Made by a program: the position numbers and the translations under genes
DNA from: Nocardioides sp. 503
GTDB lineage: Bacteria > Actinomycetota > Actinomycetes > Propionibacteriales > Nocardioidaceae
Assembly: GCF_004522095.1 (NCBI RefSeq)
Contig: NZ_SPUI01000001.1
Location: forward strand, 1-64,000
Length of the DNA: 64,000 bases
Reading direction: 5' to 3'
The notes under the pieces: generated by a model
Databases searched by the model: none
What the model saw: the letters and a program-made list of their open reading frames with translations, nothing else
Told to the model about the DNA's origin: nothing
Part shown: positions 1 through 64,000 of the stretch, in pieces
Layout of the letters: each line of letters begins with the position of its first letter
Position numbering within the stretch: position 1 is the stretch's first letter

Positions 1-1
1 G

Positions 2-511
2 CCGAGGGTCAAGCGGACCGTCGAGCTCGTCGTCCACCTCCACGCCGAGACCGTCTTCGGCAACCCCGCCGCCAACGTCGCCCGCTGCGAGACCACCAGA
101 TCCCCCATCAACGCCGAGACCGTCCGCGAGTGGTGCAACAACCCCGACACCATCATCCGCGTCCGACCGGTCCGCGACCTCGCCGACCACGTCCACGTCG
201 CCGCCTACGAACACCCCCACCGCCTCATCGAGCAGGACGAGCTCGTCGACCTCACCTGCACCTTCCCCTTCTGCACCCGACCCGCCCAACGCTGCGACAA
301 GGACCACGTCGTGGCCTACCACGACGGCGGACCCACCTGCTCCTGCAACAGCGCACCCCTGTGCCGCAGCCACCACCGCCTCAAGACCCACGGCCGCTGG
401 ACCTACGACGTCCTCGACCGCGGCACCTACCTGTGGCACTCACCCCTCGGCCACCTCTACCGCCGCGACCACACCGGCACCCAACCCCTCGACCACCGAC
501 GACGACCCTGA
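2..511 (+). CDS. HNH endonuclease signature protein (DUF222/13E12 type), C-terminal part only
   Basis: The open frame runs in from the left window edge and ends at the TGA at 509-511, so the N-terminus is missing. About 169 residues are visible. The C-terminal part carries a zinc-HNH pattern: CTFPFCTRPAQRCDKDH, then DGGPTC, then LCRSHHRLKTHGRW. This matches the Cys/His-rich HNH tail of the DUF222 (13E12 repeat) proteins that are multicopy in Nocardioides, Mycobacterium and relatives. Nuclease activity is a family expectation only; the role of these proteins is not established. A second full-length member lies at 51039-52265 but its HNH tail differs, so this is not a recent duplicate. It could also be named by its HNH domain alone. 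Confidence 0.85.
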   Translation, partial: PRVKRTVELVVHLHAETVFGNPAANVARCETTRSPINAETVREWCNNPDTIIRVRPVRDLADHVHVAAYEHPHRLIEQDELVDLTCTFPFCTRPAQRCDKDHVVAYHDGGPTCSCNSAPLCRSHHRLKTHGRWTYDVLDRGTYLWHSPLGHLYRRDHTGTQPLDHRRRP

Positions 512-521
512 ACGCCCCACA

Positions 522-545
522 CCCCGCCGGACACCACCTGCGGGG
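522..545 (+). terminator. possible weak terminator hairpin after the HNH gene
   Basis: CCCCGC (522-527) can pair with GCGGGG (540-545) across a 12-nt loop, 10 nt after the HNH stop codon. There is no T tract. It is weak and could be chance in GC-rich DNA. Confidence 0.25.
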
Positions 546-568
546 GCATCGGCACGCGTAGGCCCTGG

Positions 569-574
569 GATACT
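569..574 (+). promoter_or_regulatory. -10 box of a leaderless promoter for the ACT-domain gene
   Basis: GATACT at 569-574 is followed by 6 nt and then the GTG start at 581. Transcription would begin at or next to the start codon, giving a leaderless mRNA. No Shine-Dalgarno sequence is visible. Confidence 0.4.
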
Positions 575-580
575 CCCGAG

Positions 581-1099
581 GTGACCCTCCACGCCATCAC
601 CGTCCTCGGCCACGACCGGCCCGGCATCATCGCCGACGCGACCGCGCGGCTCGCCGGCCTCGGGCTGAACCTCGAAGACTCCTCGATGACGCTGCTGCGC
701 GGACACTTCGCCATGACGCTGGTCTGCTCCGGCACGGCCGACGACGCGGCCATCGCCACGGCGCTCGCGCCCCTCGGTGAGGACGGCACTCTCACGGTCT
801 CCGTGCGCGAGGTGCCGACCGAGCAGCCGGCCACCAGCGACGGCTCGCCGTGGGTGCTGACCGTCCACGGCGGTGACCGCACCGGCATCGTGTCGAGCGT
901 CGTCGGGCAGGTCGCCGGCGCCGGCGGCAACATCACCGACCTGACCACCCGGCTGGCAGGAGACCTCTACCTGCTCCTCGCCGAGCTCGACCTGCCCGGC
1001 GGGACCGACGTCGAGGCGCTGCAGGCCTCGATCAGCCAGGTGGCCGCGGACCTCGGGGTCGTCGCGACGCTGCGTCCGGCCGAGGCCGACGACCTGTGA
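581..1099 (+). CDS. ACT-domain regulatory protein (GcvR-like, two ACT repeats)
   Basis: The 172-residue protein contains two tandem ACT-type modules, at about residues 3-75 (HAITVLGHDRPGIIADAT) and 90-160 (VLTVHGGDRTGIVSSVVGQ). Both have the D-R-(P/T)-G-I turn typical of amino-acid-binding ACT folds. The layout resembles the glycine cleavage repressor GcvR and other stand-alone double-ACT proteins, which sense amino acids and act through partner proteins. There is no DNA-binding or enzymatic domain, so the partner and ligand are unknown. The GTG start is favoured because a -10 box sits 6 nt upstream. Its stop overlaps the start of the deformylase gene by 4 nt, so the two are probably co-translated. 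Confidence 0.75.
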   Translation: MTLHAITVLGHDRPGIIADATARLAGLGLNLEDSSMTLLRGHFAMTLVCSGTADDAAIATALAPLGEDGTLTVSVREVPTEQPATSDGSPWVLTVHGGDRTGIVSSVVGQVAGAGGNITDLTTRLAGDLYLLLAELDLPGGTDVEALQASISQVAADLGVVATLRPAEADDL

Positions 1100-1650
1100 C
1101 CGACGACCGGGTCACCGCCTGGTCGGAGGACGAGCTCGCGGTCGCGGGCCGGGTCCTGGCCGTCGTACGCGCCCCCGACCCCGTGCTCGCCACCGCTGGC
1201 GCCGACGTCGACCCCACCTCGCCCGAGACGGTGCAGCTCGCCGCCGACCTGGTCGCGACCATGCGTGTGAGCCCGGGCTGCGTGGGCCTGGCGGCGCCGC
1301 AGGTGGGCGTCGGCGCCCGGGTGTTCTGCGTCGACGTCTCGCAGCACCCCAAGGCACGGACGCACCACGGCACCTTCGTCCTGTGCAACGCTGAGGTCGT
1401 GGAGTCCAGCCGCAACGAGAAGGCGAGGGAGGGCTGCATGAGCGTGCCCGACCTCACCGGCGACGTGAAGCGCGCCAGCCGGCTCGTCGTCCGCGGCCAG
1501 CTGCCCGGCACCGGCGAGACCGTCACGGTGACGACCGACGCCTTCGAGGCCCGCGCCCTGCAGCACGAGATCGACCACTGCTCGGGGCTGCTGTTCCTCG
1601 ATCGCGTCGCCGGCGCCCACGCGGTCTACGCGCGCACGACGTACTTATGA
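1096..1650 (+). CDS. def: peptide deformylase
   Basis: This 184-residue protein removes the N-formyl group from nascent polypeptides at the ribosome. All three metal and catalytic motifs are visible: GLAAPQVG (motif 1), EGCMSVPD (motif 2, metal-binding Cys; Met replaces the usual Leu) and QHEIDHCSG (motif 3, HEIDH with the catalytic Glu). The N-terminal 35 residues are longer than in the E. coli enzyme, as is common in actinobacterial paralogues. The GTG start lies in GTGA overlapping the stop of the ACT-domain gene. The last sense codon, at 1645-1647, is TTA, a very rare codon in such GC-rich genomes. Fifteen bases after the gene begins a tRNA with a UAA anticodon. Many actinobacteria carry more than one def gene, so it may not be the only copy. 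Confidence 0.93.
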   Translation: MTDDRVTAWSEDELAVAGRVLAVVRAPDPVLATAGADVDPTSPETVQLAADLVATMRVSPGCVGLAAPQVGVGARVFCVDVSQHPKARTHHGTFVLCNAEVVESSRNEKAREGCMSVPDLTGDVKRASRLVVRGQLPGTGETVTVTTDAFEARALQHEIDHCSGLLFLDRVAGAHAVYARTTYL

Positions 1651-1664
1651 CGTCCTAGAGACCC

Positions 1665-1741
1665 GCCCCCGTATCCCAATCGGCAGAGGAAGCCGCCTTA
1701 AAAGCGGCACAGTCTGGGTTCGAGTCCCAGCGGGGGCACCA
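1665..1741 (+). tRNA. tRNA with UAA anticodon (tRNA-Leu by anticodon), short variable arm
   Basis: The acceptor stem GCCCCCG (1665-1671) pairs perfectly with CGGGGGC (1731-1737). It is followed by discriminator A1738 and an encoded CCA (1739-1741). The anticodon stem GCCGC/GCGGC (1692-1696/1704-1708) closes the 7-nt loop CTTAAAA, with anticodon TAA at 1699-1701. The T arm is CTGGG-TTCGAGT-CCCAG (1714-1730). The D stem is weak (TCC/GGA plus one C-A mismatch). The variable loop is only 5 nt (ACAGT), whereas bacterial tRNA-Leu is normally class II with a long variable arm. The gene is clear, but its amino acid identity is uncertain and a specialised or decaying tRNA cannot be excluded. Confidence 0.85.
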
Positions 1742-1787
1742 GAGGTGGTCGATGACACCACGCCGACAGCTGCGCCCGTGCCTGGGC

Positions 1788-2753
1788 TCAGCACATGGCG
1801 GAGAGGTCGGCGCGGTACCAGTCGTGGCCGACGAACACGTGCAGCTGGTCGCCGCGTCCGTCGAGCTGGGCCGCGTCCGGGACTGGACTGCCGTCCGGAA
1901 GGGCGATCGTGGCGCGGCCCGACTCGACGAAGGTCGTCTCCAGGAGTCCGGTGACGACGCGCTGGCGCTCTGAGCGGTAGCCCCCGACGAGAGCGGCGCG
2001 GGTCCCGTCGGTGACCAGGGCCTTCGCGCCGCCGACCGTGGTGGGCCACACCGTCACGTCGTCGCCGTCGATGCGAACGATGGGGAAGCCGGAGTAGTAG
2101 TACGCCCAGCCGATCTCGCCGTCGACGTTCAGCGCGTAGCAGGCGTCCACGGGTGGCGGGCCGGACGTCGGGAACGCCCACTGCGGGGAGAGGTCCGCTC
2201 CGCAGCGGACGATGCCGGAGCGCCCGAGCGGCGGCGGCCCCGGATGGCTCCCCCAGCCCATGTTGCCGAAGACCCCCTCGTCGGAGAAGCCGAGCCAGAG
2301 GCGACCCGACGGGGTCGTCTGGGCGTGCTCGATGCCGTCACCGACGCAGGCTTCCTGCAGGAGATCTCCCGTGTCGTCGAAGACGAGCGCGTTGGGCTCG
2401 GCGGCCTCCGGTGTCCACGCGGCCCTGGCTCCGATCCACGCGACGCGGCCGTCGGGAAGTGGCTGGACCATGGGGTACGACGGGAGGACCGCCGAGACGA
2501 CCATGCTGGTGTCGAGACGTGGACCCTGCGTGGTGATGATCGCCTCGGTGACTCCGGGGCCTGCGCCGTAGGGAAGGTCGGTGGGGCCGTCGTGCGCTCC
2601 GCGCAGCCGCCCTGTCTCGGCCGCGCTCCACGCGCAGACCGCCGTACCGTCGAACGTGGGTGAGACGGACAACAGGCGTAGGCCGGGGCCGGGAGGCTCG
2701 ATCCGTGAGTGGTGGCGGAGCCTCACCTTGCGGGACCGTCGGAAGAGACTCAC
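1788..2753 (-). CDS. hypothetical protein, possible beta-propeller-like fold
   Basis: A 321-residue protein of unknown function. It has several short segments of the type PLPDGRVAWIGAR, TPSGRLWLGFSDEG, LNVDGEIGWAYYY and LLETTFVESG, spaced as in repeat proteins with beta blades, which suggests a propeller-like structure. No signal peptide or membrane segment is visible; the N-terminus is basic (MSLFRRSRKVRLRHH). The frame opens with GTG at 2753. Alternative starts are possible because the first 20 residues show no family features. It is transcribed alone on the minus strand toward the tRNA. I do not recognise the family. Confidence 0.65.
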   Translation of the reverse strand: MSLFRRSRKVRLRHHSRIEPPGPGLRLLSVSPTFDGTAVCAWSAAETGRLRGAHDGPTDLPYGAGPGVTEAIITTQGPRLDTSMVVSAVLPSYPMVQPLPDGRVAWIGARAAWTPEAAEPNALVFDDTGDLLQEACVGDGIEHAQTTPSGRLWLGFSDEGVFGNMGWGSHPGPPPLGRSGIVRCGADLSPQWAFPTSGPPPVDACYALNVDGEIGWAYYYSGFPIVRIDGDDVTVWPTTVGGAKALVTDGTRAALVGGYRSERQRVVTGLLETTFVESGRATIALPDGSPVPDAAQLDGRGDQLHVFVGHDWYRADLSAMC

Positions 2754-2884
2754 CCGGGCAGGCTAGCGATGGGGCCTCCACCTCGCACCGCGCCGAGCAG
2801 ATCCGAAACTTCGCGACGCGTGCGCGGTGCATCGCGGCGCGCGGGGTACTGGACGCGTTCCGAGGACATCCAGGAGGTCCCCTG

Positions 2885-4033
2885 ATGAAGGCGATGGTCT
2901 ACCGCGGTCCCTACCGCGTCCGCGTCGAGGAGAAGCCGCGTCCCAAGATCGAGCACCCCAACGACGCCATCGTGAAGGTGCAGCTGGCGGCCATCTGCGG
3001 CTCGGACCTGCACCTGTACCACGGGATGATGCCGGACACCCGGGTCGGCCACACGTTCGGCCACGAGTTCATCGGGGTCGTCGACGAGGTCGGGCCGTCC
3101 GTGCAGCACCTGCAGGTCGGCGACCGGGTGATGGTGCCGTTCAACGTCTACTGCGGCTCGTGCTTCTTCTGCGCGCGCGGCCTCTACTCCAACTGTCACA
3201 ACGTCAACCCCAACGCCACGGCGGTCGGCGGGATCTACGGCTACTCCCACACCACCGGCGGCTACGACGGCGGCCAGGCGGAGTACGTCCGTGTCCCGTT
3301 CGCCGACGTCGGCCCCAGCAGGATCCCCGACTGGCTGGACGACGAGGACGCCGTCCTGCTCACCGACGCGCTGTCGACGGGCTACTTCGGCGCCCAGCTC
3401 GGCGGCATCCACGAGGGTGACGTCGTCGTGGTGTTCGGCGCCGGACCGGTAGGCCTGTTCGCCGCCAAGTCGGCCTGGCTGATGGGCGCCGGCCGCGTCA
3501 TCGTGATCGACCACCTCGAGCACCGCCTGGCCAAGGCCCGCGACTTCGCGCACGCGGAGACCGTCAACTTCACCGAGCACGACGACATCGTCGTGCTGAT
3601 GAAGAAGATGACCGACCACCTCGGGGCCGACGTGGCCATCGACGCGGTCGGCGCCGAGGCCGACGGCAACCTGCTCCAGCACGTCACGTCGGCCAAGCTC
3701 AAGCTCCAGGGCGGCTCGCCGATCGCGCTCAACTGGGCGATCGACAGCGTGCGCAAGGGCGGCACCGTCTCGGTGATGGGTGCCTACGGTCCGCTGTTCA
3801 GCGCCGTGAAGTTCGGCGACGCCCTCAACAAGGGGCTCACCCTGCGCATGAACCAGGCGCCGGCGAAGCGCCAGTGGCCGCGACTGTTCGAGCACATCCG
3901 CAACGGTTACCTCAAGCCCAGCGACATCGTCACGCACCGGATCCCGCTTGAGCACATCGCCGAGGCCTACCACATCATGTCCGCCAAGCTCGACGGCTGC
4001 ATCAAGCCGTTGATCGTCACCGACGCGTCCTGA
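2885..4033 (+). CDS. zinc-dependent alcohol dehydrogenase, formaldehyde-dehydrogenase type
   Basis: A 382-residue medium-chain dehydrogenase. Catalytic zinc residues are seen in AAICGSDLHLYHG and GHTFGHEFIG; a Cys-rich loop with CGSCFFCARGLYSNC is the structural-zinc region. The Rossmann motif is GAGPVGLFAA at about residue 185, followed by an acidic VIDHLEHR, consistent with NAD use. Length and the insertion with VGGIYGYSHTTGGYDGGQAEYVR resemble glutathione-independent formaldehyde dehydrogenases and related ADHs. The ATG at 2885 is chosen because AGGAGG (2872-2877) lies 7 nt upstream; longer upstream frames have no such site. The next gene starts 9 nt downstream, so they form an operon. The physiological substrate is not known from sequence. 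Confidence 0.88.
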   Translation: MKAMVYRGPYRVRVEEKPRPKIEHPNDAIVKVQLAAICGSDLHLYHGMMPDTRVGHTFGHEFIGVVDEVGPSVQHLQVGDRVMVPFNVYCGSCFFCARGLYSNCHNVNPNATAVGGIYGYSHTTGGYDGGQAEYVRVPFADVGPSRIPDWLDDEDAVLLTDALSTGYFGAQLGGIHEGDVVVVFGAGPVGLFAAKSAWLMGAGRVIVIDHLEHRLAKARDFAHAETVNFTEHDDIVVLMKKMTDHLGADVAIDAVGAEADGNLLQHVTSAKLKLQGGSPIALNWAIDSVRKGGTVSVMGAYGPLFSAVKFGDALNKGLTLRMNQAPAKRQWPRLFEHIRNGYLKPSDIVTHRIPLEHIAEAYHIMSAKLDGCIKPLIVTDAS

Positions 4034-4042
4034 GGAGCCCCG

Positions 4043-4624
4043 ATGTCTCTCACCGACCCGTACGCCGGCAAGAAGCCGGCCCTGCCCGAGTCGATCGAGT
4101 CGCTGCGTGAGCGGATCCCGGGCTGGGGCGCCGACCTCGACCCGGCCGACCGGCCGTCGTACCCCCGCGAGTCCCTCGACCTGAAGCCCGAGGGGGCGGC
4201 CGACGGCCTGCCCGAGCTGCAGCACCGGGAGGGCTACCGGGAGCGCTCCATCGAGCACGCCGACCTGACACCGGTCTTCGGCACGGCCCAGCCGCTGCAC
4301 GGGGTCTCGGGGGCGATCCGCAAGCTCGCCTACGAGCGCTACAGCGAGGCGCGCGCCGCGCACTGGCTGCTGCTCATCGCGGGTGACCGGGTGGAGGTGC
4401 TCGGCAGCACGGTCCGCTCGTTCGTCAGCACACGCCCCGACAACCTCTTCAGCGAGACCGGGATCAAGGCCGAGGTCACCCACCACGGGCTGAGGTCGAG
4501 GCTCGGTCAGAAGCGCGCCGACGTCGTCCACCACCCGCTCGACCCGGTGATCGTCGCCGGGCCGTGGGTGCTGGGGGCGTGGGCCGCGTGGCGCGTTGCC
4601 CGCGGCCTGCGGGGGAGGGGCTGA
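4043..4624 (+). CDS. conserved hypothetical protein with C-terminal hydrophobic segment
   Basis: A 193-residue protein starting 9 nt after the upstream dehydrogenase, so very likely co-transcribed with it. The N-terminal third is charged and proline-rich. The middle holds VSGAIRKLAYERYSEARAAHWLLLIAGDRVEV. Near the C-terminus, DPVIVAGPWVLGAWAAWRVARG could anchor the protein in the membrane. Proteins of this appearance are found beside formaldehyde-type ADHs in actinobacteria and deinococci (recollection, not a search), so a role linked to that enzyme or to stress tolerance is plausible. No catalytic motif is recognised. Confidence 0.7.
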   Translation: MSLTDPYAGKKPALPESIESLRERIPGWGADLDPADRPSYPRESLDLKPEGAADGLPELQHREGYRERSIEHADLTPVFGTAQPLHGVSGAIRKLAYERYSEARAAHWLLLIAGDRVEVLGSTVRSFVSTRPDNLFSETGIKAEVTHHGLRSRLGQKRADVVHHPLDPVIVAGPWVLGAWAAWRVARGLRGRG

Positions 4625-4669
4625 TCCCCTGCGCGGCATGCGTGTCGTGACCACCGGGTACCGAGGAGC

Positions 4670-4885
4670 ATGAGCGACGACGAGCTGAGCAAGGGCGACC
4701 GGGTCGAGTGGAAGAGCCACGGCGGCACGGCCGAGGGCAAGGTCGAGAAGAAGATCACCGAGGACACCCACGCCGCCAAGCGCGACGTGAAGGCGTCCGA
4801 GGACGACCCGCAGTACCTCGTGAAGAGCGACAAGAGCGGCGGCGAGGCGGTCCACAAGCCCGGCGCGCTCAAGAAGAAGTCGTGA
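4670..4885 (+). CDS. DUF2945 (hypervirulence-associated TUDOR-like) small protein
   Basis: A 71-residue, highly charged protein. SKGDRVEWKSHGGTAEGKV at residues 6-24, followed by QYLVKSDKSGGEAVHKPGAL, is the signature of DUF2945, a small beta-barrel related to TUDOR/SH3 folds. Its biochemical role is unknown. The ATG at 4670 follows GAGG with suitable spacing. Its stop overlaps the start of the next gene by 4 nt (GTGA), so translation of the two is probably coupled. DUF2945 proteins often accompany small DUF3140 proteins, as here. Confidence 0.8.
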   Translation: MSDDELSKGDRVEWKSHGGTAEGKVEKKITEDTHAAKRDVKASEDDPQYLVKSDKSGGEAVHKPGALKKKS

Positions 4886-5079
4886 GCGCCGACGACCTGG
4901 CCGACGTCTGGGAGGACTGGCAGGACGCGGTCAACATGACGGCCGGCGAGCTCGAGGACTGGCTGGAGACCGACGAGTCCCGTTCGGTGGGTCAGAAGGA
5001 CCTCGCCCAGCGCCCGTCGGGCGACGTCGAGGACACGGCGTGGCGCTACTCGCTGATGAACTGGGTCACGACCCGCTGA
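4882..5079 (+). CDS. short DUF3140-like protein, probably internally deleted
   Basis: A 65-residue protein starting with GTG inside the stop of the DUF2945 gene. The first half, DVWEDWQDAVNMTAGELEDW, matches the opening of DUF3140 (a helical protein with a ...VNMT..EL..WL motif). The end, GDVEDTAWRYSLMNW, resembles the C-terminal end of the same family. DUF3140 proteins are usually around 110 residues, and the central part (an SVGxxSGRRIVEIL-type segment) seems to be missing, with GQKD joined directly to LAQRPSGD. The frame is intact, so a shortened protein may be made. The comparison rests on memory of the family, not on an alignment. Confidence 0.6.
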   Translation: MSADDLADVWEDWQDAVNMTAGELEDWLETDESRSVGQKDLAQRPSGDVEDTAWRYSLMNWVTTR

Positions 5080-5195
5080 AGGCCTGACCCCCGCGTCCGT
5101 ACGGCGCACGCGCGCCGTCGACGCGCCCGGCTGCAGCCGCGAGCCGCCGACGTCGCCTACCGTGTCGTCCACCACAAACCGGAGGAGACGCGTCC

Positions 5196-6563
5196 ATGGA
5201 GATCGTGCACTCGGCCATCGCCATCCTGGCGGCCATCGTGCTCATCATCGCCCTCAAGATCGACCCCGTGATCTCGCTGCTCCTGGCGTGCGTCTACCTC
5301 GGGCTCGCGACCGGCCAGGGCGGAGAGGGCACCGTCGGGGCCATCACCGGCGGCTTCGGCGAGATCATGGCCGAGGTGGGGCTGCTCATCGGCTTCGGCG
5401 TGCTGATCGGGGCGCTCCTGCACGCGATGGGCACGTTCCGCGACCTGGTGGAGATCCTGGCGCGTCGGGTCGGTCGCAAGTTGCCGTACGCCATGGCCGG
5501 CACGCTCGCCGCGATCTTCCCCTCGATCTACGTCGACGTGCAGGTCGTCCTGGCGGCCCCGATGGCCAAGGAGTCGGCGCCCGCCGTCGACCGGCGCCAC
5601 GGCCTGCCGTGGCTGGCCGGCGCGATGGCCGTCGGCATCTTCTCCGGCTACGTCTTCGTCGTTCCCGGCCTCGCCGCGGTGGCCATCGCGGGGCTGATGG
5701 ACGTCCCGCTGGGCACCTACCTGATGTATGGCCTGCCCATCGGCCTGGCGACCGCGCTCATCACGACGTTCCTCTTCCGCCTGATCCTGGGCCGCGGCTT
5801 CTGGGACGACAAGACGGACTTCGACCAGGACGTGGTGCTCGAGGACGGCCGCCCCCGCGCCGAGGCGGAGGAGGTGCCGCAGGCGGAGGGCGCCTCGCGG
5901 CTGCCGCTGCTGGTGCGGCTGCTGCCCATCCTGGTGCCGCTGGTGCTCATCGGCGCCGCGGCGATCCTGGACGTGGCCGGCTCCTCCAACTCCGTCATCG
6001 CCTTCCTCGGCGACGCCAACATCGCGCTCTTCATCGGGCTGCTGATCGCGTTCGCGATGGTGCGGCTGGCGATGGACGCCGACGGCGTGGGCCAGGTCCT
6101 CACCTCGGGCTTCCACACGACCGGGGAGATCCTGCTCGTCACCGGCGTCGGCGGCTCGCTCGGCGCGGTGATCGCGGAGAGCGGGATGGACGCGACCCTC
6201 AAGGACCTGTTCTCCGCCGACGCGGGCGCTCCGGTCATCCTCAGCATCCTGCTGGCGTGGTTCATCGCGGCGGTGCTGCACTTCGCCATCGGCTCGGTGT
6301 CGGTCGGCGCCATCACGGCGGCAGGGATCATCTCGCCCGTGGTGGGCTCGCTCGACGTCGACCCCGTCGTCATCGCGCTCGCGATCGCGTCCGGCGCGAT
6401 GTTCGCGCTCCACGTCAACAGCAACTTCTTCTGGATGTTCAGCACCCTGCTCGACCTGTCGACCAAGGGCAGCCTGAAGACCCTGACGCTCGCCACCTCG
6501 CTCGGCGCCGTCGTCTCGCTGCCGTTGGTGCTCGTGGCGAGCCTGGTGGCAGGCGCGACCTGA
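5196..6563 (+). CDS. GntP-family permease (gluconate/organic acid:H+ symporter type)
   Basis: A 455-residue integral membrane protein with about 12 hydrophobic segments, starting with IAILAAIVLIIALKIDPVIS. GFGEIMAEVGLLIGFGVLIG and AMFALHVNSNFFWMFSTLLD are typical of the GntP/CitMHS group, which import gluconate or related hydroxy acids with protons. Substrate cannot be read from the sequence. A GGAGGAG ribosome binding site sits just before the ATG at 5196, and a -10-like TACCGT is at 5158-5163. A hydrophilic loop rich in Glu lies at about residues 205-230. The flavin oxidoreductase gene follows 59 nt downstream on the same strand; no sugar-acid kinase is adjacent. Confidence 0.88.
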   Translation: MEIVHSAIAILAAIVLIIALKIDPVISLLLACVYLGLATGQGGEGTVGAITGGFGEIMAEVGLLIGFGVLIGALLHAMGTFRDLVEILARRVGRKLPYAMAGTLAAIFPSIYVDVQVVLAAPMAKESAPAVDRRHGLPWLAGAMAVGIFSGYVFVVPGLAAVAIAGLMDVPLGTYLMYGLPIGLATALITTFLFRLILGRGFWDDKTDFDQDVVLEDGRPRAEAEEVPQAEGASRLPLLVRLLPILVPLVLIGAAAILDVAGSSNSVIAFLGDANIALFIGLLIAFAMVRLAMDADGVGQVLTSGFHTTGEILLVTGVGGSLGAVIAESGMDATLKDLFSADAGAPVILSILLAWFIAAVLHFAIGSVSVGAITAAGIISPVVGSLDVDPVVIALAIASGAMFALHVNSNFFWMFSTLLDLSTKGSLKTLTLATSLGAVVSLPLVLVASLVAGAT

Positions 6564-6622
6564 CGCACGCGACGCCCGGCCTCGTTGCTGCGGTCCAACC
6601 GGGGTGCTGCCAAGGTGGAGGC

Positions 6623-8062
6623 ATGAACAGCGAGACGTACGACGTCGTGGTCATCGGAGCCGGTCCCGTCGGGGAGAACGTCGCCGACCGGGCAGTGCAG
6701 GGCGGGCTCAGCGCGGTGATCGTGGAGCGTGAGCTCGTCGGGGGCGAGTGCTCCTACTGGGCCTGCATGCCCACGAAGGCGCTGCTGCGCGACGCCTCGG
6801 CGGTCCGCGCCGCCCGGGCGCTGCCCGCGGCCGGCAAGATGGTCACCGGGCACCTGGACCCGGCCCTGGTGTTCGCCCGGCGGAACAGCTTCACCTCCGA
6901 CTGGAACGACGCCGGGCAGGTCGAGTGGCTCGAGGGCGCCAAGATCGACCTGGTCCGTGGCCATGCCCGGCTGACCGGCGCGCGCACGGTCACCGTGACC
7001 GGGCCCGACGGCGCCACGGTCGACCTGGAGGCGCGGCACGCGGTGGTCGTCGCCACCGGGAGCAACGCGCTGGTGCCGCCCATCGACGGGCTCGCCGACG
7101 TGCACCCGTGGACCAACCGGGAGGCGACCGAGGCCACGACCGTGCCCGGGCGGCTGGTGGTCATCGGGGGAGGCGTCGTGGGCTCGGAGATGGCGACCGC
7201 CTTCGGCGCCCTCGGCTCGCAGGTCACGGTGATCTCGCGGACCCGCCTGCTCCCCGGCGTCGAGTCGTTCGCCAGCGAGCACGTCATGGACGCCTTGCGG
7301 GAGTCGGGGGTGACCCTCGAGGTGGGGATCGACGCCACGGCCGCCCGCCGCGACTCCTCCGGCACCGTGCACGTCACCCTGTCCGACGGCCGGGTCATCG
7401 AGGCCGACGAGGTGCTCGTGGCCACCGGCCGGCGCCCCAGCACCGCCGACCTCGGCCTGGAGCAGGTCGGTCTGAAGCCCGGCGACTGGCTCCCCGTCGA
7501 CGACGGCCTGGCCGTGCTCGACGCGACCGGAACGCCCATCGACGGCCTGTACGCCGCCGGCGACGTCAACCACCGGGTGCTGCTGACCCACCACGGCAAG
7601 TACCAGGCCCGGGCGCTCGGCGACGCGATCGCCGCGCGGGCCCGCGGCGAGCGCCCCGACCTCGGTGTGTGGGGGCGCCACGCCGCGACCGCCGACGTAC
7701 GCGCCACGACCCAGGTCATCTTCACCGACCCCGAGGTCGCCGCCGTCGGCCTGACCGCGGAGGCCGCCGAGGCCGCCGGGCTCCGCACCCGCGTCGTCGA
7801 CTACGACCTCGCCTCGGTCGCCGGCGCGTCGATCCACGCCGACGGCTACCGCGGCCAGGCGCGGATGGTCGTCGACGACGAGCGCAACGTGCTGGTGGGC
7901 TTCACCGTGGTCGGGCCCGACGTCGCCGACCTGCTGCACGCCGCCTCGATCGCCGTCGCCGGCGAGGTCCCGCTGGACCGCCTGTGGCACGCGGTCCCCG
8001 CCTACCCGACGGTCAGCGAGATCTGGCTCCGCCTGCTCGAGACCGACGGCCGCGACCACTAG
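6623..8062 (+). CDS. FAD-dependent pyridine nucleotide-disulfide oxidoreductase (Lpd/MerA-like)
   Basis: A 479-residue flavoprotein. The FAD motif VVIGAGPVGENVADRAVQGG begins at residue 9. The redox pair is in GGECSYWACMPTKALLR, a C-x4-C arrangement as in dihydrolipoamide dehydrogenase and mercuric reductase. The NAD(P) motif VIGGGVVGSEMATAFGALG follows, then YAAGDVN for FAD binding and a dimerisation domain ending VPAYPTVSEIWLRLLE. In true Lpd the last motif is HPT..E with a catalytic His; here Tyr takes that place, as in MerA-like enzymes. It is therefore unlikely to be a standard E3 for the 2-oxoacid dehydrogenase at 22.6-25.9 kb. There is no heavy-metal-binding N-terminal domain. The ATG at 6623 has AAGGTGGAG upstream. 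Confidence 0.88.
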   Translation: MNSETYDVVVIGAGPVGENVADRAVQGGLSAVIVERELVGGECSYWACMPTKALLRDASAVRAARALPAAGKMVTGHLDPALVFARRNSFTSDWNDAGQVEWLEGAKIDLVRGHARLTGARTVTVTGPDGATVDLEARHAVVVATGSNALVPPIDGLADVHPWTNREATEATTVPGRLVVIGGGVVGSEMATAFGALGSQVTVISRTRLLPGVESFASEHVMDALRESGVTLEVGIDATAARRDSSGTVHVTLSDGRVIEADEVLVATGRRPSTADLGLEQVGLKPGDWLPVDDGLAVLDATGTPIDGLYAAGDVNHRVLLTHHGKYQARALGDAIAARARGERPDLGVWGRHAATADVRATTQVIFTDPEVAAVGLTAEAAEAAGLRTRVVDYDLASVAGASIHADGYRGQARMVVDDERNVLVGFTVVGPDVADLLHAASIAVAGEVPLDRLWHAVPAYPTVSEIWLRLLETDGRDH

Positions 8063-8071
8063 CCCCGAGGC

Positions 8072-8716
8072 TCAGTCGCGCCAGAACAGGTGGTGCACCA
8101 CGCCGTCCGGACGGGGGACGACGTCGCGGTGGTAGCAGTCCAGCAGGTCGTCGGGGGAGTCCCACAGCCGCGAGCCGGAGCCGAGCTCGACCGGTGCGAC
8201 GGCTACGTGGAGGGTGTCGACCAGCCCCGCGTCGAGGAACTGGCGCACGGTGTCGGCGCCGCCGCCGAGGCGCACGTCCTTGCCGTCGGCGGCCTCGAGC
8301 GCCAGCGCCAGGACGTCGGCGGGCTCGCCGCCCACGAAGTGGAACGTCGTGTCCGACAGGGTGAACGACGGTCGTTCGTGGTGGGTCAGGACGAAGACCG
8401 GGGTGTGGAAGGGCGGCTCGTCGCCCCACCAGCCCTGCCACTCCTCGTCGGCCCACGGGCCGCGCTGCGGGCCGAACTTGTTGCGGCCCATGATCTCGGC
8501 GCCGATGTTGCGGTGGAAGTCGCGGGTCAGGTAGTCCTCCAGGCCGCGGCTCCCGCCGGGGTCGGTGCGGTTGGGCCAGCTCGCCGTCGCCCCTGCCCAG
8601 CCCATGAACGCCATCGGGTCGGCGTGACCGAAGGGCCGCTCGAGGCTCTGGCCCTCGCCGGCGGCGTACCCGTCGCTCGACACGCCGAAGTTGTGGACCC
8701 TGACCAGCTGCGTCAC
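8072..8716 (-). CDS. dihydrofolate reductase family protein (RibD C-terminal domain)
   Basis: A 214-residue protein of the RibD_C/DHFR-like superfamily, NADPH-dependent reductases of pteridine- or pyrimidine-like substrates. Recognisable parts are the N-terminal strand VRVHNFGVSSDGYAAGEGQ, EIMGRNKFGPQRGPW, TPVFVLTHHERPSF and the nucleotide-binding KDVRLGGGADTVRQFLDAGLVD followed by LHVAVAPVELGSGSRLW. Stand-alone members have no known specific substrate. It starts with GTG at 8716, converges with the upstream flavoprotein gene (9-nt gap), and is followed on the left by no partner gene. Confidence 0.85.
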   Translation of the reverse strand: MTQLVRVHNFGVSSDGYAAGEGQSLERPFGHADPMAFMGWAGATASWPNRTDPGGSRGLEDYLTRDFHRNIGAEIMGRNKFGPQRGPWADEEWQGWWGDEPPFHTPVFVLTHHERPSFTLSDTTFHFVGGEPADVLALALEAADGKDVRLGGGADTVRQFLDAGLVDTLHVAVAPVELGSGSRLWDSPDDLLDCYHRDVVPRPDGVVHHLFWRD

Positions 8717-8804
8717 TGCGTCTCCCTCAGGTTGGTGATCGTCACCATCCTGGACCGGGCGGCGCAGGCAGACTCATCGGTGCCGAGCGGAGCGGCTGCC
8801 CTGG

Positions 8805-10007
8805 CTACTGGGGGTAGTTCAGCCACATGTGGGTGAACGTGTGGTTCGCCGTGGTGTCGCCCAGCTTCCACGGGACGTTGTAGTGGTCGTTGTTGTGGGC
8901 GGTGACGAGGTTGTTGACCGGGTCCGTGACGATCGAGACGTGCTGGTAGGTGCCGTTCTGGTCCCAGTCGTAGTTGACGATGTCGCCGTAGCCCAGACCA
9001 CCGATGCCGGGCGAGACGAGCCCGCGGCCCTGGTTGATCGTCCAGTTCCGCAGGAGCCAGTTGTTGACCCAGCGGTCGGTGCCGCACCACCGGTTGCTGT
9101 AGCCGCACGCGGACCCGTTGTAGCGCCTCCAGTAGCCGGAGCCGTCCGGCTTCTGGTCGCCACGGAAGAGGCACTGCGACACGAAGTTCGCGCAGTCACC
9201 GCCGCAGCTGTTGTAGACGGCGTAGTTCGCGTTGTAGCTGGACCAGTAGCTCGCGGCGTAGTTGACCGCCGCCTGCCAGTCGTAGGTGCCGGACACGGCG
9301 GCCAGCGCCGAGGTCGACGCGAGCGACTTCTCCGGCGACACGGGCTGCTGCCGGTCGGCGGTGGCCGCGTAGGCCTGGACGGTGCGGGAGTCGACGAGGT
9401 CGGGGGAGTCGCCGAACAGGCTGGGCTCGGCGTACGCGTCGGAGACGACGAACCAGCCGCTGGTCGACCTCTCGAGCCGCAGCTCGTGAGGAACGGAGAT
9501 GCCGCTCGTCACGGCCGTGCCCGGCTTGCGACCGGCGCCGTAGCGGGCCGGCTCGGACTTCAGCCCCTGGAGCGCCTCGCCCGTCACGGGGCGCGGATGC
9601 GGCGCCCAGGTGATCCGCGTGGTGTCGCGCAGGTGGACGACGGCGCTGCTGCTGGACTCCTGGGTCACCTCCAGGCCGCTTCCCTGCGAGCCCAGGCCCA
9701 GCATCGTCCCGTTCCAGTCGTCCGTGCGTCCGAGGCTCCGCAGATAGCCCGCACGCTCCCGCTCGAACCGCAGCACCGACGCCGACGCCGGTCCCCGGAG
9801 AGTCGCCGCCCGGGTGCTGTCGGCGGCTGCGGCTCGGGCCGCGAGGTACTGCTCGACGGCCTCCGCGACGGACCTTTCGGCGGGGGCCGCGCCCCGCGCG
9901 GCGCCGGCGCCGAGGCCCCCGACGGCGATGGCCGCCGCGCTCGAGCCCGCGAGGCGGAGCATGCCGCGTCGCGTCGGCCTCATGTCCGGCGTGGGGTGGT
10001 CGCTCAT
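8805..10007 (-). CDS. Tat-exported amidase-domain protein (putative cell-wall hydrolase)
   Basis: A 400-residue secreted protein. The N-terminus RPTRRGMLRLAGSSAAAIAV is a twin-arginine signal peptide followed by an alanine-rich region. Residues 40-230 form a linker or recognition domain. The C-terminal domain, from about residue 240, starts YDWQAAVNYAASYWSSYN and contains GGDCANFVSQCLF, YWRRYNGSACGYSNRWC and YQHVSIVTDP. This is the amidase_6 (NlpC/P60-like) arrangement, with a nucleophilic Cys in DCANFVSQ and a His in QHVSI. Members are secreted and probably cut peptidoglycan or related amides. A GGAGG site lies just before the ATG at 10007. No neighbour suggests a specific target. Confidence 0.85.
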   Translation of the reverse strand: MSDHPTPDMRPTRRGMLRLAGSSAAAIAVGGLGAGAARGAAPAERSVAEAVEQYLAARAAAADSTRAATLRGPASASVLRFERERAGYLRSLGRTDDWNGTMLGLGSQGSGLEVTQESSSSAVVHLRDTTRITWAPHPRPVTGEALQGLKSEPARYGAGRKPGTAVTSGISVPHELRLERSTSGWFVVSDAYAEPSLFGDSPDLVDSRTVQAYAATADRQQPVSPEKSLASTSALAAVSGTYDWQAAVNYAASYWSSYNANYAVYNSCGGDCANFVSQCLFRGDQKPDGSGYWRRYNGSACGYSNRWCGTDRWVNNWLLRNWTINQGRGLVSPGIGGLGYGDIVNYDWDQNGTYQHVSIVTDPVNNLVTAHNNDHYNVPWKLGDTTANHTFTHMWLNYPQ

Positions 10008-10120
10008 GTCTGGCCTCCGCTTCCCGAGGCACCCGCGGCCTCCCGTGTCAGGTCACCCTGACGCGGGCGCAGCGGGCGGTCAATGACCCGAACGGGCCAT
10101 ATCGACCCGGTGCCGCAGGC

Positions 10121-10825
10121 CTACGAGGACTGGCGACGCGCCAGCTCGAGCAGCTCGGCCTGGGTCGGTGAGACCGGGACGCCGCCCTCGGTGACCTGCT
10201 GCCGGAGCTCTGCGGGGAACAGGCGCGCGATGTCCTCCTCGAGCCTCTCCTGCCGGGGCAGCTCGACCTCGGTGAGCTCGATGTCGGTGCCGGAGCCGGC
10301 GACCGTGAGCACGGCCGGCTGCGACAGCCCGGATCGGAGCACGGCGTCGCTGCCCGTCGTGTAGCGCCCGCAGAGGACCCAGGCATAGAGGTGGTGGGCG
10401 GCCGCGTCTGCGGCGAGGACGTTCATCCCGCACAGCACCACGCTGCCAGGCTGGTCCGCCCCCAGCCCGGACGTGATCGCCGGGTCTGCCGCCAGCTGGG
10501 AGATCAGGGCGGCGTCCCGGGACGCAGGAGGGGCCGACGGCGTCCCTGCGGGACTCGTGGGGCTCGGCTGCCCGGTGCCCGTGCCGGCTGTCGCCGGCGG
10601 CGGGTCGGTGACCGTCTCGTCGCCGAGTCCCGCGGCCGCGACCGCTCCGACGGCGATGACCGCCACCGCGGCGGCCACGGCGGGCACCACCAGGGCGGTG
10701 CGGCGGCGGCGGATCCGGGCCGCCCGTCGGATGACGCCCGGGACCGGGTCGCCGGCGGGGGTGATCTGCTCGGCACGGGCCCGCTGCACTTCGTAGATGC
10801 GGCGGTCCAGGTCGTCGGTCGTCAT
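10121..10825 (-). CDS. membrane protein co-encoded with an ECF sigma factor (anti-sigma-like)
   Basis: A 234-residue protein with a short cytoplasmic N-terminus (MTTDDLDRRIYEVQRARAEQ), an Arg-rich stretch, one transmembrane segment (ALVVPAVAAAVAVIAVGAVA, about residues 43-62), a Pro/Thr/Ser-rich linker and an external C-terminal domain of about 140 residues with two or more Cys. The ATG at 10825 overlaps the stop of the upstream sigma gene by 4 nt. That position and topology are typical of membrane anti-sigma or sensor partners of SigE-family sigma factors. It lacks an obvious zinc anti-sigma motif, so the role is inferred from context. Confidence 0.72.
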   Translation of the reverse strand: MTTDDLDRRIYEVQRARAEQITPAGDPVPGVIRRAARIRRRRTALVVPAVAAAVAVIAVGAVAAAGLGDETVTDPPPATAGTGTGQPSPTSPAGTPSAPPASRDAALISQLAADPAITSGLGADQPGSVVLCGMNVLAADAAAHHLYAWVLCGRYTTGSDAVLRSGLSQPAVLTVAGSGTDIELTEVELPRQERLEEDIARLFPAELRQQVTEGGVPVSPTQAELLELARRQSS

Positions 10826-11331
10826 GAGGACACCTCTTCTGTCTGAGCGATGAGCAGCCGCAGCTTCTGGCGGGCCTTGGAGGTCTGGCTCCGGACCGTG
10901 CCCGCCGAGATGGACAGGGCATCGCAGATCTCGGCCTCGGTCAGGTCCTCGTAGTAGCGCAGGACGAGGATGGCGCGCTGGCGTGTCGGCAGCGTCATGA
11001 TCCCGCGCCAGAGGTAGTCGTGCTCGTCGACCTCGGCGGTGGGCTCGGGGACGTGGTGCTCCTTCCCCTCCATCGCGGCCACGACGTCCCACGGCCGCCG
11101 TCCACGCCACCGGCTGATCGACCCGTGGACCATCACGCGTCGCAGGTAGGCGTCGGGGTTCGTCACCTCGCGTCGTGCCGACGCGAGCCACAGCTTGGCC
11201 AGCGAGTCCTGCACGAGGTCCTCGGCGTAGCCGTGGTCACCGGTCAGGAGGAACGCCCGTCGCAGCAGCGCGGGGTAGCGGCTGCGCACGAAGTCCGCGA
11301 GCTCGTCCTCCACGACATCTCCTGTGTCCAT
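10822..11331 (-). CDS. SigE-family ECF RNA polymerase sigma factor
   Basis: A 169-residue sigma factor of the actinobacterial SigE-like ECF group. Region 2 is seen in ADFVRSRYPALLRRAFLLTG and DLVQDSLAKLWLA. Region 4 is seen in LPTRQRAILVLRYYEDLTEA followed by the helix-turn-helix AEICDALSISAGTVRSQTSK. It directs RNA polymerase to a small stress or envelope regulon. Its partner at 10121-10825 overlaps its 3' end and is probably the anti-sigma factor. The ATG at 11331 gives the usual family length; a GTG seven codons later is an alternative. The regulon is not deducible here. Confidence 0.9.
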   Translation of the reverse strand: MDTGDVVEDELADFVRSRYPALLRRAFLLTGDHGYAEDLVQDSLAKLWLASARREVTNPDAYLRRVMVHGSISRWRGRRPWDVVAAMEGKEHHVPEPTAEVDEHDYLWRGIMTLPTRQRAILVLRYYEDLTEAEICDALSISAGTVRSQTSKARQKLRLLIAQTEEVSS

Positions 11332-11409
11332 ACCTACTCCGACGCACGCCGTCGCCGATCCGATGCCTCCCTCGACCGACGAGTTCGCCGCGACCTGGTC
11401 GGGGACGGC

Positions 11410-12450
11410 TCAGTCGATCGTGCTGGTGTCGATCACGAAGCGGTAGCGGACGTCGGAGGCGAGGACCCGCTCGTAGGCCTCGTTGACCTGGTCGGCCGCG
11501 ATGACCTCGACCTCGGCACCCAGGCCGTGCTCGGCGCAGAAGTCGAGCATCTCCTGGGTCAGGGCGATGCCGCCGATCATCGAGCCGGCGAAGGAGCGGC
11601 GCCCGCCGATGAGCGACATGGCGTGGACCGGCAGCGGGTCGGCCGGGGCGCCGACGTTGACCAGCGTGCCGTCGACGGCGAGCAGGCGCAGGTAGGCGTT
11701 GACGTCGATCGCGGCGCTGACGGTGTTGACGATCAGGTCGAAGCGGCCGGCGAGCTGCTCGAAGGTCTCCGGGTCGGACGTGGCGAAGTACTCGTCCGCG
11801 CCCAGGCGCAGTCCGTCCTCCTGCTTCTTCAGCGACTGCGACAGGACGGTGACCTCGGCGCCGAGCGCGTGGGCGATCTTGACCGCCATGTGACCCAATC
11901 CGCCGAGGCCGACGACGGCGACCAACTTGCCGGGTCCGGCGTTCCAGTGCCGCAGCGGGGCGTACGTCGTGATGCCCGCGCAGAGCAGGGGCGCCGCGGC
12001 GGCCGGGTCGAGGCCGTCCGGGACCGACAGGACGTAGTCGGCGTCCACGACGACGTGGGTGGAGTAGCCGCCCTGGGTGGTGGTGCCGTCGCGGTCGGTG
12101 ACGGCGTAGGTGCCGACCATGCCGTCGAGGCAGTACTGCTCGTCGCCGTTGCGGCAGTTGACGCACTCCCCGCAGGAGTTGACCATGCAGCCGACGCCGA
12201 CGCGGTCGCCGACCTGGTGGCGGGTCACGTCGGAGCCGACCTCGGCGACGACGCCGACGATCTCGTGGCCGGGGACGACGGGGAACGGCTGCGGACCCCA
12301 GTCGCCGTTGACGGTGTGGATGTCGGAGTGGCAGATGCCGGCGTACTGGATGTCGATCAGGACGTCGTTGGCGCCGACGTCGCGGCGCTCGATGGTGGTC
12401 TTGGCCAGGGGCTGGCCGGCCGCGGGGGCGGCGTAGGCGGTGACGCGCAT
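11410..12450 (-). CDS. NAD(P)-dependent zinc alcohol dehydrogenase (YahK/cinnamyl-ADH type)
   Basis: A 346-residue medium-chain dehydrogenase that reduces aldehydes, usually with NADPH. Catalytic zinc motifs are [16 protein letters not shown] and [10 protein letters not shown]; the structural zinc loop is [17 protein letters not shown]. The cofactor motif [15 protein letters not shown] is at about residue 180. The C-terminus keeps the family pattern [20 protein letters not shown] (with VN in place of IN). GAAGGAAG precedes the ATG at 12450 by 8 nt. It is the last gene of a minus-strand operon after merR and the cupin gene, so it is likely under control of the MerR regulator and serves in aldehyde detoxification. 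That function is inferred. Confidence 0.9.
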
Positions 12451-12517
12451 GGGGGTACTTCCTTCGGGTCTGGGGGTGGAGCCGGTCTGGTGCGTGGGGA
12501 AGGGGGAGCGGGAGGGA

Positions 12518-12913
12518 CTAGGTGGGGTACTCCTCGTCGGTGACGTGGTCGAGCCAGGTGACGACCTCGCCGTGCTCGTCGGCCTCCTGGATGGCGACGT
12601 GCGCCATGAACCGCTCGGGGGTGGCGCCGTGCCAGTGCTCCTCGCCGGGCTCGATGTAGACGACGTCGCCGGGGCGGATCTCGCGCACGCCGCCCTCGCG
12701 GGTGGCGACGAGGCCGATGCCGTCGGTGACGTAGAGGGTCTGCCCCTTCGGGTGGTGGTGCCAGGCCGTACGCGCGCCCGGGCTGAACCGGACGTGCGCG
12801 CAGCCCACGGCGGACTGCTCGTCGGGGTTGCGGATGCCGTCGATCTGGACGGTGCCGGTGAACCAGTCCGCCGGTCCGGGCGCGGTCCGGCCGCCGCTCG
12901 TGGTGAGTCTCAT
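12518..12913 (-). CDS. cupin-domain protein
   Basis: A 131-residue single-domain cupin. Motif 1 is [20 protein letters not shown], with the metal-binding His cluster and Gln, and motif 2 is [17 protein letters not shown]. It is close to the small cupins often annotated as carboxymuconolactone-decarboxylase-like or quercetinase-like proteins that sit beside aldehyde reductases. The actual reaction is unknown. It lies 24 nt after merR and 67 nt before the ADH gene on the same strand, making a merR-cupin-adh operon. The ATG at 12913 is preceded by a GAGG-type site. Confidence 0.85.
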
Positions 12914-12937
12914 GGTGCCTCGTTCCTCGGTAGTGGG

Positions 12938-13390
12938 TCAGGCGCGCCGGAGCTCGTCGGCGAGGACGCGGGCCTCGCCCGACAGCAGCTCGGCGCGGGC
13001 CTCGTCGCCGGCGTCGACGGCGTGCCAGTAGTCGATCTTGAGCGCGACGTAGCGCTGGCGCAGCACGAGCTGCTGCGCCTCGTCGGTGAGCCGGCGGCGT
13101 CGCTCCTCGAGCAGCTCGATCTGCTCACGCGCCGCCGACGGACCGACCTGGCCGTTGGCGACGTACCTCTTCATGTCACTGACGGACATCCCGGTCGCGG
13201 CGAGGCAGGCGACCCACATGACCTGGTCGAGGTCGTCCTCGCCGTAGAGGCGGTGCCCGCTGCTGGCTCCGCGGCTGATCGGGGCGATGACGCCGATGGA
13301 CTCGTAGTAGCGCAGCGTGCTGGCCGGCAGCCCCGTCAGGGCGGCCGCCTCCTTGATCGTGTACTCGTGCTGCGTGGTCCGGGCGCTCAT
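12938..13390 (-). CDS. MerR-family transcriptional regulator
   Basis: A 150-residue one-component regulator. The N-terminal winged helix-turn-helix is YTIKEAAALTGLPASTLRYY, followed by ESIGVIAPISR and HRLYGEDDLDQVMWVACLAA. A coiled-coil dimerisation helix covers about residues 80-125 (REQIELLEERRRRLTDEAQQ). There is no metal-binding Cys cluster, which fits the MerR subfamily that senses aldehydes or organic stress. The start codon lies 7 nt after a -10 box, so the transcript is probably leaderless. A perfect 18-bp palindrome covers its promoter spacer. It is first in the operon with the cupin and aldehyde-reductase-type ADH. Confidence 0.9.
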   Translation of the reverse strand: MSARTTQHEYTIKEAAALTGLPASTLRYYESIGVIAPISRGASSGHRLYGEDDLDQVMWVACLAATGMSVSDMKRYVANGQVGPSAAREQIELLEERRRRLTDEAQQLVLRQRYVALKIDYWHAVDAGDEARAELLSGEARVLADELRRA

Positions 13391-13397
13391 GTCATCG

Positions 13398-13427
13398 ACG
13401 TTAGGAACTTCAAGTACTTGAAGTCAA
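13398..13427 (-). promoter_or_regulatory. MerR-type promoter with perfect palindromic operator
   Basis: On the minus strand, -35 TTGACT (13427-13422) and -10 TAACGT (13403-13398) are separated by 18 nt. The spacer region is overlapped by the perfect 18-bp palindrome ACTTCAAGTACTTGAAGT (13407-13424). Long spacers filled by a palindrome are the hallmark of MerR-activated promoters. The merR ATG is 7 nt after the -10 box. Confidence 0.75.
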
Positions 13428-13465
13428 AGGCCGGCTGCGTCACACCGACGGCAGCGCAGCACGAC

Positions 13466-13501
13466 GCCGGACCCCGGTCGATGTCTCGACTGGGGGCCGG
13501 C
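13466..13501 (-). terminator. terminator hairpin downstream of the secreted-protein gene
   Basis: Two 16-nt arms (13466-13481 and 13486-13501) can pair at 14 of 16 positions around a 4-nt TGTC loop. The outer part is GCCGG/CCGGC, the inner part GGTCGA/TCGACT. It starts 16 nt after the stop of the gene ending at 13517. There is no T run, which is common in actinobacteria. Confidence 0.55.
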
Positions 13502-13516
13502 GCGGCGGAGGGACGG

Positions 13517-14203
13517 TCAGGCGTGGGGCTGGCGCGGCCCCAACTTGAGGTGCTTGTCGCCGATGCGACCTGACAGGCGGGAGTCGTCGCCCATGGACGT
13601 GCGCAGGTTGCGGGGCGCCGCGACCATGCCGAGGCCGACCTTCACCCAGGCGGGGTCGCCGAGACAGGACCGGGGGATCGTCGCGGTGACCTGCTTAGTG
13701 GAGCGCTTCGCCGACCAGGTCGCGCCGACGCATTCCGCCTCGTCGCCGGAACCGGACGGGGTGAGGCTGAACGCCTCGCCGATGGGGCGCTTGGAGTAGT
13801 CGACCATCAGGTCGAAGCGTCGGCCGTCGGGCGTCTGGATCTCGCCGATCATCAGGCGGTAGCCCGAGCGGCCCAGCTCTCGGACGCGCGTCTTCACGAC
13901 GAGCTGCTCGGCCTGGTGGTCCACGACGGTCCGGGTGATGTCGGAGGTGCGGTTGCGCGGGGCCGGCTGCTTCTTCTCCGACTCGGTGTCGAAGCGGATC
14001 GCGTCGCGACGCGCGTCGCGGTGCACGACGCGGTGCTCGCCCTGGGCGGCCTGAGCGGGGCTCGACGCGGCCGGTGCCGCGCCGGGCGCGGCGGAGGCGA
14101 TGACGGCGGGAGTCAGTGCGGCGACGGCGAGGACGGCGGAGCCGGCCAGGGCGGCGAACGCGAGCGGTGTGCGGGGACGGCGGGGGCGGGAGGTGGTGGT
14201 CAT
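13517..14203 (-). CDS. secreted hypothetical protein
   Basis: A 228-residue protein with an N-terminal export signal: basic start, then LAFAALAGSAVLAVAALTPA and an Ala/Pro-rich cleavage region. The mature part carries HRDARRDAIRFDTESEKKQ, a middle beta-rich region (YRLMIGEIQTPDGRRFDLM) and ECVGATWSAKRSTKQVTATI followed by IPRSCLGDPAWVKVGLGM. The two Cys may form a disulfide. The same general layout is seen in actinobacterial secreted proteins of unknown role. ATG 14203 was chosen; a GTG three codons upstream (14212) is also possible. It is monocistronic, with a hairpin terminator after it. Confidence 0.7.
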   Translation of the reverse strand: MTTTSRPRRPRTPLAFAALAGSAVLAVAALTPAVIASAAPGAAPAASSPAQAAQGEHRVVHRDARRDAIRFDTESEKKQPAPRNRTSDITRTVVDHQAEQLVVKTRVRELGRSGYRLMIGEIQTPDGRRFDLMVDYSKRPIGEAFSLTPSGSGDEAECVGATWSAKRSTKQVTATIPRSCLGDPAWVKVGLGMVAAPRNLRTSMGDDSRLSGRIGDKHLKLGPRQPHA

Positions 14204-14376
14204 GGGCACCACTGTGCGCGAGCGTCAGCGCCGGCGAATGCGTCCGGGTACTCAGGTCGTGACCCAGACCACGCTGAGATCCGTGCGCCACGGGTTGAGA
14301 ACTGCCTCGGCGCGATGCTCACGTCGGACGGGGCGGCGATCTACAGTGCTGTCCCATCGTCGAAGGGGAGCTGGGC

Positions 14377-15360
14377 GTGCGGGTGCCGGTGAGGGTGCAG
14401 GTGCTGGCGTACGTGCCGGTGGTCGACGATGCGGCGTATGCGCGTCTGGTCGAGTGGTGGGTCGGGCGCTGCTTCGCCGCGTGGCAGCGGGTCACGGGCG
14501 TGGACCCCGTGGCTGACCCACGTGTGTGGGTGGAGTGGGCGGTGTTCTCTGAGGGGTCACGACCAGCTCAGAGCACCGGTGTCCGGAAAGTCACCGCGAA
14601 CGACCTGCGCCGCTTCCACGGCGCGGTCGGGCGGGGGCGAGGCAGCATGGGGATGGGCGTGCACGGGATGAACGTGACGGATCACCCGACGATGCCTCGA
14701 GAGTTCAATCTCGGCTCCACCACCGTCGCTTGGGAGAGCGTGTGCGTGCTGGACGCAGAGTTCGTCGTCGGACCGTATGCCGACGACGGCCAGATAGAAC
14801 TGTGCGAGGAGGCGAGTGTCGCGTTGGTGCGCGGGCTGGCCAGTCAGCACGTTGTGTGGTTCGCCAACGTCACTGACGACAACCCGTCGGCGGCCGGCGA
14901 CACTGCGCTCGACAGTGCCTTGGGACAGAACTCGCGTCGCCCGACGCCGCGGCTGCTGCCGGGATACTCGTGGGTGACGTTCTTGACTCCGCAGGTGCTG
15001 GAGGTGTTGGGGGGTGTCGAGTCGGTGGAGGCCTCGGGCGTGTTCGTGTCGGTGGAGCCCGTCGGGGGCGGTGCGTTGGTGAGGGCGACGGAGCGGTTGC
15101 AGGACTTCGCGGGGCCGGTGGTGCGTCGGGTGCGGGATGCGGTTGCGGCGGTGCTGCCGGAGGGGCGTGCGGTGGAGCCGGAGGGCTTCCCGAGCTCGAC
15201 GACGGGGTTGCGGATCGCGTGGGACAACGGGGTGGACGGGCCGGTGGACTACGGGGCGGACAACCGCTACTTCCAGCCGAGGAGGCCCGGAGTGGTGCAG
15301 CTGCCGGATGGGAGCTGGGTGCGGGTATCGCCAGGCATGGAGGTGCGGCGGCTGCGGTGA
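14377..15360 (+). CDS. hypothetical protein (327 aa)
   Basis: Not recognised. Visible parts are an N-terminal VLAYVPVVDDAAYARLVEWW, a Trp-rich first third, an alternating middle with WVTFLTPQVLEVLGGVESVE, and a C-terminal RRPGVVQLPDGSWVRVSPGM. No signal peptide or membrane segment is seen. Some parts recall the large, diverse group of immunity-like cytoplasmic proteins (DUF3396 type), but this is only an impression. The GTG start at 14377 has GAAGGGGAG upstream and a -10-like TACAGT at 14342-14347. The next gene follows at 15382 with its own promoter. Codon use around 15000-15300 has more GTG/GCG/GGG than neighbours. Confidence 0.6.
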   Translation: MRVPVRVQVLAYVPVVDDAAYARLVEWWVGRCFAAWQRVTGVDPVADPRVWVEWAVFSEGSRPAQSTGVRKVTANDLRRFHGAVGRGRGSMGMGVHGMNVTDHPTMPREFNLGSTTVAWESVCVLDAEFVVGPYADDGQIELCEEASVALVRGLASQHVVWFANVTDDNPSAAGDTALDSALGQNSRRPTPRLLPGYSWVTFLTPQVLEVLGGVESVEASGVFVSVEPVGGGALVRATERLQDFAGPVVRRVRDAVAAVLPEGRAVEPEGFPSSTTGLRIAWDNGVDGPVDYGADNRYFQPRRPGVVQLPDGSWVRVSPGMEVRRLR

Positions 15361-15368
15361 GAGAGTCG

Positions 15369-15374
15369 TAGGCT
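15369..15374 (+). promoter_or_regulatory. -10 box of a leaderless promoter
   Basis: TAGGCT at 15369-15374 is followed by 7 nt and the ATG at 15382. No Shine-Dalgarno sequence is present. The same layout precedes several other genes in the window. Confidence 0.45.
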
Positions 15375-15381
15375 TCCGCGC

Positions 15382-15852
15382 ATGGGCGCCTCGGGCTGGC
15401 AGTACACCGTTCCCTACGACTCCGACCTGCAGGCGGCACTGGACCGCCTGCGTGCCGAGACGTTCTCCCGAGGGGACTACCTCTGGCCCTGGGAGGGCGA
15501 CTGGCTCGACCCGTCGGAGCAGCGCCCCCGACCGACCAGCATCGAGGAGCTGGTGACCGACGAGGAGGTCGCGCAGGAGGGGACGCACTCGATCATCGAC
15601 TGCCCCCGGGTGGTGGAGGCTCTCCCCGCCGATGATGCGGCGTGGAGCTCGGCGACGTACCAGGGGACGATCGTGCCCGTGACCGGAGCCGAGCTGCTGG
15701 CCGCCGTCGGCACGGACCACCCGGGCCGCGACCAGCTCGACGTGCTCGACGAGGTCGTGCCCTGCGCTCGGTGGGTGGGACGCGCTGCGGTCCTGTACTC
15801 GTCGTCGGGCGAGCCGGAGCAGCTGGCCTTCTGGGGATACTCCGGCGACTGA
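15382..15852 (+). CDS. conserved hypothetical protein (MGASGW...YxxPY type)
   Basis: A 156-residue cytoplasmic protein starting MGASGWQYTVPYDSDLQAAL and continuing DRLRAETFSRGDYLWPW. This opening is characteristic of a family frequent in Streptomyces and other actinobacteria, of unknown function. The rest contains TSIEELVTDEEVAQEGTHSI and a C-terminal AVLYSSSGEPEQLAFWGYSG. No catalytic motif is recognised. A -10 box 7 nt before the ATG suggests a leaderless transcript independent of the upstream gene. The arr gene starts 26 nt after its stop, so they may be co-transcribed. Confidence 0.75.
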   Translation: MGASGWQYTVPYDSDLQAALDRLRAETFSRGDYLWPWEGDWLDPSEQRPRPTSIEELVTDEEVAQEGTHSIIDCPRVVEALPADDAAWSSATYQGTIVPVTGAELLAAVGTDHPGRDQLDVLDEVVPCARWVGRAAVLYSSSGEPEQLAFWGYSGD

Positions 15853-15878
15853 CGCGCGCATCCCTCAGGATGAGCACC

Positions 15879-16340
15879 ATGGACGACACCACGGGCCCCG
15901 AGGGGCCGGTCAGCTTCGAGCGCTACGAGCACGTCACCGGACCGTTCTTCCACGGGACCAAGGTCGCGCTCCAGGTGGGCGACGAGCTGGTGCCGGGCTA
16001 CGGCTCGAACTTCCAGGAGGGGCGGGTGCTCCGCCACGTCTACTTCACCTCGGTCCTCGAGACCGCGGTGTGGGGCGCCGAGCTGGCGACCGCGCTGGCC
16101 GGCAGCGACGAGCGGGGACACGTCTACGTCGTCGAGCCGGCCGGGCCGTTCAAGGACGACCCCAACGTGACCGACAAGAAGTTCCCCGGCAACCCGACCC
16201 GCTCCTACCGGACCCACGAGCCGCTACGGGTCGTCGGCGAGGTCGAAGACTGGGAGGGGCACCCGCCGGAGGTGCTCCAGGGCATGCTCGACGGCCTGGC
16301 GGTGCTCCGCGCCGAGGGGCGCGACGTCATCTTCGACTAG
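15879..16340 (+). CDS. arr: rifampin ADP-ribosyltransferase (Arr)
   Basis: This 153-residue enzyme inactivates rifamycins by transferring ADP-ribose from NAD to the drug. Family motifs are complete: FERYEHVTGPFFHGTKVALQ, RHVYFTSVLETAVWGAELA, HVYVVEPAGPFKDDPNVTDK, KKFPGNPTRSYRTHEPLRVV and VEDWEGHPPEVL. The His of FHGTK, the Tyr of VYFTS and the Asp region of EPAG...DDPN correspond to the NAD-binding and catalytic positions of Arr. ATG 15879 is chosen because AGGA (15867-15870) lies 8 nt upstream; an in-frame ATG at 15870 would add three residues. Arr homologues are chromosomal in many actinobacteria and usually act as intrinsic resistance genes. There is no mobile-element context here. Confidence 0.93.
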   Translation: MDDTTGPEGPVSFERYEHVTGPFFHGTKVALQVGDELVPGYGSNFQEGRVLRHVYFTSVLETAVWGAELATALAGSDERGHVYVVEPAGPFKDDPNVTDKKFPGNPTRSYRTHEPLRVVGEVEDWEGHPPEVLQGMLDGLAVLRAEGRDVIFD

Positions 16341-16422
16341 GGGTCGCGCCCTCGGCGACGAGCCGGATCGCCTCCTCGGCGGAGACCGTCGACGGTCGGC
16401 GGAGGTAGTGCCGCAGGCTCAT
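16327..16422 (-). CDS. possible 31-codon ORF, translationally coupled
   Basis: The ATG at 16422 overlaps the stop of the upstream DUF3817-like gene (ATGA). The predicted peptide MSLRHYLRRPSTVSAEEAI continues to TPSRR and ends inside the 3' end of arr. The STVSAEEAIRLVAEGA part recalls the opening of rhodanese domains, so it may be a truncated relic. It may equally be non-coding. Confidence 0.2.
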   Translation of the reverse strand: MSLRHYLRRPSTVSAEEAIRLVAEGATPSRR

Positions 16423-16682
16423 CGCCCCGCCTCCTTCCTCACCTGGAGCAGCGTCAGCGGGCCGCTCAGGAGCGGCAGCACGGCGTAGACGCGCGTCCGC
16501 GTGGCCAGTCCGCGGCCGAACAGGGCCGTGACGGCGACCGCGAGGTAGAGGGCGCCGTGCGTCGGGCCGAGCGCGCTCGCGACGCGGTCGTCGTGCACGG
16601 TGGCCAGGTTGACCAGCAGCGCCACGACGCTGACGAGCTCCAGCAGCGACAGGATGCTCAGCGTGCGGAGAAGCGGCCTCAC
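16419..16682 (-). CDS. DUF3817-type small membrane protein
   Basis: An 87-residue integral membrane protein with three hydrophobic segments. It starts MRPLLRTLSILSLLELVSVV, continues with GPTHGALYLAVAVTALFG, and ends LLSGPLTLLQVRKE. The RxLxxLSxLEGxS-like start and the central GxxHGxLY motif are typical of DUF3817. Function is unknown. Its start overlaps the stop of the upstream membrane-protein gene by 4 nt, and it belongs to the marR operon. Confidence 0.8.
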   Translation of the reverse strand: MRPLLRTLSILSLLELVSVVALLVNLATVHDDRVASALGPTHGALYLAVAVTALFGRGLATRTRVYAVLPLLSGPLTLLQVRKEAGR

Positions 16683-17131
16683 GAGTAGTCCGACCCGGGT
16701 CGCACGATCATGAGCACGACGACGACCGCCCAGAGCAGGTTGAAGATCCCCGCGAGCATCGACAGCCGGCGCAGCCGGCCACCGTCGTCGGGATGGTCGA
16801 GAGCCTCCTGCTGGAGCGGGGTGATCCGAAGGACGAGCAGCGCCCCGGCGACCGCGGTCAGGCCCATCGCGACCAGGATCCAGATCTCGGTCGTGCGCCC
16901 CTGGACGGTGGCCAGGACGAGGCCGACGACCGGCACCACCAGGGCCAGACCGCCGTACACGCGAGTGACGCGGTGCAGCATCCGCGCGACGTCGAGGCTC
17001 CGGACGCCCACGTCGGGCGAGGGTGGGACGGTCCGCGGGGCGTAGCGCGGGAACAGGCTGGTCGTCACTGCGACGGGCCCCACCAGCAGGATCGCGGCCA
17101 CGACGTGGACCGAGAGGAGGAAGGCTTCCAT
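16679..17131 (-). CDS. four-helix membrane protein (DUF2269-like)
   Basis: A 150-residue membrane protein with four predicted helices: residues 4-25 (FLLSVHVVAAILLVGPVAVT), about 60-80, 83-103 and 125-147. The opening with SVHVVAAILLVGP resembles DUF2269/CopD-like families of unknown function. It sits between marR and the DUF3817 gene on the minus strand. Its ATG lies 1 nt after a 19-bp inverted repeat that also covers the marR stop codon. It may be an effector or drug-related gene controlled by that MarR, by context only. Confidence 0.72.
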   Translation of the reverse strand: MEAFLLSVHVVAAILLVGPVAVTTSLFPRYAPRTVPPSPDVGVRSLDVARMLHRVTRVYGGLALVVPVVGLVLATVQGRTTEIWILVAMGLTAVAGALLVLRITPLQQEALDHPDDGGRLRRLSMLAGIFNLLWAVVVVLMIVRPGSDYS

Positions 17132-17132
17132 G

Positions 17133-17151
17133 CCTTCAGGTTAACTGAAGG
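17133..17151 (-). promoter_or_regulatory. inverted repeat between marR and the DUF2269-like gene
   Basis: CCTTCAG (17133-17139) and CTGAAGG (17145-17151) flank GTTAA. The repeat overlaps the marR stop codon and ends 1 nt before the next start codon. It could be a MarR operator or an RNA hairpin hiding the ribosome binding site of the downstream gene. Confidence 0.4.
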
Positions 17152-17572
17152 TGGCTCCGCCTCCACCAACGGTCGGCGGCAACGACGCGCGAAGGGCGCC
17201 GATGAGCTCCGGGTGGGCCGCCGCCAGCTGGGCATCGAGCCGACCCAGCACGGCGGTCACCTCGCCGAGCAGCGCCTCGCCCGCGGCCGTCACCTGCAGC
17301 GTCGAGGCGGCCCCGGCGTGCGCGGTGCCGTCGCCGACCAGACCGGCGGCGGTGAGCGCCGCGACCGCCGTGTGGGCGCTCTGGACGGTGATGTGGGACC
17401 GGCGCGCCAGCTCGCTGAACGAGATCCCCGGCGTCCTCCGGACGTGCCCCAGCAGCCCGTACTTGCGGATCGTCAGCCCCAGTGGCTTCAGCGCCTCCGC
17501 GAACGCCGCCTCCCACGTCCGAGCCACCGCCAGCAGTGCGATCGTCGGACTGAACGGAGGCGGCGCCGGCAT
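17141..17572 (-). CDS. MarR-family transcriptional regulator
   Basis: A 143-residue MarR-type winged helix-turn-helix protein. The DNA-binding region is LKPLGLTIRKYGLLGHV, then GISFSELARRSHITVQSAHT, with the wing in DGTAHAGAASTLQVTAAG. Such regulators usually repress nearby genes until bound by a small aromatic ligand. It heads a three-gene minus-strand operon with two small membrane proteins and opens with ATG at 17572. The ligand is not predictable from sequence. Confidence 0.88.
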   Translation of the reverse strand: MPAPPPFSPTIALLAVARTWEAAFAEALKPLGLTIRKYGLLGHVRRTPGISFSELARRSHITVQSAHTAVAALTAAGLVGDGTAHAGAASTLQVTAAGEALLGEVTAVLGRLDAQLAAAHPELIGALRASLPPTVGGGGATFS

Positions 17573-17812
17573 GGGGGGAGCCTAGTCAGCCAGGCGCCGC
17601 CCGACGGTCGAGGAGGACGAAGTCCTCACTCCAGACCACGGGGACGTCGTCGCAGCGATGCCCTCGGGCTCTGGCCGAGACATCGACAGAGGCCTGAGGG
17701 CGGTTGCCCAGGAGACGAGGGCGTCTTGGCTCGTTTGCCTGAGGTGGGGCCCGGGACTCGCCTATCGTCGGGCGCACCACGTCGACAGTGCTGAGGAACG
17801 GACGCCAGCTTC

Positions 17813-20800
17813 ATGGGTCGGAAAGTTGCAGTTGCGAGCGCGCTGGTTGCCCTGCTCCTCGTCACGTCGCTGGGAGCTGTGGCGGACGCCGCTCCACGAT
17901 CCGGCGAGATGCCAGGTCGCGCGGGTGCGAGGCTCACCTGCGCGGACGCGGAGGCCGCGGTGCAGGCGGCCGCAGTGTCGCTGCGTTCTGCGAAGAAGCA
18001 GGTGAAGCGAGCGCGGGCGGCTCTGAAGCGTGCGGTGCGCTCCGGCCGGCCCACCCGTCCGGCGAAGGTGCGGCTGCGCAAGGCCCAGCGGGTCGCGGTG
18101 GCGGCTCGGGCGCGCCTGGACCGTGCCCGCCGACAGATGACCGTCTCGTGTGCGTCTGCCCCCGCTCCCGCACCCGTGACCGGCCTCGTGACCGTCGTCT
18201 CGGCTTCGTCGGTGAGCCTGTCGTGGCACGTCCCCACCCCCCGGCCGGTGGGCATCACCGTCCGGAGGGCCGTCGGGCGCGTGGCACCCACCGCAGCGAA
18301 CCCGGGCGCCTTGGTGGCGAACCTGCCCGGCACGGCGGCCGGGCACGTGGACGCCACCGTCTCGTCCTCGACGACGTACAGCTACAGCGTCTTCGTCCGC
18401 GACAGCGCCGGGCGGCTCTCTGCGCCGGCATCGGCATCGGCGACCACGCTGGGCGCACCGGACACGACCGGCCCGGGCGCTGTCACCGGGCTGGACGTCG
18501 ACCCGACGTCGTCCACGATCGCCTTCGTCTGGACCCCTCCCGATGACGCGGACCTGGCCGGCGTCGAGATCAGGCGCTCGGACGGCGATGTCGCGCCCGG
18601 GGTGGGTGGAGGCGTGCTCGTGTTCACGGCTGCGCCGTCGGCCGCCGACTACACCGACGCCGGCCTGACGAGCGGCCAGGCGTACTCCTACTCGTTCGTG
18701 ACCTTCGATGCGGCCGGAAACCGTGGCGCGCCGGTGAACGTCAGCGTCGCTCTCCCGGACGCGGAGGGAACGGCCACCGGGGTGGCTCCGAACTCGGACA
18801 CGGTCGAGCCGTCGCCCGACCTGGTGAGATCGGTGGTCGACAACGGCGACGGGACCGTGACGTTGACGGTAGGCACAGCGCCGACGGCTCGTGGTGCGAA
18901 GGCCGGTGCGCGGTGGCGCATCGGCTCAGCCCAGGTCTCGGGTACGCCGGTCGCCGGGCAGAACCAGTGCGACTACTTCGGTTTCCAGCTGTCGGGCGGA
19001 CAGCCTGGCTCGACGTTGGTGCGTCCTTTCGCGGGCGCGCCGTACGGGTTGATGCAGCGCAACACGGTCGTGCAGACCGACATCTCGGGGTCCTACTGCA
19101 AGGTGACGGGTCCTCGGGCGACGATCGACGAGGCCTACAAGACCTTCGACCGGGCGTGGGTCGTCGAAGGCAGTGCCGTGGGTCCCCGGTACTCCGGAGA
19201 CGTCGGGTACGCCGACAAGGCGAAGCTGCCGTTCGGGTGCACCGCGAGCAGCGGTGCGACCTTCTCGGCGACGGCGGACTTCTCGGACATCTCGGGTCGC
19301 GCAGACATCAAGTGGACCGGGTCGGGGACGCCTTCGGTGGAGGTGTCGGTGACAGCCAAGCCGACGTTCACACTCGAGGCGAAGGTGTCGGGGAACCTCA
19401 CGTGCACCCCGTCGCTGGGGAAGGGCTTGTTCCTCCCGCTCGGGTCGACCCCCTTGGTGTTGGAGCTGAAGCCGGAGGCGACCGTCACGATCGACGCATC
19501 CGTCGACGCCACGTTGACCTTCAGGCCCACGCTCACCCTGTCGACGACGCAGGCGAAGAACCACCTCACGGTGCCGGCGCCGGTGCTGTCCGGGGCGGCC
19601 GAGGCCACCCTCGACGCCGGCCTGTACCTCAACGCGAGCCTGATGGTGGCCGGCGTGGCCGGGATCGAGGGGAAGATCGGTCCACACCTGACGGCACCGC
19701 TGACGAGCCCGTTCTGCGGCGACCTGTCCATCCATGCCTCGCTCGCTCTGAAGGTGGACGTGCTGTTCCGGAACTGGACGCAGCCACTGGCGTCCGGCGA
19801 CTTCGCACACACCAAGGTGGGGGACTGTCCGGGCTTGGACGGAAGTGTGCAGCTCGGGCCCAGTGGCCGAGGGCAGTCGCTGGACGCCGAGCTCGACGAG
19901 ACCGGCCAGGTACTCCTCCACGACTACAACTGCTACGGCCGAACGACGGTGCGAGCGACGAACGTGACGACCTCCGTGGGCGACGACGCCATCTGCTTCA
20001 CCAACGACATGACGTCGGACGCCAAGGCGGTCATGTACCCGCAGTACTCGAGGAAGAACGTCGTCCCCCAGTCCCAGGTCGACTGCCCCGACCCGCAGGG
20101 GTACATGTACCGCTGGGACCGAGCGACCAAGGCGACGGCCTGGATCGACCTGGGGGGCGCCTGTCACTACCAGGCGTTCAAGGTGAGCGACAACGGCCGC
20201 TGGCTCGCCGTGCTCGTCGACGAGAGCGGCGGACGGCTCCTGCTGCGAGATCTGGAGACAGGCTCGACCACCGAGATCGCTCCACCGTGCGAGTGGTGTG
20301 CTCCTCGAGGTGTCAGCGATGACGGTTCTCGGGTGGTCTACGACGGTCGGACGCAGCTGGTGACGCGGGACGGAGACGTCGTCGACGGCGCGACCGAGGC
20401 CGCGGTGTACGTGTGGGAGCGCGGCGTCGGGTCGATGCGCATCGCCGGGGGCGGTGCCGCCACCGACGACGTGAGGGTCCTCTCGACGAGTAGGGACGCG
20501 CGGACCGTGGCGTTCAGCCGGACACCGGGGGCTGCCGGTGCCATGAACGAGCTGCACCTGTGGCGCGCCGGGACCGGTGCGGAGCAGGTGCCGATCGGGG
20601 ACAACAACGGGTACCTCGCGGTGTCGCTGTCCGCCGACGGGAGTGTCGCCGGCGTCACCTACCGGGAGCCGGCCGGTGACGAGCTCTGGCGATCATCGTT
20701 GTACTGGTCGGACAGCCAGGTGCTCCAGACGGTGGAGGAGCTGGGGTTCGCGCACACTGCGTCACAGCTCGTCCTGAGCGGCGACGGGTCAACGATGGCG

Positions 20801-20902
20801 TTCAACACCGAGGACACCTTGGTCGCCGAGGACGTCGACAGCAGCACGGCCTACGACGACGACTACGACTGGTACTTCGCGGAGGTCCCCCCGCCGGCCT
20901 GA
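17813..20902 (+). CDS. large secreted protein with two fibronectin type III domains
   Basis: A 1029-residue exported protein. Residues 1-27 are a signal peptide (VASALVALLLVTSLGAVADA). Residues 42-110 form a very basic helical, probably coiled-coil segment rich in Ala/Arg/Lys. Two fibronectin III domains follow, at about 119-212 and 216-310, with the usual VSLSWHVPTP, YSYSVFVRDSAG and YSYSFVTFDAAGNRGAP strands. The middle (about 330-680) is a beta-rich domain of unknown type with several Cys. The last 330 residues (WLAVLVDESGGRLLLRD, ARTVAFSRTPG, SADGSVAGVTYRE, LSGDGSTMAFNTED) look like TolB/PD40 propeller blades. No LPXTG anchor is seen. A -10-like TATCGT lies at 17762-17767. Role unknown; surface binding is plausible. 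Confidence 0.82.
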   Translation: MGRKVAVASALVALLLVTSLGAVADAAPRSGEMPGRAGARLTCADAEAAVQAAAVSLRSAKKQVKRARAALKRAVRSGRPTRPAKVRLRKAQRVAVAARARLDRARRQMTVSCASAPAPAPVTGLVTVVSASSVSLSWHVPTPRPVGITVRRAVGRVAPTAANPGALVANLPGTAAGHVDATVSSSTTYSYSVFVRDSAGRLSAPASASATTLGAPDTTGPGAVTGLDVDPTSSTIAFVWTPPDDADLAGVEIRRSDGDVAPGVGGGVLVFTAAPSAADYTDAGLTSGQAYSYSFVTFDAAGNRGAPVNVSVALPDAEGTATGVAPNSDTVEPSPDLVRSVVDNGDGTVTLTVGTAPTARGAKAGARWRIGSAQVSGTPVAGQNQCDYFGFQLSGGQPGSTLVRPFAGAPYGLMQRNTVVQTDISGSYCKVTGPRATIDEAYKTFDRAWVVEGSAVGPRYSGDVGYADKAKLPFGCTASSGATFSATADFSDISGRADIKWTGSGTPSVEVSVTAKPTFTLEAKVSGNLTCTPSLGKGLFLPLGSTPLVLELKPEATVTIDASVDATLTFRPTLTLSTTQAKNHLTVPAPVLSGAAEATLDAGLYLNASLMVAGVAGIEGKIGPHLTAPLTSPFCGDLSIHASLALKVDVLFRNWTQPLASGDFAHTKVGDCPGLDGSVQLGPSGRGQSLDAELDETGQVLLHDYNCYGRTTVRATNVTTSVGDDAICFTNDMTSDAKAVMYPQYSRKNVVPQSQVDCPDPQGYMYRWDRATKATAWIDLGGACHYQAFKVSDNGRWLAVLVDESGGRLLLRDLETGSTTEIAPPCEWCAPRGVSDDGSRVVYDGRTQLVTRDGDVVDGATEAAVYVWERGVGSMRIAGGGAATDDVRVLSTSRDARTVAFSRTPGAAGAMNELHLWRAGTGAEQVPIGDNNGYLAVSLSADGSVAGVTYREPAGDELWRSSLYWSDSQVLQTVEELGFAHTASQLVLSGDGSTMAFNTEDTLVAEDVDSSTAYDDDYDWYFAEVPPPA

Positions 20903-20992
20903 GGCACGTCGGAACCTGTTGCGGCACTGGGGCTCAGAGACCCGCGGGGAACCGGTCGCGATGCCACGGCGATCGACTCCGCGCAGGGCTGG

Positions 20993-21949
20993 CTACACCG
21001 CGGCGCGCAGGTGGGCGCCCCAGCCCTCGACGAGGTCGAGGTACTCCTCCGGGCTCTCCATCATCAGCGCGTGCCGGCGGTCGTCGAGCACGTGACCCTG
21101 CCAGTCGGGCCGGGACTTGAGCACCTGGCGCAGGACCTTGGCAGGCACCAGTGCGTCGGCGGTGCCGCCCAGGATGAGGGTGGGCGCCTCGACGGCGGCG
21201 ATGGCGCGCAGGACGCGGCGCGGGTTGGTCCACAGGGCAGCGATCGACAGCAGGGCGGTGCGCAGCGCCTTGCGGCGGCCGGCGGCGAGGTCGTCGTCGG
21301 GGTCCGCGAACTCCTGCGCCATCAGGTCGATCAGCTCGGGGCGTACGCCGTCCGGGTCGGTGAAGATCAGCCGCAGCAGGTGCCGGTTGCGGCGCTCGTC
21401 CGAGCCGGCTCCCGCGCCGACCAACCCGAGGGCGGTGGCGCTGATCGACGAGAGCACGATCGGCGCCATGCCGTCGAAGGTGGCGCGCGCCGGGACCAGC
21501 AGGCGGAGCGGGTGGGACGGCGGCAGGGCGGGGGAGACCAGCACCAGGCGCTCGACGCGCTCCGGCTGCTGAGCGGCGAGGAGGGTGGCGATCAGGCCGC
21601 CCATGGAGTTGCCGTGGAGGTCGAAGCGGGTCCAGCCGAGGGCGTCGGCGACCTGGATCACGAAGGCGACGTAGGAGTCGACGGTCAGCGCGTCGTCCTC
21701 CTGGGCCTGCGTCTGGCCGAAGCCGGGCAGGTCGACCGCGACGACGGGGCCGGTGGCGCTCAGTCCGGGCATGACCTCGACCCAGGTGACCGAGGAGCCG
21801 CCGAGGCCGTGGACGAGCAGCTGGGGCGTCCCGTGGGCGGCGCCCTTCTGGGCCGGTGCCCGCAGGATGCGGACGGCGCGGCCGCCCACCTCGAGCGTCT
21901 CGTCGACGACGCCGGGCCAGGCCCGACCGACTCTCCTGGCTGATCGCAT
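20993..21949 (-). CDS. alpha/beta-fold hydrolase
   Basis: A 318-residue hydrolase. The oxyanion region is LLVHGLGGSSVTW, the nucleophile elbow is HGNSMGG (Ser at about residue 128), and the catalytic His is in DDRRHALMMESPEEYLD near the C-terminus. APTLILGGTADALVP provides the acid-containing strand. The family includes esterases, haloperoxidase-like and C-C bond hydrolases; substrate unknown. Longer frames upstream run into the lrp gene and were not used. The ATG at 21949 lies inside a 17-nt inverted repeat, suggesting tight control at its start. It is transcribed away from the neighbouring secreted-protein gene's end. Confidence 0.82.
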   Translation of the reverse strand: MRSARRVGRAWPGVVDETLEVGGRAVRILRAPAQKGAAHGTPQLLVHGLGGSSVTWVEVMPGLSATGPVVAVDLPGFGQTQAQEDDALTVDSYVAFVIQVADALGWTRFDLHGNSMGGLIATLLAAQQPERVERLVLVSPALPPSHPLRLLVPARATFDGMAPIVLSSISATALGLVGAGAGSDERRNRHLLRLIFTDPDGVRPELIDLMAQEFADPDDDLAAGRRKALRTALLSIAALWTNPRRVLRAIAAVEAPTLILGGTADALVPAKVLRQVLKSRPDWQGHVLDDRRHALMMESPEEYLDLVEGWGAHLRAAV

Positions 21950-21962
21950 ACTCCGAGTATGC
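21946..21962 (-). promoter_or_regulatory. perfect inverted repeat across the hydrolase start codon
   Basis: GCATACTC (21946-21953) and GAGTATGC (21955-21962) flank a single C. The hydrolase ATG (21949-21947) lies within it. A second near-palindrome, CACCCCTAGAGGTG, is at 21986-21999 in the same 50-nt gap. Both may be operators; the regulator is unknown. Confidence 0.45.
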
Positions 21963-21999
21963 CAACCGGTGGGCTGATCGCGTACCACCCCTAGAGGTG

Positions 22000-22449
22000 T
22001 CACTGGCTGGGGCGGGGCTCGGGCTCCTCGAAGACCAGGAGGGTGCGGGTGGAGATGACGCCGGCCATGCCCTGGATCTGGTCGAGGACCACGCGGCGCA
22101 GGTCGGCGTTGTCGGCGGCGCGGACGAGCAGGACGACGTCGAACTCCCCGCCCACCAGCGCGATGTGCTCGACGCCGGGCAGGGTCTGGAGATGCTCGCG
22201 GATGCTGCGCCAGTCGGCCTGGCGGACGTTGAGGGTGACGTAGGCCGAGGTGCCCAGGCCGCTGAGCACCGGGTCGACGTCGGCGCGGTAGCCGCGGATC
22301 ACCCCGGAGGACTGGAGGCGCTCGACCCGCGCGTAGGCGTTGGCCCGCGAGATGTGCAGGGTCTCCGCGAGCGTGCGCATCGACATCCGGCCGTCGCGGG
22401 TGAGGGCGTCGAGGATCCGTCGGTCGGTGTCGTCGAGGGGGCTGGCCAC
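22000..22449 (-). CDS. Lrp/AsnC-family transcriptional regulator
   Basis: A 149-residue regulator. The N-terminal helix-turn-helix is LDDTDRRILDALTRDGR followed by MSMRTLAETLHISRANAYAR. The C-terminal ligand-sensing RAM domain includes AYVTLNVRQADWRSIREHLQ and VEHIALVGGEFDVVLLVRA. The GTG at 22449 is chosen because the family domain starts right after it; the frame stays open upstream to 22533, but those residues are not family-like and would cover the intergenic operator. It is divergent from the 2-oxoacid dehydrogenase operon, as in mycobacteria and other actinobacteria where an Lrp-type protein controls branched-chain amino acid catabolism, so it probably regulates that operon. Confidence 0.88.
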   Translation of the reverse strand: MASPLDDTDRRILDALTRDGRMSMRTLAETLHISRANAYARVERLQSSGVIRGYRADVDPVLSGLGTSAYVTLNVRQADWRSIREHLQTLPGVEHIALVGGEFDVVLLVRAADNADLRRVVLDQIQGMAGVISTRTLLVFEEPEPRPSQ

Positions 22450-22493
22450 GTGTCTCGTCCTGTCTGCCCGACTCGCGGCTGAGTTGGACGTAT

Positions 22494-22509
22494 GGCACCC
22501 GAAAGTGCC
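22494..22509. promoter_or_regulatory. candidate Lrp operator between lrp and the dehydrogenase operon
   Basis: GGCAC (22494-22498) and GTGCC (22505-22509) flank CCGAAA in the divergent region. It lies 45 nt from the lrp start and about 70 nt from the E1-alpha start, a natural place for joint control. Confidence 0.45.
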
Positions 22510-22580
22510 GTTCGGTGAGACATAGTCTTGCATCTCGCACGACAGTGGCGTCTGATCGGCCGTGACAGCAGGATCGCGTC

Positions 22581-23666
22581 ATGACACGCGATCCGGAAGC
22601 ACTGCTCCCGTCCGCCGAGCCGGTGATGCTGATCGACCCCTCGGGCGTCCCGACGGGCCTGGCCGAGGTCCCCGACGACGACACCATGCTGGCGGCGTAC
22701 GGCGCGCTGGTCGCGGCCCGTCGCCTCAACGACCAGGCCTACGCGCTGGTGCGCCAGGGCCGCCTCGCGGTCTACCCGTCCTCGCACGGCCAGGAGGCCT
22801 GCCAGGTCGCCGCGGCTCAGGTGCTCGGCGCCGACGACTGGCTCTTCCCGACCTACCGCGACACCGTCGCGGCCGTCACCAGGGGCGTCGACCCGGTCGA
22901 GGTGCTAGTGCTGCTCAAGGGCGACTGGCACTCCGGCTACGACCCCTACCGCACCAAGGTCGGCCCTCAGGCCACCCCGCTCGCCACCCAGCTGCTGCAC
23001 GCGGTGGGCGTCGGCTACGCCGCCAAGCTGCGCGGCGAGCCCACCGTCGTGATGGCGCTCTGCGGGGACGGCGCGACCAGCGAGGGCGACTTCCACGAGG
23101 CGCTCAACTTCGCGGCGGTCTTCGGCGTGCCGGTGGTGTTCTTCGTGCAGAACAACGAGTACGCGATCTCGGTGCCGCTCGCGCGCCAGTCCGTCGCACC
23201 CTCGCTGGCCCACAAGGGCGTCGGCTACGGCGTGCCGGGGGAGCGCGTCGACGGCAACGACGTCGCCGCCCTGCTCGCCGTGCTCGGCGGCGCGGTCGCC
23301 AAGGCCCGCGCAGGCGAGGGCCCGCAGCTGGTCGAGGCCCACACCTACCGGATGCAGGCGCACACCAACGCCGATGACGCGACCCGCTACCGCCAGGACG
23401 ACGAGGTCGCGGCCTGGGTCGAGCGCGACCCGCTCATGCGCGCGGAGGCCTACCTCCGCGGGCGCGGGGTGCTGGGCGACGACCAGGTGACGGCGTACGC
23501 CGCCGAGGCCGACCGCGTGGCCGCGCACGTGCGCGAGGGGCTCAACCGCGACGTCGAGCCCAACCCCGACGACCTGTTCGACTTCGTCTACGCCCGCCGT
23601 ACCCCGCAGCTCGAGGAGCAGGCCGCGCTGGTCGCCGACGAGCTGTCCCGAGAGGACGCGTCATGA
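22581..23666 (+). CDS. pdhA: 2-oxoacid dehydrogenase E1 component, alpha subunit
   Basis: A 361-residue thiamine-diphosphate enzyme subunit that decarboxylates a 2-oxo acid. The ThDP motif is ALCGDGATSEGDFHEALNFA ending in VQNNEYAIS. The substrate-side loop has SSHGQEACQVAAAQVL and THTYRMQAHT-like EAHTYRMQAHTNADDATRYR. The serine loop and length fit both pyruvate and branched-chain enzymes. The closest context match is the mycobacterial bkd/pdhABC operon, which acts on branched-chain oxo acids, so the substrate is not settled. The start at 22581 follows an AGGA-like site. The E1-beta start overlaps its stop by 4 nt. The divergent Lrp regulator supports a role in branched-chain amino acid catabolism. 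Confidence 0.9.
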   Translation: MTRDPEALLPSAEPVMLIDPSGVPTGLAEVPDDDTMLAAYGALVAARRLNDQAYALVRQGRLAVYPSSHGQEACQVAAAQVLGADDWLFPTYRDTVAAVTRGVDPVEVLVLLKGDWHSGYDPYRTKVGPQATPLATQLLHAVGVGYAAKLRGEPTVVMALCGDGATSEGDFHEALNFAAVFGVPVVFFVQNNEYAISVPLARQSVAPSLAHKGVGYGVPGERVDGNDVAALLAVLGGAVAKARAGEGPQLVEAHTYRMQAHTNADDATRYRQDDEVAAWVERDPLMRAEAYLRGRGVLGDDQVTAYAAEADRVAAHVREGLNRDVEPNPDDLFDFVYARRTPQLEEQAALVADELSREDAS

Positions 23667-24649
23667 CCCACGAGAAGCTGACGATGGCGCAGGCGCTCAA
23701 CCGGGCGCTGCGCGACGCGATGGCCGAGGACCCCACCGTCCTGATGTTCGGCGAGGACGTCGGCCCGCTGGGCGGCGTCTTCCGGATCACCGACGGGCTG
23801 ACCGCGGAGTTCGGCGAGGAGCGCTGCTTCGACACCCCGCTCGCGGAGTCCGGCATCGTCGGGCTCGCCGTCGGCATGGCGATGAACGGCATGCGCCCGG
23901 TGGTCGAGATGCAGTTCGACGCGTTCGCCTACCCGGCGTTCGAGCAGGTCGTCAGCCACGTGGCCAAGCTGCGCAACCGCACCCGCGGCGCCGTCACGGT
24001 GCCGATGGTGATCCGGGTGCCGTACGCCGGCGGGATCGGCGGCGTCGAGCACCACTGCGACTCCTCGGAGTCCTACTACGCGCACACGCCGGGCCTGCAC
24101 GTGCTGGCGCCGGCCAACGCCGCCGACGCCTACGGCCTGCTGCGCGAGGCGATCGCCTCGCCCGACCCCGTCGTCTTCCTCGAGCCCAAGAAGCTCTACT
24201 GGTCCAAGGAGGAGGTCGACCTCGCCGCGCCCGTGCCGGGCATCGGCAGGGCCGCCGTCGTCCGCGAGGGCACCGACGCCACGCTGATCGCCTACGGGCC
24301 CTCGGTGCCGACCGCGCTCGAGGCCGCGGAGGTGGCGGCCCAGGACGGCCGCAGCCTCCAGGTCGTCGACGTCCGCTCGATCGTGCCGTTCGACGACGCC
24401 ACCGTGTGCGACGCCGTGCGCTCCACCGGCCGCGCGGTCGTCGTGGCCGAGGCCGTCGGGTTCGCCAGCGTCTCCTCGGAGATCGTCGCCCGCGTCACCG
24501 AGCGCTGCTTCCACTCGCTCGCCGCACCGATCAGGCGCGTCACCGGCTTCGACATCCCCTTCCCCCCGCCCAAGCTGGAGCACTTCCAGCTGCCCGGCGT
24601 CGACCGGATCCTCGACGCCGTCGACGACCTCCAGTGGGAGGACTCGTGA
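23663..24649 (+). CDS. 2-oxoacid dehydrogenase E1 component, beta subunit
   Basis: A 328-residue transketolase-like beta subunit. It starts MTHEKLTMAQALNRALRDAM and contains LMFGEDVGPLGGVFRITDGL, DTPLAESGIVGLAVGMAMNG, PVVEMQFDAFAYPAFEQVVS and the C-terminal transketolase motif VVVAEAVGFASVSSEI. It pairs with the alpha subunit to form an a2b2 E1. The ATG overlaps the stop of the alpha gene and its own stop overlaps the E2 start, so all three are translationally coupled. The subunit does not itself reveal whether pyruvate or branched-chain oxo acids are used. Confidence 0.92.
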   Translation: MTHEKLTMAQALNRALRDAMAEDPTVLMFGEDVGPLGGVFRITDGLTAEFGEERCFDTPLAESGIVGLAVGMAMNGMRPVVEMQFDAFAYPAFEQVVSHVAKLRNRTRGAVTVPMVIRVPYAGGIGGVEHHCDSSESYYAHTPGLHVLAPANAADAYGLLREAIASPDPVVFLEPKKLYWSKEEVDLAAPVPGIGRAAVVREGTDATLIAYGPSVPTALEAAEVAAQDGRSLQVVDVRSIVPFDDATVCDAVRSTGRAVVVAEAVGFASVSSEIVARVTERCFHSLAAPIRRVTGFDIPFPPPKLEHFQLPGVDRILDAVDDLQWEDS

Positions 24650-25947
24650 CCACCGCGACCGAGACCGGCCAGGTCTTCCTCCTGCCCGACCTCGGCGAGG
24701 GCCTCACCGAGGCGGAGGTCGTGCGCTGGCTCGTGGCCGTCGGCGACGACGTGACCGTCGATCAGCCGATCGCCGAGGTGGAGACCGCGAAGTCGCTGGT
24801 CGAGGTGCCCTCGCCGTACGCCGGACGCGTGGCGGTCCTGCACGGCGCCGAGGGCGAGACCCTCGACGTCGGCACGCCGCTCATCACCGTGGAGGTCGCG
24901 ACCGGGCCCACGGACGAGGCGGAGCTCTACCGCGAGGAGGAGAAGGCCGGCTCGGGCAACGTGCTCATCGGCTACGGCACGCCGGAGGCCGGCGGCTCGC
25001 GCCGGCGCCGCCGTCCGCGCGCGGTGACGGCTCCTGCTGCCGCCGCGCCGGTGGCCTCGCCGCCGCCCAGCGGCCGCCGTCGCCCGCCGCGCGTGGTCTC
25101 CCCGCTCGTGCGCCGGATCGCCGCAGAGGCGGGGGTCGACCTGCACGCGCTGACGCCGACCGGCTACGGCGGGATCATCGTGCGCGCCGACGTCGAGCGC
25201 GCGATCGCCGCGCCCCTCCCCGCCGACGCGCCCGAAACTCTCGGGCGGGTCAGCGGGGGCGGCGAGCGGATCCCGCTCAACGGCTTCCGCAAGGCCGTGT
25301 CGGCGGCGCTGTCGCGCAGCCGCTCGGAGATCCCCGAGGCCACCGTCTGGGTCGACGTCGACGCGACACCCCTGTGGGAGCTGCGGGAAGGCAGCCGCAC
25401 GGCTACCGACCCGGGGCCGGGGATCCTGGCCTACCTGGCGCGATTCGTGGTGGCCGCGCTGAAGGAGTACCCCGTCCTCAACTCCCGTCTCGACGTGGAG
25501 CGCGAGGAGATCGTGCTCAGCGACACCGTCGGCCTCGGCATCGCGGTGCAGTCGGAGCGGGGACTGGTGGTGCCGGCCGTGCTCGGCGCGGAGTCGATGA
25601 CCACCTCCGGTCTCGACGCCGCGATCCGCGACCTCACGGCGCGGGCTCGCGAGGGTCGGGCCACGGCCGAGGAGATGGCCGGCGGGACGTTCACGCTCAA
25701 CAACTACGGCGGATTCAACGTCGACGGCAGCGCCGCAATCATCAACCACCCCCAGGTCGCGATCCTCGGCCTCGGGCGGATCATCGACCGTCCGTGGGTG
25801 GTCGACGGCGAGATCGTGGTCCGCAAGATCACCCAGATGTCCTTCGTCTTCGACCACCGCGTGTGCGACGGCGGTACGGCGGCCGGCTTCATGCGCAGCG
25901 TCGCCGACGCGATCGAGGATCCCGCCAGCGCGATCGCGAGGCTGTGA
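24646..25947 (+). CDS. 2-oxoacid dehydrogenase E2 component, dihydrolipoamide acyltransferase
   Basis: A 433-residue E2. Residues 10-85 are the lipoyl domain, with the lipoylated Lys49 in VETAKSLVEVPSPY. After a linker with Arg- and Pro-rich parts (about 110-145) comes the E1/E3-binding domain, about residues 148-185 (SPLVRRIAAEAGVDLHALTP, GYGGIIVRADVERAI). The catalytic domain spans about 205-433; the active-site motif is FDHRVCDGG near residue 403, with GTFTLNNYGGFNVDGSAAII before it. The GTG at 24646 overlaps the E1-beta stop; the frame's longer upstream extension runs inside that gene. No E3 gene follows, so a lipoamide dehydrogenase elsewhere must serve the complex. Confidence 0.92.
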   Translation: MTTATETGQVFLLPDLGEGLTEAEVVRWLVAVGDDVTVDQPIAEVETAKSLVEVPSPYAGRVAVLHGAEGETLDVGTPLITVEVATGPTDEAELYREEEKAGSGNVLIGYGTPEAGGSRRRRRPRAVTAPAAAAPVASPPPSGRRRPPRVVSPLVRRIAAEAGVDLHALTPTGYGGIIVRADVERAIAAPLPADAPETLGRVSGGGERIPLNGFRKAVSAALSRSRSEIPEATVWVDVDATPLWELREGSRTATDPGPGILAYLARFVVAALKEYPVLNSRLDVEREEIVLSDTVGLGIAVQSERGLVVPAVLGAESMTTSGLDAAIRDLTARAREGRATAEEMAGGTFTLNNYGGFNVDGSAAIINHPQVAILGLGRIIDRPWVVDGEIVVRKITQMSFVFDHRVCDGGTAAGFMRSVADAIEDPASAIARL

Positions 25948-25955
25948 GCGTCTTC

Positions 25956-26048
25956 GGTGGTTGAGGAAGGCGCGCAGCGCTTGTCTCGAAACCCCTGTCC
26001 TGGGGGTCGTGGTTTCGAGATGGTCGCTGCGCGACCTCCTCAACCACC
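25956..26048. repeat. palindromic REP-like intergenic element (two inverted halves)
   Basis: Left half 25959-25993 starts GGTTGAGG and ends CTCGAAACC. Right half 26011-26045 starts GGTTTCGAG and ends CTCAACC. They are inverted copies of each other flanking a 17-nt spacer, and each half has its own inner stem (CGCGCAGCG-type). The same motif recurs at 27.4, 50.7, 50.8, 50.9 and 57.6 kb. Between the E2 gene and paaK it may also act as a terminator. Confidence 0.75.
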
Positions 26049-26080
26049 GGACACCACCCAGATGTGTTGAACTGAGAGGC

Positions 26081-27376
26081 ATGGCCGGGATGCACGAGCT
26101 GGAGCCGATCGAGACCGCATCGGTGGACGAGCTGCGGGCGCTGCAGCTCGCGCGACTGCAGGACACGCTGCGCCGTGCGTACGAGCACGTGCCGCACTAC
26201 CGGCGGGCCTGGGAGGCGGCCGGGGTGCACCCCGACGACGTCCGGGAGCTGGCCGACCTGGCGCGGCTGCCGTTCACGACCAAGGCCGACCTGCGCGACA
26301 ACTACCCCTTCGGCATGTTCGCGGTGCCGCGCACGGAGGTCGTGCGCGTGCACGCCTCGTCCGGCACGACAGGCAAGCCGACCGTCGTCGGCTACACCGC
26401 CGAGGACGTCGACATGTGGGCCGCGGTCATGGCGCGCAGCATCCGCGCCGGCGGCGGGCGCCCGGGCGACGTCCTGCACAACGCTTATGGCTACGGGCTG
26501 TTCACCGGCGGACTCGGCGCGCACTACGGCGCCGAGAAGCTCGGCTGCACCGTCGTGCCCGTCTCCGGCGGCATGACCGAGCGCCAGGTCCAGCTGATCC
26601 TCGACTTCGAGCCGCGCGTGATCATGGTGACGCCGTCGTACATGCTGGCGATCGTCGACGAGATGCGCCGCCAGGGCGTCGACCCGCGCTCGACCTCGCT
26701 GGAGGTCGGGATCTTCGGTGCCGAGCCCTGGACCAACGAGATGCGGCTCGAGGTGGAGAGCATCCTCGGCATCGACGCGGTCGACATCTACGGGCTCTCG
26801 GAGGTGATCGGTCCCGGGGTCGCGTCCGAGGTCGTCGAGACGAAGGACGGCCTGCACGTCTGGGAGGACCACTTCTACCCCGAGGTCATCGACCCGGTGA
26901 CCGGCGCGGTCCTGCCCGACGGGGAGAGGGGCGAGCTGGTCTTCACCTCGCTCACCAAGCAGGCGATGCCGGTGATCCGCTACCGCACCCGCGACCTCAC
27001 CCGGCTGCTGCCCGGCACCGCGCGCACGATGCGGCGGATGGAGAAGATCACCGGACGCACCGACGACATGATCATCCTGCGCGGCGTGAACCTGTTCCCG
27101 ACGCAGGTGGAGGAGCTGCTGCTCGGTACGCCGGAGCTCTCACCACACTTCCAGTGCGTGCTCTCTCGCAGCGGGACGCTCGACGAGATGACGGTGCTCG
27201 TCGAGCACCGCGAGGGCGTCGCGACCCCCGCCGCGGAGGAGGCCGGGCGTCGCCTGCGGCAGCTGGTGAAGAGCACGATCGGCGTCAGCATCGCCGTCGA
27301 GGTGCGCGAGCCCGGCGGGATCGAACGGTCCGTGGGCAAGATGCGCCGGATCGTCGACCAGCGCCCGAAGCGCTAG
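26081..27376 (+). CDS. paaK: phenylacetate-CoA ligase
   Basis: A 431-residue AMP-forming ligase that activates phenylacetate with ATP and CoA, the first step of the aerobic phenylacetate pathway. Motifs: ATP-binding HASSGTTGKPTVVGYT (about residue 88), GAEPWTNEMRLEVES, IYGLSEVIGPGVASE with the acyl-binding Tyr, YRTRDLTRLLPGT, and MIILRGVNLFPTQVEE of the mobile C-terminal domain. Length and motifs match PaaK. The ATG at 26081 is used, with GAGAGG upstream; an ATG at 26090 is an alternative. It lies next to paaZ and paaABCDE but in its own unit between two REP-like elements. A paralogue is at 47524-48843. Confidence 0.94.
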   Translation: MAGMHELEPIETASVDELRALQLARLQDTLRRAYEHVPHYRRAWEAAGVHPDDVRELADLARLPFTTKADLRDNYPFGMFAVPRTEVVRVHASSGTTGKPTVVGYTAEDVDMWAAVMARSIRAGGGRPGDVLHNAYGYGLFTGGLGAHYGAEKLGCTVVPVSGGMTERQVQLILDFEPRVIMVTPSYMLAIVDEMRRQGVDPRSTSLEVGIFGAEPWTNEMRLEVESILGIDAVDIYGLSEVIGPGVASEVVETKDGLHVWEDHFYPEVIDPVTGAVLPDGERGELVFTSLTKQAMPVIRYRTRDLTRLLPGTARTMRRMEKITGRTDDMIILRGVNLFPTQVEELLLGTPELSPHFQCVLSRSGTLDEMTVLVEHREGVATPAAEEAGRRLRQLVKSTIGVSIAVEVREPGGIERSVGKMRRIVDQRPKR

Positions 27377-27388
27377 CTCCGGGAGGGT

Positions 27389-27421
27389 GGTTTCGAGACA
27401 GGACTTCGTCCTTCCTCAACC
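27389..27421. repeat. single half of the REP-like element
   Basis: It starts GGTTTCGAGACA and ends CTCAACC, with inner stem AGGAC-TTC-GTCCT. It lies between the convergent paaK and EthD-protein genes; the stop codon of the EthD gene (27416-27418) is within it. It may act as a bidirectional terminator. Confidence 0.6.
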
Positions 27422-27724
27422 CCCGGCTTGCTGGATCTCCTCGACCTCGCCGGTGAACATCACCTTGCGCGCGACGTCGTAGGTCTCCGCGTCGGCGGCC
27501 GCCGCGTCGTTCTGCGGGGAGGACAGGCCCGCCTTCATCGCGTCCCTGTCGGCGAACCACAGCTCCGCGACGAGGTACGGCGCACCGTCACCGCGCGGGG
27601 TGGTCAGGGTGAAGCGCTCGAGGCCGGGGATGGCCTGCACGAGCGGGACGTGCCGCTCGCGGTAGGCGGCCAGGAACGCGTCGCCGTCGGCCGGGTCGAA
27701 GTACTGCACGGTCAGTCGGTGCAT
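27416..27724 (-). CDS. EthD-family small protein
   Basis: A 102-residue alpha/beta ferredoxin-like-fold protein. It begins MHRLTVQYFDPADGDAFLAA and continues YRERHVPLVQAIPGLERFTL, the EthD signature (a His in xxHxPLv and the IPGL turn). PYLVAELWFADRDAMKAG follows. EthD relatives are required for ether degradation or act as small oxygenases or chaperone-like helpers; the role here is unknown. Its start overlaps the paaZ stop by one base (TGATG), so it is co-translated with paaZ and probably belongs to phenylacetate catabolism. The stop codon is inside a REP-like element, suggesting the element was inserted at, or has co-evolved with, the gene end. Confidence 0.82.
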   Translation of the reverse strand: MHRLTVQYFDPADGDAFLAAYRERHVPLVQAIPGLERFTLTTPRGDGAPYLVAELWFADRDAMKAGLSSPQNDAAAADAETYDVARKVMFTGEVEEIQQAGG

Positions 27725-29772
27725 CAGCGGTCCCACTCCTTCGCGACGAGCGTGAGCACGTCGTAGGTGGCGACAGGGTCGCCGTCGGCGTTGGTGACCA
27801 CAGCATCCCAGCGCACCTCGCCGTAGTCGGCACCGGACCGCGGGGTGATCTGCTTGACCGTCAGCGTGACCGCGATCGAGTCGCCGGCCTTGACGGGAGT
27901 CAGGAACCGCAGGTGGTCGACGCCGAAGTTGGCCAGGACCGGGCCCGGGTCGGGGTCGACGAACAGGCCCGCGGCGAGCGAGACCACGAGGTAGCCGTGG
28001 GCGACGATGCCGCCGAAGAGCGGGTTGTCCTTGGCGGCGGCCTCGTCGGTGTGGGCGTAGAACGTGTCGCCGGTGAAGTCGGCGAAGTGCTCGATGTCCT
28101 CGAGCGTCACCGTGCGTGCCTCCGAGGCGATGGTGTCGCCGATCGCCAACGTGGCCAGGCTCTTGCGGAACGGGTGCACGTCGCTCGCGGTGCGCGCCGA
28201 GCCCGTCGTCCAGCGGCCGGTGATCGCGGTCATCATGTCGGGGGAGGCCTGCACGGCGGTGCGCTGCATGTGGTGCAGGACGGCGCGGACGCCACCGAGC
28301 TCCTCGCCACCGCCGGCGCGACCGGGGCCGCCGTGCACGAGCACGGGCAGCGGCGAGCCGTGGCCCGTGGACTCGCCGGCGTCGTCGCGGTCGAGGACCA
28401 GGACCCGGCCGTGCCACGGCGCGACGCCGAGCACGACGGTGCGGGCGACGGCGGGGTCGTGGGTGACGAGCGAGCCGACCAGGGAGCCCTTGCCGCGCGC
28501 GGCGAGCTCGACGGCCTCCTCGACGGAGTCGTAGGTGAGCACGGTGCTGACCGGGCCGAACGGCTCGACGTCGTGGGCCTCGACCGCGCCCTTCTGGGCG
28601 CGCAGCAGGACCGGCGACATGAACGCGCCGCGCTCGGCGTCGGCGTCGACGACCTCGACGTGGTCGGGGTCGCCGAAGACGACCTCGGCGGAGGAGCGCA
28701 GCTGCTGCACGGCCTTGCGTACGTCGTCGCGCTGGCCGAGCGAGGCCAGCGCGCCCATGCGGACGTCGTCGTGGGCGGGGTTGCCGACGGTGACCTTGGC
28801 CAGCCGCGCAGAGATCGCGTCGACGACCGCGTCCGCGATCGCCTCGGGCACGATCGCGCGCCGGATCGCGGTGCACTTCTGCCCGGCCTTGACCGTCATC
28901 TCCGCGACGACGCCCTTCACGAACAGCTCGAACTCCGGGTCGTCGACCGAGACGTCCGGGCCCAGGATCGAGCAGTTGAGCGAGTCGGCCTCGACGCCGA
29001 GCTGGACGCCGCCGTGGAGCACGTTGGTGTGGTTGCGCAGCATGCCGGCGGTGTGGGCCGAGCCGGTGAACGCGACCGAGTCCTGCACGGTCAGCTCGTC
29101 GAGCAGGCCCGAGGCGCTGCCGCAGAGCAGCTGGAGCGTGCCCTCCGGCAGGATGCCCGACTCGACGATCCGGCGTACGGCGAGCTCGGTGAGGTAGGCG
29201 GTCTGGCTGCCGGGCTTGACGATCGTCGGCAGGCCCGCGAGGAATGCGGGCGCGAGCTTCTCGAGCATGCCCCAGACGGGGAAGTTGAAGGCGTTGATCT
29301 GCACCGCGACCCCGGGCCGCGAGGTGTAGAGGTGCTGGCCGACGAAGGTGCCGGCCTTGCCGAGACGCTCGAGGCCGCCGTCGAGCGCGACGATGTCGTG
29401 GGGGAGCTCGCGCGTGCCCTTGCTGGCGAAGCTGAAGAGCGTGCCGATGCCGCCGTCGATGTCGACCGCCGAGTCGCGGCGGGTGGCGCCGGTGCGGAAG
29501 GAGAGGTTGTAGAGCTCGTCCTTGCCGGCCATCAGGTGCTTGGCCAGCTGCTTGAGCAGGGCGGCCCGCTCGTGGAAGGTCAGCGCGCGCAGGGCGGGTC
29601 CGCCGACGGTGCGGGCGTGGGCGGTCATCTCGCCCAGGTCGAGCCCGGTCGCGGAGATCCGCGCGACCTCATCGCCGGTGGCGGCGTCGAGCAGGGCGTT
29701 GCCCTCGTCGCTCGCGCGGTGCCAGCGGCCGGCGGCGTAGCTCTCCAGAAGTCTCGACACGGGGGTCTCCAT
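27724..29772 (-). CDS. paaZ: oxepin-CoA hydrolase / 3-oxo-5,6-dehydrosuberyl-CoA semialdehyde dehydrogenase
   Basis: A 682-residue fusion enzyme that opens the oxepin-CoA ring and oxidises the resulting semialdehyde. The N-terminal aldehyde dehydrogenase domain (about 1-520) has INAFNFPVWGMLEKLAPAFL, FTGSAHTAGML, the general base Glu in LGVEADSLNCSI (about 261) and the catalytic Cys in VKAGQKCTAIRRAI (about 300). The C-terminal MaoC hydratase domain (about 545-682) has ADFTGDTFYAHTDE with the catalytic Asp and His, and GGIVAHGYLVVSLAAG. Both active sites are intact. It is divergent from paaA with a TetR-type palindrome between. The EthD gene follows with a one-base overlap. Confidence 0.95.
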   Translation of the reverse strand: METPVSRLLESYAAGRWHRASDEGNALLDAATGDEVARISATGLDLGEMTAHARTVGGPALRALTFHERAALLKQLAKHLMAGKDELYNLSFRTGATRRDSAVDIDGGIGTLFSFASKGTRELPHDIVALDGGLERLGKAGTFVGQHLYTSRPGVAVQINAFNFPVWGMLEKLAPAFLAGLPTIVKPGSQTAYLTELAVRRIVESGILPEGTLQLLCGSASGLLDELTVQDSVAFTGSAHTAGMLRNHTNVLHGGVQLGVEADSLNCSILGPDVSVDDPEFELFVKGVVAEMTVKAGQKCTAIRRAIVPEAIADAVVDAISARLAKVTVGNPAHDDVRMGALASLGQRDDVRKAVQQLRSSAEVVFGDPDHVEVVDADAERGAFMSPVLLRAQKGAVEAHDVEPFGPVSTVLTYDSVEEAVELAARGKGSLVGSLVTHDPAVARTVVLGVAPWHGRVLVLDRDDAGESTGHGSPLPVLVHGGPGRAGGGEELGGVRAVLHHMQRTAVQASPDMMTAITGRWTTGSARTASDVHPFRKSLATLAIGDTIASEARTVTLEDIEHFADFTGDTFYAHTDEAAAKDNPLFGGIVAHGYLVVSLAAGLFVDPDPGPVLANFGVDHLRFLTPVKAGDSIAVTLTVKQITPRSGADYGEVRWDAVVTNADGDPVATYDVLTLVAKEWDR

Positions 29773-29806
29773 CTCGTTGCGCGGGGTCGGATCGTGTGTC
29801 AGAGTA

Positions 29807-29828
29807 TTACAGACCGATCGGTCAGTAA
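29807..29828. promoter_or_regulatory. TetR-type palindromic operator between paaZ and paaA
   Basis: A 22-bp palindrome with a perfect core GACCGATCGGTC (29812-29823) flanked by TTAC and GTAA arms; only one base pair breaks the symmetry. TetR-family PaaR repressors of actinobacteria bind ACCGACCGGT-like palindromes, so this is a likely paa operator controlling both divergent units. The TetR gene at 49980-50606 is one possible partner. Confidence 0.7.
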
Positions 29829-29846
29829 ATAGGTGAGGAGGCGTCC

Positions 29847-30782
29847 ATGACGCTCACGGACCACGAGCTCGAGCAGGCCTTCGAGACGACCATCGCCCAC
29901 AACGACCGCATCGAGCCGCGCGACTGGATGCCCGAGGGCTACCGCAAGACCCTCGTGCGGCAGGTCGCCCAGCACGCCCACTCCGAGATCATCGGGATGC
30001 AGCCCGAGGGGGCGTGGATCACGCGCGCGCCGTCGCTGCGCCGCAAGGCGATCCTGCTGGCCAAGGTGCAGGACGAGGCCGGCCACGGGCTCTACCTCTA
30101 CTCCGCGTGCGAGACGCTCGGCGTCTCCCGGGGCGAGCTGACCGACATGCTCATCCAGGGTCGCCAGAAGTACTCGTCGATCTTCAACTACCCGACGCTG
30201 AGCTACGCCGACGTCGGCACGATCGGCTGGCTCGTCGACGGCGCCGCGATCTGCAACCAGGTGCCGCTGTGCCGCACGTCATTCGGGCCCTACGGCCGCG
30301 CGATGATCCGCATCTGCAAGGAGGAGTCCTTCCACCAGCGGCAGGGCTACGAGCTGCTGATGACGATGATGCGCGGCACCGACGAGCAGCGCGCGATGGT
30401 CCAGGAGTCGGTCGACCGCTTCTGGTGGCCGGCGCTGATGATGTTCGGCCCGCCCGACGCCGAGTCGCCCAACTCCGCGCAGTCGATGGCCTGGGGCATC
30501 AAGCGCAACACCAACGACGAGCTGCGCCAGCGCTTCGTCGACATGAGCATGCCGCAGGCCGAGGCGCTCGGCGTCACGTTCCCCGACCCCGACCTGCGGT
30601 GGAACGAGGAGCGCGGACACTACGACTTCGGCACGCCCGACTGGGACGAGTTCATGCAGGTGGTCAAGGGCGACGGGCCCTGCAACCGCCAGCGCATCGC
30701 GCACCGCAAGCGGGCCCACGAGGACGGCGCGTGGGTGCGGGAGGCCGCCACGGCCTTCGCCGCGAAGGAGCTGTCCGCATGA
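29847..30782 (+). CDS. paaA: 1,2-phenylacetyl-CoA epoxidase, catalytic subunit A
   Basis: The 311-residue catalytic subunit of the multicomponent epoxidase that converts phenylacetyl-CoA to ring-1,2-epoxide. It is a ferritin-like diiron protein; the iron ligand helices include [18 protein letters not shown] (E..H) and [19 protein letters not shown] (E..H). The upstream part has [20 protein letters not shown] and [25 protein letters not shown] at 29837-29841 precedes the ATG by 5 nt. First gene of the paaABCDE operon, with paaB overlapping its stop. Confidence 0.96.
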
Positions 30783-31075
30783 GCGAGGAGCCCCAGGCCG
30801 AGTGGCCGCTCTACGAGGTGTTCGTGCGCGGCAAGCGCGGCCTCAACCACGTGCACGTCGGCTCGCTGCACGCAGCCGACGACGAGATGGCCGTGCGCCA
30901 CGCCCGTGACGTCTACACGCGGCGCAACGAGGGCGTGAGCATCTGGGTGGTGCGCGCCGAGGCGATCACCGCCTCCAGCCCCGACGAGAAGGACCCGTTC
31001 TTCGCGCCCAGCGGCGACAAGGTCTACCGCCACCCGACCTTCTACGCCATCCCCGACGACGTCCCCCACATGTAG
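30779..31075 (+). CDS. paaB: 1,2-phenylacetyl-CoA epoxidase subunit B
   Basis: A 98-residue small subunit of the phenylacetyl-CoA epoxidase. [20 protein letters not shown] at residues 9-28 and [17 protein letters not shown] are the family hallmarks. The C-terminus ends with [17 protein letters not shown]. PaaB bridges the PaaAC core in larger assemblies and is needed for activity. ATG 30779 overlaps the paaA stop by 4 nt. Confidence 0.95.
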
Positions 31076-31087
31076 GAACGGACTGAC

Positions 31088-32026
31088 ATGTCGCACTCCA
31101 CCCCGGACCCCAACGACGCGCACGGCTCGGTCTTCGACGGCCTGCTCGGCTCCGACGACTCGCAGTGGGCCTTCGGCACCGACTTCGAGGACCCGCTGGC
31201 CGGCGTCGACACGACCATGCCCGAGGGCGTCGCGCCCGACGCGCTGGCGACGTACTGCGTGATGCTCGCCGACGACGCGCTCGTGCTGTCGCACCGGGTG
31301 TCGGAGTGGTGCAGCAACGCCCCGGACCTGGAGGAGGACATCGCGCTGGCCAACATCGCGCTCGACCTCCTCGGCCAGGCGCGGCTGCTGCTGGCGCGCG
31401 CCGCGGCCGCCGACCCGACCGTCGTGCCCGCGCTGCCGGAGGGCTCGCCGGTGCCGCCCGAGGACGCGCTCGCGTTCTTCCGCGAGGCCGGCGACTTCCG
31501 CAACGTGCGGCTGGCCGAGGTCGACAACGGCGACTTCGCCCACGTGGTGTGCCGGATCCTGCTCTTCGCGACGGTGCGCCTGGCGCTGATGGAGCGGCTG
31601 CGCGAGAGCCGCGACCGGGTGCTAGCCGCGGTCGCAGCCAAGGGTGTCAAGGAGCTGGCCTACCACCGCGACTACGCCGGACGCTGGTTCCTCACGCTCG
31701 CGCAGGGCACCGACGAGTCGCGCCGCCGCCTGGTCGCGGCGCTCGAGGACCTGTGGCCGCTCTATCCCGAGCTGCTCGCCACCCACGCGGTCGAGGACGA
31801 GGTCGCGACGGCCGGGGTGGGCGTCCGCCCCGCCGACGTCGCCGCGGAGGTCGAGGTCGTGCTCGAGCAGGTGCTCGCGATGAGCGCCGTGGAGCGCCCC
31901 GACCGGCGGGCGCTGGCCGGCGTGCGCGGCCGCACCGGCCGCGACGGCCTGCACACCGAGGCGCTCGGCCGGATGCTCGCCGAGATGCAGGTCACCGCCC
32001 GCGCCCACCCGATGGGCCAGTGGTGA
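31088..32026 (+). CDS. paaC: 1,2-phenylacetyl-CoA epoxidase subunit C
   Basis: A 312-residue structural partner of PaaA with the same ferritin-like fold but without a full diiron site. LADDALVLSHRVSEWCSNAP, DLEEDIALANIALDLLGQAR and ELAYHRDYAGRWFLTLAQGT are typical. It has an extra N-terminal stretch of about 45 polar residues (DPNDAHGSVFDGLLGSDDSQ and following) as in other actinobacteria. The gene ends within a 14-bp tandem duplication that also contains the paaD start region. Confidence 0.95.
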   Translation: MSHSTPDPNDAHGSVFDGLLGSDDSQWAFGTDFEDPLAGVDTTMPEGVAPDALATYCVMLADDALVLSHRVSEWCSNAPDLEEDIALANIALDLLGQARLLLARAAAADPTVVPALPEGSPVPPEDALAFFREAGDFRNVRLAEVDNGDFAHVVCRILLFATVRLALMERLRESRDRVLAAVAAKGVKELAYHRDYAGRWFLTLAQGTDESRRRLVAALEDLWPLYPELLATHAVEDEVATAGVGVRPADVAAEVEVVLEQVLAMSAVERPDRRALAGVRGRTGRDGLHTEALGRMLAEMQVTARAHPMGQW

Positions 32027-32036
32027 AGGGCCAGTG

Positions 32037-32543
32037 GTGAGCACGATGACGCAGGCGCTGACGGCGTACGACGTCGCGCGGACGGTCACCGACCCGGAGA
32101 TGCCCATGCTGACGCTCGAGGACCTGGGCGTGCTGCGCGAGGTCACGGAGGAGGGCGGCGCGGTGATCGTGGCGATCACCCCGACCTACTCCGGCTGCCC
32201 CGCCATGGCGACGATGCGCGACGACCTCGTGCACCGGCTGCGCGACGCCGGCTACGACGACGTGCGGGTGCGCGTGGAGCTGGAGCCCGCGTGGTCCAGC
32301 GACTGGATCACCGAGCGCGGGCGCGCGGCGCTCGCCGAGCACGGCATCTCGCCCCCGGGTCCCGCAGACCACCGCGCCGGCCCGGTCGTGCTCAACCTGT
32401 TGCCCACCCGCCGCGCCCTGCACTGCCCGCGCTGCGGCGCGGCCGAGGTCGAGCTGACGTCGGAGTTCGGGGCGACGGCCTGCAAGGCGCTCTACCGCTG
32501 CACGGCCTGCCTCGAGCCGTTCGAGCACGTCAAGGAGATCTGA
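32037..32543 (+). CDS. paaD: PaaD, maturation factor of the phenylacetyl-CoA epoxidase
   Basis: A 168-residue protein of the MIP18/SufT-like family that helps assemble metal centres of the epoxidase. The N-terminal domain has TVTDPEMPMLTLEDLGVLRE and ITPTYSGCPAMATMRDDLVH with the conserved Cys. The C-terminal part carries four Cys in CPRCG and YRCTACLEPF, a probable metal-binding knuckle. GTG 32037 is preferred, as AAGGG lies 6 nt upstream; GTG 32034 and ATG 32046 are alternatives. The start region is a second copy of the paaC end (14-bp repeat). paaE overlaps its stop. Confidence 0.93.
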   Translation: MSTMTQALTAYDVARTVTDPEMPMLTLEDLGVLREVTEEGGAVIVAITPTYSGCPAMATMRDDLVHRLRDAGYDDVRVRVELEPAWSSDWITERGRAALAEHGISPPGPADHRAGPVVLNLLPTRRALHCPRCGAAEVELTSEFGATACKALYRCTACLEPFEHVKEI

Positions 32544-33640
32544 TGTCCCTCGCCGCCAAGGCCCCCGCCCGCGTGGGCCGGGTGCAGCCGGTCTTCCACA
32601 CGCTCACCGTCGCCGCGGTCGAGCGGCTGACCGACGACTCCGCCGCCGTCACCTTCGACGTGCCTGAGGATCTGCGCGAGGCCTTCGCCTTCGCGGCCGG
32701 TCAGTCGCTGACGCTGCGGCGCACGATCGAGGGCCAGGAGCACCGCCGCACCTACTCGATCTGCGCCCCCGTGGGCGACCTCCCGCGGGTCGGGGTGCGC
32801 GAGATCCCCGACGGCCTCTTCTCCTCGTGGCTGGTGCGCGGGGTGCGCCCGGGCGACGAGGTCGAGGTGCAGACGCCGACCGGCAGCTTCCGCGCCGACC
32901 CGGCCGAGGGTGGGCGCCACCTCTGCATCGCCGCCGGCTCCGGCATCACGCCGATGCTCTCGATCGCGAGCACGGTCCTGGCCGGCCACCCCGAAGCCGA
33001 GGTGACCCTGCTCTACGGCAACCGCACCAGCGGCTCCGTGATGTTCGCCGAGGAGCTCGGCGACCTGAAGAACCGACACGGGCAGCGCTTCCGGCTCTCC
33101 CACGTGCTCAGCCGCGAGCCGCGCGACGCCGAGCTGTTCTCCGGTCGCCTCGACGCCGACCGGCTGCGCCGGCTGCTGTCGGTGCTCGTGCCCGTGCGCG
33201 CGATGGACCACGTCTGGCTGTGCGGGCCGTTCGCGATGATCAACGACGCGCGTGAGGTGCTGGCCGAGCTGGGCGTCCCGGAGGAGCGGGTGCACTTCGA
33301 GCTCTTCTACGTCGACGAGCCGCCGCCCGAGCTGGTCCGCGAGATCGCCGTCGCCGACGGCGAGACCAGCGACGTGACCGTGGTGCTCGACGGGCTGTCG
33401 GCCACGGCGCCGATGCCGCGCGGCCAGGCGATCCTCGACGGCGCCCAGGCCACCCGCTCGGACCTGCCGTTCGCCTGCAAGGGTGGCGTGTGCGGCACTT
33501 GCCGCGCGCTCGTGCGGGAGGGAGAGGTCGACATGCGTCGCAACTACGCGCTGGAGAAGGCGGAGGTCGAGGCGGGCTTCGTGCTCACCTGCCAGTCCTA
33601 CCCGGTGAGCGACGTGCTCACCGTCGACTTCGACGCATGA
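32543..33640 (+). CDS. paaE: 1,2-phenylacetyl-CoA epoxidase reductase subunit E
   Basis: A 365-residue electron-transfer subunit. The N-terminal ferredoxin-NADP reductase part has the FAD motif HRRTYSICAPVG (R-x-Y-S) and the NAD(P) motif IAAGSGITPMLSIASTVLAG, then VWLCGPFAMINDAREVL. The C-terminal 2Fe-2S domain carries ACKGGVCGTCRALV and a fourth Cys in VLTCQSYPVSD. It passes electrons from NADPH to the PaaA diiron centre. ATG 32543 overlaps the paaD stop by one base. Confidence 0.95.
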   Translation: MSLAAKAPARVGRVQPVFHTLTVAAVERLTDDSAAVTFDVPEDLREAFAFAAGQSLTLRRTIEGQEHRRTYSICAPVGDLPRVGVREIPDGLFSSWLVRGVRPGDEVEVQTPTGSFRADPAEGGRHLCIAAGSGITPMLSIASTVLAGHPEAEVTLLYGNRTSGSVMFAEELGDLKNRHGQRFRLSHVLSREPRDAELFSGRLDADRLRRLLSVLVPVRAMDHVWLCGPFAMINDAREVLAELGVPEERVHFELFYVDEPPPELVREIAVADGETSDVTVVLDGLSATAPMPRGQAILDGAQATRSDLPFACKGGVCGTCRALVREGEVDMRRNYALEKAEVEAGFVLTCQSYPVSDVLTVDFDA

Positions 33641-34377
33641 GCGTCCTGCTCGTCGAGGAGTCCGACGACCGGGTCGTCCTGCGGCTCAACCGCCCCGAGG
33701 CACGCAACGCCATCGACCAGGAGATGGTCGATGCCCTGCACGACGCGTGCGCGCTGCTCGAGCGGCACCCTCGGGTGGCGCTGCTGGGCGGCGAGGGCGG
33801 CACGTTCGCGGCCGGCGCCGACATCGGCCAGCTGCGCGAACGCCGCCGCGACGACGCCCTGCGCGGCATCAACTCCGGCATCTTCGACCGGGTGCGACGG
33901 CTGCCGATGCCGGTGATCGCGCTGGTCGAGGGCTACGCGCTCGGTGGTGGCGCGGAGCTGGCCTACGCCTGCGACTTCCGCCTGGGCACGCCCACCACCA
34001 AGATCGGCAACCCCGAGCCCGGCCTGGGGATCCTCGCCGCGGCCGGAGCCAGCTGGCGCCTGGCCGAGCTGGTGGGGGAGCCCCTCGCCAAGGAGGTGCT
34101 GCTCGCCGGCCGCGTGCTGGACGCCGCCGAGGCTCACGCCGTACGGCTGCTCAACGAGGTGGTGGAGCCCGACGACCTGCTGGCCGCCGGCCACCGGTGG
34201 GCCGACCGGATCGCGCGCCAGGCGCCGCTCGCCGTACGGCTGACGAAGACGGTGTTCCACGCACCCCGCGAGGCGCACCCGGTCATCGACGACCTCGCGC
34301 AGGCGGTGCTCTTCGAGACCCAGGACAAGCAGGACCGGATGACCGCGTTCCTCGAGCGCAAGGAGAAGAAGCGATGA
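33637..34377 (+). CDS. enoyl-CoA hydratase/isomerase of the phenylacetate pathway (PaaF/PaaG type)
   Basis: A 246-residue crotonase-fold protein. VVLRLNRPEARNAIDQEMVD opens the fold; the oxyanion hole is at GGTFAAGADIGQLRE; EGYALGGGAELAYACDFRLG holds the first catalytic Glu and GNPEPGLGILAAAGASW the second. It is in the paa operon between paaE and the 3-hydroxyacyl-CoA dehydrogenase, with 4-nt overlaps on both sides. Whether it is the hydratase (PaaF) or the epoxide isomerase (PaaG) cannot be decided by eye; only one crotonase gene is in this operon although the pathway needs both activities. The second homologue at 43688-44485 might supply the other. Confidence 0.88.
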   Translation: MSVLLVEESDDRVVLRLNRPEARNAIDQEMVDALHDACALLERHPRVALLGGEGGTFAAGADIGQLRERRRDDALRGINSGIFDRVRRLPMPVIALVEGYALGGGAELAYACDFRLGTPTTKIGNPEPGLGILAAAGASWRLAELVGEPLAKEVLLAGRVLDAAEAHAVRLLNEVVEPDDLLAAGHRWADRIARQAPLAVRLTKTVFHAPREAHPVIDDLAQAVLFETQDKQDRMTAFLERKEKKR

Positions 34378-35216
34378 CAGTCCCGCAGCGGGTCGGCGTG
34401 CACGGCGGCGGCCGGATGGGGGCCGGGATCGCGCACGCGTTCCTGGTCGCCGGCGCCGAGGTCACCGTCGTCGAGACCGACGAGACCACCGCCTCGGCGG
34501 CGCGCGAGCGGGTGGCCACGAGCCTGGCACGGGCGCAGGAGCGGGGCGGCCTGTCGGAGCCCGTCGACGCCGTCGCCTCCCGGCTGAGCGTCGCGACGGA
34601 CGCGTCCGCGTTCGCCGGGTGCGCGCTCGTGGTGGAGGCCGTGCCCGAGGACGTGGCGCTCAAGACCCGTGTCCTGCAGGCGATCGAGGCCGCTGCCCCC
34701 GACGCGGTCGTCGCGAGCAACACCAGCTCGCTGTCGATCGACGGCCTCGCCGAGGGCCTGGCCCGGCCCGAGCGCTTCCTCGGCCTGCACTTCTTCAACC
34801 CGGTGCCGGCCAGCGACCTCGTCGAGATCGTCGTCGGCAGCCGCACCGCACCCGACCTCGTCACCGAGGCGCAGGGCTGGGTCGAGGGCCTCGGCAAGAC
34901 CGCAGTCACCGTCACCGACTCGCCCGGCTTCGCCAGCAGCCGCCTCGGCGTCGCGATCGCGCTGGAGGCGATGCGGATGCTCGAGGACGGCGTCGCCAGC
35001 GCGGCCGACATCGACACCGCCATGACCCTGGGCTACCGGCACCCGGTCGGGCCACTGCGGACGACCGACATCGTCGGGCTCGACGTGCGCCTGGCCATCG
35101 CGGAGCACCTCAGCCGAGAGCTGGGCCCCCGCTTCGAGCCGCCGCAGGTGCTGCGCGACCTCGTGGCCGCCGGACACCTGGGTCGCAAGACGGGACAGGG
35201 CTTCTACGCGTGGTGA
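34374..35216 (+). CDS. paaH: 3-hydroxyacyl-CoA dehydrogenase
   Basis: A 280-residue single-domain 3-hydroxyacyl-CoA dehydrogenase. NAD motif GVHGGGRMGAGIAHAFLVAG at residue 8; catalytic His in FLGLHFFNPVPASDLVEIV with Asn in SNTSSLSI; C-terminal VGPLRTTDIVGLDVRLAIAE and GRKTGQGFYAW. In the phenylacetate pathway PaaH oxidises 3-hydroxyadipyl-CoA. Its ATG overlaps the hydratase stop and its own stop overlaps the thioesterase start. The normal partner thiolase PaaJ is not in the window. Confidence 0.9.
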   Translation: MTVPQRVGVHGGGRMGAGIAHAFLVAGAEVTVVETDETTASAARERVATSLARAQERGGLSEPVDAVASRLSVATDASAFAGCALVVEAVPEDVALKTRVLQAIEAAAPDAVVASNTSSLSIDGLAEGLARPERFLGLHFFNPVPASDLVEIVVGSRTAPDLVTEAQGWVEGLGKTAVTVTDSPGFASSRLGVAIALEAMRMLEDGVASAADIDTAMTLGYRHPVGPLRTTDIVGLDVRLAIAEHLSRELGPRFEPPQVLRDLVAAGHLGRKTGQGFYAW

Positions 35217-35641
35217 CCCCGGCCGACCAGGAGCTCGCGGAGCGCAGCGTCGCCCGCATGTGGTCCGGCGACGCGGCGAGCGGGGCGCTCGGCATGCGGC
35301 TGCTCGAGGTGGCGCCCGGCAGGGCGGTCGTGACGATGACCGTGCGCGAGGACATGGTCAACGGCTGGGGCCTCGCCCACGGTGGGCTGATCGCCTCGCT
35401 GGCCGACTCGGCGTTCGCGGCGGCCTGCAACTCCCGCGGGACCGTCACCGTCGCCGCCGGCTTCGACATCACCTTCCTGGAGTCGGCGAGGCTCGGCGAC
35501 GAGCTCGTCGCGACGGCCGAGGAGCGCGCCCTGCGCGGACGCTCGGGGCTCTACGACGTGTCGGTGCGCCGAGCCGACGGCACGGTCGTGGCGGAGCTGC
35601 GCGGTCGCAGCCGCTCGACGCGGCGGACGATCGAGGACTGA
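35213..35641 (+). CDS. paaI: hydroxyphenylacetyl-CoA thioesterase PaaI
   Basis: A 142-residue hotdog-fold thioesterase that rescues CoA from dead-end phenylacetate intermediates. The active-site loop is GLAHGGLIASLADSAFAAAC with Asn and Asp features of PaaI; FDITFLESARLGDELVATAE follows, and a C-terminal RRADGTVVAELRGRSRST closes the domain. The GTG at 35213 lies in GTGA overlapping the dehydrogenase stop. It is the last gene of the paa operon; the next gene is 117 nt away behind a separate promoter. Confidence 0.92.
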   Translation: MTPADQELAERSVARMWSGDAASGALGMRLLEVAPGRAVVTMTVREDMVNGWGLAHGGLIASLADSAFAAACNSRGTVTVAAGFDITFLESARLGDELVATAEERALRGRSGLYDVSVRRADGTVVAELRGRSRSTRRTIED

Positions 35642-35671
35642 GCGACCCGATCCACGAGTGCGTTCAGCGCA

Positions 35672-35723
35672 TGCCAAGGATGCGAAGGTTGCATTTGTGC
35701 GGGTATCCGAACGCCCCTACCGT
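35672..35723 (+). promoter_or_regulatory. LysR-type-controlled promoter A (aldo/keto reductase)
   Basis: Tandem boxes AAGGATGC (35677-35684) and AAGGTTGC (35686-35693 region) repeat every 9 bp. The TTGC at 35689-35692 lies 24 nt before CTACCGT (-10 TACCGT, 35718-35723). A -35-like TTGTGC is 17 nt upstream of the -10. The same TGC-24-CTA spacing occurs at 37678-37712 and 44635-44669. Confidence 0.6.
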
Positions 35724-35758
35724 CGAGGTGCACGTCCGCCCCGACCACAGGAGACCCC

Positions 35759-36727
35759 ATGCAGCGCGTACCTCTCGGCCAGTCGTCGATCACCGTCAGC
35801 GAGTTCGTCTTCGGGGCCGGCTCGATCGGAGGTGTCGGTACGTCAGCGGCGACACGCGGCCGCGGGATCTCCCCGGAGGAGGGCATGGCGCGCCTCGACG
35901 AGGCCTGGGACGCCGGCGTCCGGCTCATCGACACCGCCGACGCCTACGCCGGTGGGCAGAGCGAGACGACGGTCGGCGAGTGGCTGCAGAGCCGGCCCCG
36001 TGACGAGATGCTGGTGTCGACGAAGGTCGGCCTGGTCAGCCGCCCCGACGGCACCCGCGGGTTCGACAACTGCGCCGGGCACATCGCGCGCCAGCTCGAC
36101 CAGAGCCTTCAACGGCTGGGACGCGTCGACCTGTTCCTCTCCCACGCGCCGGACCCGGTGACGCCGCTGGAGGAGACGGTGACCGCGTTCGCCGAGGCCC
36201 AGGAGGCCGGGCGGATCCAGGGCTATGGCCTCAGCAACGTCAAGGCCGACCGCATCGCCGCCGTCCTGGAGGTGGCCGACCGGCTGGGCCTGCCCCGACC
36301 GGTGATCGTGGAGAACCGGTTGAACCTGCTCGACCGCACCGACGAGGCGGAGGTCCTGCCCCTCGTGGCCGCCGAGGGGATCGGCTACACGCCGTTCTCG
36401 CCGCTGGCCGGAGGCGTCCTGTCGGACCGCTACCTCGACGGCGCGCCGCCCGAGGAGGGCAGTCGGATCGCAGTGGCGGGCGAGATGTACTACACCGGCT
36501 TCTACACGCCCGAGAATCTCGAGCGCGTCGGGCGGCTGCGCGACGTCGCCCGGGAGCTCGAGACGAGCGTCTCGGGCCTCGCGCTCGCCTGGCTGCGCGA
36601 CCACCCCGGCGTGACGGCACCGATCGTCGCGCCCAGCCGGGCGTCGCAGTGGGACGCCGTGCACGAGGCGGGCAGGGTCCGGCTCGACGAGGACGCCCAC
36701 GCGCGCATCTCGCAGATCTTCGCCTGA
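35759..36727 (+). CDS. aldo/keto reductase
   Basis: A 322-residue (beta/alpha)8 oxidoreductase using NADPH. The catalytic Asp-Tyr pair is in VRLIDTADAYAGGQSETTVG, the Lys in MLVSTKVGLVS, and the His in VDLFLSHAPDPVTPLEE. C-terminal cofactor residues are in PIVAPSRASQWDAVHEA. It resembles the pyridoxal/D-threo-aldose group and the YajO-like family; substrate unknown. GGAG lies 7 nt upstream of the ATG. It has its own promoter sharing boxes with the amidase and ABC promoters, so it probably belongs to the LysR-controlled amide cluster rather than to paa. Confidence 0.88.
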   Translation: MQRVPLGQSSITVSEFVFGAGSIGGVGTSAATRGRGISPEEGMARLDEAWDAGVRLIDTADAYAGGQSETTVGEWLQSRPRDEMLVSTKVGLVSRPDGTRGFDNCAGHIARQLDQSLQRLGRVDLFLSHAPDPVTPLEETVTAFAEAQEAGRIQGYGLSNVKADRIAAVLEVADRLGLPRPVIVENRLNLLDRTDEAEVLPLVAAEGIGYTPFSPLAGGVLSDRYLDGAPPEEGSRIAVAGEMYYTGFYTPENLERVGRLRDVARELETSVSGLALAWLRDHPGVTAPIVAPSRASQWDAVHEAGRVRLDEDAHARISQIFA

Positions 36728-36746
36728 AAGGCCGGTCGGCCCCGGG

Positions 36747-37652
36747 TCAGGGGCGGCGGTAGAGCCCCGCGAACGCCTCCCGGACGACCCCGCGCATCCA
36801 GGCGTGGGCCTTGTCGTTGTCGTAGCGCTGGTGCCAGGCCAGGTACAGCGGCACGGGCGGGATGTCGAGCGGGATCGACTTCGTGCGCAGGCCCAAGGAC
36901 TCGATCGTGTCGTGGCACATGTGCTGGGGCACGGCGACGACCAGGTCGCTGTGCCGGACGAAGTACAGCGCTGCGGTGCTGGTGGGCGCCGAGGCCACCA
37001 CCCGGCGCGGGGACTCGAGCCCGTCGAGCGTGACGTCGACGGGGTCGCTCAGCCGTCCTCGCCGCGAGACGATGACGTGGTCGGCGCCGGCGAAGCGGGC
37101 CACCGTCATCCGGCCCCGCAGGAGCGGGTTCTCGGGCCGCATCGCGACGACGAGCTCGTCGTGGCCCAGGAGCTCGGTGCGGATCTCCGGCAGCTCCGGC
37201 TCCGTCGAGCCGATCTCGAGGTCCACCTGGCCGTGACGCAGGTCGTTGGTGTCGCCGCTCGGCTCGGCGAGCAGCCGCACGGACACGTCCGGCGCCTGGT
37301 GCTGCACGGCGTCGAGCAGGCGCGGGCCGATGGCGACGGTGACGGCGTCGTGTCCGCGCAGGGTGAAGACGCGGTCAAGGGTCGCGAGGTCGAGCTCGCG
37401 CTCGGGCGCCAGCGCGGCGCGGGCGCGCTGCACCAGGTCGTGCACCTCACTCTGCACCGCGAGTGCGTGCGGAGTGGGGGTCATCGTGCGCCCGGTCCGG
37501 ACCAGGATCTGGTCGCCGGTGGCGCGACGGATCCGTCCGAGGGTGCGGCTCATGGCGGGCGCCGAGAGGTGCAGGCGGTCCGCCGCGCCGGCGACGCTGC
37601 CCTCCTCGAGCAGGGCGTCCAGGGCGGTGAGCAGGTTCAGATCCAAGTGCAC
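36747..37652 (-). CDS. LysR-family transcriptional regulator
   Basis: A 301-residue regulator. The helix-turn-helix is LDLNLLTALDALLEEGSVAG with ADRLHLSAPAMSRTLGRIRR; the effector domain spans about 90-300 with VTVAIGPRLLDAVQHQAPDV and LVVAVPQHMCHDTIESLG. GTG 37652 is chosen because the family domain begins there; the longer frame to 37694 would run through the shared promoter box. It is divergent from the first amidase and next to the aldo/keto reductase, and is the only LysR gene among the three promoters with matching boxes. It probably activates them in response to the pathway substrate. Confidence 0.9.
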   Translation of the reverse strand: MHLDLNLLTALDALLEEGSVAGAADRLHLSAPAMSRTLGRIRRATGDQILVRTGRTMTPTPHALAVQSEVHDLVQRARAALAPERELDLATLDRVFTLRGHDAVTVAIGPRLLDAVQHQAPDVSVRLLAEPSGDTNDLRHGQVDLEIGSTEPELPEIRTELLGHDELVVAMRPENPLLRGRMTVARFAGADHVIVSRRGRLSDPVDVTLDGLESPRRVVASAPTSTAALYFVRHSDLVVAVPQHMCHDTIESLGLRTKSIPLDIPPVPLYLAWHQRYDNDKAHAWMRGVVREAFAGLYRRP

Positions 37653-37677
37653 GGCGGTAAACCTAGGCGTACCAAGG

Positions 37678-37712
37678 ATGCACTGGCAAGTCATCGTCGG
37701 GCCACCTACGTT
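37678..37712 (+). promoter_or_regulatory. LysR-type-controlled promoter B (first amidase)
   Basis: ATGC (37678-37681) lies 24 nt before CTACGTT; the -10 is TACGTT (37707-37712) and a -35-like TGGCAA lies 17 nt upstream of it. ATGCACTGG here is identical to promoter C, and CCAAGGATGC is shared with promoter A. It is in the lysR/amidase divergent region, the standard place for a LysR site. Confidence 0.6.
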
Positions 37713-37744
37713 CGTGTCACCACCCGACCGAGACGAGGAGTCCC

Positions 37745-39184
37745 ATGGAGATCTGGCAGCTGGGCGCGACCGAGGTCGCGCTCGCCCTGCGGACCGGCGC
37801 CCTGTCGTCCGAGGAGGTCACCCGGGCCGTGCTCGACCGCGTCGAGGACGTCAACCCGACGGTCAACGCCCTGGTCGAGGTCCACACCGAGACGGCGCTG
37901 GACCAGGCCCGGCTGGCGGACGACCGGCGCCGGCGAGGTGAGCCCCTCGGAGCTCTCCACGGCGTCCCGGTGACGACCAAGATGAACACCAACGTCGAGG
38001 GACTCCCGACCACGGACGGCGTGGCGGCCTACGCCGACCACGTCGCGTCGGAGACCGACCCACAGGCGGCGAGCCTGCTGGCGGCGGGGGCGGTGCTGGT
38101 CGGGCGCACCAACTGTCCTCCCTTCGCCACCCGGTGGACCACCGAGAGCGACTTCTACGGCGCCACGCTCAACCCGTTCGACCCCGCGGTGACCCCGGGC
38201 GGGTCCAGCGGCGGTGCCGCCGCCGCGGTCGCCACCGGGATGGGCTTCCTGGCCCAGGGCAACGACATCGGCGGGTCCATCCGCTATCCCGCCGCCTGCT
38301 GCGGCGTCGTCGGGCTGCGCCCCGGCGCCGGGCGCATCCCGTCCTGGGCCGGCTCCCCGTCCTTCGACCCCCCGATGTCGGTCCAGGCCTTCGTCGCCCA
38401 GGGCCCGATCGCGCGCAGCATCGCGGACCTCCGCCTCGGACTGGCCGCGATGGAGCGCTACGACCCCCGCGACCCGCGCGCCGTGGCCGGCGTCAGCCGC
38501 ATCCCGCGTTCCACGGGACGCCCGCGCGTCGCCGTGGTCACCGACCCCGGCCCCGGGAGCGTCCTCACCGGCGCCACCGGCGAGGACGCGGCGGCCGCGA
38601 CCCAGGTCGCCGCGGGCTGGCTCTCCGACGCCGGGTACGACGTCGAGGAGGTGTCCCTGCCCCTCCTCGGTGAGGCGTCGCGACTGTGGTGGCAGCTGGC
38701 GCTCACCGAGTTCGCCGTCGCCCTCAAGGCCGAGGTGGCCCGCGTCGCCGAGCCGGGCTACCGCGTCTTCTTCGACCTCATGTACGACGTCTACGACCAG
38801 GAGTTCGGCTCGGTCGACCTGCCGCAGTTCATCGCCGGCTGGTCGCGCCGCGGGATGCTCCAGCGCGAGCTCTCGGTCTTCATGGACCGCTACCCGCTGA
38901 TCCTCACACCGGTGTCGGGGGAACCGCCGTTCGTCATGGGCGCGGACGCGGAGAGCGTCTCGCGCTCCGCCGAGCTCATGGGCCACCAGTGGCCCTCGAT
39001 GTCGGTCGCGCTGCTCGGCGTACCCGCGCTGGGGCTGCCGGCGGTCTCGGGCGCGGGTGCTCCGCTCGGCGTCCAGGTCATCGGCCGCCCGTTCGAGGAG
39101 GACGCCGTCCTCTCCGCTGGCGAGGTCATCGAGTCCCGCCTCGGGGTGCTCACCCCGCTCAACCCCCGCACCGGAGGTGCCTAG
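37745..39184 (+). CDS. amidase signature enzyme (first of two)
   Basis: A 479-residue amidase of the Ser-cisSer-Lys class that hydrolyses carboxamides. The Lys is in GVPVTTKMNTNVEG (about residue 79), the cis-Ser in PGGSSGGAAAAVATGM and the nucleophile Ser in GNDIGGSIRYPAACCGVVG. SVALLGVPALGLPAVSG and LGVQVIGRPFEEDAVLS are family ends. It is close in type to aryl- or acylamide amidases rather than to GatA, but substrate cannot be set. It is the first gene of a four-gene run with GTG and ATG overlaps, and its GAGGAG site precedes the ATG by 5 nt. Confidence 0.92.
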   Translation: MEIWQLGATEVALALRTGALSSEEVTRAVLDRVEDVNPTVNALVEVHTETALDQARLADDRRRRGEPLGALHGVPVTTKMNTNVEGLPTTDGVAAYADHVASETDPQAASLLAAGAVLVGRTNCPPFATRWTTESDFYGATLNPFDPAVTPGGSSGGAAAAVATGMGFLAQGNDIGGSIRYPAACCGVVGLRPGAGRIPSWAGSPSFDPPMSVQAFVAQGPIARSIADLRLGLAAMERYDPRDPRAVAGVSRIPRSTGRPRVAVVTDPGPGSVLTGATGEDAAAATQVAAGWLSDAGYDVEEVSLPLLGEASRLWWQLALTEFAVALKAEVARVAEPGYRVFFDLMYDVYDQEFGSVDLPQFIAGWSRRGMLQRELSVFMDRYPLILTPVSGEPPFVMGADAESVSRSAELMGHQWPSMSVALLGVPALGLPAVSGAGAPLGVQVIGRPFEEDAVLSAGEVIESRLGVLTPLNPRTGGA

Positions 39185-39185
39185 C

Positions 39186-40097
39186 GTGTCGCACGAATCC
39201 TCGACCCCCGCCCCGTCCTGGTCCAGCGGGGGGCTGCACCAGCCCAACCCCCACCTGGAGCAGGACCGCGCGCTCCTGCCGGCGCTCGTGGCCGCGGTCC
39301 AGGAGGCCGGACGGACCATGGTCCCGCTCCAGCTCGGACGTCCCGACTTCGAGACCCGCGACGACGTGGTCGCTGCGATCTACGCCAACGACGACGCCTC
39401 GCTGGCCGTGCTCCGTCCGCGGCTGTCCGCCCTGCGCCCGCACGCGGGCTGGGTCGACGACGAGCTCGAGGGCGGGGTGCTGCCGCCGGGCGAGTGGTGG
39501 GTCGCCGACCCGGTGGAGGGCAACATCAACCACGCGCACGGCCTGCCCGACTGGGGGGTGACCGCCACCCTGGTGCGCGACAACGTGCCGGTGGTCACCG
39601 CGATCCACCTGCCCCTCACCGATGAGACCTACTCGGCGGTGCTGGGCGGCGGGGCTGACGTCAACGGCGCCCCGTTGGTCCCGTCGGCGAAGCGCGAGCT
39701 GGTCTCGGCCCTGGTCGGCACCGGTCAGGCGGCGCCGGGAGAGTCGGCCGAGGTGTTCGACCGCATCGGGACGTCGACGACCTTGATGCTCCACCACGCC
39801 ATGGTCCTGCGGGTCTCGGTGCCGGCGACCCTGCAGCTGGTCCAGGTGGCGGCGGGCCGGATGGACGTCTTCTGGCAGTTCAGCCAGGTCCGCTCCGGCC
39901 TCCTGGCCGGCGCCCTCGTCGTGGCCGAGTCAGGCGGCGTCGTCAGCGACACCCGCGGGCTCCCCTGGAGCCTCGACAGCCCCGACTTCCTGGCCACCAC
40001 CCCACGACTGCACCAGGCCGCGGTCGAGGTCCTCTCGACCGTCGCGCAGGTCAGCCCAGACCAGCGCGAACTCACCCATATGAGGAGAACCCCATGA
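39186..40097 (+). CDS. inositol monophosphatase-like protein with altered metal motif
   Basis: A 303-residue protein with the inositol monophosphatase fold. The usual motif W-I-D-P-(I/L)-D-G-T is recognisable but changed to WVADPVEGNINHAHGLPDWG. The upstream GWVDDELEGG stands where the acidic metal ligands normally are, and the second motif near QVRSGLLAGALVVAESGGVV lacks the canonical W-D. With Asp to Glu and Thr to Asn changes the protein may bind a different substrate or be catalytically different. It follows the amidase by 1 nt (GTG 39186) and its stop overlaps the next start. No role in amide or aromatic catabolism is known to me. Confidence 0.78.
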   Translation: MSHESSTPAPSWSSGGLHQPNPHLEQDRALLPALVAAVQEAGRTMVPLQLGRPDFETRDDVVAAIYANDDASLAVLRPRLSALRPHAGWVDDELEGGVLPPGEWWVADPVEGNINHAHGLPDWGVTATLVRDNVPVVTAIHLPLTDETYSAVLGGGADVNGAPLVPSAKRELVSALVGTGQAAPGESAEVFDRIGTSTTLMLHHAMVLRVSVPATLQLVQVAAGRMDVFWQFSQVRSGLLAGALVVAESGGVVSDTRGLPWSLDSPDFLATTPRLHQAAVEVLSTVAQVSPDQRELTHMRRTP

Positions 40098-40732
40098 CCA
40101 GCATCGCCATCCTCGGCTCCGGCCGCGTCTCGCACTCGCTTGCAGGCGGGCTCGCAGCCGCCGGCCACGACGTCCACGTCGGCAGTCGGGATCCCGGGGC
40201 CTCCGCCGCCTCCTTCGAGGGCACCGGCGTCAGCGTCGTGGACGTGGCGACCGCCGTGGCCGCGGCCTCCGTGGTCGTCAACGCGACGCCGGGTGACACC
40301 TCCGTCGAGCGACTCTCCGCCCTCGCGGCCGAGCTCGACGGCAAGGTCCTGGTCGACGTCGCGAACGCCACCGTGCGGGGCGAGGAGGGCCAGCCCGGCG
40401 GTCTGCTCTACCCAGCGGGCAGCCTCGCCGAGGAGCTGCAGGCCGCACTTCCCGGGGTGCGGGTGGTCAAGACCCTCAACACCATGCTCTTCACGGTCAT
40501 GGCCGCGCCCGACAGCCTGTCCGCGGCCCCCACCGTCTTCGTGTCGGGCGACGACGCCGCGGCCAAGGCCGAGGTGCAGGGCCTCCTCGGAGACCTCGGG
40601 TGGCCCGAGTCCCAGATCCTCGACCTGGGAGGTGTGGTGTCCGCACGCGGTCCGGAGTCGATGATCCTGCTCGTGCCGCACATCATGCAGGCTCGTGGCA
40701 TGAAGCCCTTCGCCCTGACCGTCATCTCATGA
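40094..40732 (+). CDS. NADP/F420-dependent-type oxidoreductase (Rossmann protein)
   Basis: A 212-residue Rossmann-fold protein. ILGSGRVSHSLAGGLAAAGH at residue 6 followed by VHVGSRDPGASA is the dinucleotide motif of the F420H2:NADP oxidoreductase/IlvC-like group; SVVVNATPGDTSVERLSALA and LVDVANATVRGEEGQP match that family. The C-terminal part has VKTLNTMLFTVMAAPD and LFVSGDDAAAKAEVQGLLGD-like GDD motifs. It probably transfers hydride between NADPH and an unknown partner. ATG 40094 overlaps the previous stop and its stop overlaps the second amidase. Confidence 0.82.
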   Translation: MTSIAILGSGRVSHSLAGGLAAAGHDVHVGSRDPGASAASFEGTGVSVVDVATAVAAASVVVNATPGDTSVERLSALAAELDGKVLVDVANATVRGEEGQPGGLLYPAGSLAEELQAALPGVRVVKTLNTMLFTVMAAPDSLSAAPTVFVSGDDAAAKAEVQGLLGDLGWPESQILDLGGVVSARGPESMILLVPHIMQARGMKPFALTVIS

Positions 40733-42096
40733 CCGGCCGGGAGCCCGCGGCACCGACCACCCTGGGGGGCTGGTCGGCGCAGGGCGGCGCGGCGACGACG
40801 GCCCGGCTCGTGGCGGCCCGCGACGCGGCGCTCGCCAGCGTGGGCTCCCACGGCGTGTTCATCGACGTCCTCGACCAGGACCGCCTCGAGACGCTCGGCG
40901 GGTCCGCGGGCGAGCTCGCCGGCGTCCCGTTCGCGGTCAAGGACAACATCGACGTGGCCGGCACGCGCACGACGGCCGGGAGCGCCCTGCTGCGCGACAG
41001 CGTGCCCGACGTGGACGCGAGTGTGGTGGCGGCGCTGCGGGAGGCCGGCGCCGTCGTCGTGGGCAAGACCAACATGCACGAGCTCGCCTTCGGGATCACC
41101 TCCAACAACGCCGCCTTCGGTGCCGTGCGCAACCCGGTCGACCCGACCCGCGTGGCGGGCGGCTCGAGCGGGGGGAGCGCGGCGGCGGTGGCCCTCGGCA
41201 TCGTGCCGTTCAGCCTCGGCACCGACACGGGCGGCTCCGTCGTCATCCCGGCCGCGTTCTGCGGCGTGGTGGGCTTCCGACCCACCACCGGCCGCTACCC
41301 GGGGGACGGCCTGGTCAACCTGTCGTGGACGCGAGACACCGTCGGCCTCCACGCGGGCTCGGTCGCGGACGTCCGCCTCGTCGACCGGGTCATCAGTCGT
41401 CAGCCGTCCGCCGCCGAGCCTCGGCTCGCGGGAGTGCGCCTCGGGGTGCTGCGCTCCCGGCTGGAGGACGTGGAGCCGGCCGTCGCCGAGGCGACCGCCG
41501 CCGCCCTCAAGGCACTCGCCTCGCAAGGGGTGGAGCTGGTCGACGTCGAGATCGCGGACGACCAGGCCATCGGCGGCGGTCCCGGGCTAGGGATGGTGCT
41601 CTACGAAGCGGCCCGGCTGCTGCTCGCGCGGGCGACGACCGTGCCCGGGGGCAGCAGGTTCGCGACCTTCGGCGACCTGGTGCCCGAGCTGACCTCGCCC
41701 GACGTCCGCGGCCTCGCCCAGCACATGGCCGACCAGCCCGTCCCCGCCGAGGCCTACGAGGACGCCCGGCGCGCGCGGCTGAGGCTGCGTCGTACGTATG
41801 CGGAGGCCTTCGAGCGGTCGAGGGCCCGCGCGCTCGTGGCGCCCTCGGTCCCGGTCCTGGCCCCGCCCGTCGGCGCCGACGAGGTCATCGAGCTCCACGG
41901 CCGCGAGGTGCCCACCTTCGCGACGGTCACCCGCCACACCGCGCCCGGCACCGTCGCCGGCGTCCCGATGCTGTCCCTCCCGCTCCGGAGGCCGCACGGG
42001 GCGCTTCCGGTCGGCCTCACGCTCGAGGGCGCCTTCGGCGAGGACGCCGCGCTGCTCGCTCTGGGTGCGGTGTTGGAGAGCGCTCTCGCCCCCTGA
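40729..42096 (+). CDS. amidase signature enzyme (second of two)
   Basis: A 455-residue amidase. The Lys is in GVPFAVKDNIDVAGTRTTAG, cis-Ser in AGGSSGGSAAAVALGIVP and nucleophile Ser in LGTDTGGSVVIPAAFCGVVG. The C-terminal DVEIADDQ and LRRTYAEAFERSRARALVAP are compatible with indoleacetamide-hydrolase/AtzF-like members. It is only distantly related to the amidase at 37745 and could act on a later intermediate or another bond of the same compound. ATG 40729 overlaps the upstream stop. It is the last gene of the promoter B transcript as far as spacing shows; a sigma-factor gene follows after 86 nt. Confidence 0.92.
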   Translation: MTGREPAAPTTLGGWSAQGGAATTARLVAARDAALASVGSHGVFIDVLDQDRLETLGGSAGELAGVPFAVKDNIDVAGTRTTAGSALLRDSVPDVDASVVAALREAGAVVVGKTNMHELAFGITSNNAAFGAVRNPVDPTRVAGGSSGGSAAAVALGIVPFSLGTDTGGSVVIPAAFCGVVGFRPTTGRYPGDGLVNLSWTRDTVGLHAGSVADVRLVDRVISRQPSAAEPRLAGVRLGVLRSRLEDVEPAVAEATAAALKALASQGVELVDVEIADDQAIGGGPGLGMVLYEAARLLLARATTVPGGSRFATFGDLVPELTSPDVRGLAQHMADQPVPAEAYEDARRARLRLRRTYAEAFERSRARALVAPSVPVLAPPVGADEVIELHGREVPTFATVTRHTAPGTVAGVPMLSLPLRRPHGALPVGLTLEGAFGEDAALLALGAVLESALAP

Positions 42097-42182
42097 CCAC
42101 GCGCACACCCGGTCCGGTGGTGATGAGTTCCGCCGCTCGCCGCCGTCTTACCTCCGACGAGACACGACGGAAGGATGATGAG

Positions 42183-43205
42183 ATGAGCGCGGACACGCGA
42201 CTGGAGGAGCTCGGCGTGAACGGTCGGGGCGAGGTGGACGAGTCGGAGTTCTCGGGCCTCGCGCAGCGGCACCGACGCGAGCTGCACGTGCACTGCTACC
42301 GGATGCTCGGGTCCTTCGAGGACGCCGAGGACGCGGTGCAGGAGACGTTCCTGCGTGCCTGGCGGCGACGCGAGACGTACGAGGGGCGGTCGACCTTCCG
42401 GGCCTGGCTCTACCGGATCGCCACCAACACCTGCCTGGACCTGCTCGCCCGACGTCGGCCCGAGCCCGCTCAGGGAGGTGAGGTGCGGTGGCTGCAGCCC
42501 TACCCCGACGCCCTGCTCGACGAGCTGCACGCGGGTGACGAGGACGAGCCGGAGGCGGCAGCGGTGTCTCGGGAGACGATCGAGCTGGCGTACCTCGTCG
42601 CGGTCCAGCACCTGGCGCCGCGCCCGCGGGCCGTGCTGATCCTGCGGGACGTGGTGGGCTGGCCGGCCAAGGACGTGGCCGATCTGCTGGGTGACTCGGT
42701 CAACTCGGTCAACAGCGCGCTGCAGCGGGCTCGGGCCGGCATGCGCGAGCACCTGCCGGCCGAACGACGGGAGTGGGGCGGCGCCGCAGAGGACCCGGCG
42801 ACGCGCGAGCTGGTGCGACGGTTCGCCGACGCCAGTGTGGCCACGGACCTCGACGCCATCGCCACCATGCTGCGCGACGACGTGCGCTGCACGATGCCGC
42901 CCGTGCCCGGCCTCCACGTCGGGCGCGACGCGGTGCTGGCCGACTGGGTTGCGGGAGGCTTCGCGGACTTCGAGGGCCTGCGCGCGCTGCTGACGTCGGT
43001 GAACCGCCAGCCCGCGGTCGCCGTCTACCAGTGGCAGCACCACGAGGACGCCTACCTGCCGCTGGCGCTCGACGTGCTGGGCGACATCACCGACGGCGGG
43101 GTCGGCGAGATCACGATCTTCGGTCCCGACCGGTTCCCGCGGGTCGGGCTCCCGGAACGGCTGCCTGCGGCTGCCACGGCGCCTGTCGACGGTGGTGCGG
43201 CATGA
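42183..43205 (+). CDS. sigma-70 family RNA polymerase factor with C-terminal SnoaL-like domain (SigX5/SigJ type)
   Basis: A 340-residue ECF-type sigma factor. Region 2: FSGLAQRHRRELHVHCYRML and EDAEDAVQETFLRAWRRRE. Region 4: PRPRAVLILRDVVGWPAKDV with ADLLGDSVNSVNSALQRARA. A third domain of about 120 residues (ELVRRFADASVATDLDAIAT, LRDDVRCTMPPVPGLHVGRD) has the SnoaL/NTF2 look that replaces an anti-sigma factor in ECF41-like factors. ATG 42183 has GGAAGG upstream; the frame's longer form lies antisense-free inside the amidase and was not used. The neighbouring gene usually encodes the sensed or protective activity; here it is a DUF6069 membrane protein, coupled by an ATGA overlap. Confidence 0.88.
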   Translation: MSADTRLEELGVNGRGEVDESEFSGLAQRHRRELHVHCYRMLGSFEDAEDAVQETFLRAWRRRETYEGRSTFRAWLYRIATNTCLDLLARRRPEPAQGGEVRWLQPYPDALLDELHAGDEDEPEAAAVSRETIELAYLVAVQHLAPRPRAVLILRDVVGWPAKDVADLLGDSVNSVNSALQRARAGMREHLPAERREWGGAAEDPATRELVRRFADASVATDLDAIATMLRDDVRCTMPPVPGLHVGRDAVLADWVAGGFADFEGLRALLTSVNRQPAVAVYQWQHHEDAYLPLALDVLGDITDGGVGEITIFGPDRFPRVGLPERLPAAATAPVDGGAA

Positions 43206-43648
43206 GCGGCGGCATCCGGACCGGCGCCGTCGCCGGCGCGGCGTCGTCCCCGACCGGTGAGACCGGCCGGGCGCTGGTCGGCCCCGGGCTCGTGGCCGCG
43301 CTCGCGGCCATGGCGCTCACCACGCTCGTCGCGGCGACCGCCCGGGCCGCGGGCGTCGAGCTCGAGATCCCCGACGAGGGCGAGGAGGTGCCGCTGTCCG
43401 GGATCGCGTTCATGACCGGCTTCTTCTCGGCGGTGGGCCTCGTCCTCGCGCTCGCGCTCCGTCGCTGGAGCGCCCGTCCCGCGGCGTGGTTCGTGCGGAC
43501 GACGGTGGCCCTGACGGCGGTCTCGCTCGTCCCGCCGTTCCTCGTCGACGCCGCCGCCGCCACCGCCGCCACGCTCGCCGGCCTGCACCTCGTGGCCGCG
43601 GTCGTGGTGGTCCCCGCTCTGGCGCGCCGGCTCAGCGGGCGACGTTGA
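43202..43648 (+). CDS. DUF6069-type membrane protein
   Basis: A 148-residue membrane protein with four hydrophobic segments: about 27-47 (VGPGLVAALAAMALTTLVAA), 66-84 (GIAFMTGFFSAVGLVLALAL), 97-115 and 122-140. Between the first two lies an acidic loop EIPDEGEEVPLSGIAF. This matches the DUF6069 family of actinobacterial membrane proteins of unknown role. It overlaps the sigma gene by 4 nt and is probably its co-regulated partner. Confidence 0.75.
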   Translation: MSGGIRTGAVAGAASSPTGETGRALVGPGLVAALAAMALTTLVAATARAAGVELEIPDEGEEVPLSGIAFMTGFFSAVGLVLALALRRWSARPAAWFVRTTVALTAVSLVPPFLVDAAAATAATLAGLHLVAAVVVVPALARRLSGRR

Positions 43649-43687
43649 CCTGGGCGATCGTGGCGGCGCAACTCCGAGGCGCACCAC

Positions 43688-44485
43688 CTAGCGTCCGACG
43701 TAGACCGGCTCCCGCTCCTCGCGCATCGCGGTGAGGCGCTCGGCGAAGTCCGCCGTTCCCATGAGGTCGTAGAGCGCCGGGAGCAGGGCGGCGAAGACGT
43801 CGTGGGCAGGGCCCTCGACGGCGCGCCGGCCCAGGCGCAGGGTCTCGCGGACGGCCAGGGGCGGGTGGGCCGCGATGGTCGTGGCGAGCGCCAGCGCCCG
43901 GTCGAGCTGGCTGCCCACGGGCACGACCTCCTGGACGAGGCCCAGGCGGAGCGCCTCGGCCGCGTCCCAGTCCTCGCCGGTGAGGAGCCACCGCATCGCG
44001 TTGCCCCACCCGACCTCCAGCGGCATCCGGACGGTTGCGCAGCCGGCCGGCGTCGTACCCCGGCTGACCTCGCCCTGACCGAAGACGCTGTCCTCGGCGG
44101 CGACCCGGATGTCGGCAGCCAGGAGGAGCTCGTGGGCCATGGCGCCGACCCGCCCCTGCACCGCGACCACCAGCGGCTTGGACAGGCGCGTGGTGGTGCC
44201 GAACGGGTTGACCAGACCCGGCCCGTCCGTGCTGTAGCGACGCGCGACCAGCTCGGGCAGGAACGCCTGGGGGTCCAGGCCGACGCTGAAGTCGGCGCCG
44301 GTGCCGGCGAGCACGACCGCCCGGGTGTCGCCGTCGTGCTCCGCGCGGTGGTACGCCGCCGCCAGGGCCGCGAAGGTGGGCGGGTCGATCGCGTTGGCCC
44401 GCCCGGGCCGGTCGAGCTGCACGAGGGCGACGGCGCCTCGCTCCTCGTAGGTCACGGTGCTCGTGGACTTCGGGGCGCGGGCCAT
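43688..44485 (-). CDS. enoyl-CoA hydratase/isomerase family protein
   Basis: A 265-residue crotonase-like protein. VALVQLDRPGRANAIDPPTF, LAGTGADFSVGLDPQAFLPE and QGRVGAMAHELLLAADIRVA carry the fold; the Glu in AHELLLA and the Glu in GQGEVSRGTTP are at the two catalytic positions. It differs from the paa crotonase in the oxyanion loop. ATG 44485 is used; the longer frame enters the promoter region. It is transcribed opposite to the ABC operon and is the only minus-strand enzyme of the cluster. It may supply a second crotonase step to the pathway. Confidence 0.87.
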   Translation of the reverse strand: MARAPKSTSTVTYEERGAVALVQLDRPGRANAIDPPTFAALAAAYHRAEHDGDTRAVVLAGTGADFSVGLDPQAFLPELVARRYSTDGPGLVNPFGTTTRLSKPLVVAVQGRVGAMAHELLLAADIRVAAEDSVFGQGEVSRGTTPAGCATVRMPLEVGWGNAMRWLLTGEDWDAAEALRLGLVQEVVPVGSQLDRALALATTIAAHPPLAVRETLRLGRRAVEGPAHDVFAALLPALYDLMGTADFAERLTAMREEREPVYVGR

Positions 44486-44634
44486 GGGGTCTCCTCGGTG
44501 CGGGGTCCGCCGGGCTGGCGGTCGCCTCACGCTAAGGGCGGTCCTGGACGGACTCAACTGCAACCTCGGCACCCCTCGAGTTACCCAGACACATTCGACA
44601 TGCATGCGTCCAGGTAAGTCATTGCGTAGCGAGA

Positions 44635-44669
44635 ATGCACTGGTGTATCGGTCACACCGCTCCTAGCGT
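44635..44669 (+). promoter_or_regulatory. LysR-type-controlled promoter C (ABC transporter operon), leaderless
   Basis: ATGCACTGG at 44635-44643 is identical to promoter B. ATGC lies 24 nt before CTAGCGT; -10 TAGCGT (44664-44669) is followed by 7 nt and the ATG at 44677, so the ABC transcript is probably leaderless. A -35-like TGGTGT is 17 nt upstream of the -10. Confidence 0.6.
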
Positions 44670-44676
44670 GAGCGGC

Positions 44677-45501
44677 ATGGCCACCCTGTCCCGCAGCAGA
44701 TCCCGTGCCCCCGCAGCCTCCGACGCGACGAGCGATGCGTCGGTCTCGATCACCGGCGCCAGCAAGACCTTCGACAACGGCTTCGAAGCCATCACCCACG
44801 CCGACCTGCAGGTCGCGCCGGGTGAGTTCGTGTCCATCGTGGGCGTCAGCGGGTGTGGCAAGTCCACGCTGCTGCGCATCGCCGCGGGGCTCACCCCGCC
44901 GAACGCCGGGATGGTGGAGGTCGGCGGCACGCCGGTCGCCGGGCCGCACCCGGGCGTGGGCCTCATGTTCCAGAAGCCCGCCCTCCTGGACTGGAAGTCG
45001 GCGCTGGAGAACGTGCTCCTGCCCGTGGGCATCCATCGACGTGTGGCCGAGGCCGACATCACCGAGGCGATGCGCCTCCTGCGGCTCTTCGGGCTGGGTG
45101 GGTCGGAGTTCAAGTTCCCCCGGCAGCTGTCCGGGGGGATGCAGCAGCGCGTCGCACTCGCCCGGCTGCTCATGACCGGCGCGACCGTCCGCCTGCTCGA
45201 CGAGCCGTTCGGCGCCGTCGACGAGCTCACCCGGGAGCACCTGAACCTCGAGCTCCTCAGGATCCACGACGCCGACGCGTCGACCACGGTGCTGGTCACG
45301 CACAGCATCACCGAGGCCGTGCTGCTCTCCGACCGCGTGGTCGTGATGACCCCGAGGCCCGGCCGGACGCGCGCCGACATCGCCGTACCGCTCCCGCGGC
45401 CGCGTACGCCGGAGATGATCCGGCTTCCCCAGTTCCAGGAGATCGCGGCTCAGGTGCGCGAGGGCCTGGCCGCCACAGACGGGTCGGTGGTGGGCTCATG
45501 A
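44677..45501 (+). CDS. ABC transporter ATP-binding protein (NitT/TauT type)
   Basis: A 274-residue ATPase of an import system. Walker A GVSGCGKSTLLR, Q-loop LMFQKPALLDWKSALEN, signature FPRQLSGGMQQRVALARLL, Walker B TVRLLDEPFGAVDELTREHL and H-loop VTHSITEAVLLSDRVVVM are all intact. The family takes up sulfonates, nitrate, riboflavin precursors, or aromatic acids. The first 30 residues are a polar extension. The permease overlaps its stop by 4 nt. Confidence 0.92.
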   Translation: MATLSRSRSRAPAASDATSDASVSITGASKTFDNGFEAITHADLQVAPGEFVSIVGVSGCGKSTLLRIAAGLTPPNAGMVEVGGTPVAGPHPGVGLMFQKPALLDWKSALENVLLPVGIHRRVAEADITEAMRLLRLFGLGGSEFKFPRQLSGGMQQRVALARLLMTGATVRLLDEPFGAVDELTREHLNLELLRIHDADASTTVLVTHSITEAVLLSDRVVVMTPRPGRTRADIAVPLPRPRTPEMIRLPQFQEIAAQVREGLAATDGSVVGS

Positions 45502-46439
45502 CGGACCAGGCGGCCATGCCCACCGTACGACGAGCGGCCCGCGCCCGGCGTTGGTCGCGCGTCCTGCCGCCCGCCGTGTTCCTAGTGGTCGTCGTGACCC
45601 TGTGGGAGGTGGCCACCCGCAACGAGTGGGTCAGCTCGCTCGTGCTGCCCCGCCCCGGCGACGTGGCCACCTCGCTCTACGAGCTGTTCTCCACCGGCCT
45701 CATCTGGGATCACCTGTGGGCCACGCTCTACGAGACACTGGCCGGGTTCGGGCTCGCCTCCCTCATCGCGGTCAGCCTCGCGCTCGCCGCGGGCTGGTCA
45801 CCGCTCCTGCGCAGCATGATCCAGCCGTACGCCGTGGTCCTGCAGGTCATGCCGATGCTGGCCCTGGCGCCGATCATCATCTCAACGTTCGGCTTCGGCT
45901 ACTCCTCCAAGATCGTGGTCGCGGCGCTGATCGCGTTCTTCCCGATCTTCGTGAACACGCTGACCGGACTCCTGATGCCCGACCCCCAGACCGAGGAGCT
46001 GTTCCGCTCGCTCGGCGCCGGCCGGGCCAAGACCTTCACCTACGTCCTGCTGCCCACCGCAGCGCCGCTGATCTTCGCCGGGCTCCGGATCGGGCTGACG
46101 CTCGCCCTGGCCGGCGCCATCGTCGCCGAGTTCGTCTCGGCCCAGCAGGGGCTGGGTCTGCTGGTCCAGCGCTTCAGCTACCAGCTCAACCTCGACGACG
46201 CGTTCGCCGTGATCCTCATCCTCACCGCGATCGGCCTGTTGCTCTACGGGGCGGTCGCGGTCGTGGACCACCTCGTCGTCTTCTGGCGGCGCGACAGTGG
46301 CCTGAACTTCCGCAGCAGGGTCCGCAGTCGTCGCTACCAGCGACGTCTCGGCGACCTCGACGCACCCGTCGACGCCCCCACGGGCGCGACGTCTCGGGAC
46401 ACCCACGAGAAGCACCCCCACCTGGAGGTAGGCGCATGA
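45498..46439 (+). CDS. ABC transporter permease (NitT/TauT type)
   Basis: A 313-residue permease of the SsuC/TauC family with six membrane segments. ATLYETLAGFGLASLIAVSL and the EAA loop ELFRSLGAGRAKTFTYVLLP are clear; FPIFVNTLTGLLMPDPQTEE precedes the loop and GAIVAEFVSAQQGLGLLVQR follows. A basic, hydrophilic C-terminal tail of about 45 residues is unusual in length. It overlaps genes on both sides by 4 nt. Confidence 0.92.
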   Translation: MTDQAAMPTVRRAARARRWSRVLPPAVFLVVVVTLWEVATRNEWVSSLVLPRPGDVATSLYELFSTGLIWDHLWATLYETLAGFGLASLIAVSLALAAGWSPLLRSMIQPYAVVLQVMPMLALAPIIISTFGFGYSSKIVVAALIAFFPIFVNTLTGLLMPDPQTEELFRSLGAGRAKTFTYVLLPTAAPLIFAGLRIGLTLALAGAIVAEFVSAQQGLGLLVQRFSYQLNLDDAFAVILILTAIGLLLYGAVAVVDHLVVFWRRDSGLNFRSRVRSRRYQRRLGDLDAPVDAPTGATSRDTHEKHPHLEVGA

Positions 46440-47527
46440 GCACATCACGAGCGAACCGAGGCATCCTCGTCGCGGCCGGACTCACCCTGAGCATGACCGT
46501 GCTGGCCGCCTGCGGAGGTGACGAAAGCGGGTCTGGCCCCAGCGGGGGCGGTGACTCCGGCACCATCACGGTGGCGAGCCCCGCGCCCAACTCGCTCTTC
46601 ACCTACAACGAGGTCATCGCCCGCGAGCTGGGCTTCTACGCCGAGGAGGACCTCGAGGTGGAGCTCGTGGCCATCTCCGACGCGGTGCCCGCCGCCGCCC
46701 TGGTCGAGAACGGCAAGGTGGACGCCGCACTCATCGCCTCCAGCGACGCGCTCGCCGCGGCCGCCAAGTCCGACGACCTGAGGCTGCCGTACGACGAGCG
46801 CACCGGCGGCAGCGACTTCATCTACGGCATCGTCGTCCCGGAGGAGAGCGGGATCGAGGACCTCAAGGAGCTCGAGGGCGAGAACATCGGGCTCGCCTCG
46901 CCCGACCAGGACCTGGCGCTGCTGGCGTCGGCGCTCGAGCAGGTGGGCATGAGCCTGGACGACGTGAAGACCACCGTCGTCGGCCCAGGCGGCCCGTCGG
47001 TGGCGCAGTCCCTGGAGTCGGGGAGGATCGCCGCCTACACCGGCACCCTGCAGGACTTCGCGGCGTTCGGGGACGCCGGACTGGAGACCGAGAACATCAT
47101 CCCGGAGGGCCTGGAGGGGCTCCCGGTCGGCGGCTACGTGACCACTGCCGAAGCGCTGGAGGGACAGGACGTCGTGAAGTTCCTGCGGGCGCTGGCGAAG
47201 GGCACCTACGTCGCCCTCGAGCGGCCGAAGGTCGCCGAGCTCGTGACCCGGGAGGTCGCGGCCGAGCAGTGGCGCGAGCCCGAGCTGGCGACGTTCCTCC
47301 TCGAGGGTCTGGCCTCCACGCTCGCGCCCTTCGACGGCACGACGTTCGGGGAGATCAAGGAGGAGCGCTGGCAGAACGCCCAGGACCTTCTCGTCCAGGT
47401 CGGGGCGATGAGCGCCCAGGCGGACCTCCAGCAGTTCCTGACCAGCGACCTGATCGAGGAGATCAACGACTGGGACCGCGAGGAGGCGCTGGCCACGGCG
47501 GACGCCTGGTTGGCGGACAACCAGTGA
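46436..47527 (+). CDS. ABC transporter substrate-binding lipoprotein (NMT1/THI5-like)
   Basis: A 363-residue solute-binding lipoprotein. The signal ends in the lipobox VLAACGGDES (Cys26), followed by a Ser/Gly-rich linker. TITVASPAPNSLFTYNEVIA and ARELGFYAEEDLEVELVAIS are typical of NMT1/THI5/SsuA-like proteins, as is NIGLASPDQDLALLASALEQ. It captures the substrate outside the cell for the ATPase and permease encoded upstream. The ligand is unknown but is expected to be the amide or aromatic substrate of the cluster. Confidence 0.9.
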   Translation: MSTSRANRGILVAAGLTLSMTVLAACGGDESGSGPSGGGDSGTITVASPAPNSLFTYNEVIARELGFYAEEDLEVELVAISDAVPAAALVENGKVDAALIASSDALAAAAKSDDLRLPYDERTGGSDFIYGIVVPEESGIEDLKELEGENIGLASPDQDLALLASALEQVGMSLDDVKTTVVGPGGPSVAQSLESGRIAAYTGTLQDFAAFGDAGLETENIIPEGLEGLPVGGYVTTAEALEGQDVVKFLRALAKGTYVALERPKVAELVTREVAAEQWREPELATFLLEGLASTLAPFDGTTFGEIKEERWQNAQDLLVQVGAMSAQADLQQFLTSDLIEEINDWDREEALATADAWLADNQ

Positions 47528-48843
47528 CCCTGACCCCCCTCGAGCGGGCATCGCCGGTGGCCGACCTCGATCCCGCGGAGCGCATGAGCCGGGACCAGGT
47601 GGAGGCGCTGCAGCTCGAGCGTCTGCAGGCGACGGTCGCGCACGTCTACGCCCACGTCGAGCCCTACCGCGCGAAGCTGAGCGCGCTGGGGCTCGCTCCC
47701 GGCGACATCCGGACCCTGGAGGACGTGCGGCTGCTGCCGTTCACCACCAAGGAGGACCTGCGTTCGACGTACCCCTTCGGGATGTTCGCGGTCCCTCGGG
47801 AGCAGGTGGCACGCATCCACGCATCGTCGGGCACGACGGGACGGCCCACGGTCGTGGGCTACACGTCGGCCGACCTGCGCACGTGGGCCGGGCTCATGGC
47901 GCGGTCGCTGCGGGCTGCCGGGGTGCGGCCCGGGATGCTCGTGCACAACGCCTACGGCTACGGGCTCTTCACGGGTGGGTTGGGCGCGCACGCGGGCGTC
48001 GAGGCCCTCGGCGCCACCGTGGTGCCGATCTCCGGGGGCCAGACAGCGCGGCAGGCCCAGCTGATCCGGGACTTCCGGCCGGACGTCGTGCTCTGCACGC
48101 CGACCTACCTCCTGACGATCGCCGACGCGCTGGAGGAGCTGGGCGTCGACCCGCGATCGACCAGCCTGCGCCTGGCCGTCCTCGGGGCGGAGCCGTGGAC
48201 CAACGAGATGCGCCGCGAGCTCGAGGACCGGCTGGATCTCGAGGCGATCGACATCTACGGGCTGAGCGAGGTCATGGGTCCCGGGGTCGGGTCGGAGTGC
48301 CTGGAGACCAAGGACGGCCCGCACCTGTGGGAGGACCACTTCCTTCCCGAGGTCGTCGACGCCGACTCCGGCGAGGTGCTGCCCGACGGTGAGGTGGGTG
48401 AGCTGGTGTTCACGAGCTTGACGAAGGAGGCGTTCCCGGTGATCCGCTACCGCACGCGTGACCTGACGCGGCTCCTGCCCGGGACCGCCCGCCCCGGCAT
48501 GCGTCGCATGGAGAAGGTGACCGGCCGCAACGACGACATGATCATCCTGCGAGGAGTGAACCTCTTTCCGACCCAGATCGAGGAGATCGTCCTCGGGATC
48601 GGGGAGCTGACGCCGCACTTCGTCCTGGAGCTGTCGAGACGCGGACGCCTCGACGCGCTGACGGTGTGCGTGGAGACTCGCCCGGGGGTGGACCCCGGGG
48701 CTGCGGAGCACGCGGTGGAGCTGCTCGGGAGGCGGATCAAGGACCAGGTGGGGGCCACCGTCGGCGTCCGTCGCCAGGAGCCCGGCACGTTGCCCCGGAG
48801 CGAGGGCAAGCTGGCGCGGCTGCGCGACCTGCGACGCGGGTGA
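47524..48843 (+). CDS. second phenylacetate-CoA ligase family enzyme
   Basis: A 439-residue AMP-forming ligase closely related to the PaaK at 26081. HASSGTTGRPTVVGYTSADL, GAEPWTNEMRRELEDR, IYGLSEVMGPGVGSECLETK, YRTRDLTRLLPGTARPGMRR and MIILRGVNLFPTQIEEIVLG are present, so catalysis should be intact. It sits directly after the ABC solute-binding gene (GTGA overlap) and before a glutamine-amidotransferase-like gene. It probably activates the aryl acid released by the cluster's amidases; the acid need not be phenylacetate. Confidence 0.92.
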   Translation: MTLTPLERASPVADLDPAERMSRDQVEALQLERLQATVAHVYAHVEPYRAKLSALGLAPGDIRTLEDVRLLPFTTKEDLRSTYPFGMFAVPREQVARIHASSGTTGRPTVVGYTSADLRTWAGLMARSLRAAGVRPGMLVHNAYGYGLFTGGLGAHAGVEALGATVVPISGGQTARQAQLIRDFRPDVVLCTPTYLLTIADALEELGVDPRSTSLRLAVLGAEPWTNEMRRELEDRLDLEAIDIYGLSEVMGPGVGSECLETKDGPHLWEDHFLPEVVDADSGEVLPDGEVGELVFTSLTKEAFPVIRYRTRDLTRLLPGTARPGMRRMEKVTGRNDDMIILRGVNLFPTQIEEIVLGIGELTPHFVLELSRRGRLDALTVCVETRPGVDPGAAEHAVELLGRRIKDQVGATVGVRRQEPGTLPRSEGKLARLRDLRRG

Positions 48844-49559
48844 GCGGCGCAGCACCGCTACCGGTCGGGATCGTCCAGCACGTCGAGTGGGAGGGTCCGG
48901 GGCTGCTCGCCGGCGTGCTCACGGCAGCCGGGCTCGCGACCAGAACCCTGTGGATGGTCGACGGCGAGGCCGCTCCCGAACCCGAGAGCCTCGCCGGCCT
49001 GGTCGTCCTGGGCGGGCCCATGCGGGCGACCGACGTCGAGCGGTACCCGTCGTTGGCCGCGGAGGTCGACCTGCTGCGCGCGGCCGTGGCGGTGGACCTG
49101 CCGGTCCTCGGGATCTGCCTCGGGCACCAGCTCCTCGGGCTGGCGCTCGGCGGCCGGCTGCTCACCGGGCGCGCGCCGGAGGTGGGGGTCGGGCCGGTGA
49201 GCCTGGCGACCGGGTCAGCGCTCGGCCCGGAGGGCGAGTCGGTCGACGTCGTGCACTGGCACCGCGACCAGGTGTCGCTACCGCCGGGCGCGCAGCTACT
49301 CGCCTCGAGCGACGCGTGCGACAACCAGGCGTTCCGCCGGGGTACGGCGTGGGGTCTGCAGTTCCACGTGGAGGTCGACCGGCCGATGCTCCGTCGCTGG
49401 CTCGGGCACCCGCACATGCGCCACGACGTACCGGCCGGTGCTCGGGTCCTGGAGGACTTCGACCGCGCGCAGGTCGGGCTGGCGAGGCTCGCAGACGCCG
49501 CGCTCGGCCAGCTCACGCGACACGCCGCCCGGTGCGCGCGGACGAAGGGATCGTCATGA
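48840..49559 (+). CDS. class I glutamine amidotransferase-like protein
   Basis: A 239-residue GATase1-fold protein. The nucleophile elbow is LGICLGHQLLGLALGG with Cys98; the His-Glu pair is in WGLQFHVEVDRPM, and VHWHRDQVSLPPGAQLLASS is the linking region. It resembles stand-alone GMP-synthase-like amidotransferases and gamma-glutamyl hydrolases. In this cluster it might cleave or transfer a glutaminyl amide group, but no synthetase partner is visible. GTG 48840 overlaps the ligase stop. Confidence 0.85.
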   Translation: MSGAAPLPVGIVQHVEWEGPGLLAGVLTAAGLATRTLWMVDGEAAPEPESLAGLVVLGGPMRATDVERYPSLAAEVDLLRAAVAVDLPVLGICLGHQLLGLALGGRLLTGRAPEVGVGPVSLATGSALGPEGESVDVVHWHRDQVSLPPGAQLLASSDACDNQAFRRGTAWGLQFHVEVDRPMLRRWLGHPHMRHDVPAGARVLEDFDRAQVGLARLADAALGQLTRHAARCARTKGSS

Positions 49560-49960
49560 CCGGCACGCCCCTCATCTCGGCCACCCGCTCCGCGGCGATC
49601 GCGGCTCCACCGCACACGGTCATCGACCTCGTCGCCGACCCACGCCGGCTCCCGGAGTGGGCACCGGCCTTCGCCGCGCGGGTCGAGGAGCGCGGGGGAG
49701 GCGTGTGGACGGTCGCGACCGGCCCGGGACCGGGCCGCGACATCCGGGTGCGTCGCTCCGACGCGCTGGGCGTCGTCGACTTCGTCTCGGTGGGGCAGCC
49801 CGACCGCGGGGCGTTCCTGCGGGTCCTGCGCGACGGTCCCGGCAGCCACGTGACCTTCACGATCGTGTTCCCCGCCGAAGCCGACCCCGAGGCGGTGGCG
49901 GAGGAGATGCGCGGGGTCGAGCAGGAGCTGGCCGCGCTGGGGGAGCTGCTTGCCCCCTGA
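49556..49960 (+). CDS. SRPBCC family protein
   Basis: A 134-residue START-like (SRPBCC) hydrophobic-ligand-binding protein. SAAIAAPPHTVIDLVADPRR with LPEWAPAFAARVEER is the helix-strand opening; RVRRSDALGVVDFVSVGQPD, SHVTFTIVFPAEADPEAVA and the long C-terminal helix (EEMRGVEQELAALGELL) complete the fold. It may bind or isomerise a small aromatic molecule. It is the last gene of the ABC transcript, with its ATG inside the amidotransferase stop. Confidence 0.82.
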   Translation: MTGTPLISATRSAAIAAPPHTVIDLVADPRRLPEWAPAFAARVEERGGGVWTVATGPGPGRDIRVRRSDALGVVDFVSVGQPDRGAFLRVLRDGPGSHVTFTIVFPAEADPEAVAEEMRGVEQELAALGELLAP

Positions 49961-49979
49961 GGCGGGTCGAGCATCGCTG

Positions 49980-50606
49980 TCAGGGGCGGTGCGCGACCAA
50001 CCCGTCGAAGGCGATCGTCGTGATCGCCCGCGCCAGGACGTCGGCGTCGACGACGCCGCCCGGGCGGTACCACTCGACGAGCGAGTTGACCATGCCGAAG
50101 AGCAATCGGCTCACCAGGTCGGGGGCGACGTCGGCGCGCAGTGCGCCCTCGTCGACCGCCGCGGCGACCAGCTCGGCGAGGCGGGCGTCGATCCAGCGCC
50201 GGCGGGCCAGCGCCGCCTGCTCGACCTCGCCGTTGCCTCGCACGCGCAGCAGCAGCGTGACGGCGTCCTGGTGGGCGACGAGCACCCGCACGCTCTCGCG
50301 CACGACCTCGCGCAGCCGCTCGTAGGCCGTGCCGGTCGACTCGTCCACGGCCGTCTCGACCAACGTCGTCAGCTCGTCCAGCGCCTCGTGCAGAGCCTGC
50401 TCCAGCAGGTGCGACTTGCTCGGCACGTGGTGGTAGATCGCGGACTTGGAGAACCCCAGCTCCTTGGCGAGATCACCCATGCTGGTGCCGTCGTAGCCCT
50501 GCCGGTTGAACAGCTCGATCGCCCGCCGCAGCACCGTCTCCTGGTCGTAGCCCGGCCGTCCGCGCCGCGCCGGCTCTGCTGGTGGCTCGACGGCAGGCTC
50601 GGACAT
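49980..50606 (-). CDS. TetR/AcrR-family transcriptional regulator
   Basis: A 208-residue repressor. The helix-turn-helix is TSMGDLAKELGFSKSAIYHH followed by VPSKSHLLEQALHEALDEL; the C-terminal domain has LLRVRGNGEVEQAALARRRW and a long dimerisation helix. Its DNA-binding region resembles those of PaaR-like regulators, so it is a candidate for the GACCGATCGGTC site 20 kb away, though it is equally well placed to control the adjacent cluster. It is followed on the left by the end of the ABC operon (convergent) and on the right by a repeat region. Confidence 0.88.
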   Translation of the reverse strand: MSEPAVEPPAEPARRGRPGYDQETVLRRAIELFNRQGYDGTSMGDLAKELGFSKSAIYHHVPSKSHLLEQALHEALDELTTLVETAVDESTGTAYERLREVVRESVRVLVAHQDAVTLLLRVRGNGEVEQAALARRRWIDARLAELVAAAVDEGALRADVAPDLVSRLLFGMVNSLVEWYRPGGVVDADVLARAITTIAFDGLVAHRP

Positions 50607-51038
50607 GCCGCCACTTTCTCACGTGTCCGTGGTCGAGCAGCGAGGAGCGCCAGCGACGAGCGTCCGTCGAGACCCGGTGAGTCGAGGCAGGCGTTCGGGT
50701 GCGGGGGTTTCGAGACGGTTGCTGCGCAACCTCCTCAACCCACGAGGCCGACCCCGGTGGTTGAGGTGCGAGCGCAGCGAGCCTCGAAACCACGTGTCGG
50801 TGGTCGAGCAGCGAGGAGCGCCAGCGACGAGCGTCCGTCGAGACTCGGTGAGTCGAGGCAGGCGCTCGGGTCGCTGCGGTTTCGAGACGGTTGCTGCGCA
50901 ACCTCCTCAACCCACGACGCCGACGCCACCCCAGGGCCGAAAGTAAAATCGGAGAAAGAAGCCACTAACCCTCCACACCCTGTGGATAACCGGCCTTTCC
51001 GGCCTACCACTGTCGGTGGTCGCTGCTTGAGTAGACCC
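50607..51038. repeat. 432-nt non-coding region with tandem REP-like repeats
   Basis: Two direct copies of about 125 nt (50621-50745 and 50792-50917) are about 95% identical. Each contains the GTGGTCGAGCAGCGAGGAGC motif and a GGTTTCGAG...CTCAACC half element (50706-50740, 50878-50912). Between the copies is an inverted half, GGTTGAGG...CGAAACC (50759-50791). From about 50940 the sequence becomes A-rich (AGTAAAATCGGAGAAAGAAG) and probably holds the promoter of the HNH gene. No coding potential is evident; long frames here are repeats read through. Confidence 0.75.
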
Positions 51039-52265
51039 ATGAGCAGCCCCGCCACCCACCCGCCGAGCCACCCCGTGCTCGCCGCCGTGCTGCGCGCGCA
51101 GGCCGAGCTCGACGCGGTCGCCGACCAGCCCATGTGGTCGATGACCCCGCAGGAAGCAGCCCTCGCGCTGGTCGAGGAGACCCGCCTCAACGCCCGCCTG
51201 GCAGCCCTCACCCTCAAGACCGCCGCCCACGCCGACCGGACCGAGGTCGGATCCGCCCAAGGCGCGACGTCCTCGGCGGCCTGGTTGGCCCACGAGACGC
51301 ACATGACGCAGCGCGACGCCGCCGCGCTCACCAAGCTCGGCAAGGCCCTCGAAGCCCACGCGCCGGTCGAGGAAGCGCTGGGTCGCGGCGACATCCTGGC
51401 CGACCAGGCGAAGGTGATCGTGGAAGCAGCGGACGCACTGCACGACGACGTCGGCACGACGGTGAAAGACCAGGCCCGGGACCACCTCCTCGCCGAGGCG
51501 GCGCACTTCGACGCCAAGCGGCTACGGGTGCTGGGCGTGCACGTCCTGGAGGTCGTGGCCCCCGAGGTCGGCGAAGCAGAGACAGCCCGTCAGCTCGAGG
51601 CGCAGGAGCGCAAGGCCGAGGCGAAGACGCGGTTCACGATGCACGACGACGGCCACGGCACCACCCACGGCCGGTTCTCGATCCCGACCCATCAGGCAGA
51701 CAAGCTCCGCAAACCACTCAACGCCCTGGCCGCACCCAAAGCCGGCGGCGAAGGATCCACCCCGCACGGGATGGGGTTGGCGTTCATCGAGTACCTCAAC
51801 CGCTTCCCCACCAAGAAGCTCCCCCAGGCCGGCGGCATGGACGCCACCGTCGTGGTCACCATGACCCTGGAGACCCTCATGGGCGGCCTCAAGGCGGCGC
51901 ACCTCGACACCGGCACCCCGATCAGCCCCGGCCTCGCGAGGCGGATGGCCTGCGAGGCCGGGGTCATCCCCGTCGTCCTGGGTGGGAAGTCCCAGGTCCT
52001 CGACGTCGGCCGCAAGATGCGGTTCCACACCAAGGCCCAGAGGATCGCGATGGCCGTCAGGGACGGCGGCTGCATCGCTCTGGGCTGCGACCGGCCCTCG
52101 GCGTGGTGCCACGCTCACCACCTCGACCCCTGGGCCCAGGGCGGCGACACCTCCGTCGAGCGCGGCGGGCTGCTCTGCACCGGCCACCACCCCCTGGCCC
52201 ACCACCCCGGCTACGTCATGACCCACCACCCCGGCGGCAAGGTCTCCTTCCACAAGCGAGAGTGA
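51039..52265 (+). CDS. HNH endonuclease signature protein (DUF222/13E12 family), full length
   Basis: A 408-residue protein. The DUF222 helical region covers about residues 20-280 (EETRLNARLAALTLKTAAHA, RRMACEAGVIPVVLGGKSQV). The HNH tail is DGGCIALGCDRPSAWCHAHH then LDPWAQGGDTSVERGGLLCT with GHHPLAHHPGY. Such proteins are repeated in high-GC actinobacteria and are suspected mobile or selfish nuclease genes, with no proven role. Frames upstream of the ATG at 51039 lie in repeats; the A-rich stretch just before favours this start. Repeats immediately 5' suggest the locus is recombinogenic. Confidence 0.9.
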   Translation: MSSPATHPPSHPVLAAVLRAQAELDAVADQPMWSMTPQEAALALVEETRLNARLAALTLKTAAHADRTEVGSAQGATSSAAWLAHETHMTQRDAAALTKLGKALEAHAPVEEALGRGDILADQAKVIVEAADALHDDVGTTVKDQARDHLLAEAAHFDAKRLRVLGVHVLEVVAPEVGEAETARQLEAQERKAEAKTRFTMHDDGHGTTHGRFSIPTHQADKLRKPLNALAAPKAGGEGSTPHGMGLAFIEYLNRFPTKKLPQAGGMDATVVVTMTLETLMGGLKAAHLDTGTPISPGLARRMACEAGVIPVVLGGKSQVLDVGRKMRFHTKAQRIAMAVRDGGCIALGCDRPSAWCHAHHLDPWAQGGDTSVERGGLLCTGHHPLAHHPGYVMTHHPGGKVSFHKRE

Positions 52266-52289
52266 GGAGCGCGTGCTCGACACTCCTCG

Positions 52290-52700
52290 TCAGCTCCCGA
52301 CCGGCTCGTCCGGCCAGTCCGCGAACCTGCTCGTCACTCGTCCCTCGGAGTCACGGCCGACCCACTCACCGGGGCCGGACGGCCGCGCCCGCCCCCCATC
52401 GCCACCCAGCCTCGGTGAGGCGGAGGGCACGAGCCGGTACGTGCCGTAGACGGCGTAGCCATCGCTAGGGCCCATCTGCCCCAAGGTCTGCCTCACGTCG
52501 TCCACGGCATCCTCGAAGCTGCCCCACATCACGCCGGTCATGTCGTCCCACTCGTCGGGGGTCAGCATCACCAGCACCCGACGGCCGGGGCCGCCGTCGC
52601 CGGGCAGCGCCACCTCGATCGTGCCGTCGGCGACCGCGGTGGCCGCCGTCCAGTCATCGAGGGCTGTGACGAGGTCGTGCCACGAACGAACCTGTTCCAT
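52290..52700 (-). CDS. hypothetical protein
   Basis: A 136-residue acidic protein. It starts MEQVRSWHDLVTALDDWTAA and continues with VADGTIEVALPGDGGPGRRV, LVMLTPDEWDDMTGVMWGSF and EDAVDDVRQTLGQMGPSDGY. The amphipathic pattern suggests one compact alpha/beta domain. No family is recognised. ATGs at 52706 and 52712 are alternative starts two and four codons upstream. It lies alone between the HNH gene and the divergent DUF2207 gene. Confidence 0.6.
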   Translation of the reverse strand: MEQVRSWHDLVTALDDWTAATAVADGTIEVALPGDGGPGRRVLVMLTPDEWDDMTGVMWGSFEDAVDDVRQTLGQMGPSDGYAVYGTYRLVPSASPRLGGDGGRARPSGPGEWVGRDSEGRVTSRFADWPDEPVGS

Positions 52701-52763
52701 GGTCATCAGCATGACCCAGCGGCGGGTTTGAGAGCAGTGACCTCGCGCCCGGCGCCGGGGCCC

Positions 52764-52769
52764 TAGGCT
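52764..52769 (+). promoter_or_regulatory. -10 box of a leaderless promoter for the DUF2207 gene
   Basis: TAGGCT at 52764-52769 is followed by 7 nt and the ATG at 52777. There is no Shine-Dalgarno sequence, so the transcript probably starts at the ATG. Confidence 0.45.
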
Positions 52770-52776
52770 CCGCAGC

Positions 52777-54540
52777 ATGCGGCGCTTGGTCACCATCCTC
52801 ATCAGCGTGCTCGTGCTTGTAGGGATCGCGTGCCTACCGGCGCTCTTCAACGGCGGGCCGGACGGCGACGAGGAGACCGAGAGCGAGCCCACCAGCATCA
52901 CGCAGTACGACGCGACATTCGACGTCGCCGACGACGGCGACCTCAACGCGGTGGAGACCATCACGGTGGACTTCCCGGTGGGGGACCGGCACGGGATCTT
53001 CCGCTTCTGGGACCTGACCGACACCAACGATCCGCACACCCGTCTGGACGTCGAGAACATCTCGGTCACGATGGACGGCGGCGACGTCCCCGTCGACGAG
53101 TCCACGGAGCAGGGCGGACAGATCCTGGTCGCCAAGATCGGGGACCCGGACAGCACGGTCGCCACGGGGCAGCACGTCTACGAGATCAGCTACCACGTCG
53201 ACGGCGTGCTCGTGGACGGCGACCTGGGCAGGACCGACTTCTACTGGGACCTGGTGCCGTCGGGGTGGCGGCAGACCATCGACCGGGCGCGCCTGACCGT
53301 CAACCTTCCGGCTCCCGCTGGGGAGGTCCAGTGCGGTGTCGGCCTCGGCGACGCGCCTCAGGACTGCGACAGCGTGGAGGGAGCGGGGACGGACACCCTC
53401 ACGATCACGGCGAGCGACCTGGCCAGCAACACGCCCGTCACGCTGCGCGCGGGGCTCGACATGGACCCGCCCGAGGCGGGGCTGACCCTTCCGTGGACCT
53501 CACGCTGGGACCGCGTCCTCGGCCGGAGCCCGACGGCGCTCGGAGTCGTGGCGCTCCTGGCGGTCGGCGCGGCGCTGCTCGGCGGTCTGGCCGCCCGGCG
53601 CTCCTACGAGGCCGTGCCGCAGTTCCCCCTGATGTACGCGCCGCCCGAGGGCATCGGCCCTGCGCAGGCGACCTACATCCTTCACGAGACCATCGACCGC
53701 GAGGCCTACGTCGCCACGCTCATGTACGCCGCGGAGAAGGGCGCCGTCGACCTGGACAAGACCGACGACGCCTGGACCATCACCGACAAGGGCGGGGCGG
53801 CCGCGTGGGCCGAGCTCGACCCGGTCACGACGAAGGTGGCGCACCTGCTCGGGGGGCCGGGGTCGTCGTTCACGGCCAGCCCCGACGACGTCGAGGCCGG
53901 CAAGCGGCTGCAGACCGAGATCGAGTCGTTCGAGAAGGCCACCGAGCGCTGGGCCTCGGACGAGGGGCACCTCGTGTCGACCGGGTTCGGGGGCGTCGGC
54001 GGGCTGCTGGTGCTTGGGGCCTTCCTGCTGGCGATCGCGAACGTCATCTTCAACCCGTTCTCGATGACCGCGCTCTCGCTCGTGCCCGGCGCCTTCGCCA
54101 TCTTCGCCAGCCCGCTGCTGCGACCCGGGTCGAGCACCAAGCGCACCGCCTCGGGGCGCGACCTGTGGTCGCGGGTGGGTGGGTTCCACCGGGTGCTCTC
54201 GACCGACTCCAGCGTCGACCGGTTCGACTTCTCTGGCCGCCAGGAGCTCTACACCGCCTACATCCCCTGGGCCGTGGCGCTCGGCGTCGCGGACCAGTGG
54301 GCGGCGAAGTACCGCACCGAGATGGGCGTCGAGCCGCCCGCGCCCAGCTACTTCGGCGCGAGCTACGCCGGGGCGTACGCCGGCTCGACCGTCAGCTCCA
54401 TGGTCGACGACTTCGACTCCACGGTCGGCAGCGCGATCTCTTCCTACCAGGCCACACAGACCTCGTCCTCGAGCGGTGGCGGGGGAGGCGGCTTCTCGGG
54501 TGGTGGGGGCGGCGGTGGCGGAGGCGGCGGCTCATGGTGA
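52777..54540 (+). CDS. DUF2207-domain membrane protein
   Basis: A 587-residue membrane protein. Residues 4-24 are a signal or anchor (LVTILISVLVLVGIACLPAL). The extracytoplasmic domain (about 35-240) has ITQYDATFDVADDGDLNAVE, HGIFRFWDLTDTNDP and DFYWDLVPSGWRQTIDRARL of DUF2207. A membrane segment at about 250-270, then a cytoplasmic region, two more segments around 405-440 (GLLVLGAFLLAIANVIFNPF), and a C-terminal Ser/Gly tail ending in a glycine run and SW. This arrangement is widespread and unexplained. LemA follows 49 nt later, a common pairing. Confidence 0.85.
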   Translation: MRRLVTILISVLVLVGIACLPALFNGGPDGDEETESEPTSITQYDATFDVADDGDLNAVETITVDFPVGDRHGIFRFWDLTDTNDPHTRLDVENISVTMDGGDVPVDESTEQGGQILVAKIGDPDSTVATGQHVYEISYHVDGVLVDGDLGRTDFYWDLVPSGWRQTIDRARLTVNLPAPAGEVQCGVGLGDAPQDCDSVEGAGTDTLTITASDLASNTPVTLRAGLDMDPPEAGLTLPWTSRWDRVLGRSPTALGVVALLAVGAALLGGLAARRSYEAVPQFPLMYAPPEGIGPAQATYILHETIDREAYVATLMYAAEKGAVDLDKTDDAWTITDKGGAAAWAELDPVTTKVAHLLGGPGSSFTASPDDVEAGKRLQTEIESFEKATERWASDEGHLVSTGFGGVGGLLVLGAFLLAIANVIFNPFSMTALSLVPGAFAIFASPLLRPGSSTKRTASGRDLWSRVGGFHRVLSTDSSVDRFDFSGRQELYTAYIPWAVALGVADQWAAKYRTEMGVEPPAPSYFGASYAGAYAGSTVSSMVDDFDSTVGSAISSYQATQTSSSSGGGGGGFSGGGGGGGGGGGSW

Positions 54541-54589
54541 ACACTCGCAGCGGCGCAGCAGCGCCATCCAAGCGAAAGAGGGCACGTCC

Positions 54590-55153
54590 GTGTTGATCTT
54601 CATCATCGTCCTGGTGGTCCTGGTGGTCCTCGTCGTGGGCTTCGTGGTCGTCGGCTTCAACAAGCTGCGCACGACCGACGTGGGCGCCGAGGAGGCGCTG
54701 GGCGGCATCGACGTGCAGCTCACCCGCCGCGCCGACCTGATCCCCAACCTGGTCGAGACGGTCAAGGGCTACGCCGCCCACGAGAAGGGCGTCTTCGAGG
54801 AGGTCACGCGGGCACGCGCCGCCGTGCAGACGGCCGCCGCCGGCAACGACGTGCCCGCGAAGGCCGCGGCCGACGCCGCCCTGCAGCAGTCGCTGGTCCG
54901 GGTCAACGCCGTCGCCGAGGGCTACCCCGACCTCAAGGCCAACACGAACTTCCTCGAGCTGCAGAAGCAGCTCGCCGAGACCGAGAACCAGATCTCCTTC
55001 GCCCGGCAGTACTACAACGACGCGGTCGCCACGCTCAACAAGCTGGTGCTCACCATCCCGTGGATGTTCCTCACCGGCATGGCGGGTGTCCACAAGCGCG
55101 AGTTCTACGACGCGCCCGAGGGCCAGCAGGCCGCCCCCAGCATCGAGTTCTAG
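54590..55153 (+). CDS. LemA family membrane protein
   Basis: A 187-residue protein with an N-terminal membrane segment (IFIIVLVVLVVLVVGFVVVG) and a long helical hairpin outside: GGIDVQLTRRADLIPNLVET with VKGYAAHEKGVFEEVTRARA, then LAETENQISFARQYYNDAVA. Both are LemA hallmarks; the function is unknown. The GTG at 54590 has GAAAGAGG upstream (TTG 54593 is an alternative). It forms an operon with the DUF2207 gene and ends 10 nt before a strong terminator. Confidence 0.9.
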   Translation: MLIFIIVLVVLVVLVVGFVVVGFNKLRTTDVGAEEALGGIDVQLTRRADLIPNLVETVKGYAAHEKGVFEEVTRARAAVQTAAAGNDVPAKAAADAALQQSLVRVNAVAEGYPDLKANTNFLELQKQLAETENQISFARQYYNDAVATLNKLVLTIPWMFLTGMAGVHKREFYDAPEGQQAAPSIEF

Positions 55154-55163
55154 GAAAGAGATG

Positions 55164-55202
55164 CCGAGGCCCGGTCAGTCCTGAGGACTGACCGGGCCTC
55201 GG
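55164..55202. terminator. strong bidirectional terminator hairpin
   Basis: Two perfectly complementary 18-nt arms, CCGAGGCCCGGTCAGTCC (55164-55181) and its complement (55185-55202), flank a TGA loop. It lies 11 nt after lemA and 18 nt from the end of the convergent aldo/keto reductase, so it probably stops both transcripts. Confidence 0.9.
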
Positions 55203-55220
55203 TCTGTGGGGTAGGTGCGG

Positions 55221-56084
55221 TCAGGCGACCTGCGTGAGCTTGTCGAACTCCTCGTCGGTCAGCTCGATGTCGGCGGCGGCGACGTTGGACTCCAGGTGGC
55301 CGACGCTCGAGGTGCCCGGGATCGGCAGCATGACCGGCGAGCGGCGCAGCAGCCAGGCGAGCGCCAGCTGCGACGGGGTGGCGCCGTGCTCCTGCGAGGC
55401 CGCGGCCAGCGGGCCGTCCTCCTGCGAGAGCTCGCCGGTGGCCAGCGGGAACCACGGGATGAAGCCGATGCCCTGCTCCTCGGCGTAGTCCAGCAGCGGC
55501 TCGGCGTCGCGCTTGACCAGGTTGTAGAGGTTCTGGACGGTGGCGATCGTGGCGACCTGCTGGGCGGCCTTGGTCTCCTCGACGCTGACCTCGGAAAGGC
55601 CGATGTGGCGGATCTTGCCCTCGTCCTGCAGCTTCTTCAGCTCACCGACCTGGTCCTCCAGGGGGACGGCGGGGTCGATGCGGTGCAGCTGGAAGAGGTC
55701 GATCGCCTCGACGCCGAGGTTGCGCAGCGACAGCTCGGCCTGCTGGCGCAGGTACGCCGGCACGCCGACGGGGGTCCAGACGCCCGGGCCCTGGCGGGTG
55801 AGACCGGCCTTCGTCGCGATGACCACGTCGTCGGCGTAGGGGTGCAGCGCCTCCTTGAGCAGCTGCTCGGCCACGACCGGGCCGTAGGAGTCGGCGGTGT
55901 CGAAGAACGTCACGCCCAGCTCCACCGAGCGGCGCAGCACGCGCACCGCCTCGTCGTGGTCCTTCGGCGGTCCCCACACGCCGTCGCCGGTGAGCTGCAT
56001 GGTGCCGTAGCCGAGGCGGACGACCGGGAGGTCGCCGCCGATCGAGAACGTGCCGGACGCTGCTGCGGTGGTGGTGGTGCTCAT
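55221..56084 (-). CDS. aldo/keto reductase
   Basis: A 287-residue oxidoreductase. The catalytic Asp and Tyr are in [19 protein letters not shown], the Lys in [15 protein letters not shown], and the His in [18 protein letters not shown]. The N-terminus has [20 protein letters not shown], typical of the YdbC-like group that reduces carbonyls with NADPH. Its ATG directly abuts the stop of gnd (no spacer), so it is co-transcribed with 6-phosphogluconate dehydrogenase, an NADPH source. Confidence 0.9.
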
Positions 56085-57548
56085 TCAGATCTCCGTCTCG
56101 GAGCGGTCGCCCGCCCAGGTCGTGTGGAAGGTGCCTTGCTTGTCGGTGCGCTGGTAGGTGTGGGCGCCGAAGTTGTCGCGCAGCGCCTGGATCAGGGACG
56201 CGGGCAGCCGCTCGCGGCGCAGGCCGTCGAAGTAGGCCAGCGACGACGCGAACGCCGGGGTGGGGACCCCGCCGCGGGCCGCGACCGCGACGACCTCGCG
56301 CCAGGCGTCGACGCCGTCCTTGACGGCCTCGGCGAAGTAGGGAGTCGTGAGCAGGGTCGTCAGGTCCGGCTCGTCGGCGTAGGCCTCCTTGATCCGGTCG
56401 AGGAACTGCGCGCGGATGATGCAGCCGCCGCGCCAGATCGTCGCCGTCTGCCCGAGGTCGACGTCCCAGCCGTGCTCCTCGGCGCCGGCCGCGATCTGGT
56501 CGAAGCCCTGGGCGTAGGCGACGACCTTGGAGGCGTAGAGCGCGGCGCGGACCTGGTCGACGAAGGTGTCGCGGTCGACGTCGACGCGCTCGTCCTCCGG
56601 CGAGGTGGAGAACACCTTGCGGGCGGCCTCGCGCTGGGCGGTGTGTCCCGACAGGCTGCGCGCGAACGTCGCCTCGGCGATGCCCGTGATGGGCACGCCC
56701 AGGTCGAGCGCGCTCTGCACGGTCCAGCGGCCGGTGCCCTTCTGCTCCGCGGCGTCGCGCACCACGTCGACGAACGGCGACCCGGTCGCGGCGTCCACGT
56801 GGCGCAGCACGTCGGCGGTCATCTCGATCAGGAAGGACTCGAGGTCGCCGTGGTTCCAGTCCTCGAAGACGTCGGCGATCTCGGCCGGCTCGAGCCCGGC
56901 GACGCTGCGCAGCAGGTCGTAGGACTCCGCGATCAGCTGCATGTCGGCGTACTCGATGCCGTTGTGGACCATCTTGACGAAGTGGCCGGCGGCGTCGGGT
57001 CCCACGTGGGCGCAGCACGGCGTGCCGTCGACCTGTGCGGCGATCTTCTCCATGATCGGCCCCAGCACGTCGTAGGCGTGGTCGGAGCCGCCGACCATGA
57101 TCGAGGGGCCCTCGAGGGCACCCACCTCGCCGCCGGAGACGCCCATGCCGACGAAGTGCAGGCCGTGCTCCTCCAGCGCCTGCTGGCGGCGCAGCGTGTC
57201 GGTGAAGTGGGCGTTGCCGGCGTCGACGACGATGTCGCCCTCGTCGAGCAGCGGCACCAGCTCGTCGATGACCGCGTCGGTCGGCTCGCCCGCCTTCACC
57301 ATGATGATGACCGCGCGCGGCTGCTGGATCGCGGCCACGAAGTCCTCGAGCGACTCGGCGCCGACGAAGGCGCCACCGCTCTCGAGCGGCTCGTCGCCGA
57401 ACTCCTCGAGCAGCGAGGTTGTGCGGGCGTAGGTCCGGTTGTGCACCGCGATCGTGTGGCCGTGGCGGGCGATGTTGCGGGCCAGGTTGCGCCCCATCAC
57501 CGCCAGTCCGGTCAGCCCGATGGAGGCGGTGGGATCAGTGGTCGGCAT
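56085..57548 (-). CDS. gnd: 6-phosphogluconate dehydrogenase, decarboxylating (NADP-dependent)
   Basis: A 487-residue enzyme of the pentose phosphate pathway forming ribulose 5-phosphate, CO2 and NADPH. NADP motif GLTGLAVMGRNLARNIARHG with HNRT; substrate residues in GMGVSGGEVGALEGPSIMVG, catalytic Lys and Asn in GHFVKMVHNGIEYADMQLIA, GQKGTGRWTVQSALDLGVPI (written with AEQKGTG here), and TIWRGGCIIRAQFLDRIKEA. Length matches the long (dimeric) type. ATG 57548 starts the operon with the aldo/keto reductase. The gap upstream contains repeats. Confidence 0.96.
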   Translation of the reverse strand: MPTTDPTASIGLTGLAVMGRNLARNIARHGHTIAVHNRTYARTTSLLEEFGDEPLESGGAFVGAESLEDFVAAIQQPRAVIIMVKAGEPTDAVIDELVPLLDEGDIVVDAGNAHFTDTLRRQQALEEHGLHFVGMGVSGGEVGALEGPSIMVGGSDHAYDVLGPIMEKIAAQVDGTPCCAHVGPDAAGHFVKMVHNGIEYADMQLIAESYDLLRSVAGLEPAEIADVFEDWNHGDLESFLIEMTADVLRHVDAATGSPFVDVVRDAAEQKGTGRWTVQSALDLGVPITGIAEATFARSLSGHTAQREAARKVFSTSPEDERVDVDRDTFVDQVRAALYASKVVAYAQGFDQIAAGAEEHGWDVDLGQTATIWRGGCIIRAQFLDRIKEAYADEPDLTTLLTTPYFAEAVKDGVDAWREVVAVAARGGVPTPAFASSLAYFDGLRRERLPASLIQALRDNFGAHTYQRTDKQGTFHTTWAGDRSETEI

Positions 57549-57614
57549 GACTTGATGTAACCGCCGCGGGCGGTCCTGTGTTCCCCGCGGGCCGGTGTTT
57601 CCACATCACCGACT

Positions 57615-57669
57615 GGGTTTCGGCGCGCCGTCGCGACCCCGTTCCTCGGTCGCGACGCTTGCTCAACCT
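57615..57669. repeat. diverged REP-like element with hairpin
   Basis: It starts GGGTTTCG and ends GCTCAACCTC, like the elements at 26, 27.4 and 50.7 kb, but has a different inner stem: GTCGCGACC (57630-57638) pairs with GGTCGCGAC (57648-57656). It lies between gnd and alkB, which diverge in transcription from nothing here: both run on the minus strand. Confidence 0.5.
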
Positions 57670-57710
57670 CTTCTAGTGTCGCGGCTTCGCAAGCTCAGCC
57701 GCGCTAGAAG
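57670..57710 (-). terminator. hairpin overlapping the stop codon of the AlkB-like gene
   Basis: CTTCTAG (57670-57676) plus CGCGGCT (57680-57686) pair with AGCCGCG (57697-57703) plus CTAGAAG (57704-57710). The stop codon of the AlkB-like gene (57704-57706) is in the stem. It is a likely terminator of that gene. Confidence 0.55.
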
Positions 57711-58318
57711 ACATTGAGAGGCCGGAACTGCACCGACATCCGCGGGCCGGCGTGGGCCACCTTGGGGACGGCGTGCTCCCAGGTGCGCTGGCAGCTGCCG
57801 CCCATGACCAGCAGGTCGCCGTGGCCCATCTCGATCGCGATCGACTCACCGCCGCCGCGCGGGCGCAGGTGGAGCTTGCGGGGGTCGCCGACGGAGACGA
57901 TGGCCACCATCGTGTCCTGCTTGCTGCCGCGCCCGATCGTGTCGCCGTGCCACGCGACGCTGTCGCGCCCGTCGCGGTAGTAGCAGCAGCCGGCCGTGCG
58001 GAACGGCTCGCCGAGCTCGGGCAGGTAGTGCTCGCTCAGCGCGTCGCGGGCCTCCTCCAGCACGGGATGGGGGAGCTGCTCGCCGATCATGTAGGTGTAG
58101 ACGAGCCGCGGCACGTCGACGACGCGGTCGTACATCTGGCGGCGCTCGGCACGCCACGGCACGGCGTCGACCATCGTGGTGAAGATGTCGTCGGCCTCGG
58201 GCACCCAGGAGCGGAGCAGGTCCACCCAGGCGCCCTGACCGAGGGTGCGTCGCTCGATCCCGTCGAAGGACCGGAGCCCGTGCGGCGGCGCCGCGAAGAG
58301 CGAGGTCTGGAAGTCCAT
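57704..58318 (-). CDS. AlkB-like Fe(II)/2-oxoglutarate-dependent dioxygenase
   Basis: A 204-residue dioxygenase of the AlkB-like family that repairs alkylated nucleobases by oxidative demethylation. The iron ligands are His and Asp in VAWHGDTIGRGSK and a distal His in WEHAVPKVAHAGP; the 2-oxoglutarate-binding Arg is in RMSVQFRPLNVF. FRTAGCCYYRDGRDS and HLRPRGGGESIAIEMGHGDL fit. The ATG at 58318 is 6 nt after a -10 box (TATCCT), giving a leaderless mRNA. A perfect SOS box lies just upstream, so expression should rise on DNA damage. The gene ends within a hairpin. Confidence 0.92.
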   Translation of the reverse strand: MDFQTSLFAAPPHGLRSFDGIERRTLGQGAWVDLLRSWVPEADDIFTTMVDAVPWRAERRQMYDRVVDVPRLVYTYMIGEQLPHPVLEEARDALSEHYLPELGEPFRTAGCCYYRDGRDSVAWHGDTIGRGSKQDTMVAIVSVGDPRKLHLRPRGGGESIAIEMGHGDLLVMGGSCQRTWEHAVPKVAHAGPRMSVQFRPLNVF

Positions 58319-58324
58319 GACCCC

Positions 58325-58355
58325 AGGATACGCGATCGTTCGAACACGCGTTCGA
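58325..58355 (-). promoter_or_regulatory. SOS (LexA) box and promoter of the AlkB-like gene
   Basis: TCGAACACGCGTTCGA (58340-58355) is an exact match to the actinobacterial LexA site TCGAAC-N4-GTTCGA. -10 TATCCT occupies 58330-58325 on the minus strand; the ATG at 58318 follows 6 nt later. A repressor on this site would cover the -35 region. Confidence 0.85.
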
Positions 58356-58388
58356 TCTCGCGCCGTGTCTTCTTCGCCCGGCCGCGGG

Positions 58389-58559
58389 TCAGGACAGCGT
58401 GCGCACCAGCTGGTCCACGGTGTCGTCGGCCAGGCGGTCCACGGGGCGCCGGATGAACAGCGGGACGACCGGGTCGCCCAGGCGGCCGAAGTCGAAGCCG
58501 GCCCGGGAGCGGATCGCGGTGCCCGCACCGTCGGGGGAGAACGTCAAGGTGTCGGCATT
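58389..58559 (-). pseudogene. C-terminal remnant of an SRPBCC-type protein
   Basis: The frame encodes about 55 residues, ADTLTFSPDGAGTAIRSRAG with FDFGRLGDPVVPLFIRRPVD and RLADDTVDQLVRTLS, resembling the C-terminal strand and helix of SRPBCC (polyketide cyclase) proteins. No N-terminal part is present; the frame runs into the start of the ABC gene. It looks like a truncated gene. The right boundary is approximate. Confidence 0.45.
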
Positions 58560-58599
58560 CCCGGTGGCGGGGGGTTGCGCGGCACGAGAGGCTAGCCCC

Positions 58600-59370
58600 A
58601 TGACCGACGCCCCGCTCGCCGACACAGGCGTCACCCGCACGCCTGCCGCCCGCGTCCAGCACCTCACGAAGACCTACGGCGAGGGGCTCGCGCTGGTCCG
58701 GGCGCTGGACGACGTGACCCTGGACATCCTGTCGGGGGAGTTCACCGCGGTCATGGGCCCCAGCGGCTCGGGCAAGTCGACGCTCATGCACCTGTGCGCC
58801 GCGCTCGACACCGCCACCAGCGGCACCGTCGTGATCGGCGACCGCAGCCTGGAGCACCTCTCCGACAAGGAGCTCACCCGCCTGCGGCGCGACGAGATCG
58901 GCTTCGTCTTCCAGTCCTTCAACCTGGTGCCGACGCTGACGGCCAAGGAGAACATCCTGCTGCCGATGTCGATCGCCGGCCGCAAGCCCGACCCGGCCTG
59001 GTACGACGAGGTCATCGCCACCGTCGGCCTCGCCGACCGGCTGGGCCACAAGCCCAACGAGCTCTCCGGCGGGCAGCAGCAGCGCGTCGCCGTGGCCCGT
59101 GCGCTGGTCAGCCGCCCGCGCATCGTGTTCGCCGACGAGCCCACCGGCAACCTCGACTCCAAGTCCGGGGCCGAGGTGCTCGAGCTGCTGCGCAGCAGCG
59201 CCGCCGACCACGGCCAGACCGTCGTGATGGTCACCCACGACCCGGTGGCGGCCGCCTACACCGACCGGGTCGTCTTCCTGGCCGACGGCCGGGTCGTCGA
59301 CGAGCTGCGCCACCCCGACCGCGACCGGGTGCTCGAGATCATGGCTCGCATGGCCGATCCGGAGGTCTGA
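58600..59370 (+). CDS. ABC transporter ATP-binding protein (MacB/LolD type)
   Basis: A 256-residue ATPase of the exporter family that works with FtsX-like permeases. Walker A MGPSGSGKSTLMHLCAALDT, Q-loop FVFQSFNLVPTLTAKENILL, signature LSGGQQQRVAVARALVSRPR, Walker B IVFADEPTGNLDSKSGAE, H-loop VMVTHDPVAAAYTDRVVFL. Such pairs extrude lipoproteins, peptides or drugs, or act in cell-envelope mechanotransmission. The permease gene starts 5 nt after the stop. Substrate unknown. Confidence 0.93.
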   Translation: MTDAPLADTGVTRTPAARVQHLTKTYGEGLALVRALDDVTLDILSGEFTAVMGPSGSGKSTLMHLCAALDTATSGTVVIGDRSLEHLSDKELTRLRRDEIGFVFQSFNLVPTLTAKENILLPMSIAGRKPDPAWYDEVIATVGLADRLGHKPNELSGGQQQRVAVARALVSRPRIVFADEPTGNLDSKSGAEVLELLRSSAADHGQTVVMVTHDPVAAAYTDRVVFLADGRVVDELRHPDRDRVLEIMARMADPEV

Positions 59371-59375
59371 GCGTC

Positions 59376-61904
59376 ATGTGGCGCGCCTCCCTCAAGAGCC
59401 TGCTCGGGCGCAAGGTCCGCCTGCTCATGAGCACCTTCGCGATCGTGCTGGGGGTCGCCTTCGTCGCCGGGTCGCTGATCTTCTCCGACACCCTGAGCCG
59501 CAGCTTCACCGCGCTGTTCGCCTCCACGGTCGGCGACGTCGTCGTCCGGCCGGTCGGCGGCGAGACCGCGGCCGGCTCGCTGTCGTCGCTCACCGTCCCC
59601 GCGTCCCTCCTCGACGAGCTCGAGGACGCCGACGGGGTCGCGCGGGTCGACGGGAACGTCAGCGCCATCGGCGTCTACGTCGTGGGCCAGGACGACAAGG
59701 TCATCGGCGGCCTCGGCCCGCCGGCCCTCGGCGGCAACTACAACACCGCGCCCGCCGCGGGCGGCGCCGGGTTGGAGCTGGTCGAGGGCGAGGCCCCCGA
59801 AAGGCCCGACGAGGTCGTCCTCGACGAGAGCACCGCCGAGAAGGGCGGCTACGAGGTCGGCGACACCGTGGAGCTGCTGCTGCCGCGCGGCGTCAGCAAG
59901 CTGGCGCCGACCCTGGTGGGGCTGGCCGGCTTCCCCGAGGGCGGCTCCCTCAACGGCGCCACCCTGTCGATGTTCGACACCGCGACCGCGCAGGACCTGT
60001 TCCTCGGCGGCAAGGACGAGTACAACGACGTCTGGGTCACCGCCGAGGACGGCGTCTCCCAGGAGGACCTGCGTGACGCGGTGGCGGGCGCGCTGCCGAA
60101 GGACATCGAGGCGGTCACCGGCGACGAGGCGGCCGACGAGTCGGCCAGCCAGCTGCTCGAGGCGATCTCGTTCATCACCGTCTTCCTGCTGGTCTTCGCG
60201 TTCATCTCGCTGGTCGTCGGCGCGTTCCTGATCGTCAACACGTTCTCGATCCTGGTGGCCCAGCGCAGCCGCGAGCTGGCGCTGCTGCGCGCGCTGGGGG
60301 CGTCCAAGCGGCAGGTCGTCCGGTCGGTCCAGCTCGAGGCGTTCGTGCTGGGGCTGCTCGGCTCCACCATCGGGCTCGGTCTCGGCGTGCTGCTGGCGAT
60401 GGGCCTGCGCGTGCTGTTCGGGCAGTTCGGGCTGGACCTCTCGGGCCAGCCCCTGGTCTTCGGGCCCCGCACCGTCGTGGCGTCGTACGCCGTCGGCGTG
60501 CTGGTCACGATGATCGCGGCGTGGCTGCCGGCGCGGCGCACGTCGCGCATCTCGCCCGTGCAGGCCATGCGCGACGACGTCGCGCTCACCGAGAGCTCCA
60601 TCTGGCGACGCTTCTCCTGGGGGCTGGTGCTCGCGGCCGTGGGCGTCCTCGCGGTGGCGCTCGGCCTGTTCGCCGACATCCCCTACGCCCTGCAGACCGC
60701 CGGCGCCGGGATGTTCCTGATCCTGCTGGCCGCGGCGGCCGTGAGCCCCGTGGTGTCGAGGCCGTTCCTCACCGGCGCCCGGTCGCTCTACGCCCGCCTC
60801 TTCGGCTCCATCGGCAACCTCGCGGGGCAGAACACGCTGCGCAACCCGCGCCGCACGACGGCCACGGCGTCGGCGCTCATGATCTCGCTGACGCTCGCGT
60901 GCATGATGGCGATCGTCGGCGCCTCCGCCAAGGCGTCGGTCGACAAGTCGGTGGAGGAGAACTTCGTCGGTGACTACGTCGTGAGCAACGTCCGAGGGGG
61001 CGAGTTCAACCCGTCCATCGCCGACGACATGGCGAAGGTCGACGGCGTGGCCGACGTGGTGCGCCAGCGCTACCAGTTCGGCGACTTCGGCGGAGACGGC
61101 GTGTCGGCCATCGACCCCGCCACGGCCGACCGCCTCGAGCTCGACGTCCTCGAGGGCGACCTCGGCGACTTCGAGGACGGCACGGTCGTCGTGCCCGAGG
61201 ACTACGCGGACGACGAGGGTCTCGAGGTCGGCGACACCGTGGACTTCGAGACGCCCGACGGGAAGAAGACCTGGCCGGTGGTCGCGATCTTCGCCGACAA
61301 CCCGATCATCTTCCTGCCGCTGGTGACGACGCTGGCGACGCTGGAGGACTCCGGCTACGAGGCGGCCGACAACGCGCTGATCATCTTCGCCGAGCCCGGC
61401 GCCGACGACCTGCAGGCGGGGCTCGACGCGGTCGTCGAGGAGCTGCCGATCGTGACGGTGAAGGACCAGGCGGCGTTCGCGGAGGAGCAGCGCGAGCCGA
61501 TCGACCAGTTCGTGCTGATCATCTTCGCGCTGCTGGGGCTGGCCCTGATCATCGCCGTCCTGGGCGTCGTCAACACCCTGGCCCTGTCGGTGATCGAGCG
61601 CACCCGCGAGGTGGGCCTGCTGCGCGCGATCGGGGTCTCCCGCTCGCAGCTGCGCTGGATGATCACGCTGGAGTCGGTCGTCATCTCGGCCCTCGGCGCC
61701 GTGCTCGGCGTGATCCTGGGGATCGGCTTCGGGATCGCGCTGATGTACGCGCTGCGCGACGAGGGGCTCGAGGTGATCCGCGTGCCCTACGGCCAGCTGG
61801 CTGCGTTCCTGGTGCTCTCGATCGTGATCGGCATGCTCGCGGCGGTCCTCCCCGCACGTCGCGCAGCGCGGCTCGACGTCCTGCGCGCCATCGCCACCGA
61901 CTAG
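59376..61904 (+). CDS. ABC transporter permease with two FtsX domains
   Basis: An 842-residue permease. An N-terminal membrane segment (LLMSTFAIVLGVAFVAGSLI) is followed by a large outside domain to about residue 255. Then come three or four segments around 260-400 with the first FtsX motif (RSRELALLRALGASKRQVVR), more membrane segments near 415-470, a second outside domain (about 525-705), and a second FtsX unit (RTREVGLLRAIGVSRSQLRW) before the C-terminal segments. This is the duplicated layout of actinobacterial FtsX-like exporters. The ATG follows the ATPase stop by 5 nt. Confidence 0.92.
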   Translation: MWRASLKSLLGRKVRLLMSTFAIVLGVAFVAGSLIFSDTLSRSFTALFASTVGDVVVRPVGGETAAGSLSSLTVPASLLDELEDADGVARVDGNVSAIGVYVVGQDDKVIGGLGPPALGGNYNTAPAAGGAGLELVEGEAPERPDEVVLDESTAEKGGYEVGDTVELLLPRGVSKLAPTLVGLAGFPEGGSLNGATLSMFDTATAQDLFLGGKDEYNDVWVTAEDGVSQEDLRDAVAGALPKDIEAVTGDEAADESASQLLEAISFITVFLLVFAFISLVVGAFLIVNTFSILVAQRSRELALLRALGASKRQVVRSVQLEAFVLGLLGSTIGLGLGVLLAMGLRVLFGQFGLDLSGQPLVFGPRTVVASYAVGVLVTMIAAWLPARRTSRISPVQAMRDDVALTESSIWRRFSWGLVLAAVGVLAVALGLFADIPYALQTAGAGMFLILLAAAAVSPVVSRPFLTGARSLYARLFGSIGNLAGQNTLRNPRRTTATASALMISLTLACMMAIVGASAKASVDKSVEENFVGDYVVSNVRGGEFNPSIADDMAKVDGVADVVRQRYQFGDFGGDGVSAIDPATADRLELDVLEGDLGDFEDGTVVVPEDYADDEGLEVGDTVDFETPDGKKTWPVVAIFADNPIIFLPLVTTLATLEDSGYEAADNALIIFAEPGADDLQAGLDAVVEELPIVTVKDQAAFAEEQREPIDQFVLIIFALLGLALIIAVLGVVNTLALSVIERTREVGLLRAIGVSRSQLRWMITLESVVISALGAVLGVILGIGFGIALMYALRDEGLEVIRVPYGQLAAFLVLSIVIGMLAAVLPARRAARLDVLRAIATD

Positions 61905-61977
61905 CCGTCGGGAGTGCCGGAGGCCGCAGGTGTGACGCGGTCCGGCCAATTCGGGGACGCGGGAGCCCCCGTGGCCC

Positions 61978-61983
61978 TAGGGT
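61978..61983 (+). promoter_or_regulatory. -10 box of a leaderless promoter for the GntR gene
   Basis: TAGGGT at 61978-61983 is followed by 6 nt and the GTG at 61990. No Shine-Dalgarno sequence is present. Confidence 0.4.
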
Positions 61984-61989
61984 GCAAGG

Positions 61990-62703
61990 GTGGAAGAGGC
62001 GCTCCTGACGGACGGAAGGACGCTGAAGCACGTCCAGGTCCGGGAGTACGTCCGCTCGCTCGTCACCGGCAGCGCCCCCGGATCGCCGGCGCCCTCGGAG
62101 CGCGAGCTGGTGCACCGCTTCGGCGTGGCCCGCATGACGGTCCGCCAGGCTCTGGACGCCCTCGTCGTCGAGGGGCTGCTCGAGCGGATCCCCGGGCGCG
62201 GCACGTTCGTCGCGCGCCCCCGGCAGGCCGTGAGCCGGATCTCGGGCTACACCGAGGAGATGACCCGGCGCGGGCTGCTGGCCGAGTCGCAGACGCTGCT
62301 CGCCCGCCGTGAGCAGGCCGGCCCCGGCGTCGCGCGCGCGCTCCACATCTCCGAGGGCGACGCGGTCATCCACTGGCGCCGGCTGCGCCGTGGCGACGGT
62401 GCTCCCGTGTGCGTGGAGGACGCCTACCTCAACGAGGTCCTCCTGCCGGGCTTCCTGCAGAGCGGCATGCCCACCAGCCTCTACGACGACCTCGACCAGC
62501 GCGGGCTGCGGCCCTCGTGGGCCGAGGACTCCATCACCGCCGACCGCCCCACCGTGGAGGAGTCGACGCTGCTCGAGCTCCCGCCCGGCGGCGTCGTCCT
62601 GCGCCACTCGCGGCGCGCCCTGTCGGGGGAGAAGATCGTCGAGGTCTCCCGCTCGGTCTACCGCGCCGACCGCTTCACGATGTGGGTCCAGCTCGGCGCC
62701 TGA
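61990..62703 (+). CDS. GntR-family regulator with UTRA domain (HutC/PhnF type)
   Basis: A 237-residue regulator. N-terminal winged helix: KHVQVREYVRSLVTGSAPGS followed by PSERELVHRFGVARMTVRQALDALV-type recognition helix and GLLERIPGRGTFVARP. The UTRA effector domain (about 85-235) includes RISGYTEEMTRRGLLAESQT, IHWRRLRRGDGAPVCVEDAY and LELPPGGVVLRHSRRALSG. It probably senses a sugar or organic acid and controls a nearby or distant uptake system; no catabolic gene is adjacent. Confidence 0.9.
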   Translation: MEEALLTDGRTLKHVQVREYVRSLVTGSAPGSPAPSERELVHRFGVARMTVRQALDALVVEGLLERIPGRGTFVARPRQAVSRISGYTEEMTRRGLLAESQTLLARREQAGPGVARALHISEGDAVIHWRRLRRGDGAPVCVEDAYLNEVLLPGFLQSGMPTSLYDDLDQRGLRPSWAEDSITADRPTVEESTLLELPPGGVVLRHSRRALSGEKIVEVSRSVYRADRFTMWVQLGA

Positions 62704-62709
62704 GCGCCC

Positions 62710-63069
62710 TCAGGCCGCACCCAGGTGGCCGAGCGCCGCCGCGACGCGGCCGGTCTCCTCGCAGACCCAGACCGGCTCGGGTCCGCCGAGGTCGGGCTGG
62801 ATGTAGAGCGAGTGCACGGGGCCGTCCTCACACTCCAGGCACAGGGGCCAGCGGCCCGAGGCCTCGAAAAGCGCGTCCTGGACGTCCTGGGCGACCAGCC
62901 CGGCGACGTAGACCTCGCCCTCGGGCCACTGCTCGGCCCACCATCGGCGCGAGGCGCAGGCGTCCTCCAGGACGGACACGGCCTCGGGCGTCGCGAAGCG
63001 GCGGGCCTGCAGGTCGGCCAGCACGCGGGCGCGGGCGTCGAAGTACAGGGTGTTGTCCACGTCCCCCAT
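62710..63069 (-). CDS. hypothetical protein
   Basis: A 119-residue protein. MGDVDNTLYFDARARVLADL with QARRFATPEAVSVLEDACAS forms an N-terminal helical part; WPLCLECEDGPVHSLYIQPD with LGGPEPVWVCEETGRVAAAL follows and has three Cys. The C-terminal PEPVWVCEETGRV pattern recalls DUF6985/SMI1-like small proteins but I do not recognise the family. Longer frames upstream reach 63210 and were not chosen. It is convergent with the GntR gene (7-nt gap) and divergent from cutC. Confidence 0.6.
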   Translation of the reverse strand: MGDVDNTLYFDARARVLADLQARRFATPEAVSVLEDACASRRWWAEQWPEGEVYVAGLVAQDVQDALFEASGRWPLCLECEDGPVHSLYIQPDLGGPEPVWVCEETGRVAAALGHLGAA

Positions 63070-63162
63070 TGTGCCGACGCCGCAAGCGGGACGCGCTCGG
63101 AGACCCCTGGCGGTGTGCCCGGGAGTGCTGCGCGCGTCCCGGGAGCCGGGTCCGTGACCGCC

Positions 63163-63168
63163 TAGAGT
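63163..63168 (+). promoter_or_regulatory. -10 box of a leaderless promoter for cutC
   Basis: TAGAGT at 63163-63168 is followed by 6 nt and the ATG at 63175. No ribosome binding site is present. Confidence 0.5.
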
Positions 63169-63174
63169 GCGGAC

Positions 63175-63885
63175 ATGAGCAGAGCGCTCCTCGAGGTCGC
63201 CGTGCTGCACGCACGCGACCTGCCGGGCTGCGAGCAGGGCGGGGCCGACCGGCTCTCGCTCGCCGTCGAGGGCGAGGGGGACGGCCGCTCACCCGAGCTG
63301 GCCCTGGCCGCGTCGGTGATCCGCGGCACCCACCTGCCGGTGCGGGTGATGCTGCGCCTCAACGACTCGCTGACCACGACCGGCGGGGAGTTCGTGCGCC
63401 TGGTGGCGCTGGCCGAGGAGCTGGTCTCCCTCGGCGCCGAGGGCGTGGAGCTGGGCTTCCTGGACGCCGACCTCGAGATCGACGTCGAGACCTGCCGCGC
63501 GCTGGCCGCGGCGCTGCCCGGCGTGCCCTGGACCTTCCACCGCGCCGTCGACCACGTCCTGGAGCCGGCCCGCGCCTGGCGCGCCCTGGCGGTCGGCCTG
63601 CCGGGCCTGACCGCCGTACGCTCCGGCGGCTCGCCGCTGGGCCTGGACCACGGCTACGACGACCTGCTCGCGCTCGCGCAGTCCGACCCCGACGTCGCCC
63701 GGCTCCTCCTGCCCGCCGGGGGGCTGCGTCCCGAGCACGTGCCCTGGCTCCTGCGCGCGGGTGTGGGGCAGCTGCACGTCGACGTCCAGGTGCGGCCGGG
63801 GTCGACCACGCGCTCCTACGTCGACGCCGACTACGTGCGCTCGTGGCGGCTGATGCTCGACGACGCGGCGTCGCGGTCGGCATGA
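63175..63885 (+). CDS. cutC: CutC family protein (copper homeostasis-like)
   Basis: A 236-residue TIM-barrel protein. LLEVAVLHARDLPGCEQGGA with DRLSLAVEGEGDGRSPELAL is the CutC opening, and the barrel continues with VRVMLRLNDSLTTTGGEFVR, VELGFLDADLEIDVETCRAL and WTFHRAVDHVLEPARAWRAL, then VRSGGSPLGLDHGYDDLLAL. CutC was linked to copper tolerance in E. coli, but the biochemical role is disputed. The first gene of a pair; the next start overlaps its stop by 4 nt. Confidence 0.92.
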   Translation: MSRALLEVAVLHARDLPGCEQGGADRLSLAVEGEGDGRSPELALAASVIRGTHLPVRVMLRLNDSLTTTGGEFVRLVALAEELVSLGAEGVELGFLDADLEIDVETCRALAAALPGVPWTFHRAVDHVLEPARAWRALAVGLPGLTAVRSGGSPLGLDHGYDDLLALAQSDPDVARLLLPAGGLRPEHVPWLLRAGVGQLHVDVQVRPGSTTRSYVDADYVRSWRLMLDDAASRSA

Positions 63886-64000
63886 CGCTGCTCATCGACC
63901 CGCCGGACGTGCCCGGCCACGGCCGGATGTGGTCGCACCTGGCCAGCGACACCTCCTACGAGGAGCTGCACGAGTTCGCGCGCGTGCTGGGCATCCCCGA
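63882..64000 (+). CDS. DUF4031 domain protein, N-terminal part only
   Basis: The visible 39 residues, MTLLIDPPDVPGHGRMWSHL then ASDTSYEELHEFARVLGIP, are the characteristic opening of DUF4031 proteins, of unknown function. The gene is cut by the right window edge. The ATG at 63882 overlaps the cutC stop, so the two are co-translated. Confidence 0.8.
   Translation, partial: MTLLIDPPDVPGHGRMWSHLASDTSYEELHEFARVLGIP

Follow-up and report, generated by a model that had tools for sequence, protein, structure and literature searches.

A perfect LexA-type box at the predicted leaderless promoter of an alkB-like gene in Nocardioides sp. 503, and its placement in related actinobacteria

In E. coli, alkB is reported to be under the control of Ada (PMC1839093), in contrast to the LexA control that we predict for the alkB-like gene described here. 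LexA-controlled alkB genes are already known in the same phylum. The alkB gene of Streptomyces venezuelae (vnz_32390) is reported as an AlkB-type member of the LexA regulon that is a LexA ChIP target and is induced 11-fold by mitomycin C (PMC9380542). In Mycobacterium tuberculosis, alkB is described among the genes whose induction by mitomycin C depends on RecA, and Rv1000c, a putative AlkB, is listed among the genes with putative SOS boxes (PMC8151990); moxifloxacin is reported to induce Rv1000c approximately 8-fold (PMC7911356). An SOS box and induction by DNA damage are also what we predict for the gene studied here. Because this wiring has already been reported in Streptomyces and the tubercle bacillus, the present case is real but mostly ordinary.

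The gene lies in the first 64,000 nt of contig NZ_SPUI01000001.1 of Nocardioides sp. 503, and we refer to that whole stretch of analysed DNA as the window. We propose, with a probability of roughly 0.93, that this alkB-like gene belongs to the SOS regulon, that it is controlled by a predicted LexA operator, and that DNA damage induces a leaderless mRNA encoding a repair dioxygenase. The sequence basis for this proposal is the box, the -10 and their spacing (Table 1), the conservation of this arrangement, the genome's own LexA and RecA genes with their 1-mismatch boxes, and the catalytic residues and predicted fold of the protein. From these features we infer LexA binding, damage induction, the leaderless start and the substrate at this locus. 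In undamaged cells, a LexA dimer would occupy the box, over the place of the -35, and bar RNA polymerase from the promoter. DNA damage would lead to RecA filaments and self-cleavage of LexA, and the promoter would open. The leaderless mRNA, starting at the ATG, would then be translated into an AlkB-type dioxygenase whose most likely role is repair, by oxidative removal of methyl groups from bases such as 1-methyladenine and 3-methylcytosine.

Table 1. Features of the alkB-like locus (window coordinates).
Feature	Coordinates	Strand	Description
alkB-like gene	57704..58318	-	204 aa, AlkB-family 2OG-Fe(II) oxygenase; PF13532 (E = 1e-14), alignment, structure model
SOS box, predicted LexA operator TCGAAC-ACGC-GTTCGA	58340..58355		both 6-bp arms perfect; kept before orthologues
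-10 hexamer TATCCT	58325..58330	-	orthologues have TANNNT at preferred distances from both box and start
ATG start codon	58316..58318	-	separated from the -10 by 6 nt; its A is the predicted transcription start

The first-pass annotation had described a perfect actinobacterial LexA consensus box lying directly upstream of the -10 of a leaderless promoter. The box indeed has no mismatch to the consensus; its 16 bp are exactly TCGAACACGCGTTCGA, which reads TCGAACGCGTGTTCGA on the minus strand (58355-58340). Its placement is also as described, with a gap of 9 nt: read 5' to 3' on the minus strand, the order is box, 9 nt, -10, 6 nt and ATG. The operator overlaps the core promoter and occupies the place where a -35 would be, a layout that relatives share. 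Scanning 57500-58700 for generic sigma-70 promoters gave no promoter-like site and no TTGACA-like -35, and we therefore rejected the idea of such a -35 hidden in the region.

The promoter is probably leaderless, to judge from the conserved spacing between the -10 and the start. When the distance was left unlimited, the first in-frame start after the -10 lay at a distance of 6 nt in 67 of 105 family loci and of 7 nt in 30 (97/105 together). The remaining eight have starts 0, 1, 1, 1, 8, 11, 14 and 73 nt after the -10, and at least some of these outlying spacings are mis-assigned -10s or starts. In the 238 loci that pass a composite criterion, which itself permitted 5-8 nt between the -10 and the start, the distance is 6, 7 and 8 nt in 157, 78 and 3 loci, respectively. 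A spacing of 6-7 nt leaves no room for a ribosome-binding site.

A chance match was rejected on the basis of a reversed-pattern control in the genome, permuted hexamers and conservation before orthologues. TCGAAC-N4-GTTCGA without mismatch occurs in the window only at this locus. At two or fewer mismatches there are nine window sites, compared with 2.54 expected in shuffles, and the other eight all have two mismatches. The 4.79-Mb genome contains eight perfect boxes versus none for the reversed control pattern, and 31 boxes with no more than one mismatch versus 7 for the control.

Looking for the box before orthologues had been suggested with the first-pass annotation, and the box is found there in the family and the class alike. 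The protein has a match in 129 of 149 family genomes (its own genome included). We examined 105 family orthologue loci; 24 matching genomes lie outside that set, two of them added later. All 105 loci carry the box, which is perfect in 50, has one mismatch in 53 and has two mismatches in 2. A paralogue with 35-38% identity has it in none of the five loci fetched. At the level of the class, 174 of 296 genomes match the protein profile. The 163 class loci that we collected consist of the best 80 named among the matches listed (including Nocardioides, Streptomyces, Amycolatopsis, Nocardia, Actinomadura, Nonomuraea and others), plus 23 and then 60 further loci, and the best site has 0, 1, 2, 3, 4 and 5 mismatches in 36, 71, 41, 7, 5 and 3 of them.

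A composite of box, TANNNT and start spacing is similarly conserved. It is present at two or fewer mismatches in 225 of 243 class-level orthologues, defined as rows at least 55% identical to the window protein, and in a mean of 0.2 (maximum 6) for 60 permuted hexamers. TCGAAC ranks first among all 4096 palindromic hexamers before these 243 orthologues, with 192 at one mismatch or fewer; the median hexamer scores 0 and the 99th percentile 4. Allowing three mismatches and gaps of 0-11 nt between box and -10, 259 non-redundant loci (three Streptomyces loci having been added) divide into 204 with a gap of 7-10 nt, 34 with a gap of 0-2 nt and 21 that fail.

Eight of the 243 orthologues fail the 3-mismatch composite test. 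Three of these are Amycolatopsis loci in which, as a scan over a wider range showed, a perfect box lies 19 nt from the -10. In two f34 genomes (L264 and L288) the box seems, by eye, to lie over the start codon, and in L110 a box is visible and the start was missed by the scoring script. The last two, L187 (Streptomyces) and L191 (Desertihabitans), are without a good site. Among the rows less than 55% identical to the window protein, 3 of 16 carry the box (L230, L248 and L252) and 13 do not. In a sample of the phylum, 46 of 246 genomes match the protein, 28 of them outside the class. Of the 20 loci fetched from these 28, six pass the composite test, compared with a mean of 0.017 and a maximum of 1 in the controls, and 11 have a site with two or fewer mismatches in the 100 nt that precede the aligned start. 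This distribution suggests that SOS control of alkB is conserved widely and is more than a Streptomyces or mycobacterial quirk.

The palindrome might instead be a chance match, or might belong to another regulator or a neighbouring gene. A gene fragment on the same strand (58389-58667) does end about 33 nt from the box, and the opposite strand carries an ABC-transporter gene that starts at 58600. However, conservation of the box is tied to alkB and its -10, which makes a box serving a neighbour unlikely; in the one relative whose neighbours we compared, by eye (L017), the ORFs upstream of alkB differ from those in the window. The same motif also precedes lexA and recA. Taken together, we consider a chance or borrowed palindrome hardly credible, and we continue to read the box as the LexA operator of the alkB-like gene.

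The distance between operator and -10 falls into separate classes. We rescanned the 243 loci for gaps of -4 to 44 nt at two or fewer mismatches, and 228 pass (permuted controls: mean 0.55, maximum 9). The preferred gap is 0, 1 or 2 nt in 25, 5 and 1 loci (31 in total; the near register) and 7, 8, 9 or 10 nt in 54, 67, 62 and 11 loci (194 in total; the far register, to which the window locus belongs). A gap of 19 nt, with a perfect box, is preferred in three loci that form one close Amycolatopsis group (L186, L190 and L201). No passing locus has its preferred site at any other gap in the scanned range. Outside the class, five of the six loci that pass the composite test (among L310-L329) are of the near register. 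The sixth, L315, has a gap of 4 nt for a weak box with two mismatches, and a better match, with one mismatch, lies closer to the start; its sequence makes this locus a possible intermediate between registers.

A quick gene tree was built from 171 of the 259 rows; 66 of its 168 inner branches are open, and the long branches L230, L260 and L261 are unsure. On this tree the near and far registers require 11 changes, and well-supported branches force at least four of them for the near label. Among the 204 far loci, the distal arm reads TAGAAC in 59 and TGGAAC in 13, and 159 have GTTCGA as the proximal arm; among the 34 near loci, 31 have TCGAAC as the distal arm, and the arm abutting the -10 varies, a contrast that is confounded by phylogeny. 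We considered that the distal arm TCGAAC could double as a -35, and the frequent TAGAAC variant neither proves nor excludes such a role. A TTG is found approximately 17 nt before the -10 in a few loci with a gap of 0 (e.g., L027, L048 and L082). Since most gap-0 loci are without it, we claim no general -35 rule.

We give an even chance to the broader idea that SOS control of this ALKBH2/3-like alkB is ancient in the phylum Actinomycetota, with an operator confined to discrete registers: a gap of 0-2 nt, a gap of 7-10 nt over the -35, and a gap of 19 nt, about a helical turn further, in one Amycolatopsis clade. The first two would have switched several times without a stable intermediate. If this is true, the promoter is a natural test of which repressor positions are allowed at a -35-poor actinobacterial promoter. 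Discrete operator registers also offer comparative data on where operators are placed at leaderless promoters. Among the papers listed by our literature search, mostly of open-access work, we saw none on operator registers or on family-wide conservation at alkB.

Most of the Streptomyces orthologues examined share the arrangement of box, -10 and leaderless start. Their boxes are more degenerate, often with two or three mismatches, whereas the box here is perfect. For S. venezuelae alkB, Table 1 of the published study gives the SOS box as the 14-mer GGTTACGCTGGATC, located at -20 and marked as validated (PMC9380542). A search of 295 Streptomyces genomes found this 14-mer in five. In three of the five (L290, L292 and L293) its start lies 15 nt upstream of the alkB ATG and it includes a -10-like TACGCT, and two of these three have a LexA-like box, with two or three mismatches, 8-9 nt upstream of it. 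Judged from these other Streptomyces genomes, the published S. venezuelae alkB box may be the -10 region.

The mycobacterial operator appears to be arranged differently. The published Rv1000c qPCR primer sites fit the orthologue at L240, one of the f5/g31 loci, with 3 and 1 mismatches, so Rv1000c is probably the same gene and the f5/g31 loci are probably from mycobacteria. All 11 f5/g31 loci fetched are of the near register and have a TCGAAC-N4-GTGCGA box. In these loci the box abuts the -10 (gap 0) and one arm is GTGCGA, whereas Nocardioides sp. 503 has two perfect arms and a gap of 9 nt.

LexA might not be the sole input at the alkB-like promoter. M. tuberculosis alkB is reported to remain inducible by mitomycin C with recA deleted and pafBC silenced (PMC8151990), and a further input is therefore possible in that organism. 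If PafBC or another damage regulator also acted in Nocardioides, the gene would be only partly an SOS gene. However, a profile of 203 far-register loci reveals no second conserved element in the 14 positions immediately 5' of the box, where the commonest base at any position reaches 44% at most. We consider an additional regulator unlikely here and favor LexA as the controlling input.

The protein is AlkB-type, as had been called from the sequence, but it is not a close counterpart of E. coli AlkB and is nearer to ALKBH3 and ALKBH2. Besides the PF13532 match, residues H124, D126, H182, R193 and R199 are unchanged in all 19 rows of an alignment of diverse orthologues and line up with ALKBH3 positions. 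An HxD...H metal triad and an R-x5-R 2OG site are both present, and we take the five residues to have these metal and 2OG roles. The 25 best PDB matches of the AlphaFold model (pLDDT 87.5) are all ALKBH3 or ALKBH2 chains, in keeping with an AlkB fold. The top match is ALKBH3 (TM 0.76, 28% identity), followed by ALKBH2; ALKBH3 structures as a group give TM 0.70-0.76 at 28-30% identity, and E. coli AlkB structures rank lower (TM 0.57-0.60, 14-17% identity). By sequence, too, the closest solved structures are human ALKBH3 and ALKBH2, although these are eukaryotic and without SOS control. With E. coli AlkB, the protein has the superfamily fold and the catalytic residues in common. Because the NCBIfam scan gave no match at E 0.001, and because identity to the E. 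coli AlkB structures is this low, we present demethylase activity as a prediction.

A genuine operator could also control an enzyme that acts on RNA, or on some other substrate, in the damage response. RNA-active members exist among AlkB relatives, ALKBH3 included, and NCBIfam makes no alkB call for the 204-aa protein. The best matches are, however, the DNA repair enzymes ALKBH3 and ALKBH2, and the metal and 2OG residues are invariant among the 19 rows. We regard a role other than DNA repair as improbable, and a DNA repair demethylase as the better reading of the gene.

The proposal that alkB is wired to the SOS response and not to Ada fits the rest of the genome, although, as noted above, it is not new in the phylum. 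The genome has one Ada-type gene, encoding a 508-aa fusion of Ada_Zn, HTH and AlkA, followed by a gene for an Ogt-type methyltransferase. This locus is on contig C6 and has no alkB beside it; alkB is on C5, unlinked to ada. We also considered SOS control of the Ada-AlkA locus, but the only box-like site near it has two mismatches (L307:2082-2097). An Ada domain is present in 37 of 39 genomes searched, this one included. Ada, AlkA and Ogt sit apart from alkB in this genome, unlike in E. coli, and the case as a whole suggests that the AlkB branch of alkylation repair in actinobacteria answers to general DNA damage through the SOS response.

Several other genes of this genome carry the box. Four 1-mismatch boxes and one 2-mismatch box lie directly upstream of lexA (C8:562112-562774; TIGR00498, 231 bits), the start of recA lies 165 nt downstream of a 1-mismatch box, and a UvrA frame begins at another. 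Downstream of perfect boxes are genes for a DnaE-type polymerase, a DUF222 protein (L002), a DUF6504 protein and a C5-cytosine methylase; an ORF at L006 looks nearly identical to the DUF222 protein. The ORFs beside the boxes at L005, L013 and L303 have no Pfam match. At all three, TANNNT follows 1 nt after the box and the start 12-13 nt after the box, so both registers seem to be present in one genome. This gene set, from a subset of the 31 sites, resembles the known actinobacterial SOS sets. The perfect box of the C5-cytosine DNA methylase is at the start of its frame (L007, G000:C7:1214961), and GC3 of that frame is lower than in most other box-side ORFs. From its sequence, this is possibly an SOS-linked mobile or restriction locus.

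Two further observations concern the surroundings of alkB. The gene fragment just upstream (58389-58667, minus strand) is a 92-aa ORF that looks like a decayed SRPBCC gene. Its match to PF10604 is confined to the 56 C-terminal positions and falls short of the gathering score, and the ORF overlaps the start of the ABC-transporter gene on the opposite strand. A short, intergenic-looking repeat, GTTTCG...CTCAAC, occurs at 25960-26044, 27390-27420, 50707-50911 and 57617-57667, the last of these just downstream of alkB. The pattern has seven matches in the window, compared with a mean of 0.12 in mononucleotide shuffles.
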